Shown here in pieces: positions 1 through 32,177 of a stretch of 32,177 bases of DNA. Each line of letters begins with the position of its first letter. Position 1 is the stretch's first letter. The notes under the pieces were generated by a model that worked only from the letters and a program-made list of their open reading frames with translations, did no database searches and had not been told where the DNA came from. The translations under genes and the position numbers were made by a program. Location of the stretch: contig DAOUZA010000007.1 of assembly GCA_030665785.1 (NCBI GenBank), positions 1 to 32,177 on the forward strand. Reading direction: 5' to 3'. The stretch is from Dehalococcoidia bacterium. Its GTDB lineage: Bacteria; Chloroflexota; Dehalococcoidia; GIF9; AB-539-J10.

Positions 1-228
1 TTCAATTACGCGAGCCAGAACATCCACCGTAAGCGGCTCAATATAGACGATGTCAGCAATGCCCTCGTCGGTCATAATGGTGGCTGGGTTTGAATTCACC
101 AAGACCGTGGTAACACCTTCCTCACGCAGTGCTCGGCAGGCCTGAGTCCCCGAATAATCGAACTCCGCCGCCTGCCCGATTATTATGGGGCCCGAGCCAA
201 TGACTAAGACTTTGTTGATTTTGGACAT
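1..228 (-). CDS. carB: Carbamoyl-phosphate synthase large subunit, N-terminal fragment (runs off window)
   Basis: Reverse translation from ATG at 228: [76 protein letters not shown], the characteristic CarB N-terminus. Confidence 0.96.
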
Positions 229-1067
229 TAAGAAAAGAACCTCACTATGGTAATGATAGCCGCAATGAAGCTGGCCAAACCTACGATAAAAATTATGAGG
301 CGTTTGGGACTTCTAACCCAGCCTACGCCAGTTTTCACCCAACCAACGACGCTTGATACTGGCTGCCAATGGCGAAAGCGCTCAATCCAATACACGGGGC
401 TTGTAAGCTGGTATCGTGGTGGGACGCTTGTTACACTTGCTCCCGCTTCCAAAACTCCTAGCGCTTCGTTGACACAGTCAACCAACGCATTCAAGGAGAA
501 ACGATTAGGCCAATTTAAGCCATCATAGACATATGGTGACAATGCCGCGTCCCAAACATCAAATGTCCTTCCAAATTGCTCTCCGTACTGCTTTCCCGTA
601 AGTTCAATGACTCGTCGTTTAAATTTAGGGGCGCTCCGAATAAGCTTATCCCTCATCGGCTCTAGTTCATCATGAGGCATGTTGCCTCCATAAAGCTCTT
701 TTTGGAACAACTCCAGTTCTTCGAGCCAGTCTTGAAGCCCTTTGTAGAACTCCATATCCTCGGGGTTAACCATCTCCTTTTGTCGTTCATGCTTTTCAAT
801 AATTGATCGTATGATAGTTGCTAGTCGCATTAACCTGCTGTCAAGCCGTTTCTGTAACTGACGATCGCTTCCCTTAAGTTCATCTCGTGGCACGCCTTCA
901 ACGAATAGTTTAAGTTCATCAGAGTTTGGGCCGAAGCCCTCTCTTAAAATATCATCCACTCTGTAGACCCACATATTACGCCTAGGGTTTTCATGGCTTA
1001 GCTTGAGAAGCTCTGGCTCCTCTTTAAGAGCCTCTTTAAGCTGCTTAAAAGCTTCGCTTTTGTTCAT
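228..1067 (-). CDS. Hypothetical protein, 279 aa, charged/helical body with one C-terminal hydrophobic segment (possible tail anchor)
   Basis: Long ORF between carA and carB; stop overlaps carB start (TAATG); C-terminal [19 protein letters not shown]. No family recognised. Confidence 0.85.
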
Positions 1068-1070
1068 CCT

Positions 1071-2231
1071 CTACCCCCTCACCATCTCCAGAAATCTCTC
1101 AAACAAATACATGTTGTCCAACGGCCCGGGCGAGGCTTCGGAGTGGTATTGAATTGATAGGATGGGCAAGTCCCGGTGGCGGAGACCTTCCACAGTATCG
1201 TCATTCAGGTTTATGTGGCTGACCTCAAGTCCTCCCTTTAAGGTATCGGCATCTATGGCATAGCCATGATTCTGGGCAGTGATATAAACTTTGCCTGTAG
1301 CTAAGTCACGGACGGGGTGGTTGCCGCCGCGGTGCCCGAACTTTAGCTTAAATGTCTTTGCCCCTAAGGCTCTGCCGATGAGCTGATGTCCCAGGCATAT
1401 GCCCATTATTGGCTTTTCGCCTGCAAGCTTCTTCACTATCTCCGCTATATCGTTAAGGAGAGCGGGGTCGCCAGGACCGGGAGACAAAACTATCCCATCG
1501 GGATTTAAAGCTAAGATATCATCTGCTGAAGTAGTACAGGGAACAGCGGTTACCTGGCAGCCAGATTGGCTCAGGATACGCAGCATGTTGTATTTCAAGC
1601 CTAAATCAAGGACTACAATGCGAGATTGCTTCGCTGCGCTCGCAATGACAGAGGAAGTCGCTGCCCCTCTCCTTTCACCTTGTTCAGAGTCGGGGATTCG
1701 GCCTGCAAGGACAGATGTATCGGATTGCCATTCATAGGGCTTCTCAGTGCTGACCAGGTGAACAAAATCGGTAAAATCATATTTGGGTAAATTCTTCAAC
1801 CCCCCTAACGCTTCCTCAGCAGTCATTTCTGAGGTAATAATCCCCATCATTACCCCGATGGAGCGTATATGGCGGGTTAACGCCCGAGTATCTATCCCGC
1901 TGATTCCGGGAATGCCATTATCCTGTAGAAATTTATGTAAAGTAACTGTGCTTCGCCAATGGCTGGGTTGAGAGCAATACTCCCGAACAGCAAAGCCCCT
2001 CACCTGAATCTGCTTTGACTCAAAATCGGATTCGTTGATGCCATAGTTGCCAATCATAGGATAAGTGGGCACCAGAATCTGCCCGGCATAAGAAGGGTCA
2101 GTGAGCATCTCCTGATAGCCGGTCATGCTGGTATTGAAAACGACCTCTCCGTAGGCATTATCCTCGGCACCGAAGGAGTAGCCTTCATAAACTGAGCCAT
2201 CTTCAAGAACTAAAATCGCTTTCTTAGCCAT
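1071..2231 (-). CDS. carA: Carbamoyl-phosphate synthase small subunit
   Basis: LEDGSVYEGYSFG...FNTSMTGYQEMLTDPSYAGQI...; class I glutamine amidotransferase motifs MGICLGHQLIGRALG and HSEASPGP. ATG at 2231 (MAKKAILVLEDG) preferred over upstream GTG at 2240. Confidence 0.96.
   Translation of the reverse strand: MAKKAILVLEDGSVYEGYSFGAEDNAYGEVVFNTSMTGYQEMLTDPSYAGQILVPTYPMIGNYGINESDFESKQIQVRGFAVREYCSQPSHWRSTVTLHKFLQDNGIPGISGIDTRALTRHIRSIGVMMGIITSEMTAEEALGGLKNLPKYDFTDFVHLVSTEKPYEWQSDTSVLAGRIPDSEQGERRGAATSSVIASAAKQSRIVVLDLGLKYNMLRILSQSGCQVTAVPCTTSADDILALNPDGIVLSPGPGDPALLNDIAEIVKKLAGEKPIMGICLGHQLIGRALGAKTFKLKFGHRGGNHPVRDLATGKVYITAQNHGYAIDADTLKGGLEVSHINLNDDTVEGLRHRDLPILSIQYHSEASPGPLDNMYLFERFLEMVRG
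1619..1650 (-). repeat. Family A short repeat, in frame within carA
   Basis: + strand TGCGAGATTGCTTCGCTGCGCTCGCAATGACA; encodes VIASAAKQSR. Confidence 0.85.
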
Positions 2232-2275
2232 CACCCTCACCTTAATCCTCTCCCGTCAAGGGAGAGGAAATTTGG
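2231..2275 (-). repeat. Family B repeat at pyrC/carA junction
   Basis: Reverse complement CCTCTCCCTTGACGGGAGAGGATTAAGGTGAGGGTGA; near-identical to 19311-19347. Confidence 0.85.
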
Positions 2276-3693
2276 GCATAATGACTTCCTAAGAAATCAT
2301 CCTTATAAACTACCTTCCCATCGACTATGGTTGCCATTATCTTGCCTTTAAATTTGCAGCTATCGAAAGGGGTATTCTTTCCCTTAGAGGCGAATTTGCT
2401 GCTGTCCACCACCCATTCTCGGTTTGGGTCAAATATGGTGACATTAGCCGGAGAGCCTACCTTTAACGTGCCTAATTCATTACCTTTATCAACTATCCTT
2501 GCTGGCTCACAGGTCAGCTTGGAAATCAAGGTAACTAGACCTATCTCCCCTTTATGAACCAGGCCCATAAGGGAGCCAAGAGCGGTCTCAAATCCGCTAA
2601 TGCCGAAGGCAGCCATTTCCAGGCTACAATCTTTATCCGCCAGGGTATGTGGGGCATGGTCGGTAGCAATAGCGTCTAGCACCCCATCTTTTAATCCCTC
2701 TATTAAGCAAGTTATGTCATCTTCGGTTCGCAAAGGTGGGTTTACCTTGGCATTGGTGTCGTATTGAGATTGCTTTTCACCCAAAAAATTCTGCGAATTT
2801 TTCGGGGACCCGTTCGCTTCCTCTTCGCTTCGCTCAGAGCTTCGGCTCACCGCAATGACATTGTTGCCTTCTCGCCAAGCCTTGCCCATAACCCTTTCCT
2901 CAGTCAATGTTAAATGGTGAGGAGTAACCTCAGCAGTTACCAAAATTCCCTCTTCCTTAGCACGACGCACGAGCTCAACAGAGCCACAAGTGCTTACATG
3001 GGCAATATGAATCCTGGCATTAGCTAGCTTTGCCAGAGTCAGGTCACGGGCTACCATCATTTCCTCCGCATTCGCTGGAATTCCCTTCACACCCAGCTTT
3101 GTAGACACCCAGCCTTCATTTACCACACCATCGTTACTCAGCCTTCTATCCTCACAATGGTCAACAATCGGCAAGCCAAGAGCACAGCTATACTCAAGAG
3201 CACGATGCATAACTTGTGAACTAACCACTGGAGCGCCATCATCGCTAAAAGCAACTACTCCAGCCTCAGCCAGTTCCGCCATATCACAAAGTTCCTCACC
3301 CTTCCTGCCCTTAGTGACGCAGCCTATAGGAAAGACATGAACAACACCCTCTTCGGCAGTTTTTTGTTTCATCCACTCCACCATAGCCCGATTATCAATG
3401 GGTGGATTTGTGTTTGCCATGCAACAGACGGTAACAAAGCCACCTGCGGCGGCTGCCTTCGTCCCCGTAGCGATTGTTTCCTTATCCTCAAATCCCGGCT
3501 CACGAAGATGGCAATGAAGGTCTATGAAGCCAGGACAAACGACCATCCCTGTGGCATCGATTACCCCTTGCCCTGGTTGAATTGGTATCCCCTTACCCAA
3601 TTGTGTAATTTTGCCCTCATCAATAACCAGATCGGCAATTTGGTTTATATCCTGACCAGGGTCAATTATGTGTCCATTCTTAATCAGTATCAT
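2242..3693 (-). CDS. pyrC: Dihydroorotase (with internal insertion)
   Basis: PGFIDLHCHLREPGFEDKETIATGTKAAAAGGFVTVCCMANTNPP, DTNAKVNPPLRTEDD, ATDHAPH motifs. Confidence 0.95.
   Translation of the reverse strand: MILIKNGHIIDPGQDINQIADLVIDEGKITQLGKGIPIQPGQGVIDATGMVVCPGFIDLHCHLREPGFEDKETIATGTKAAAAGGFVTVCCMANTNPPIDNRAMVEWMKQKTAEEGVVHVFPIGCVTKGRKGEELCDMAELAEAGVVAFSDDGAPVVSSQVMHRALEYSCALGLPIVDHCEDRRLSNDGVVNEGWVSTKLGVKGIPANAEEMMVARDLTLAKLANARIHIAHVSTCGSVELVRRAKEEGILVTAEVTPHHLTLTEERVMGKAWREGNNVIAVSRSSERSEEEANGSPKNSQNFLGEKQSQYDTNAKVNPPLRTEDDITCLIEGLKDGVLDAIATDHAPHTLADKDCSLEMAAFGISGFETALGSLMGLVHKGEIGLVTLISKLTCEPARIVDKGNELGTLKVGSPANVTIFDPNREWVVDSSKFASKGKNTPFDSCKFKGKIMATIVDGKVVYKDDFLGSHYAQISSPLTGED
2766..2860 (-). 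repeat. Family A long/composite copy, in frame within pyrC
   Basis: + strand begins GAGATTGCTT and ends CGCAATGACA, enclosing AAAAATTC-tgc-GAATTTTT inverted repeat. Confidence 0.75.
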
Positions 3694-3697
3694 TTCA

Positions 3698-5092
3698 TTA
3701 CCCTTGTTGCGCTTTTGCTGAAGGGCGAAAGCCTCTTTTCCGTGCTTGCTCCTCAGAATCGAAAAAGACGCTGTTAGAGACCTTAATTTGCCCAGCCCGA
3801 ATATCTTGACAGGAGTAATATATTTTAGACTTTAAGTTGCCAACGTAGTTGGGCTGCTTTTCATAGTCGCAATATACACATCTGAGAGTTAAAGGCTTGT
3901 TGCCACAAACAACGAATTCAGGAGCTATGTAGCGAGCTTCATGAACAGATACGCAGGCGGGATTTTCACACCTAATCCCTAAATCGCTGCTGTAGCTTTC
4001 GGGCTGAGTGACTACCTCAGGTAGTGTTCTTTCTGTGGGAGCCTCCGCTTGCTGCACACCAAGCAACAAAGCTATCAACGCCATCCTCACTGCTACCCCA
4101 TGGGCTGCCTGTTCGAAATACATACTCCGCGGGTCAGCATCAATTTCACATGCTATCTCGTCAAGCCGAGGTAGCGGATGTAAAACGAGTGCCCGCTTGA
4201 GCTCTTTCCTTTTAAGAACATCCTTATCCACAACAGGGTAAGCTTTCCTGGCATCTCCCTTGGCACCAGAAACCCTCTCCTGTTGAAGCCTTGTCATGTA
4301 GAGAGCATCCACCCCTTTCAAGTCAACTTCAGCACGGAGGTCAGGTATCAACGCCAGGTCATGGGAGGTCTTTGGTGTAATATAAATGGCATCCAGGGTA
4401 GCACTCGCTTTGCCACTACCTCCCAGGACTAAAGCCACCGAGGATAAATTACTACCTGTAGGTCTTCTAAGCACCCCGTTATATTCCGTGGTCAGCTTTC
4501 TAAGGACATACTCCGGTGGACCAAGACCGGAGCTAGAGTAAAACACGATAGTTGCTCCAAATCTAGCTAGCATATATGCCAGGGAATGTGTTGTCCTTCC
4601 ATATTTCAAATCCCCGCAAAGCGCAATAGTCAACCCTCTAATCCTCCCCCTTGCTTTCTTAATGGTATAGAGGTCACATAAGGTCTGCGTGGGGTGTTCA
4701 TGACTGCCATCCCCAGCATTTATTACGGGAACACCAGCATATTCAGCAGCCACTCTGGCAGCCCCCTCCCAGGGATGCCTGATAACAATTATATCGGCAT
4801 ATTTCCCCACCACTCTGGCCATATCGGCGATGCTCTCGCCTTTAGACAACGAAGTTGTCTTAGTATCCACAGCACCGATGACACTGCCACCAAGCCTTTG
4901 CATGGCAGCTTCAAAAGATAATCGAGTTCTTGTACTGGGTTCGAAAAATAGACTTGCCAGAATTTTACCCTGGCATAAATCTAACTTGCTCCCTTTGCTA
5001 TCCTGCATCTTATCCGTCAAAGAAAGGATACCTTCTACCTCACCGTTAGATACATCATTTATGCTTACCAAACTGCTGCCTGCTAGATTCAT
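3698..5092 (-). CDS. pyrB: Aspartate carbamoyltransferase catalytic chain with C-terminal PyrI-like zinc motif and Ada-like tail
   Basis: FFEPSTRTRLSFEAAMQRLGG, HPTQTLCDLYTI, LHPLPRLDEI; C-terminal C-x4-C-x24-C-x2-C. Confidence 0.93.
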   Translation of the reverse strand: MNLAGSSLVSINDVSNGEVEGILSLTDKMQDSKGSKLDLCQGKILASLFFEPSTRTRLSFEAAMQRLGGSVIGAVDTKTTSLSKGESIADMARVVGKYADIIVIRHPWEGAARVAAEYAGVPVINAGDGSHEHPTQTLCDLYTIKKARGRIRGLTIALCGDLKYGRTTHSLAYMLARFGATIVFYSSSGLGPPEYVLRKLTTEYNGVLRRPTGSNLSSVALVLGGSGKASATLDAIYITPKTSHDLALIPDLRAEVDLKGVDALYMTRLQQERVSGAKGDARKAYPVVDKDVLKRKELKRALVLHPLPRLDEIACEIDADPRSMYFEQAAHGVAVRMALIALLLGVQQAEAPTERTLPEVVTQPESYSSDLGIRCENPACVSVHEARYIAPEFVVCGNKPLTLRCVYCDYEKQPNYVGNLKSKIYYSCQDIRAGQIKVSNSVFFDSEEQARKRGFRPSAKAQQG

Positions 5093-5156
5093 CTAACCAC
5101 CCCCTACCTATTTACCTTTTACTTTCCATGCCAGTTTTATTCTTTATCACTGCTAC

Positions 5157-5696
5157 TCACTCCTCAGTTGAACCTGCTATAGCTACCCCGTCCTCACCAT
5201 CTACTTCCTTGACATGCACCTCGACTTTCTCCGCCCGCGAGGTTGGTATATTCTTGCCCACGTAGTCAGCTCGGACAGGAAGCTCACGGTGACCACGGTC
5301 AATAAGAACAGCCAGTTGTATAGCGCTAGGGCGGCCTAAATCGATGACAGCATCCATAGCTGCCCGAATGCTTCTCCCGGTATAAAGGACATCATCTACC
5401 AAGACCACTTGTTTATCATTTACATCAACGGGAACATTGGTATGCTTAGCCGGTTTTGACTCCAGGAAAGAAATGTCGTCTCGATAAGAGTTAATATCCA
5501 GAACACCAACAGGAACCCGAACACCTTCAAAATCCTGGATTGTATCGGCTAATCGGTGCGCCAACGGCACCCCTCTAGTCCACATACCCACGATAACGAG
5601 ATTCTCAGCGCCCCTGTTCTTCTCTACAATTTCGTGGGCAACGCGCACCAAAGCCCGCCCTACATCCTCCGAGGTCATGAGGAGCTTTTGGTGCAT
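5157..5696 (-). CDS. pyrR: Bifunctional pyr operon regulator / uracil phosphoribosyltransferase
   Basis: [27 protein letters not shown]..., PRPP motif [23 protein letters not shown] at 5696 follows AGGAGG; the longer ORF start at 5726 lies inside the terminator. Confidence 0.94.
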
Positions 5697-5703
5697 TAAA
5701 AAA

Positions 5704-5731
5704 GCCTCCTGCCACAGAACTGGCAAGAGGC
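5704..5731 (-). terminator. Intrinsic terminator (attenuator) in pyrR leader
   Basis: Minus-strand GCCTCTTGCCA-gttctg-TGGCAGGAGGC, 11-bp stem with one mismatch, followed by TTTTTT (5698-5703). Confidence 0.9.
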
Positions 5732-5768
5732 TTCAATAGATTTCGCTAACCTTTGCGTTATCATGTTT

Positions 5769-5803
5769 CCCCTTACCAGCCTCTCCGGACTGATTTAAAG
5801 GCT
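5769..5803 (-). promoter_or_regulatory. PyrR RNA-binding loop (anti-antiterminator)
   Basis: Leader GCCTTTAAATCAGTCCGGAGAGGCTGGTAAGG: AUCAG/CUGGU and CCUU/AAGG stems around UCCGGAGAGG, matching the known PyrR loop consensus (UCCaGAGAGG). AGAGGCU is also complementary to AGCCUCU of the terminator 5' arm. Confidence 0.88.
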
Positions 5804-5809
5804 TCAATT

Positions 5810-5839
5810 ATTCTAGCAAATTTATTGGTGATAATGCAA
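5810..5839 (-). promoter_or_regulatory. Sigma-70-type promoter for pyr operon
   Basis: Minus strand TTGCAT - 18 nt - TAGAAT; predicted start about 5803, immediately before the PyrR loop. Confidence 0.6.
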
Positions 5840-5914
5840 TAAATTACGTCATAAAGAAATAAATTGTATTTCCGCTAAACCAGATGTTAATATCGTCAGA
5901 TAAGAAATATATCA

Positions 5915-7117
5915 ATGGATTTTTCCTTAATTTCTGGAGGCACAGTTACCTCAGTGCCAGGATTTTCCGCTGGTGCAGTCCATGCCGGAATAAAGGAAAA
6001 GGACGAATTCGACCTCGCCATCCTTTATTCCAGGATGCCCTGTATTGCTGCTGGTGTTTTCACCAGCAACCTGATTAAATCAGCCCCGGTCACTCTATCC
6101 CAAAGACACCTAACACAAAGAACTGCAAGGGCAATCGTGGTAAATTCAGGCTGTGCTAACGCCTGCGTTGGAGAGCAAGGGGCGAAGGATGCTGCAGAAA
6201 TGGCAAGACTAACTGCAGAAAAGTTAGCCATACCTTCCGAGGAAGTGCTTGTAGCCAGCACGGGCGTGATTGGAAAGCCACTGCCTATGAGCCAGCTCAG
6301 GAACGCGTTCCCGAAAGTAAAGCTCCGTCAAGATGGTGGTCATGAACTAGCCAGAGCAATGATGACCACAGATACCAAACCCAAGGAAATAGCGATACAA
6401 GTCGAGACAAAGGAAGGTAAATTTACCATCGCCGGGGTAGCTAAAGGCGCAGGCATGATGCATCCCGAATTAGCCACCTTGCTTTGCTTCATGACCACCG
6501 ATGCTACGATGAATGCTGATTTCTTGCAACAATCGTTAAAGAAGGCGGTTGATGTTTCCTTTAACATGCTCAGCATTGACAGCGAAACCAGCCCTAGCGA
6601 CTGTGTATTTCTGTTAGCTAATGGGCTGGCAAGAAACACTGAAATTAGCTCCAATAATGGCAAGGCTTTTCAAAGCGCTCTAGATGAAGTTTGCACTTAT
6701 TTGGCTAAATCAATAGCTCAAGATGCTGAAGGAGCAACCAAGCTCATCGAAGTTATTGTGGAAGGAGCGATAAACCAAACAGAGGCTCGCCAGGCAGCCC
6801 GGACCATTGTCAGCGCTCCACTGGTGAAAACAGCGATACACGGCGGTGACCCTAATTGGGGACGTATTGTTGCCGCCCTGGGAAGAAGCGGAGCAAATGT
6901 GAGGGAAGGCAAACTGGACATCTATCTGAACGATATATGTGTTATGAAGCAAGGTATCCCAATGCCATTTGACCAAGAACAGTTGCGCATATCTTTAGCC
7001 ACAGCTAACAAGGTACTTATTAAGGTACAACTCAACTCAGGCGATAGCCGAGCTACTGCCTGGGGCTGTGACCTATCTGAAGAATATGTTAGGATAAACA
7101 GCGAATATACAACGTAA
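5915..7117 (+). CDS. argJ: Glutamate N-acetyltransferase / amino-acid N-acetyltransferase
   Basis: GFSAGAVHAGIKEKDEFDLAIL, VNSGCANACVGEQG, STGVIGKPLPM, AKGAGMMHPELATLLCFMTTDA. Confidence 0.96.
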   Translation: MDFSLISGGTVTSVPGFSAGAVHAGIKEKDEFDLAILYSRMPCIAAGVFTSNLIKSAPVTLSQRHLTQRTARAIVVNSGCANACVGEQGAKDAAEMARLTAEKLAIPSEEVLVASTGVIGKPLPMSQLRNAFPKVKLRQDGGHELARAMMTTDTKPKEIAIQVETKEGKFTIAGVAKGAGMMHPELATLLCFMTTDATMNADFLQQSLKKAVDVSFNMLSIDSETSPSDCVFLLANGLARNTEISSNNGKAFQSALDEVCTYLAKSIAQDAEGATKLIEVIVEGAINQTEARQAARTIVSAPLVKTAIHGGDPNWGRIVAALGRSGANVREGKLDIYLNDICVMKQGIPMPFDQEQLRISLATANKVLIKVQLNSGDSRATAWGCDLSEEYVRINSEYTT

Positions 7118-7136
7118 CACCAGGTTACCTCGGCGT

Positions 7137-7910
7137 ATGAAACCAGTAGTAGTCAAAATAGGCGGTAGCACTTTAGGCAACCGGGATACCATCCTGCAGG
7201 ACTTAGTGGCACTCCAAAAGCAAGGGGTGCCTTTAGTAGTAGTTCATGGTGGTGCTCAGGAGGTTTCCCATTGGCTTGCCAAGCTTGGCATTCCCACCAG
7301 CTTCATAAATGGGCTCAGAGTTACCGATGCTGAGACCTTAAAGGTGGTTACCGCAATACTCAGCGGGCTGGTTAATAAAGAGCTGGTGGTTGGCATTCAA
7401 GCCTTAAAGGGGAAGGCGATAGGCATAAGCGGAAGCGATGGCAATTTGCTCCAGGCAAAGCTCAAGAACTCCGAGCTGGGCTACACTGGCGAAATTGTAG
7501 CCACTGACCCTACCCCATTGAACATACTGCTACAATCAGGATATATGCCTGTGGTAGCGCCAATAAGCTTTGGGGAAGTCAACGGCAAGTTAACATTGCT
7601 CAATGTCAATGGCGATGCCGCTGCTGGAGAAATAGCTACCGCATTAGTGGCACAGAAACTCATCTTCCTTACCGATGTGGATGGTATCTACGATAGCTCA
7701 GGGAAGCTAATTTCCAGACTTACTATTGATGAGGCAAACAAAATGCTCAACCTTGGTACAGCTTCTGGAGGAATGTTCCCCAAAATAGAAGCGAGCATCA
7801 AAGCTCTTTCGGCAACACCTATTGCGCGTATCATCAATGGTAAAATACCCCGCGCTTTAATCAACGCGATGGAAAACGGGATTGGAGGAACAAGCATTGT
7901 CCCAAAGTAA
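7137..7910 (+). CDS. argB: Acetylglutamate kinase
   Basis: VVKIGGSTL, LVVVHGGAQEVSHWL, VNGDAAAGEIATAL, FLTDVDGIYD, GGMFPKIEA. Confidence 0.95.
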   Translation: MKPVVVKIGGSTLGNRDTILQDLVALQKQGVPLVVVHGGAQEVSHWLAKLGIPTSFINGLRVTDAETLKVVTAILSGLVNKELVVGIQALKGKAIGISGSDGNLLQAKLKNSELGYTGEIVATDPTPLNILLQSGYMPVVAPISFGEVNGKLTLLNVNGDAAAGEIATALVAQKLIFLTDVDGIYDSSGKLISRLTIDEANKMLNLGTASGGMFPKIEASIKALSATPIARIINGKIPRALINAMENGIGGTSIVPK

Positions 7911-9126
7911 CGACTGGCAAAAACTGGCGGACAGGCTATTTCTAAACACTGTAACCAGACTCCCCGTGACTTTAGTTCGTGGAGAAGGAGCCCGAGTATG
8001 GGATGACCAGGGGAAACAATATCTTGACTTCGTCGGTGGATGGGCTGTTGATAGTCTGGGACATTGCCACCCCGCTTTAGTAAATGCCCTGAAAGAACAA
8101 GCTAAAACGCTTATCCAGGCATCCAACCAGTTTTACACTGTCCCGGCGATAAAGCTAGCCCGGCTTTTATCAGAAAATAGCTGCCTTGATAGAGTTTTCT
8201 TCTGCAACAGCGGCGCTGAAGCTAATGAAGGAGCAATAAAGCTAGCCAGGAAATATGGTAAAATTCATCTCAAAGGTGCTTATGAAATTATCACCACCTA
8301 TGGTTCCTTTCACGGCAGAACACTGGCTATGACTGCGGCTACAGGGCAACGTAAATTTCAGGACCCGTACACCCCTCTGCCTGACGGCTTCATAAATGTG
8401 GAGTATAACGACATTGAAGCGATAAAAAGAGCGACAAATGAGCGAACCTGCGGGGTAATGCTGGAGCCAATTCAGGGTGAAGGTGGAGTCAATGTGCCCG
8501 ATGATGACTATCTTAAAAAGGTGGAGGATTGGTGTCACCAGAATGGAATCCTGTTCATTTTAGACGAAGTTCAAACTGGAATTGGACGCACAGGAACCCT
8601 CTTTGCCTATGAGCAATATAATGTCGAACCGGATATAATGACCTTAGCCAAAGGACTAGGAAGTGGCGTGCCAATTGGTGCCTTTTTAGCTAAAGAAAAA
8701 GCCTCGGTTTTCACCCCGGGTGAGCATGGCACCACCTTCGGCGGCAATCCGTTGGTTTGCGCCGCTGCCTATGCTACCCTGAAATATATCATTGATAACG
8801 ACATACCTGAAAAGGTTAAACGACTAGGAAAGTATTTTGTGACCGAATTAGAAACGCTGAAGCAGCAGTTTGATTTTATTACCGAAGTAAGGGGCAAAGG
8901 ACTCTTGATAGCTATGGAATTTGACCATGAGATTGCTCAGGATGTAACTATGTCTTGCCTTAATAAAGGCTTGCTAATTAATAAACTAAAGCCGAACGCT
9001 ATTCGGTTTATGCCTCCTCTTATCATCACTGAAAAGGAAGTAGACGAAGCAATTAGCATTCTTAAGGATGTCATTGCGAGCCGAAGCGAAGCAATCTCTG
9101 AGAAAGGAAGGAAATGGACAAAGTAG
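7897..9126 (+). CDS. argD: Acetylornithine aminotransferase
   Basis: FCNSGAEANEGAIKLARKYG, FILDEVQTGIGRTGTLFAYE, TLAKGLGSGVPIGAF. TTG at 7897 follows GGAGGA (7884-7889); overlaps argB end. Confidence 0.94.
   Translation: MSQSNDWQKLADRLFLNTVTRLPVTLVRGEGARVWDDQGKQYLDFVGGWAVDSLGHCHPALVNALKEQAKTLIQASNQFYTVPAIKLARLLSENSCLDRVFFCNSGAEANEGAIKLARKYGKIHLKGAYEIITTYGSFHGRTLAMTAATGQRKFQDPYTPLPDGFINVEYNDIEAIKRATNERTCGVMLEPIQGEGGVNVPDDDYLKKVEDWCHQNGILFILDEVQTGIGRTGTLFAYEQYNVEPDIMTLAKGLGSGVPIGAFLAKEKASVFTPGEHGTTFGGNPLVCAAAYATLKYIIDNDIPEKVKRLGKYFVTELETLKQQFDFITEVRGKGLLIAMEFDHEIAQDVTMSCLNKGLLINKLKPNAIRFMPPLIITEKEVDEAISILKDVIASRSEAISEKGRKWTK
9070..9098 (+). repeat. Family A repeat forming argD C-terminal codons
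   Basis: GTCATTGCGAGCCGAAGCGAAGCAATCTC; encodes VIASRSEAI. Confidence 0.85.
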
Positions 9127-10316
9127 TATTAGCTTACAGCGGTGGTCTGGATACCTCAGTAGCTATAAAATGGCTGAAAGAAAAATATAGTATGGATGTC
9201 ATCACCCTCACCGTGGATATAGGCAATGTGGCTGACCTCGAAACTATCAAGCAGAAGGCACTTAATCTGGGAGCGATAAAGGCATTTGTAATCGACGCCA
9301 GAGAACCCTTCGTCAATTCCTTTGTCTTTCCTGCCCTTAAAGCTAATGCTATTTACGAAGGTCAATATCCTCTAGCCACGGCTCTTGGTCGTCCCCTTAT
9401 TGCTCAATTACTGGTCGAGACAGCTAAAAAGGAAAAAGCCGTAGCAGTAGCTCACGGATGCACCGGCAAAGGTAACGACCAGGTTAGATTTGATGTGAGC
9501 GTGGCCGCCCTTGCTCCTGAACTTAAGATAATTGCTCCAGCCAGAGAGTGGAATATGACCCGAGAGCAAACAATTGAATATGCTCAAAGCTATAATATTC
9601 CCATCCCTATCACTGTAGCCAGCCCCTATTCCATCGATGAGAACTTATGGGGCAGGAGTATCGAATGCGGCGTTCTGGAAGACCCCTGGACTGAGCCCCC
9701 TGACGATGTTTTCATCTGGACGAAGTCGCCCAATGAGGCACCGGACAAAGCAGATTACATCACCATAGGTTTCGACGAAGGAATACCAATAAGCATTGAT
9801 AGGCAGCGACTGAGTGGCGTAGCACTTATCCAACAAGTCCATGAGATAGCCTGTAAACACGGCGTGGGTCGAATTGACCATGTGGAAAACAGATTGGTAG
9901 GCATAAAGTCAAGGGAGATTTATGAAGCGCCGGCAGCCACCATGTTGACCAAAGCTCATCAGGCATTGGAAGCAATAACCCTGTCCAAAGACCAACTTCG
10001 TTTCAATAATATCGTGGCTAGCCAATATGCTGACCTTATTTATAATGGGTTATGGTTCTCGGGACTTCGCCAGGATTTAGCCTGTTATGTGGATAGTTCC
10101 CAAAAATATGTTACCGGTGAAGTAAAGGTTAAACTCTATAAGGGCAATTGCCACGTAGTGGGCAGAAAATCGCCTTACTCCCTCTACGATTATAGCCTGG
10201 CTACCTATGATAAAGGCGATGTTTTTGACCAGAGTGCCTCCCCGGGCTTCATCCATATCTGGGGACTGCCAGTGAGAACTCAATCCCAAATCCAACCAGG
10301 GGCACAACGAAGATAA
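9114..10316 (+). CDS. argG: Argininosuccinate synthase
   Basis: MDKVVLAYSGGLDTSVAIKWLKEKY, AHGCTGKGNDQVRFD, PYSIDENLWGRSIECG. Confidence 0.97.
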   Translation: MDKVVLAYSGGLDTSVAIKWLKEKYSMDVITLTVDIGNVADLETIKQKALNLGAIKAFVIDAREPFVNSFVFPALKANAIYEGQYPLATALGRPLIAQLLVETAKKEKAVAVAHGCTGKGNDQVRFDVSVAALAPELKIIAPAREWNMTREQTIEYAQSYNIPIPITVASPYSIDENLWGRSIECGVLEDPWTEPPDDVFIWTKSPNEAPDKADYITIGFDEGIPISIDRQRLSGVALIQQVHEIACKHGVGRIDHVENRLVGIKSREIYEAPAATMLTKAHQALEAITLSKDQLRFNNIVASQYADLIYNGLWFSGLRQDLACYVDSSQKYVTGEVKVKLYKGNCHVVGRKSPYSLYDYSLATYDKGDVFDQSASPGFIHIWGLPVRTQSQIQPGAQRR

Positions 10317-11702
10317 ATGTTACAAGGTAAAAACAAGCTAATGATAAATTATCTTGCCTCCATTCCTTTCGACCAGCGGTTATATCGCCAGGACATTGAA
10401 GGGAGCATCGCCCATGCCAGGATGCTGGCAAAACAGGGAATAATAACTGAGAGCGACGCTAAAGCGATAATCGCCGGGCTTAATTCTATTCGTGAGGAAA
10501 TTGACCAAGGAAAATTCCCCTTCAACACCGAGCTTGAGGATATACACATGAACATCGAGGCTCAGTTATTTGAAAAGATAGGCGACGTAGCCGGTAAGCT
10601 ACACACCGCCCGCTCCCGAAATGACCAGGTAGCTTTAGATATGCGACTCTTCCTCAAAGAGGAGATCCCAGAAACTATAGACAACATAAAAACCCTGCAG
10701 TCCTCCCTTGTGGAACTAGCTGAGGTAAACAAAGAGGTCATCATCCCCGGCTATACCCATCTGCAGCAAGCCCAGCCAGTCCTTCTGGCTCACCATCTGC
10801 TGGCTTACTTTGAAATGTTCCAGCGAGATAAGGAAAGATTCTCTGATTGCCTGAAACGCACCGATGTCTTACCTTTAGGTAGCGGAGCTCTAGCTGGAGT
10901 GGCTTACCCCGTAGACCGTCAATTTCTGGCTCAAGAACTGGGATTCAGCAAAATAAGCAATAACAGTATCGACGCCGTTTCCGACAGAGATTTTGTGGTG
11001 GAATTCCAGGCAGCAGCCACCTTGACCATGATGCATATTTCCCGGCTGGCTGAGGAAATTGTTCTATGGTCATCCAGTGAGTTTGGCTTCATAGAGATTG
11101 GTGAAGACTTCACCACAGGCTCAAGCATTATGCCTCAAAAGAAGAATCCTGATGTCGCCGAGCTAGCCCGGGGCAAGACGGGACGGATATATGGAAATCT
11201 AATGTCCATCATCACCACTATGAAAGCCTTGCCATTAGCCTATAACCGAGATATGCAAGAGGATAAACAGGGACTTTTTGATACTCTGGATACTTTGCAT
11301 TCCACCTTAGAAGTATTTGCTGAAATGCTGAAGACTATCAAAGTCAATACCAAGCGTGTCCGTGAGGCTATTAAAGATTACATTCTAGCTACCGATTTAG
11401 CCGACTATCTGGTGAAGAAAGGCGTGCCATTTCGAGAGGCACATAGTGTGGTGGCTAAACTCAGTGAATATGCCATTAATGCCGAAAAAAGCTTCCATGA
11501 GCTTAGCTTAAGCGAATATCGCAATTTTAGTCCCCTATTTGGTAAAGACGTGTATAATATTACTTTAGAATCCTCTATAGCTTCCCGAAATATCCTCGGT
11601 GGAACCGCTGCAAGTCAGGTAGAAGTAGCACTGAAAAAAGCGAGAAAACTATTGCGTATAGAGAGTTCACCAGAGAGAAAACGTGGAAAGCAACAAGGTT
11701 AA
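10317..11702 (+). CDS. argH: Argininosuccinate lyase (short N-terminus)
   Basis: SIPFDQRLYRQDIEGSIAHARMLAKQGII, GKLHTARSRNDQVALDMRL, GSSIMPQKKNPDVAELARGKTGR. Confidence 0.95.
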   Translation: MLQGKNKLMINYLASIPFDQRLYRQDIEGSIAHARMLAKQGIITESDAKAIIAGLNSIREEIDQGKFPFNTELEDIHMNIEAQLFEKIGDVAGKLHTARSRNDQVALDMRLFLKEEIPETIDNIKTLQSSLVELAEVNKEVIIPGYTHLQQAQPVLLAHHLLAYFEMFQRDKERFSDCLKRTDVLPLGSGALAGVAYPVDRQFLAQELGFSKISNNSIDAVSDRDFVVEFQAAATLTMMHISRLAEEIVLWSSSEFGFIEIGEDFTTGSSIMPQKKNPDVAELARGKTGRIYGNLMSIITTMKALPLAYNRDMQEDKQGLFDTLDTLHSTLEVFAEMLKTIKVNTKRVREAIKDYILATDLADYLVKKGVPFREAHSVVAKLSEYAINAEKSFHELSLSEYRNFSPLFGKDVYNITLESSIASRNILGGTAASQVEVALKKARKLLRIESSPERKRGKQQG

Positions 11703-12351
11703 ATTAGCGCCATCAATTCTTAGTGCTGATTTTGCTCGACTTGGTGAGCAAGTTGCCGAGGTTACCAGAGCAGGCGCTGATTATATTCACATCGATGTTA
11801 TGGATGGTCATTTTGTGCCTAACATCTCCATTGGTATTCCCGTAGTAGCTTCCCTTCGCTCCTGGACCAACTTGCCGTTAGATGTCCATTTGATGATAGA
11901 GCACCCTGAACGCTATATTTCTCAATTTGCTAAATCTGGTGCTGATATAATCACCGTCCATGTCGAAGCTTGTTCATCTCTCCACCGGTTGATTCACTCA
12001 ATAAAGGAATTAAATATAAAAGCAGGGGTAGCGCTAAATCCCACTACCCCATTAACTTCTGTAGAAGAAATTCTCCCTTATGTTGATTTGATTCTGATTA
12101 TGAGTGTTGAACCTGGCTATGGAGGGCAGAGTTTCATTCCATCATCGCTGGACAAGATATCGAGGTTACGCAAAATGCTGGATAACAAAAAGAGTAACGC
12201 TGAACTCGAGGTTGACGGCGGCATCACCATTGATAATGCAACGAGCATAGTCCAAGCTGGAGCTGATGTCCTGGCAATTGGAAGCAGTATATTTAACGCC
12301 AAAAAAGGGATAAGCCAGGCAATGCAAACATTTAGAAAGGCGGTAAGTTAG
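11683..12351 (+). CDS. rpe: Ribulose-phosphate 3-epimerase
   Basis: LAPSILSADFARLGEQV, IHIDVMDGHFVPNISIG, DVHLMIEHPERYI, VDGGITIDNA. GTG start inside argH 3' end. Confidence 0.95.
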   Translation: MESNKVKLAPSILSADFARLGEQVAEVTRAGADYIHIDVMDGHFVPNISIGIPVVASLRSWTNLPLDVHLMIEHPERYISQFAKSGADIITVHVEACSSLHRLIHSIKELNIKAGVALNPTTPLTSVEEILPYVDLILIMSVEPGYGGQSFIPSSLDKISRLRKMLDNKKSNAELEVDGGITIDNATSIVQAGADVLAIGSSIFNAKKGISQAMQTFRKAVS

Positions 12352-12530
12352 CGTGCTTCCTTATATTGGGTGCGCAAGCACCGGGTGCAGATATTTACTT
12401 TTTCCTTTTTGCCATTTATCATAATAGTAGTGTGATGGATATTAGGCAGCCAGCGTCGCTTGGTATGTTGCTTGGAATGGCTTACACTATAACCATGATG
12501 AGCTCTTTTACCACAAATATCACATTTCAT
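12348..12530 (-). CDS. rpmB: Ribosomal protein bL28 (four-Cys, zinc-type)
   Basis: MKCDICGKRAHHGYSVSHSKQHTKRRWLPNIHHTTIMINGKKEKVNICTRCLRTQ; SD GGAGAG upstream. Confidence 0.94.
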   Translation of the reverse strand: MKCDICGKRAHHGYSVSHSKQHTKRRWLPNIHHTTIMINGKKEKVNICTRCLRTQYKEAR

Positions 12531-12560
12531 AAGACACTCTCCAACTTTCCATCCTGCCTT

Positions 12561-12583
12561 GTATAATGATGTTATCATAATAC
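12561..12583. promoter_or_regulatory. Near-perfect inverted repeat containing opposing -10-like boxes between rpmB and fakA
   Basis: GTATAATGAT-gtt-ATCATAATAC; TATAAT on + strand and TATTAT on - strand. Confidence 0.5.
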
Positions 12584-12613
12584 CTATGTGGTAAGCAAAG
12601 GAAAGAAAAAGAA

Positions 12614-14245
12614 ATGGAAAGAAATTCAGTTACAGGTCAGCGATTCAAAGAGATGTTTGATGCAGGAACTGCCTGGTTGGAAAAGTGTGTTCCTGAAATC
12701 AACGCCATAAATGTCTTTCCTGTCCCTGATGGAGATACCGGGACCAACATGCTGCTTACCATGCATTCTGCCATGGAGGCGGTACATCAAAACCATGATG
12801 ACGATGTTTCAGCGATAGTCGAAGCCATTGCTCATGGTGCCCTGATGGGAGCTCGAGGCAATTCAGGCGTGATACTGTCCCAATTCTGGAAAGGCTTTGT
12901 CAAAGGATTAAATGGTAACGAGCGACTTAGCACCAAAGCTTTAGCCAGGGCGTTATCGGCAGCATCGCAGGCTGCCTATGATGGGCTTGTCAACCCAGTG
13001 GAAGGCACCATGTTAACAGTGCTTCACGATTCAGCCAATGCTGCCGAAGCTGCTGCAAAAGCCAATCCCAGAAATCTAATCAAAACGCTTACTACTGCCG
13101 TGGAGGCAGCCAGAGGCTCGGTAGCCAACACACCTAACCTGCTACCTGTGTTACGGGAGGCAGGCGTGGTGGACGCCGGTGGTCAGGGTTTGTATGTTCT
13201 CCTCGAGGGCGCACTACTCTACCTTGAAGGAGAAAGCGATGCGCTAAAGCACCGAAAACCACATCTGATTTCCACAAGCGCACCATTAGCCTCGGGGATA
13301 ACTCAAATGCCCGCCGAGGTAGAGGTTCCCTACGGTTATTGCATCAATTTCTTAGTGGAAGGGCAAGATCTCAACTTGAAAAAAATCAAGAAAAACTTGA
13401 AAAAGAAGGGACAGTCCTTAGTAATCACCGGTAATAACTCTAAGATCAGAGTCCACCTCCATAGCTTCAAACCTGGCGAGATAATTGACTATGCCACAAA
13501 GCAAGGAGTATTGCACCGAATAAAAATTGATAACATGGATGACCAATATGCCGAGTTCATCAAAATGCAGCGCAAAAGACTGCCCCCGGTAGATACCGCT
13601 ATAGTAGCAATTGCTCCTGGTGAAGGTCTTTTCAAAGTATTCAAAAGCCTGGGAGCCACTATCATCATCCCTGGCGGACAAACTATGAATCCAAGCGTCC
13701 GTGAGCTGATGGAAGCAGTGGATTCAGTGCCATCAAATAATGTTATATTGCTGCCCAATAATAAGAACATCATCGTCGCCGCCTCCCAAGTTCAATCACT
13801 GACCTCAAAGAATGTTAGGGTGATACCCACCAAAACCATACCTCAAGGCATCTCTGCTCTGCTCTCCTTTAACTACGATATGAATCTGGAGAAGAATGCT
13901 TCCGCTATGGAAGAAGCGATGAAAACGGTGAAATCCATAGAAATCACTAAAGCAGTTCGGAAAAGCCAAATCAACGGTATGAACATAAAGAAGGGAGAGT
14001 TTATTGCTGTTTTAGATGACAAGGAGCTGGTAGCCAGTGGCAAAAAGGTTAAAGATGTCATTACCAATGCTCTTGAGAAAGCAGAGGCTAAAAATGCTGA
14101 ACTGGCGAGTATCTACTATGGTGCTGAAACTAAACCTAATGAAGTTAAGAAAATAGCCAGCGAAATTCAAAATGAATTTTCAGTTGAAGTTGAAACAGTT
14201 CAAGGCGGACAACCCTACTATAACTATATAATTTCGCTGGAATAA
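12614..14245 (+). CDS. fakA: DAK2/YloV family, fatty acid kinase catalytic subunit FakA-like
   Basis: INAINVFPVPDGDTGTNMLLTMHSAMEAV, AHGALMGARGNSGVILSQFWKGF, VDAGGQGLYVLLEG; followed by a DegV-family gene. Confidence 0.88.
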   Translation: MERNSVTGQRFKEMFDAGTAWLEKCVPEINAINVFPVPDGDTGTNMLLTMHSAMEAVHQNHDDDVSAIVEAIAHGALMGARGNSGVILSQFWKGFVKGLNGNERLSTKALARALSAASQAAYDGLVNPVEGTMLTVLHDSANAAEAAAKANPRNLIKTLTTAVEAARGSVANTPNLLPVLREAGVVDAGGQGLYVLLEGALLYLEGESDALKHRKPHLISTSAPLASGITQMPAEVEVPYGYCINFLVEGQDLNLKKIKKNLKKKGQSLVITGNNSKIRVHLHSFKPGEIIDYATKQGVLHRIKIDNMDDQYAEFIKMQRKRLPPVDTAIVAIAPGEGLFKVFKSLGATIIIPGGQTMNPSVRELMEAVDSVPSNNVILLPNNKNIIVAASQVQSLTSKNVRVIPTKTIPQGISALLSFNYDMNLEKNASAMEEAMKTVKSIEITKAVRKSQINGMNIKKGEFIAVLDDKELVASGKKVKDVITNALEKAEAKNAELASIYYGAETKPNEVKKIASEIQNEFSVEVETVQGGQPYYNYIISLE

Positions 14246-14250
14246 AAATT

Positions 14251-15099
14251 TTGAAGTATGCCATGGTTAAAATTGTAACTGATAGCTGCTCCGATATTAC
14301 CCCGAAGATGGCCGAGCAATTTGGAGTCACCGTGATTCCCCTGAATGTACATTTTGGTGATAAAATTTACCGTGATAATATTGACCTGAGCACAGAAGAC
14401 TTCTATCAAAAGCTAACACAGAGCAAAATTTTCCCCACTACTTCAGTCCCTAGCCCAATGGTATTTACCGATATCCTGGACAAATTAGCCAAGGAAACAA
14501 AAGAGATATTAGTTATCACGCTTTCGCGAAGCTATAGCGCCGCTTTTGACATCTTCTTAAAAAGCAAAGAGACCCTCAAATCAAAATGCAATATTGAAGT
14601 TATCGATTCTCAGGTAGCAATAGGTGGGCAGCTAATCCTAGCCATCTCAGCAGCTGCTATGGCTAGAGCTGGAGCTACATTAGAAGAAATTGCTAATTGG
14701 GTGAGAAATGCAATTCCCAGAACGCACGTGCGAATGACTTTCCATACCATGGAATACCTAAGAAGAGGAGGACGCATCGGCAAGACCCAAGCTTTCCTGG
14801 GTGATTTACTCAAAGTAAATCCTATTCTGGGAATAAAGAATGGAGATACCTTCCCTATTGCCCGAGTTCGTAGTCGAGCACAAGCTATAGATTTTCTGGT
14901 AAATTTCGCTAAAAGCTTCAAAAAGGTAGAAGCTTTGGCCATTGAAGATGCTACCACCACAAACGAGTTGGGAATACTAGGCCAGCGTCTCCAAGGGCTG
15001 GTGCCCCAGGAACGTTTTTATCGTTCCAAGGTAAGCCCGGTAGTTGGCACACATGTCGGTCCCCACGTTTTGAGTGTCTCTGTCCTAGAAGGAGAATAA
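14251..15099 (+). CDS. DegV family fatty-acid-binding protein (FakB-like)
   Basis: VKIVTDSCSDITPKMAEQFGVTVIPLNVHFGDKIYRDN..., TSVPSPMVF, SRSYSAAFD, MEYLRRGGRIGKTQAFLGDLLKVNPIL. Confidence 0.92.
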   Translation: MKYAMVKIVTDSCSDITPKMAEQFGVTVIPLNVHFGDKIYRDNIDLSTEDFYQKLTQSKIFPTTSVPSPMVFTDILDKLAKETKEILVITLSRSYSAAFDIFLKSKETLKSKCNIEVIDSQVAIGGQLILAISAAAMARAGATLEEIANWVRNAIPRTHVRMTFHTMEYLRRGGRIGKTQAFLGDLLKVNPILGIKNGDTFPIARVRSRAQAIDFLVNFAKSFKKVEALAIEDATTTNELGILGQRLQGLVPQERFYRSKVSPVVGTHVGPHVLSVSVLEGE

Positions 15100-15102
15100 A
15101 GT

Positions 15103-17583
15103 TTGGGACAGCCCCCTGAAGAAACGAGCATAAATTCACTCCGAAGAGTCCTGGAATTAGAATGTAAGAAGGGATATTCCGATAAGGCGGTAATCGGAGG
15201 ATTGGATAAGTTCCTCCAAAACCAAGAAGACAAAATCTTACAGGACATAAATGACCGAGAATTTTTAATGAGCTTTAATAATCTGGGGTTAGCTAAATCC
15301 AATTACAGTTCCTGGGATGTAGACAAACGTGAACAGTGGATAGCAGCTACCCTGGAATGGATAGGCGAAGTAGAACAAGCAAGGGAGAAAAAAAAGTTAA
15401 CCACACTGGCTCAAGATAGTTCCCCCACGGCTGGTGAAACACGCCAAATCGAGAAGGCATCTCCCGGACTGGATTCACCAATAACCTTAATCAGAGGTAT
15501 CACACCTAACACAGCCACTAAATTTGCCAGGCTTGGCGTAAAAACCCTGTATGATTTACTTTACTTCCTCCCTCGCCGTTACATCGATTACAGCCAGAGA
15601 AAAGCCATCGCTGAACTCGAAGAAGGTAAAGAGCAAACCATTATAGCTACAATATGGCAATCCAGAGTGGTCACTCTGGGTAATCGACAGGGCACAGAGG
15701 CAATTGTCGGCGATGAAACGGGGAATATCCGTGTAGTGTGGTTTAATCAACCTTACCTGGCAAGGAATTTTCGTACCAATGCCAGGATAGCAATTAGCGG
15801 AATAGTTGGCTCATTTAAGGGACAAAGGGTTTTTGAGTCGCCAGAATGGGAACTCATCCAGACCAAAGAACTAATCCATACCGCGCGATTAGTCCCCATT
15901 TACCCATTAACCTCCGGTTTATATCCCCGCCAGGTAAGGAAATGGACAAAGGAGGCTGTAGATAGTTGGGGCTGGCAGCTTGTTGAGTTCTTGCCCTCAG
16001 AAATAAAGAACCGATGTCAACTTCTAGATTTGCCTCAAGCAATTACCCAGGCTCATTACCCTGACAATCACCGCATAGCGGAGGAAGCAAGAAAACGTTT
16101 AGCCTTTGATGAATTGTTTCTAATTCAATTGGGTTTACTGGCAAGAAAGCAAAATTGGCAGGAAGGTCAGCCAGGCAATGCTTTTAATATCAATCGAGAG
16201 TTACTTCAAATATTCCTGAGTTATTTACCCTTTACTTTGACTCACGCCCAACAACGGGTGCTCAACGAGGTCTTGCTTGATCTCAAACAACCAAAAGCTA
16301 TGTCGCGACTTCTCCAAGGAGAAGTAGGCAGTGGCAAAACTATAATTGCTACTCTAGCGTTACTAATTGCCTGCGATAATGGATACCAAGGGGCACTAAT
16401 GGCCCCTACCGAAGTCCTCGCTGAGCAACATTTCGACAACATTTGTAACTACTTAGCCAAAGCGAAGCCACAATCCCAGCCATCATTGCACGCTGAGCAC
16501 AGCAATGTTCGCAGTTATGCTGGAATTCTTTCACAACCAATCACCATTGCCTTGCTTATCGGCAGCCTTAGCGAGAGTGAAAAAGAAGAGCTGCATAATA
16601 AAATCAGACAGCGCGAAATTGACATTGTCATCGGCACTCACGCTCTCATCCAGGAAGAGGTAGAATTCCCCAAGCTGGGACTAGCAGTGGTAGATGAACA
16701 ACAACGCTTCGGCGTTTTGCAACGCTCAGCATTGCGGCAAAAAGGATTCAACCCACACATGCTGGTTATGACCGCTACCCCCATCCCGAGAACTATGGCA
16801 TTGACTATTTATGGAGACCTTGACCTTTCCATTATTGACGAATTGCCTCCAGGACGGAAGATCGCTAAAACAAAATGCCTCGAACCACAATACAGAGGAA
16901 AGGCTTATTCCCTCATCCACCGCCAAATAAATAACGGAAAACAAGCTTTTATCATTTACCCCTTGATTGAAGAATCGGAAGTAGTGGAAGCAAAAGCAGC
17001 TACCACAGGATATGAGTGGCTGAGCAAGGAAGTTTTCCCGAGCTTCAAACTGGGGCTGTTACATGGTCGAATGCCTGCTGCTGAGAAAGAACAGGTGATG
17101 CGACGCTTCCACAATAGAGAACTTGATATCCTGGTATCAACTTCAGTGGTTGAAGTTGGCATTGATGTGCCCAATGCCAACATCATATTAATAGAAGGTG
17201 CCGACCGGTTTGGACTGTCTCAGCTTCACCAATTTCGAGGGAGAGTAGGCCGTGATAAAGAACAAGGCTACTGCCTGCTCATCCCTGAAAGAAGCTCACC
17301 CGAGGCAAAAGAGCGCCTGGAGTTAATGGAAAAAATTCAGGATGGCTTCAAACTAGCCGAGGAAGACCTGAAGCTGCGAGGCCCAGGGGAATTCTTCGGC
17401 ACACAACAAAGTGGCTTGCCAGAACTCAAAATAGCTAGTATAACAAACATGCAACTTCTGGAGACAGCGCGGCAGGAAGCAACCTCCTTGTTCAAAAATA
17501 ATCCCGATGCAGTGAAAGACAGAGACTCTCCCCTTGGTGAGAAATTAAGCCGCGTATGGCAGGGAAATATTGAATGGAGCTAA
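15103..17583 (+). CDS. recG: ATP-dependent DNA helicase RecG
   Basis: RLLQGEVGSGKTIIATLALL, MAPTEVLAEQHFDNI, VVDEQQRFGVLQR, MTATPIPRTMALT, TSVVEVGIDVPNANIILIEGADRFGLSQLHQFRGRVGR. Probable TTG start. Confidence 0.95.
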   Translation: MGQPPEETSINSLRRVLELECKKGYSDKAVIGGLDKFLQNQEDKILQDINDREFLMSFNNLGLAKSNYSSWDVDKREQWIAATLEWIGEVEQAREKKKLTTLAQDSSPTAGETRQIEKASPGLDSPITLIRGITPNTATKFARLGVKTLYDLLYFLPRRYIDYSQRKAIAELEEGKEQTIIATIWQSRVVTLGNRQGTEAIVGDETGNIRVVWFNQPYLARNFRTNARIAISGIVGSFKGQRVFESPEWELIQTKELIHTARLVPIYPLTSGLYPRQVRKWTKEAVDSWGWQLVEFLPSEIKNRCQLLDLPQAITQAHYPDNHRIAEEARKRLAFDELFLIQLGLLARKQNWQEGQPGNAFNINRELLQIFLSYLPFTLTHAQQRVLNEVLLDLKQPKAMSRLLQGEVGSGKTIIATLALLIACDNGYQGALMAPTEVLAEQHFDNICNYLAKAKPQSQPSLHAEHSNVRSYAGILSQPITIALLIGSLSESEKEELHNKIRQREIDIVIGTHALIQEEVEFPKLGLAVVDEQQRFGVLQRSALRQKGFNPHMLVMTATPIPRTMALTIYGDLDLSIIDELPPGRKIAKTKCLEPQYRGKAYSLIHRQINNGKQAFIIYPLIEESEVVEAKAATTGYEWLSKEVFPSFKLGLLHGRMPAAEKEQVMRRFHNRELDILVSTSVVEVGIDVPNANIILIEGADRFGLSQLHQFRGRVGRDKEQGYCLLIPERSSPEAKERLELMEKIQDGFKLAEEDLKLRGPGEFFGTQQSGLPELKIASITNMQLLETARQEATSLFKNNPDAVKDRDSPLGEKLSRVWQGNIEWS

Positions 17584-17584
17584 T

Positions 17585-19243
17585 ATGTCTAAACAAAAGA
17601 TAGCCGATTGTCTACGAGAAGCAGTAGCCAAAGCCCAACAGGAAGGTAGTCTTGCTCCGGGAACACTGCCTGAGATAACTATAGAGCATCCTCAAAATCC
17701 CTCCCATGGGGATTTTGCTTCAAACCTTCCCTTAAAGCTAGCTCGGACAACCAGGACACCCCCTCTGGTTATTGCTGAGAAAATATTGCAGAAAATATCA
17801 CTCCCTTCCGAGATTGACCATGCTACTATAGCCTCGCCAGGATTCATTAACTTTACCTTGGGAAATGAATGGCTCACCAAGCAAGTAGAAGCTATACTCG
17901 CTGCCAGCGACTCATACGGAAATCTCACCTTAGGCACAGGTAAAAACATCCAAATCGAGTTTGTCAGCGTCAATCCCACAGGACCTCTTCATGTAGGTCA
18001 TGGGCGCGGTGCTGTTTTAGGCAGCACCCTGGCTAATGCCCTTTCCACCGCTGGTTATCTTGTGGAAAAGGAGTATTACTTAAACGATATTGGCAATCAG
18101 ATAGAACTCTTCGGTCACTCGCTCTATGTTCGTTATCTGCAATACTTCGCTAAAAAGATTGATATGCCTCCTGATGGCTATTATGGCAATTATATGATTG
18201 ACCTGGCAAAGGAAATTGCCGAAGAATATGGAGATAAGTTTCTCAATATGCCCCAGAAAGAAGCAATCGAGGCAATCACCGAAATCGGGCTCACCAAGAT
18301 AATAAATAACATTAAAGGAGACCTTCATTTATTAAACGTTGAGTTCGATGAGTGGTTTAGCGAAAAAAGCCTCTACAAGGGTGAGCAATACAACAAAGCC
18401 ATGGCATTACTGGAAAATGGAAACTATGTGGCTAAGAAGGAAAATGCCGTCTGGTTTGAATCAAGCTTATTAGGCGAAGATAAAGATAATGTGCTAGTCA
18501 GAAGTGATGGCTCGCCCACTTATTTTGCCTCCGATATTGCCTATCATTACAACAAGTTCATGGAGCGGAATTTTGACACCGTGATTGACATCTGGGGAGC
18601 TGACCATCAGGGACATGTTCCCCGGATGAAAGCAGTGATTAAAGCTCTGGGGCAAGACCCGGAGCGGCTCAAGGTAATAATATGCCAACTGGTTACCCTT
18701 CACCGTGGAAAAGAAATGCTTAAGGTATCCAAGCGAAGTGGTGACATCATCACCCTGCGTGAGGTGATCGACGAAGTAGGAGCAGATGCTTGCCGCTTCT
18801 TTTTCTTATCCCGCTCTGCTGACAGCCAAATGGACTTCGACCTGGAGTTAGCTAAAAAGCAGTCAGCAGATAATCCTGTTTACTATGTCCAATATGCTCA
18901 TGCCCGAATCGCCAGCATCTTCCGCTTAGCCCAACAGCGGCAAATAGATTACCGTCACGGCGATATTTCCTTGCTTTCTACTGAGCCAGAACTAACCTTG
19001 ATTCGCCACTTAATAATGCTCCCCGAGATAGTAGAAAGAGTAGCCATCAACCTTGAGCCCCACCACCTACCCTATTACGCTCAAGCACTGGCTACCGTTT
19101 TCCACAGCTTCTATAAGCAGTGCCGGGTTGTCTCCCAGGATGAGGCATTGACCCAAGCCCGGCTTAAGCTGGTCAGGGCAACTCAAATCGTCCTGGCTAA
19201 GGTGCTCTACCTTATGGGCATGACCGCACCGGAAAAAATGTAA
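17585..19243 (+). CDS. argS: Arginyl-tRNA synthetase
   Basis: VSVNPTGPLHVGHGRGAVLGSTLANAL (HIGH-type), LHRGKEMLKVSKRSGDIITLRE, FFLSRSADSQMDFDLELAKKQSADNPVYYVQYAHARI. ATG at 17585 preferred to the TTG at 17570. Confidence 0.96.
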   Translation: MSKQKIADCLREAVAKAQQEGSLAPGTLPEITIEHPQNPSHGDFASNLPLKLARTTRTPPLVIAEKILQKISLPSEIDHATIASPGFINFTLGNEWLTKQVEAILAASDSYGNLTLGTGKNIQIEFVSVNPTGPLHVGHGRGAVLGSTLANALSTAGYLVEKEYYLNDIGNQIELFGHSLYVRYLQYFAKKIDMPPDGYYGNYMIDLAKEIAEEYGDKFLNMPQKEAIEAITEIGLTKIINNIKGDLHLLNVEFDEWFSEKSLYKGEQYNKAMALLENGNYVAKKENAVWFESSLLGEDKDNVLVRSDGSPTYFASDIAYHYNKFMERNFDTVIDIWGADHQGHVPRMKAVIKALGQDPERLKVIICQLVTLHRGKEMLKVSKRSGDIITLREVIDEVGADACRFFFLSRSADSQMDFDLELAKKQSADNPVYYVQYAHARIASIFRLAQQRQIDYRHGDISLLSTEPELTLIRHLIMLPEIVERVAINLEPHHLPYYAQALATVFHSFYKQCRVVSQDEALTQARLKLVRATQIVLAKVLYLMGMTAPEKM

Positions 19244-19262
19244 CCAGCTGAACCTACCCCGC

Positions 19263-19301
19263 TGTCATTGCGAGCCCGTTAGCTAACGGATGGCAATCTA
19301 C
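19263..19301 (+). repeat. Family A repeat, intergenic, with internal palindrome CCGTTAGCTAACGG
   Basis: TGTCATTGCGAGCCCGTTAGCTAACGGATGGCAATCTAC. Confidence 0.85.
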
Positions 19302-19310
19302 CCAAAAGTG

Positions 19311-19347
19311 CCCTCTCCCTTGACGGGAGAGGATTAAGGTGATGGTG
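19311..19347 (+). repeat. Family B repeat, intergenic
   Basis: CCCTCTCCCTTGACGGGAGAGGATTAAGGTGATGGTG. Confidence 0.85.
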
Positions 19348-19378
19348 AAAAAGGTCATTGCGAGCGCATTTTTATATT

Positions 19379-19407
19379 GTCATTGCGAGCGAAGCGTGGC
19401 AATCTCA
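19379..19407 (+). repeat. Family A repeat reaching into the gamma-CA stop codon
   Basis: GTCATTGCGAGCGAAGCGTGGCAATCTCA; partial copy GTCATTGCGAGCGCA just upstream at about 19354. Confidence 0.85.
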
Positions 19408-19926
19408 CAGCCCCTCCTTCTTATACTGCTTGGCCAATTCAACATAAGCTTGCGACCCCAATTGTGTCCATAATAACTGTTGTTTCGAAACTTCCTTTTT
19501 TACCTTGCCAGGTATACCAGTAACAAAAGATTCATCAGGAACCTTCGCCCCCTGCCCCACTAATGAACCAGCAGCAATGATGCAAAAATCACCAACCTCA
19601 GCATCATGAAGTATGGTGGCATTCATTCCTATGAGGACATTATTCCCGACTTTGCGAGCATGGTTAACCGCACCATGCCCAATAACCACATTGTCTCCAA
19701 TTACAATATCCACAAACCCATCAAGCGACCCTGAATGTATAACGCAATTATCCTCCACAACAGTATTATCGCCGATTGTTATCCTACCAAGGTCAGCTCT
19801 AATCACCGCTCCGGGCATCACCACGCAATTCTCGCCAATCTCAACATCACCAATAATATAAGCCATCTTGCTGATAAAAGCCGACCTGGCTATCCTCGGG
19901 GTCTTACCGTTAAAGCTCCTGACTAT
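19405..19926 (-). CDS. Gamma-class carbonic anhydrase / hexapeptide-repeat protein (start extended upstream to a non-canonical ATA)
   Basis: ORF 19405..19866 plus in-frame upstream codons giving xVRSFNGKTPRIARSAFISKMAYIIGDVEIGENCVVMPGAVIRAD, the usual family N-terminus; AGGAGG at 19931-19936. Confidence 0.8.
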   Translation of the reverse strand: MVRSFNGKTPRIARSAFISKMAYIIGDVEIGENCVVMPGAVIRADLGRITIGDNTVVEDNCVIHSGSLDGFVDIVIGDNVVIGHGAVNHARKVGNNVLIGMNATILHDAEVGDFCIIAAGSLVGQGAKVPDESFVTGIPGKVKKEVSKQQLLWTQLGSQAYVELAKQYKKEGL

Positions 19927-20002
19927 AATACCTCCTAATTAAATTGTTGATTATAGCAGCTAACACACAATAATAAATATGACCTAGCATAGGCGAGATT
20001 CT

Positions 20003-21376
20003 GTGCCCACAACATCGAGCCCCTTATCCCGTCAAGCTTGCATTGGTAATTATGTTATGTTAGATTTGTTGCCTAAAATGACCCAGATAGAATTAGCTAA
20101 ACAGGGTATTGTTTCACCCCAGGTAAAGCATGTGGCTGAGAAAGAGGGGGTGGAGATAGATTTTGTACTGCAGGGTCTGGTTAGTGGTGTCATTGTGATA
20201 CCAGCCAGCCCTAACCACACCAATTTGGTTCCCTGTGGCATAGGCAAAGGGCTGAGGACAAAGGTCAATGTCAATATCGGCACATCGCCAGACTTTTACG
20301 ACTTAGACACGGAGCTACAAAAACTGCAAACAGCCATTGAGTTTGGCAGCGATACAGTTATGGACCTCAGCACTGGCGGAGATATTTCAGCTATCAGACA
20401 AGCTATCATCAATGCCAGCACCCTGCCAGTGGGTACTGTGCCCATCTATCAAGTAGGAATCGAAGCTATCGAGAAACATGGTGCCATCGTAAATATGAGC
20501 GTGGATGAGATTTTCGATGTTATTGAACAGCAAGCCAAGGATGGCGTTGATTTCATGACTGTTCATTGTGGGGTAACTCAAGCAACAATTGCACGGCTGA
20601 AAAACCAGGGCAGGACGACCGATATAGTCTCCCGGGGAGGCGCTTTCCTTACCGGGTGGATGTTGCACAATGAAAAGGAAAATCCGTTATACCAATATTA
20701 CGACCGGTTATTAGAGTTAGCCCACGATTTCGACATAACTTTGAGCCTGGGTGATGGCTTGCGTCCTGGGTGTCTAGCCGACGCAACTGACAGAGCTCAA
20801 GTTGAGGAGCTAATCACAATCGGTGAGTTAGTGAAACGTGCCAGGGAAGCCGATGTCCAAGCTATAGTGGAAGGTCCCGGGCATTTGCCGTTAGACCAGG
20901 TGACCAGCAATGTTCAACTGGAAAAGAGCCTCTGTCATGGAGCGCCATTCTATGTCCTTGGTCCTTTGGTTACCGATATAGGGGCTGGCTACGACCATAT
21001 TGTCGGGGCTATCGGGGGCGCTATTGCCGCCGCTGCAGGAACGGATTTCCTGTGCTACGTCACTCCAACAGAGCACCTTGGACTACCTGGGGTAGAGGAT
21101 GTAAAAGAAGGAGTAATTGCCTCCCGCATAGCCGCTCATGCTGGTGACATTGTCAAAGGCGTAAAAGGAGCTAAGGAGCTGGATGACCAAATGTCACAGG
21201 CTCGTAAAATTTTTGATTGGGAAACTCAAATCAAATTATCCTTAGACCCAGAACATTCGAAACAAATCCATGAACGCTTCGCCACCGGCGGGCGAACTTG
21301 CAGCATGTGTGGCAAATATTGCGCTATAGCACTGATAGAGAAATACTTAAACCGCCGCCTGCCAGTCAGTGAATAG
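20003..21376 (+). CDS. thiC: Phosphomethylpyrimidine synthase (true start possibly 20078, MTQIELAK)
   Basis: [78 protein letters not shown] cluster motif. Confidence 0.94.
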
Positions 21377-21454
21377 CAGGAGCTGGAGAATAAAGCAGGG
21401 AGCTGCTTATGCTGCCCCTTCGAGCTAAGAAAATGCTATTAAAGGAGGCTTAAT

Positions 21455-21853
21455 GTGCACCTAATTATTGATGGCTATTCTAATAGCAAAGAAATTCTTC
21501 AAGATGAGCAATTCCTCACCAACTGGCTAGAGAATTATCCATCAAAAATTGGCATGACTAAAATTTCACCTCCCTACGTGGTTACATACGCAGGACCGAA
21601 TTCCGAGGATTGGGGGATATCAGGATTTATCTTCATCGCCGAGAGTCATATCAGCGTTCATACCTTTGTCGAACAAAGTTATGTCAACATAGACCTCTTT
21701 TCATGCAAGGACTTCGATGTTGAAAAAGCAATAAGGGATTTTCAAGATGAATTCCAATTAGTCAAGTCAAGAACTTGCTTGATTGATAGAGAGTGGTCGG
21801 GAATGGAACCCACCGCTGCAGTCACCTCTGGCTTCACTTACCATGAAAGATAA
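21455..21853 (+). CDS. SpeD-family pyruvoyl-dependent decarboxylase (AdoMetDC family; substrate uncertain)
   Basis: Self-cleavage motif ESHISVHTF and DLFSCKD; GTG start after AAAGGAGG. Confidence 0.85.
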   Translation: MHLIIDGYSNSKEILQDEQFLTNWLENYPSKIGMTKISPPYVVTYAGPNSEDWGISGFIFIAESHISVHTFVEQSYVNIDLFSCKDFDVEKAIRDFQDEFQLVKSRTCLIDREWSGMEPTAAVTSGFTYHER

Positions 21854-22730
21854 CAGGCAGCCATTCCTGTCACCAAGAGTCTTTGCCGGATTAGAGCCAC
21901 CATATTCTGAGTTAAAATCAGCCAAAGTAGTTATTTTGCCCGTTCCCTATGACAGCACCACCGAATGGAGAAGTGGAACCCGCCACGGTCCACAGAGCAT
22001 AATTGACTCCTCTCAATACCTGGAGCTTTATGACCTCGAACTAGAGCGTGAGATATACAAAGTTGGCATTCATACCCTACCTGAAGTAGAGCCAATGATG
22101 AACAGCCCTGAAGAAATGGTCAACAGGGTTTACCAGATAACCAGCAAATTAATCCATGAAGACAAGCTTGTGGCAATGCTTGGCGGGGAACACTCGCTTA
22201 CCCTGGGAACAGTTAGAGCTTTTAAGGAGGCATTCCCAAAGCTTTCCGTGCTACAGCTAGATGCTCATGCTGACCTCCGTGATGAATATTTGGGCACCAA
22301 ATATAGTCACGCTTGTGTCATGCGCCGTATCCATGAACTCTGCCCCACTGTTCAGGTTGGCATCCGTAGCCTCAGCCAGGAGGAAAAGCAATTCATAACT
22401 CAGAACAAGCTGAGTGTTTTTTACATGCCCGCGTTAACAGAAGATAAAAACTTCGAAAAAGAGATGTTATCTTCACTTAGTGACGATGTTTATGTAACCA
22501 TTGACGTAGATGCCTTTGACCCCTCAATCATGCCCGCGGTAGGCATGCCCGAGCCTGACGGCCTACAGTGGCAACAAGTCTTACGGATAATTAAGCTAAT
22601 AGCAGCCCACAGGCACATAGTTGGCTTTGACTTGATGGAGTTTTGTCCCCAAGAAGGCCCACATTCCTGTGCCTTTTTATTGGCTAAACTGGCCTACAAG
22701 TTTATTGGCTACATCGTGCCGCCAGAGTGA
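21843..22730 (+). CDS. speB: Agmatinase / ureohydrolase
   Basis: MLGGEHSLTLG, LQLDAHADLRDEY, SHACVMRRI, TIDVDAFDPSIMPAVGMPEPDG. ATG 21843 overlaps the speD-like gene. Confidence 0.92.
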   Translation: MKDNRQPFLSPRVFAGLEPPYSELKSAKVVILPVPYDSTTEWRSGTRHGPQSIIDSSQYLELYDLELEREIYKVGIHTLPEVEPMMNSPEEMVNRVYQITSKLIHEDKLVAMLGGEHSLTLGTVRAFKEAFPKLSVLQLDAHADLRDEYLGTKYSHACVMRRIHELCPTVQVGIRSLSQEEKQFITQNKLSVFYMPALTEDKNFEKEMLSSLSDDVYVTIDVDAFDPSIMPAVGMPEPDGLQWQQVLRIIKLIAAHRHIVGFDLMEFCPQEGPHSCAFLLAKLAYKFIGYIVPPE

Positions 22731-22733
22731 GTG

Positions 22734-22769
22734 GAGATTGCTTCGTCGCTAACGCTCCTCGCAATGACA
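22734..22769 (-). repeat. Family A repeat downstream of agmatinase
   Basis: + strand GAGATTGCTTCGTCGCTAACGCTCCTCGCAATGACA. Confidence 0.85.
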
Positions 22770-22853
22770 CAAGAAGGGACCCTCCCAAATGATAGCCTCC
22801 GTTTATATCCCTAATTGACACCACCTCTCTTTTATCTTATTATTACTCCATCG

Positions 22854-23639
22854 ATGGAAGATACTCCCAGACAGGATGCTACACTCATTGAGGTAGCTAA
22901 CAGCTTCTTGGCCAATTTACCCTCTGAAGAAAAACAAAACGCACAAACAGAAGTCTATAATCTTGTGCGCTGGCTCGGTGTGAGCAGAAAAACAAGCAGT
23001 ACTACCCCGCTTGATATAGCTGGCTACGCTGAGCAGATTACCCCTTCAGCCGCTGAGGTAATTAGACCCCTTCTTAGCTATATCCACAAAAAGGGCTTCA
23101 CCAAGGTAAATTTAGCCAGCCATGTTCGGGTGAAAAAAACAGCCTCGAAAACAGCCACAATGACCAAACGAATTTCCAAAATCCAATCTACTTTGAGCAA
23201 GGAAGGCTACGCCAAAGTGAAAACAGAGTTAACTTCCCTGAAAAATCAACGTCCAGAAGTCACTAAGGAAATACGCCTGGCAGCAGCCGACAAGGACTTC
23301 AGCGAAAATGCACCATTGCAAGCAGCACGAGAACGTAAATCGCACCTGGAAGGCAGAATAAAGGAACTAGAGCTAATCTTAAATTCGGCAAGAGTCCTAA
23401 CTGAAGTCGAAAGTACTTTACAGATAAAAATTGGGAATACAGTGAATCTCCGTGATTTATCCTCAGGCAGGGAGCTTCGTTATACTCTAGCTGACCCGGA
23501 AGAGGCAAACCCAACCAAGGGCATAATCTCCATTGCCTCACCCATCGGCAAAGCTTTGTTAGATAAACAAAAAGGGCAAACTATCAGCATTACCGCTCCC
23601 GCTGGTACTTTCAACTATCTTATCGAAGATATCCAGTAA
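22854..23639 (+). CDS. GreA/GreB-family transcript cleavage factor with an N-terminal SAM-like/core-binding-like domain
   Basis: C-terminal LSKEGYAKVKTELTSLKNQRPEVTKEIRLAAADKDFSENAPLQAARERKSHLEGRIKELE plus FKBP-like tail; about 90 aa extra N-terminus. Confidence 0.88.
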   Translation: MEDTPRQDATLIEVANSFLANLPSEEKQNAQTEVYNLVRWLGVSRKTSSTTPLDIAGYAEQITPSAAEVIRPLLSYIHKKGFTKVNLASHVRVKKTASKTATMTKRISKIQSTLSKEGYAKVKTELTSLKNQRPEVTKEIRLAAADKDFSENAPLQAARERKSHLEGRIKELELILNSARVLTEVESTLQIKIGNTVNLRDLSSGRELRYTLADPEEANPTKGIISIASPIGKALLDKQKGQTISITAPAGTFNYLIEDIQ

Positions 23640-23679
23640 ATCCAAAACCAAATTCAGCCTACCAAGCGAACACAGGACA

Positions 23680-24918
23680 TTACTCCAGTGGGCTTAACGT
23701 TAACAGCTTCTTTGCAATCTGCGGATATTTAGCGATGAACAACAGCTCGTCCTCAGTAAGTGGTCTTTGAGCTTCAACATTAGCATACCTCACCAGCTCC
23801 AGAATCTTCTCAGCTTCCTCACTATCGTCAAACGTTATCGCCATCTTCCCCATTATGTGCCTGAAACCGGATATTCCACCGTATTCACCGGAACATATCT
23901 CCCTGCCAGTTTCCACAAGCTCTGGCTCACCTCGGCCCAATTCAGCAAAATGGTATAGCTCGTAATTCTGAGGGTCTTTCAACACACCGTCAGCGTGAAT
24001 GCCCGAGCTATGAGCAAAAGCATTAGCCCCAACCCCCGGCTGGTTTACCGGGATAGGAACTCCAAAGGCATAACTGGCAAATTTGCTTATCTTCCACGCC
24101 TTTTTCAGGTTAATCCGCCTCCCCATCTGATACTTACCGGCAAATCCTTTCGATTTAGTAACTGCCAGAATTGTTGCCACAAGGTCAGCATTGCCGGCTC
24201 TTTCCCCCACTCCGTTGATTGTGGTATTGATATAAGCATCCTGTCCGCTATCTATAGCTCCTTTAGCTCCAGCAACAGAATTAGCCACCGCCATACCTAA
24301 ATCGCCGTGACAATGAAGTTCTATGGGAATTCCGACATTTTCCGCCAGCGTTTTGACCGCTTCATAGATGCTAAAAGGGTCATCATAGCCAAGAGTATCA
24401 CAATACCGGAACCTTTGAGCTCCATGCTCTCTTGCTGCTGAGGCAAACTTGATGAGAAAATCCATATTGGTTCTGGAGGCATCTTCAGCATTTACCCCGA
24501 TACTCTCTGCCCCAAGCCCTTTAGCTGCATCTACAGCATCAACCATCATCTTCAGGATGTCCTCCTGCTTCCTCTTACCTTGAAATTTCCCGGAAACCAT
24601 CTGCTCCGAGGTAGAGATTGATAGATTGAGATGTCGGATATTGGGAACAAACCTGAATGCTGTTTCCACATCACTGGCTACCGCCCTCACCCACCCGGAC
24701 AAACGAATAGGTTGCAAAACTCCCATATCAGCCAATTCCAAATTGGCCTGGAGGTAAGCAGATTCGTGCCTGGTGGTAGGAAAACCAAACTCAGATTGAA
24801 AAATGCCCATATCATTGAGATAAATGTTTATCATGGTCTTCTCAAGTTTAGATAGACCAAGATGAGCAGTTTGAACACCATCCCGATTAGTAACATCTAT
24901 GAAATAAACCTTAGTCAT
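23680..24918 (-). CDS. HMGL-like/alpha-isopropylmalate synthase superfamily: homocitrate synthase or Re-citrate synthase
   Basis: IDVTNRDGVQTAHLGLSKLEK, ELHCHGDLGMAVANSVAGAKGAI, NTTINGVGERAGNADLV, HSSGIHADGVLKDP. Confidence 0.88.
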   Translation of the reverse strand: MTKVYFIDVTNRDGVQTAHLGLSKLEKTMINIYLNDMGIFQSEFGFPTTRHESAYLQANLELADMGVLQPIRLSGWVRAVASDVETAFRFVPNIRHLNLSISTSEQMVSGKFQGKRKQEDILKMMVDAVDAAKGLGAESIGVNAEDASRTNMDFLIKFASAAREHGAQRFRYCDTLGYDDPFSIYEAVKTLAENVGIPIELHCHGDLGMAVANSVAGAKGAIDSGQDAYINTTINGVGERAGNADLVATILAVTKSKGFAGKYQMGRRINLKKAWKISKFASYAFGVPIPVNQPGVGANAFAHSSGIHADGVLKDPQNYELYHFAELGRGEPELVETGREICSGEYGGISGFRHIMGKMAITFDDSEEAEKILELVRYANVEAQRPLTEDELLFIAKYPQIAKKLLTLSPLE

Positions 24919-24958
24919 GCTCCCCCCTAGAATTAAATGATAAAAATAACATTATTGT

Positions 24959-24988
24959 TTCACTTAATCAAATATTACATAGTATAAT
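24959..24988 (+). promoter_or_regulatory. Promoter for argC (possible near-leaderless start)
   Basis: TTCACT - 18 nt - TATAAT (24983-24988), with ATG at 24997. Confidence 0.55.
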
Positions 24989-24996
24989 AGTTTCTA

Positions 24997-26025
24997 ATGT
25001 CAAAAATTAAAGCGGGTATAATAAATGTTACCGGATATATTGGCATCGAACTAGCTCGCCTGCTTTATCAACACCCTGAAGTAGAGCTTAAATCTATTAC
25101 AGGAAGGAGCGCTGCCGGGCAAAAGCTGGGTGAGGCTTTCCCCCACCTGGGCGCTATAGACCAGGTAATAAAAGCTGATATTGATAGCGATGTTGATATT
25201 GTTTTCTCAGCAATGCCCCATAAATCAAGCGTGGATGTAGTGCCTTCCTTGCTAGCACAAAACATAAAGGCTATCGATATCAGCGCTGACTTCAGGTTAA
25301 AGGATGCCAATGAATATCCGAAATGGTACGGCTTCACCCATCCATTTCCCGATTTGTTACAGGAAGCAATTTATGGATTGTCCGAAATTCATGAAAAGGA
25401 GATAGCTTCAGCACGCTTGATAGCTAACCCTGGCTGCTACAGCGTTGGCGCTATCCTGGCATTAGCACCAGCGGCTAAAGAAGGGATTATCTCGCCTGAG
25501 GTAATAATTGACAGTAAATCAGGTGTATCTGGCGCTGGCAGGGCCTTGACCTTAGCCACCCATTACGCTGAAACCAATGAAAATGCCTCCGCTTACTCTG
25601 TCGAAGGACACCGCCACCTGCCCGAGATTGAACAAGAGCTAAGGACTCTAAACCCAGAGCTCACTTTAGCGATAACTTTTGTGCCTCATTTAGTCCCTAT
25701 GACCCGAGGCATATTAACCACTTGCTATGCTCCAATAAAAGATAGCAATCTAGCCAAAGAAGAACTACAACAACTTTATCGTGATTTTTATAAAAATGCT
25801 CCCTTTGTTCACATAGCAGATAATCCTCCCCAAACTAAATATACCAGAGGAAATAACTTCTGCATCATTTACCCCACCATCGATTTAAGGACAAACAGGC
25901 TTATTGTCATTAGTTGCCTGGATAATTTAATAAAGGGTGGGGCAGGACAGGCAGTTCAGAATATGAATTTGATGTTCAATTTACCGCAGTCTGCTGGTCT
26001 TGAAAGCTTAGCTATTTATCCCTAG
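24997..26025 (+). CDS. argC: N-acetyl-gamma-glutamyl-phosphate reductase
   Basis: GIINVTGYIGIELARLLYQHPEVEL, FSAMPHKSSVDVVP, ISADFRLKD, IANPGCYSVGAILALAP, GVSGAGRAL, FVPHLVPMTRGILTT. Confidence 0.95.
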   Translation: MSKIKAGIINVTGYIGIELARLLYQHPEVELKSITGRSAAGQKLGEAFPHLGAIDQVIKADIDSDVDIVFSAMPHKSSVDVVPSLLAQNIKAIDISADFRLKDANEYPKWYGFTHPFPDLLQEAIYGLSEIHEKEIASARLIANPGCYSVGAILALAPAAKEGIISPEVIIDSKSGVSGAGRALTLATHYAETNENASAYSVEGHRHLPEIEQELRTLNPELTLAITFVPHLVPMTRGILTTCYAPIKDSNLAKEELQQLYRDFYKNAPFVHIADNPPQTKYTRGNNFCIIYPTIDLRTNRLIVISCLDNLIKGGAGQAVQNMNLMFNLPQSAGLESLAIYP

Positions 26026-26038
26026 AATACTGTTGCCT

Positions 26039-26111
26039 GCCCTCATCGTCTAGGGGACTAGGACGTCAGCCTTTCAAGCTGAAGACAGGGATTCGAATTC
26101 CCTTGAGGGCA
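26039..26111 (+). tRNA. tRNA-Glu (anticodon TTC)
   Basis: Acceptor GCCCTCA/TGAGGGC, anticodon arm CAGC-CTTTCAA-GCTG, T-arm AGGGATTCGAATTCCCT; CCA not encoded. Confidence 0.95.
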
Positions 26112-26113
26112 CT

Positions 26114-26695
26114 CTATTTTTGTCCGTAAATTTCACGGAATACCAATTCGGAAAGTTCCTTCCTTTTCGGTGTCTTACCTTCCTTCGCTGGATGACCCAG
26201 CGGGGTCATTTCAACTACTGCCGCCCCTTCAGGGACATTCAAAATCTGCCCCACTTTTTGAGCATCAAAGGCACCAACATGCACTGTTCCCAAACCTAAA
26301 GAATGAGCTGCCAGGGCAATGTTTTGCATTGCTAACGCTACATCAAACATATACCAATCTCCCTTATCAGTGACCGGCTCACCTTGATAAAAGCCAGATT
26401 TGCCTAGCTCGGCACAAGCCACGATGACTATAGGCGCTTCTTTAACAGCCTTGTAGGCTGGATTCCAAGGCGTAAGGGCATCAGCTAATTTAGCTTTCGT
26501 TTCACTATTTTGAACTACCACAAATCTAGAGCATTGTGTATTTGCCCAAGAGGGTGCCCAGCGAGCAGCCTCCAGAACAGCATTAAGCTTTTCTTCAGCG
26601 ATAGCCTCAGATTTATAATGACGGATACTGCGCCTTGTCTTTATTGCTTCAAATACTTCCACTTCTACCTCCTTATTTATTATTCTTCTTCCCAA
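26114..26695 (-). CDS. Nitroreductase family protein
   Basis: VFEAIKTRRSIRHYKSEAIAEEKLNAVLEAARWAPSWANTQ..., ALAMQNIALAAHSLGLGTVHVG. Confidence 0.9.
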   Translation of the reverse strand: MGRRIINKEVEVEVFEAIKTRRSIRHYKSEAIAEEKLNAVLEAARWAPSWANTQCSRFVVVQNSETKAKLADALTPWNPAYKAVKEAPIVIVACAELGKSGFYQGEPVTDKGDWYMFDVALAMQNIALAAHSLGLGTVHVGAFDAQKVGQILNVPEGAAVVEMTPLGHPAKEGKTPKRKELSELVFREIYGQK

Positions 26696-27321
26696 GCACC
26701 TTCACCGATGAGCGGTACAAAATAGCATCCACCTAAATTTTCCACCTTATTCCCCCTCCGCCTTTTGGTAACCCGCAGTAAATCCTGCTGCCAGCGAGAA
26801 CCTACGGGGATTATCAATCGCCCACCCAAAGATAATTGGTCCAAAAGGATTTGAGGAATATTGGGAGCACCGGCGGAAACTATAATAGCATTGTAGGGTG
26901 CCTCATCAGGCCAGCCTAACTTCTTGCCAGCGAGGTAAACCTTGACGTTAGAATAACCAAGCTTTTCCAAAACACGCTTAGCTCCTTCCGCTAACTCAGA
27001 TATGCGCTCTACAGTGATAACCTGCCGGGCTAACTCAGCTAATATGGCTGCTTCGTAACCACTCCCAGCACCTAGTTCCAGAACTTTATCCTCGCTTTTA
27101 AGCTCTAAAGCCTGCACCATTAAAGCTACAATATAAGGTTGGGAGATAGTTTGCCCAAAGCCAATGCTTAATGGTCTGTCTTCGTAGGCAGCATAATACT
27201 GATCTTCAGGCACAAAAGCTTCACGCGGAACATGCCGTATAGCTCCAATCACACGCTTATCAGAAATCTCCAAGCTGAGTTTGGCAATTAAATTGTCCCG
27301 AGCAAGGCTTAAATCCACCAC
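26680..27321 (-). CDS. pcm: Protein-L-isoaspartate O-methyltransferase
   Basis: VPREAFVPEDQYYAAYEDRPLSIGFGQTISQPYIVALMVQAL, VLELGAGSGYEAAILAEL. Confidence 0.93.
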   Translation of the reverse strand: MVDLSLARDNLIAKLSLEISDKRVIGAIRHVPREAFVPEDQYYAAYEDRPLSIGFGQTISQPYIVALMVQALELKSEDKVLELGAGSGYEAAILAELARQVITVERISELAEGAKRVLEKLGYSNVKVYLAGKKLGWPDEAPYNAIIVSAGAPNIPQILLDQLSLGGRLIIPVGSRWQQDLLRVTKRRRGNKVENLGGCYFVPLIGEGAWEEE

Positions 27322-27335
27322 AGGTTATTTTTAAA

Positions 27336-27584
27336 TCAACCAAAGATAAAAGATAATACTATGAGAATCAGAATTGCCGAGCCACCAAGGATGCCAATAC
27401 GCCGTAGCTCGGGCATTACATATTGATAGCGATTAACAAGAGCCCGCTCTTCAGGAACTTTCTTTCTAGCTAAGGCACCCGCCTCAGCAACGGTTGAAAT
27501 AACCTGCTGTGAATTTCTTTCTCTGGCTACTTTCGCCAGTTTAGCACGCTGTTTCACCTTAGTACGGTGTGATTTTTTAGACAT
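27336..27584 (-). CDS. Small basic protein with C-terminal transmembrane helix
   Basis: 82 aa; very basic N-terminus, IGILGGSAILILIVLSFIFG at the C-terminus; packed tightly between xer-like and pcm. Confidence 0.75.
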   Translation of the reverse strand: MSKKSHRTKVKQRAKLAKVARERNSQQVISTVAEAGALARKKVPEERALVNRYQYVMPELRRIGILGGSAILILIVLSFIFG

Positions 27585-27588
27585 ACCT

Positions 27589-28443
27589 TTACCTTAATGT
27601 GGGCCTCATTTGCTCATAAATCTTGGTGCTTGAGATATAAGCATGTCCCAAGAGTTGTTGCACATCTCGAAGTTCAGCACCAGTTCGTAATTTATATGCT
27701 GCAAAACTATGGCGCAGGGCCCGCGGGGTAACCATACCACCAAGCCCAGCTTTAGAAGCATAATTCTTAACAATCTCCCAGAATCCCTGCCGGGTGAGCC
27801 TCTTGCCAAGCCGATTCAAAAATAGCGCTTTCTCCTTTTCATCATACAGGAGCTCGAATCTGTCACCGTTAACAAAATCTTTTAATAGCTTGGCAATATG
27901 ATAGTCGAAAGGAGCCTGCCTTCTTGAATTGCCGTGAGAGCAATGGAGGTAACGCTGCTCTAGATTAATGTCCTCGGTATCCAGCGATACCAGCTCAGTT
28001 ACCCGCAAGCCTGTAGCATAAAGTAACTCTAACATCACCTTATCTCTTTTAGCCTCTGGAGTGGATAGCTTCGCTGGCTCTGCCAACAAACAGTGAAACT
28101 CAGAGGGAGATAAGACAGATGGCACATGCTTCTTAATCCTGGGAGATAGCAAACCCTGCGCTGGGTTATTCTTCGCTCTACCCATGTCAACCATGAACTT
28201 GAAAAACGACTTTGCTGAGGCTACTTTGCGAGCTACCGTGGCCGGAGAATACTTCCTATCCCTGAGGCTGAATAGATAGTTTTTCAATAGCTCATTGTTT
28301 GACTCAATAACACCCTCGCCTCCGCTTGCCTCACCAAATGCCATCAATTGATTCAAATCATTGCGATAGGCAGCTAGAGTATTCGGGGAACGACCTTTAC
28401 TATCAGCAAGGTATTCTAGAAAAGCGACAATGTCTTTTTCCAT
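27589..28443 (-). CDS. Tyrosine recombinase (XerC/XerD-like), non-canonical active site
   Basis: LLYATGLRVTELVSLDTEDI, PRALRHSFAAYKLRTGAELRDVQQLLGHAYISSTKIYEQM. Confidence 0.9.
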   Translation of the reverse strand: MEKDIVAFLEYLADSKGRSPNTLAAYRNDLNQLMAFGEASGGEGVIESNNELLKNYLFSLRDRKYSPATVARKVASAKSFFKFMVDMGRAKNNPAQGLLSPRIKKHVPSVLSPSEFHCLLAEPAKLSTPEAKRDKVMLELLYATGLRVTELVSLDTEDINLEQRYLHCSHGNSRRQAPFDYHIAKLLKDFVNGDRFELLYDEKEKALFLNRLGKRLTRQGFWEIVKNYASKAGLGGMVTPRALRHSFAAYKLRTGAELRDVQQLLGHAYISSTKIYEQMRPTLR

Positions 28444-28467
28444 TTACCTCATTTTAGCACATTTTTT

Positions 28468-28496
28468 TTGCCTCTGGTAATCCCTGTTGTTACAAT
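28468..28496 (+). promoter_or_regulatory. Promoter for uvrC (leaderless candidate)
   Basis: TTGCCT - 17 nt - TACAAT, with GTG start 7 nt after the -10 end. Confidence 0.6.
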
Positions 28497-28502
28497 ATTT
28501 TT

Positions 28503-30347
28503 GTGACATTAACAAAATTAGCGCCACAATTAAAAACTGTTCCCACAAATCCTGGAGTGTATTTGTTCAAAAATGAGCAGGGAAATGTGCTCTATGTAGG
28601 CAAGGCTGCCAATCTCAGCAATCGGGTGAAAAGTTATTTTACGGAACATAAAAATCTTCCCTTCAAAATTCAGCGATTAATGTCAAAGATGAGCGACATT
28701 GAATTTATAGTTACCAATTCTGAGCAGGAAGCTTTAATATTAGAATGCAACTTGATAAAAAGGCATCGTCCACGCTACAACGTTCGCCTAAAAGACGATA
28801 AAACTTTCCCCTACCTTAAAATAAATATCACCGAAGATTGGCCTGGAGTTTATGTTACTCGCCGTTTTCAGAAAGATGGTGCTAGATACTTTGGCCCTTT
28901 CGCCAGCGCCGGCTCAGTTCGCAAAACATTGAGACTGATAAAGAAAATCTTTCCCTTCCGCTCCTGCACTAAAACCATTACTGGCAGAGATAAAAAGCCT
29001 TGCCTTGAATACCACATTCACCGATGTCTCGGACCATGTATTGGTGCGGTAACCAGAGAGGAATACCACGAGATGATAAATCAAGTTATCCAATTTTTAG
29101 AAGGCAAACAGGAGTTGGTCCTCCGACAATTAAACCAAAAAATGAGGGAAGCATCCCGTCGCTTCCAGTTTGAAAAGGCAGCCTTGCTTCGTGACCAAAT
29201 CAGGGCAATAGAGAAGGTGATTGAGGCACAGAAAATCGCCGTCACCTTAAAAGGAGAACAAGATGTCATTGCTCTAGCACAGGACAAGAGGCTGGCTTGT
29301 GTGGAGATATTCTTCATCCGCAACAATAAGCTTGTTGGGCGCGACCATTTTATTATGGAAAACATCTATGATGAAACGCCAAGTGAAATAATTACCAGCT
29401 TCGTGAAACAATATTATGCCTCAGCATCGTATATCCCACCTCTAATATTGCTTCGAAACCCGGTGAATGAATCAGCAACGCTCACCGAGTGGCTTAAGGA
29501 ACAAAGAGGAAACAGCATAAAACTTCAGGTTCCTGAGCGAGGAGCAAAAAAACAATTAATGAATATGGCGATTGAGAACGCCAACAAGGAGTTGCAACTA
29601 GCTAAAGCCAGGGAGATGACTTTAGAAACGATAACCTCAGCACTGCAACAGCTAAAAGACAAACTTCGTCTGCCACGAATACCGCTACGGATAGAATGCT
29701 ATGATATTTCCGATATTCAAGGCGCTCTGGCGGTAGGAAGCATGATTGTTCTGGAGAAAGGGATGCCCAAGCCAGCTCATTACCGCCGCTTCAAAATCAA
29801 AACAATAACCGGTGCCGATGACTACGCCATGATTCAAGAAATATTACGGCGGAGATTCAGAAGGACTATCAGCGTCACAGGCAAAGCGAACGAACCACTT
29901 TCACAAAAGGATAGCTGGGCAATTATACCCGACCTCATTCTCATTGATGGTGGCAAAGGTCAGCTTAATGCTGCTATTAAGGTCACGAGAGAACTGGGAG
30001 TGGGCTCCATACCAATTGCTAGCATAGCCAAGGAAAACGAGGATGTCTTCACACCAGGCAGGTCGGAGCCATTGGGCATTGCCAAGGACTCCCCGGCACT
30101 TCACACGCTTCAAAGAGCGCGAGATGAGGCACACCGCTTCGCTATCAGCTATCACCAACAGCTTCGACGCAGGAAAGGTATTGCCTCATTGTTAGATGAT
30201 ATTCCCGGCATCGGACCAAAGCGAAAAAGGGCTTTGATAATCAAATTCAGGTCAGTTAAAGGCATCAAAGAAGCCTCGTTGGAAGAGCTCAGCCAAACGA
30301 AAGGAATAACACCAGCTCTAGCCCAAAAAGTTAAACAGTACCTATAA
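28503..30347 (+). CDS. uvrC: Excinuclease ABC subunit C
   Basis: PTNPGVYLFKNEQGNVLYVGKAANLSNRVKSYF, CLEYHIHRCLGPCIG, IECYDISDIQG, PDLILIDGGKGQLNAA, C-terminal HhH LLDDIPGIGPKRKRAL. Confidence 0.97.
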   Translation: MTLTKLAPQLKTVPTNPGVYLFKNEQGNVLYVGKAANLSNRVKSYFTEHKNLPFKIQRLMSKMSDIEFIVTNSEQEALILECNLIKRHRPRYNVRLKDDKTFPYLKINITEDWPGVYVTRRFQKDGARYFGPFASAGSVRKTLRLIKKIFPFRSCTKTITGRDKKPCLEYHIHRCLGPCIGAVTREEYHEMINQVIQFLEGKQELVLRQLNQKMREASRRFQFEKAALLRDQIRAIEKVIEAQKIAVTLKGEQDVIALAQDKRLACVEIFFIRNNKLVGRDHFIMENIYDETPSEIITSFVKQYYASASYIPPLILLRNPVNESATLTEWLKEQRGNSIKLQVPERGAKKQLMNMAIENANKELQLAKAREMTLETITSALQQLKDKLRLPRIPLRIECYDISDIQGALAVGSMIVLEKGMPKPAHYRRFKIKTITGADDYAMIQEILRRRFRRTISVTGKANEPLSQKDSWAIIPDLILIDGGKGQLNAAIKVTRELGVGSIPIASIAKENEDVFTPGRSEPLGIAKDSPALHTLQRARDEAHRFAISYHQQLRRRKGIASLLDDIPGIGPKRKRALIIKFRSVKGIKEASLEELSQTKGITPALAQKVKQYL

Positions 30348-31077
30348 GCTTTGCTAAGGTCAGGGCATTTTTCACAGCGAAGGCCTGGGCATCGTTATTA
30401 AAGTAGATATAGACGGCTTCAACTTCCTTGCCCAACCGAGCAATCTTTTTGGCCCACCGGGAAAGCTCTTCGTCGGAATACCAGCTTGCATACATATCGC
30501 CGCTGCCATGAAATCGGATATAGGCAAAATCGCTGGTAGCCACCAGTGGACAGGTGAAGCCAGGCATATCAAAAACACACAGGCCAGTATTATGTCGTCT
30601 TAAAATTTCAAAAACAGCGCCATCAATCCAGGAGTCGTGGCGGAATTCAAATACGTGATGGTATTCTTGAGGTAAACTGGACAAGAAACTTTCCAGCACC
30701 CCATCATTGCGTTTCATATTAGGCGGCAACTGGTATAACAGAGGACCTAGCTTATTTTGAAGCAAGCAAGCTCGTGACAGGAAATTGTCCACCGCAGAGC
30801 CGATGTTCCTTAGCTTCTTAATATGAGTGATGAATCGGCTTACCTTGACCGCAAAAACAAAATCTTCCGGCGATGATTCTCGCCAGGTGATAAAAGCCTT
30901 CTCGGTAGGCAGATGATAGAAACTATTATTGAGCTCAACGGTATTAAACTGTTTGCTGTAAAATTGCAGCCATTTTGGCTTCGCCAATCCTTCAGGATAA
31001 TAGAGCCCACGCCAGTGCTCATAGTGCCAGCCACTGGTGCCAATAAAATATTTAGAGGTTAGATGCTGTTCGCCCAT
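30331..31077 (-). CDS. DUF72 family protein
   Basis: FIGTSGWHYEHWRGLYYPEGLAKPKWLQFYSKQFNTVELNNSFYHLP. Confidence 0.92.
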   Translation of the reverse strand: MGEQHLTSKYFIGTSGWHYEHWRGLYYPEGLAKPKWLQFYSKQFNTVELNNSFYHLPTEKAFITWRESSPEDFVFAVKVSRFITHIKKLRNIGSAVDNFLSRACLLQNKLGPLLYQLPPNMKRNDGVLESFLSSLPQEYHHVFEFRHDSWIDGAVFEILRRHNTGLCVFDMPGFTCPLVATSDFAYIRFHGSGDMYASWYSDEELSRWAKKIARLGKEVEAVYIYFNNDAQAFAVKNALTLAKLIGTV

Positions 31078-31109
31078 CCGTCTTTGCCTCCAGTGGAATG
31101 ATTTCCCCC

Positions 31110-31196
31110 TTACATTTTAAATATCATCACGTTTTTGGTAGTCTCCCTGGCAAATTTAGTTACCACTACACCCCGAACCAGTATTTTACGAGCCAT
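31110..31196 (-). CDS. Possible 28-aa small ORF
   Basis: MARKILVRGVVVTKFARETTKNVMIFKM, with AGGTGG about 7 nt upstream. Not in the supplied ORF track (too short). Confidence 0.25.
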   Translation of the reverse strand: MARKILVRGVVVTKFARETTKNVMIFKM

Positions 31197-31222
31197 TTTT
31201 TCACCACCTGAGTAATATCCTC

Positions 31223-32155
31223 TTAGAGCCCGAGGAAGGCTCTTATAGCACCAGCAGAGTCGTATTTCGGTTGCCAACCGAGCTCATTTCTGGCTTTCGA
31301 AGAATCCACCAGTATAGGATATTTGCTTGGTTTATCAAGCCACTCTGCAGATCCTCTATCCATCGCGGTAAGAAGTTGGCTAAATAATTCCCTGCCACCT
31401 TCGCTGTTTAGATCAACCTGCACTATCTCTTTTCCCGTAACTTCAGCAATTTCTTTCCAGGTCAAGGGATTTTCACCACCCAAGTTATAAATACCAGTTT
31501 TCCCCTTTTTAAAAGCAAGATATATTGCATCGGCAACGTCCTGGTCCCACACCCATTCAATTTTAGCATCATAACCAAAGTCCATAACCACCGAAGATCT
31601 TAAAAGAGTGCTAAATGGATTATCGATATTTGGACCCAAAAATATTGCAGGCCTGAATCTGGTTACTTTTATATCAGGGTATTCTTGTTCAAATTCGTTT
31701 AGAAATCTTTCAACAGCACCTTTTGCTCTTGAGTAATACCAATCCTCATTTGGTTTAAGAGGGGAATCTTCTTTTAAGGGTAATTTGTGCGTTGGGTCGG
31801 CACCGTAGGCCGCAATTGAACTGGTGTAAAGGATATGTTTAACACCTGCCTTTGCTGCGGCGTTAAAGATATTCTCTGAGCCCTCAATATTTATTGAATC
31901 TATCTCCTCATAAGGAACATTAGGGTTTACAATAAAGGCAAAATGGAATAACACATCAATTCCTGAAAAGGAATCTACGATATCGGGGGCCCTGACATCT
32001 TTTTTAATGAACACTAGTTTTGAGTTTGTTGTGTCTATGTTCCGGGGATATTGGAGGTCAACACCACGAACTTCCTCAACTTCATCATCTCCGAGAAGGC
32101 GAGGAGTAACAACGGAGGCTAAATAACCAGAAATGCCGGTAACTAAAACCTTCAT
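31223..32155 (-). CDS. NAD-dependent epimerase/dehydratase (extended SDR)
   Basis: VTGISGYLASVVTPRLL (Rossmann motif), HILYTSSIAAYG, YYSRAKGAVE (YxxxK). Confidence 0.92.
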   Translation of the reverse strand: MKVLVTGISGYLASVVTPRLLGDDEVEEVRGVDLQYPRNIDTTNSKLVFIKKDVRAPDIVDSFSGIDVLFHFAFIVNPNVPYEEIDSINIEGSENIFNAAAKAGVKHILYTSSIAAYGADPTHKLPLKEDSPLKPNEDWYYSRAKGAVERFLNEFEQEYPDIKVTRFRPAIFLGPNIDNPFSTLLRSSVVMDFGYDAKIEWVWDQDVADAIYLAFKKGKTGIYNLGGENPLTWKEIAEVTGKEIVQVDLNSEGGRELFSQLLTAMDRGSAEWLDKPSKYPILVDSSKARNELGWQPKYDSAGAIRAFLGL

Positions 32156-32177
32156 AAAAGTCCCTCCTTTTTCATCC

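Follow-up and report, generated by a model that had tools for sequence, protein, structure and literature searches.

The speD2–speB locus

The stretch of DNA analysed here (the window, 32,177 nt from a Dehalococcoidia bacterium) carries a speD homologue, speD2, that overlaps the start of an agmatinase gene, speB. The features of the locus are listed below.

21441..21448, + strand: AAAGGAGG, probable ribosome-binding site of speD2, read from the sequence
21455..21853, + strand: speD2, SpeD homologue and candidate pyruvoyl-dependent L-arginine decarboxylase (SpeDA), based on the PF02675 match, a separate clade, and the model fold
21641..21646, + strand: Glu63–Ser64, predicted self-cleavage site yielding the pyruvoyl group (equivalent to Ser63 of T. 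maritima), invariant in 47 of 47 SpeD2-clade rows
21659..21673, + strand: HTFVE where AdoMet decarboxylase (AdoMetDC) has HTWPE, with His69 kept, Trp replaced by Phe, and Pro by Val (sequence and alignment)
21704..21706, + strand: Cys84, catalytic-type cysteine (equivalent to Cys83 of T. maritima), invariant in the alignment
21843..21853, + strand: 11-nt overlap of the speD2 end and the speB start, from the coordinates
21843..22730, + strand: speB, agmatinase (TIGR01230, 243.5 bits, cut-off 174.3; motifs GGEHS, DAHAD, and TIDVDAFDP)

The speD2 ORF starts with GTG and encodes 132 amino acids, including AESHISVHTFVE and DLFSCKD. Its product matched the Pfam family AdoMet_dc (PF02675) with 85.1 bits (cut-off 25) and remained under the cut-off of the NCBI AdoMetDC equivalog TIGR03330 (68.8 versus 75.65 bits). 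SpeB was identified as an agmatinase both by its score above the equivalog cut-off and by the presence of the ureohydrolase motifs. The speD2 gene is under purifying selection (dN/dS of 0.19 between the window and the same-genus genome G001), and speB and speD1 (described below) behaved alike. An earlier note on this DNA had described a SpeD-family gene with an intact self-cleavage motif, DLFSCKD, and HTFVE instead of HTWPE, which overlapped speB by 11 nt in a window rich in arginine genes and lacking both speE and a conventional arginine decarboxylase (ADC). These observations were all borne out: argJ, argB, argD, argG, argH, argS, and argC are present, and profile searches of the window found neither speE nor a classical ADC (the ORF at 231–1067 had no Pfam match at E 1e-10). 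At 5696–5805 on the minus strand, the window also contains a PyrR-binding RNA element (RF00515, 58.9 bits), which precedes a run of phosphoribosyltransferase, carbamoyltransferase, dihydroorotase-like, and carA genes.

Polyamine genes elsewhere in the genome

The assembly (1.03 Mb, 94.8% complete) was searched by protein family. Two SpeD homologues were found, SpeD2 in the window and SpeD1 on contig C11, the latter with an intact HTWPE motif and a score of 142.9 bits on the AdoMetDC equivalog. On C11, speD1 overlaps by 4 nt a speE gene, the product of which was confirmed as an aminopropyltransferase/spermidine synthase; the absence of speE from the window therefore does not extend to the genome. 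Neither PF01276 (the ADC, ornithine [ODC], and lysine decarboxylases of the aspartate-aminotransferase fold) nor PF01862 (the archaeal pyruvoyl ADC) was represented in the genome, and the sole PF02784 protein was rejected as an ADC because it scored as the diaminopimelate decarboxylase LysA (476.9 bits).

The earlier note had advised a genome search for speE and speA, and had held that speE plus a separate ADC elsewhere would count against its proposal. The first part of that combination is present, since speE lies beside its own canonical speD on C11, but the second is not, as the three ADC/ODC families yielded only LysA. With a canonical speD beside speE and only LysA among these families, the window SpeD appears to be a second, substrate-shifted copy, and SpeD2 is the only candidate for the putrescine-precursor step among the families searched (PF02784, PF01276, and PF01862). 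Its product would feed the synthesis of spermidine by SpeD1 and SpeE. The genome thus encodes two SpeD proteins, one SpeE, no SpeA or SpeC, and SpeB, which is the kind of signature that has been used to find SpeDA (PMC10407285).

Residues, phylogeny, and predicted fold of SpeD2

We aligned 103 homologues, including 41 AdoMetDC-type rows and 47 SpeD2-clade rows, and numbered the positions according to the T. maritima AdoMetDC. Ser63, His68, and Cys83 were invariant in the AdoMetDC-type rows and in the SpeD2 clade (47 of 47). The AdoMetDC-type rows all had Trp70, Pro71, and Glu72 (41 of 41) and nearly always Phe49-x-Pro51, whereas the SpeD2 clade had Phe or Tyr at position 70 in all 47 rows, with Trp70 in none, and Asp or Glu at position 51, again in 47 of 47. 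Position 71 of the clade was occupied by Val, Ala, or, in four rows, Pro; although this proline was lost in 43 of the 47 rows, its loss alone was rejected as a definition of the clade because the four outer members keep it. The clade was further characterized by Asn at position 77 (Ala in AdoMetDC), Ser at position 82, and a loop before Gly53 that is longer by six residues. The loss of Phe49 and Trp70, which hold the adenine ring in AdoMetDC structures, fits a loss of AdoMet binding in SpeD2, and the acidic loop could plausibly bind the guanidinium group. The Trp70-to-Phe and Ala77-to-Asn changes and the acidic residue at position 51 are testable candidates for substrate determinants; for ADC, the lost proline was the main difference proposed before.

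The putative pyruvoyl-dependent L-ornithine decarboxylases (SpeDC) of the phylum (L151, L155, and L156) carried Gln, Thr, Phe, and Tyr in the published order, and that of L151 came from a speD1–speD2–speE cluster resembling the cluster of Anaerolinea. At the positions inferred from these three putative SpeDC proteins, the window SpeD2 had none of the four marks.

In a phylogenetic tree of 68 rows and 137 columns, for which the bootstrap had not fully settled, the AdoMetDC clade had support values of 100/99, and the SpeD2 clade, which included a phage and other Chloroflexota, was separated from it with support values of 93/86. The SpeDC proteins and the pelagiphage ADC HTVC201P (AXH71538, L174) fell outside the SpeD2 clade on long branches; HTVC201P was the only characterized SpeDA in the tree. 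The structure of SpeD2 predicted with AlphaFold (pLDDT 87.5) most closely matched the T. maritima AdoMetDC in the PDB (TM 0.69), and the prozyme structure 5tvm was also among the matches.

Distribution and gene order in related genomes

SpeD2 and SpeB were tallied in 61 genomes from the same genus, family, or order: 39 encoded both, 18 neither, three SpeD2 only, and one SpeB only. Because of their kinship, the genomes do not count as 61 independent observations. The exceptions included G055, with a truncated speB beside speD2, and G003 (65% complete), with a 47-residue piece of SpeB. The other two, G005 and G019, belong to one genus (g3) and retain SpeD2 (L070 1725–2093 and L071 4984–5352); neither SpeB nor agmatine deiminase was found in them. 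In this genus, Lys replaces the acidic-loop Glu at position 50, and speD2 has a weaker ribosome-binding site. No PF01276 protein scored above the cut-off in any of the 61 genomes, and PF02784 proteins of about 527 amino acids in some relatives were rejected as SpeA or ODC, being LysA-like and without the GPxCDxxD motif.

The order thiC–(cinA)–speD2–speB–(greA) was maintained throughout the order, in tens of related genomes, and in most of them the end of speD2 and the start of speB were a few bases apart or overlapped by 1, 4, 8, or 11 nt. The recurrence of the pair in the same gene order in tens of genomes, together with the purifying selection, indicates that the linkage is not attributable to chance. 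Judged from sequence alone, an ORF resembling a site-2 (M50) protease with a CBS-like part directly follows speB at L040 4994–6112 and L140 4284–5471, and a similar ORF appears to follow speD2 directly at L063 5346–6449.

ODC-family genes at the position of the pair

Genus g14 (G016, 99% complete, and G026) has kept the canonical speD–speE (L010 and L011), and both SpeD2 and SpeB were absent from the two genomes. Between thiC and greA, G016 has a pyridoxal phosphate (PLP) decarboxylase gene (L176 1495–2868). Its product is not LysA (184.6 bits versus a cut-off of 297.9) and carries the ODC-like motif GPSCDSFD; among solved structures, human ODC and the lysine/ornithine decarboxylases 2plj and 5gjm are its best matches. 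In G026, the first part of the same gene lies after thiC, where the contig ends (L184 2–817). In G051, which belongs to a different family of the order, the interval from greA to cinA contains a gene for a decarboxylase with 44% identity and the motif GPTCDSMD, followed by a speE-like gene, both inverted onto the opposite strand (L177 1700–3635).

In two lineages, then, an ODC-family gene sits where speD2–speB would be, and the distribution suggests that the pair was replaced in each of them independently. From their family, the replacing decarboxylases would act on ornithine. These two cases resemble a natural replacement experiment. The occupation of the site by an ODC-family gene fits a speD2–speB pair with putrescine as its joint product; the persistence of the canonical SpeD in these lineages argues against SpeD2 being an AdoMetDC, and the joint loss of speB and speD2 speaks against an ODC function for SpeD2 on its own.

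Homologues in other Chloroflexota, phages, and archaea

A scan of genome contigs for SpeD2 homologues returned matches almost only from Dehalococcoidia and other Chloroflexota. In G064, a distant genome from another Chloroflexota family, speD1–speE–speD2–speB are consecutive (L152), and at L140, L153, L159, and L160, speB adjoins the SpeD2 gene or lies within about 1 kb of it. Microcystis phage MaAM05 (MW495066) encodes speD1–speD2–speE–speB (L149 2477–5255), apparently a set leading from arginine to spermidine.

Several more isolated homologues were observed. A SpeD2-clade gene with HTFVE on a phage contig (L147 1364–1720, IMGVR_UViG_3300009529_000826) shares 4 nt with the gene for the terminase large subunit. 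A 735-kb uncultured phage (LR756501) encodes a SpeD2-like protein with HTFPI (L148 3977–4354; 52% identity over 70% of the window protein), and neither speB nor speE is located near its gene. Another divergent group of SpeD proteins, in Chloroflexota family f31 (L158, L162, L163, and L166), has HAWPE and a cleavage site that reads AQSH, with speB adjacent in L163 and L166; this is a candidate for a further SpeDA group. Two divergent SpeD genes, one with HTFAR, lie on a single short contig of an Aenigmatarchaeota archaeon (L141 2088–2444 and 2989–3408).

Proposed function and alternative explanations

The proposal of the earlier note that a SpeD-derived ADC and SpeB form a two-gene unit is supported by the linkage, the co-occurrence, the presence of a second, canonical SpeD, and the residues of the predicted pocket. 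SpeD2 is very likely a pyruvoyl-dependent ADC (SpeDA) encoded beside an agmatinase, and the speD2–speB pair probably constitutes a putrescine module leading from arginine through agmatine and putrescine to SpeE. SpeD2 would be made as a proenzyme and cleave itself between Glu63 and Ser64 to form the pyruvoyl cofactor. L-Arginine, the presumed substrate, would then be bound as a Schiff base and decarboxylated to agmatine, which SpeB would hydrolyse to putrescine and urea, if the flux runs in this direction. The putrescine would be used by SpeE, with decarboxylated AdoMet supplied by SpeD1, encoded beside speE on C11. Across this order of uncultured Dehalococcoidia, a probable SpeD-derived ADC has thus been retained, tied to the synthesis of spermidine.

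The assignment of SpeD2 as an ADC carries the combined confidence of two downstream routes, because it is shared by a Thermus-type route in which SpeE converts agmatine to N1-aminopropylagmatine, from which SpeB removes urea to give spermidine, bypassing putrescine. Of 18 bacterial spermidine synthases tested, 17 aminopropylated agmatine, and this route has been proposed as the default where an ADC is present (PMC11107197); the occurrence of the four genes together in L152 is also in its favour. However, an ODC-family gene holds the position of the pair in two lineages that keep the canonical SpeD, and as an ODC supplies putrescine, SpeE must be able to use putrescine there. SpeB also scores as an ordinary agmatinase, although this model would not be expected to tell the two substrates apart. 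We consider the bypass of putrescine rather unlikely, though the most likely of the alternatives to the putrescine module.

The substrate is not safely readable from sequence within the SpeD family; the SpeD of Sinorhizobium phage phiN3, for example, groups with ODCs yet is an AdoMetDC. Two observations speak against the ADC assignment, namely the genus g3 SpeD2 without SpeB or agmatine deiminase and the proline kept by the four outer clade members. The first of these would suit a SpeDC with SpeB as an incidental neighbour, as would the ODC-family genes found elsewhere at the same position and the fact that SpeDC enzymes are common and known in Chloroflexota (Anaerolinea thermophila; PMC10407285). 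This seems improbable, given that SpeD2 has no SpeDC mark and does not group with the putative SpeDC in the tree, and that SpeB is joined to SpeD2 and absent where SpeD2 is absent. It is more improbable still that SpeD2 is an ordinary paralogue acting as a second AdoMetDC: the Pfam match and the fold are those of AdoMetDC, but SpeD2 falls below the equivalog cut-off that SpeD1 far exceeds, Trp70 and Phe49 are lost in the whole clade, and the genome already has a canonical speD–speE. Inactive AdoMetDC paralogues exist in trypanosomes, and this precedent would allow SpeD2 to be inactive by itself and to regulate SpeD1 in the manner of a prozyme; the chance of this is slight in the extreme, as Ser63, His68, and Cys83 are invariant across the clade and, in this order, the gene is linked to speB rather than to speD1–speE.

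If SpeD2 is an ADC, as we favour, the Chloroflexota SpeD2 clade may represent a separate and independent emergence of ADC from AdoMetDC. It would then have a pocket of its own (Phe at 70, Asn at 77, and the acidic loop at 50–51) and serve the synthesis of spermidine rather than homospermidine; phages would share it, and in two lineages PLP ornithine decarboxylases would later have taken its place at the locus. We offer this wider scenario only tentatively.

Comparison with known systems

All the anomalous SpeD proteins clustered with SpeB or AguA/AguB that have been assayed decarboxylated arginine only (Li et al. 2023, PMC10407285). Like these SpeDA proteins, the window SpeD2 has intact self-cleavage Ser, His, and Cys residues, a clustered speB, and a genome without SpeA and SpeC. 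It has also lost a proline (Val in the window SpeD2), provided that the proline referred to there is, as we take it, that of HTWPE. Unlike most published SpeDA, the genes of which occur with speY for homospermidine, SpeD2 is associated here with spermidine through the canonical SpeD1 and SpeE. The main text of PMC10407285 names no SpeDA from Dehalococcoidia or other Chloroflexota, and the literature searched, which covered few subscription papers, contained no paper joining Dehalococcoidia, spermidine, and arginine decarboxylase; thermospermine synthases of Dehalococcoidia were characterized in 2025 (PMC12803844). As SpeD homologues are annotated as AdoMetDC by default, genomes of this kind seem to encode one step twice and to lack the first.

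The SpeDC of Anaerolinea thermophila (PMC10407285) is similarly a second, substrate-shifted SpeD in a member of the Chloroflexota with a canonical SpeD and SpeE, but the window SpeD2 differs from it in lacking the SpeDC marks and in its separate branch in the tree. The SpeD of pelagiphage HTVC201P decarboxylates arginine and is not an AdoMetDC (PMC9992855); it is likewise a SpeD homologue, but it belongs to a phage, lies far off in the tree on a long branch, and has an HSWDE pocket. SpeD2 shares its fold and catalytic residues with the class 1b AdoMetDC of T. maritima (1tlu), from which it differs in the loss of Phe49, Trp70, and Pro71 and in an insertion of six residues, with an acidic pair, ahead of Gly53.

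Vampirovibrio chlorellavorus has a cluster of speE, speB, and two speD genes; its SpeD2 has been proven to be an ADC and its SpeD1 is the AdoMetDC (PMC10407285). This matching gene set is the closest experimental precedent. The kind of enzyme has been known since 2023, and what is added here is the Dehalococcoidia lineage, the cases in which an ODC-family gene occupies the position of the pair, and the residue contrast with AdoMetDC.
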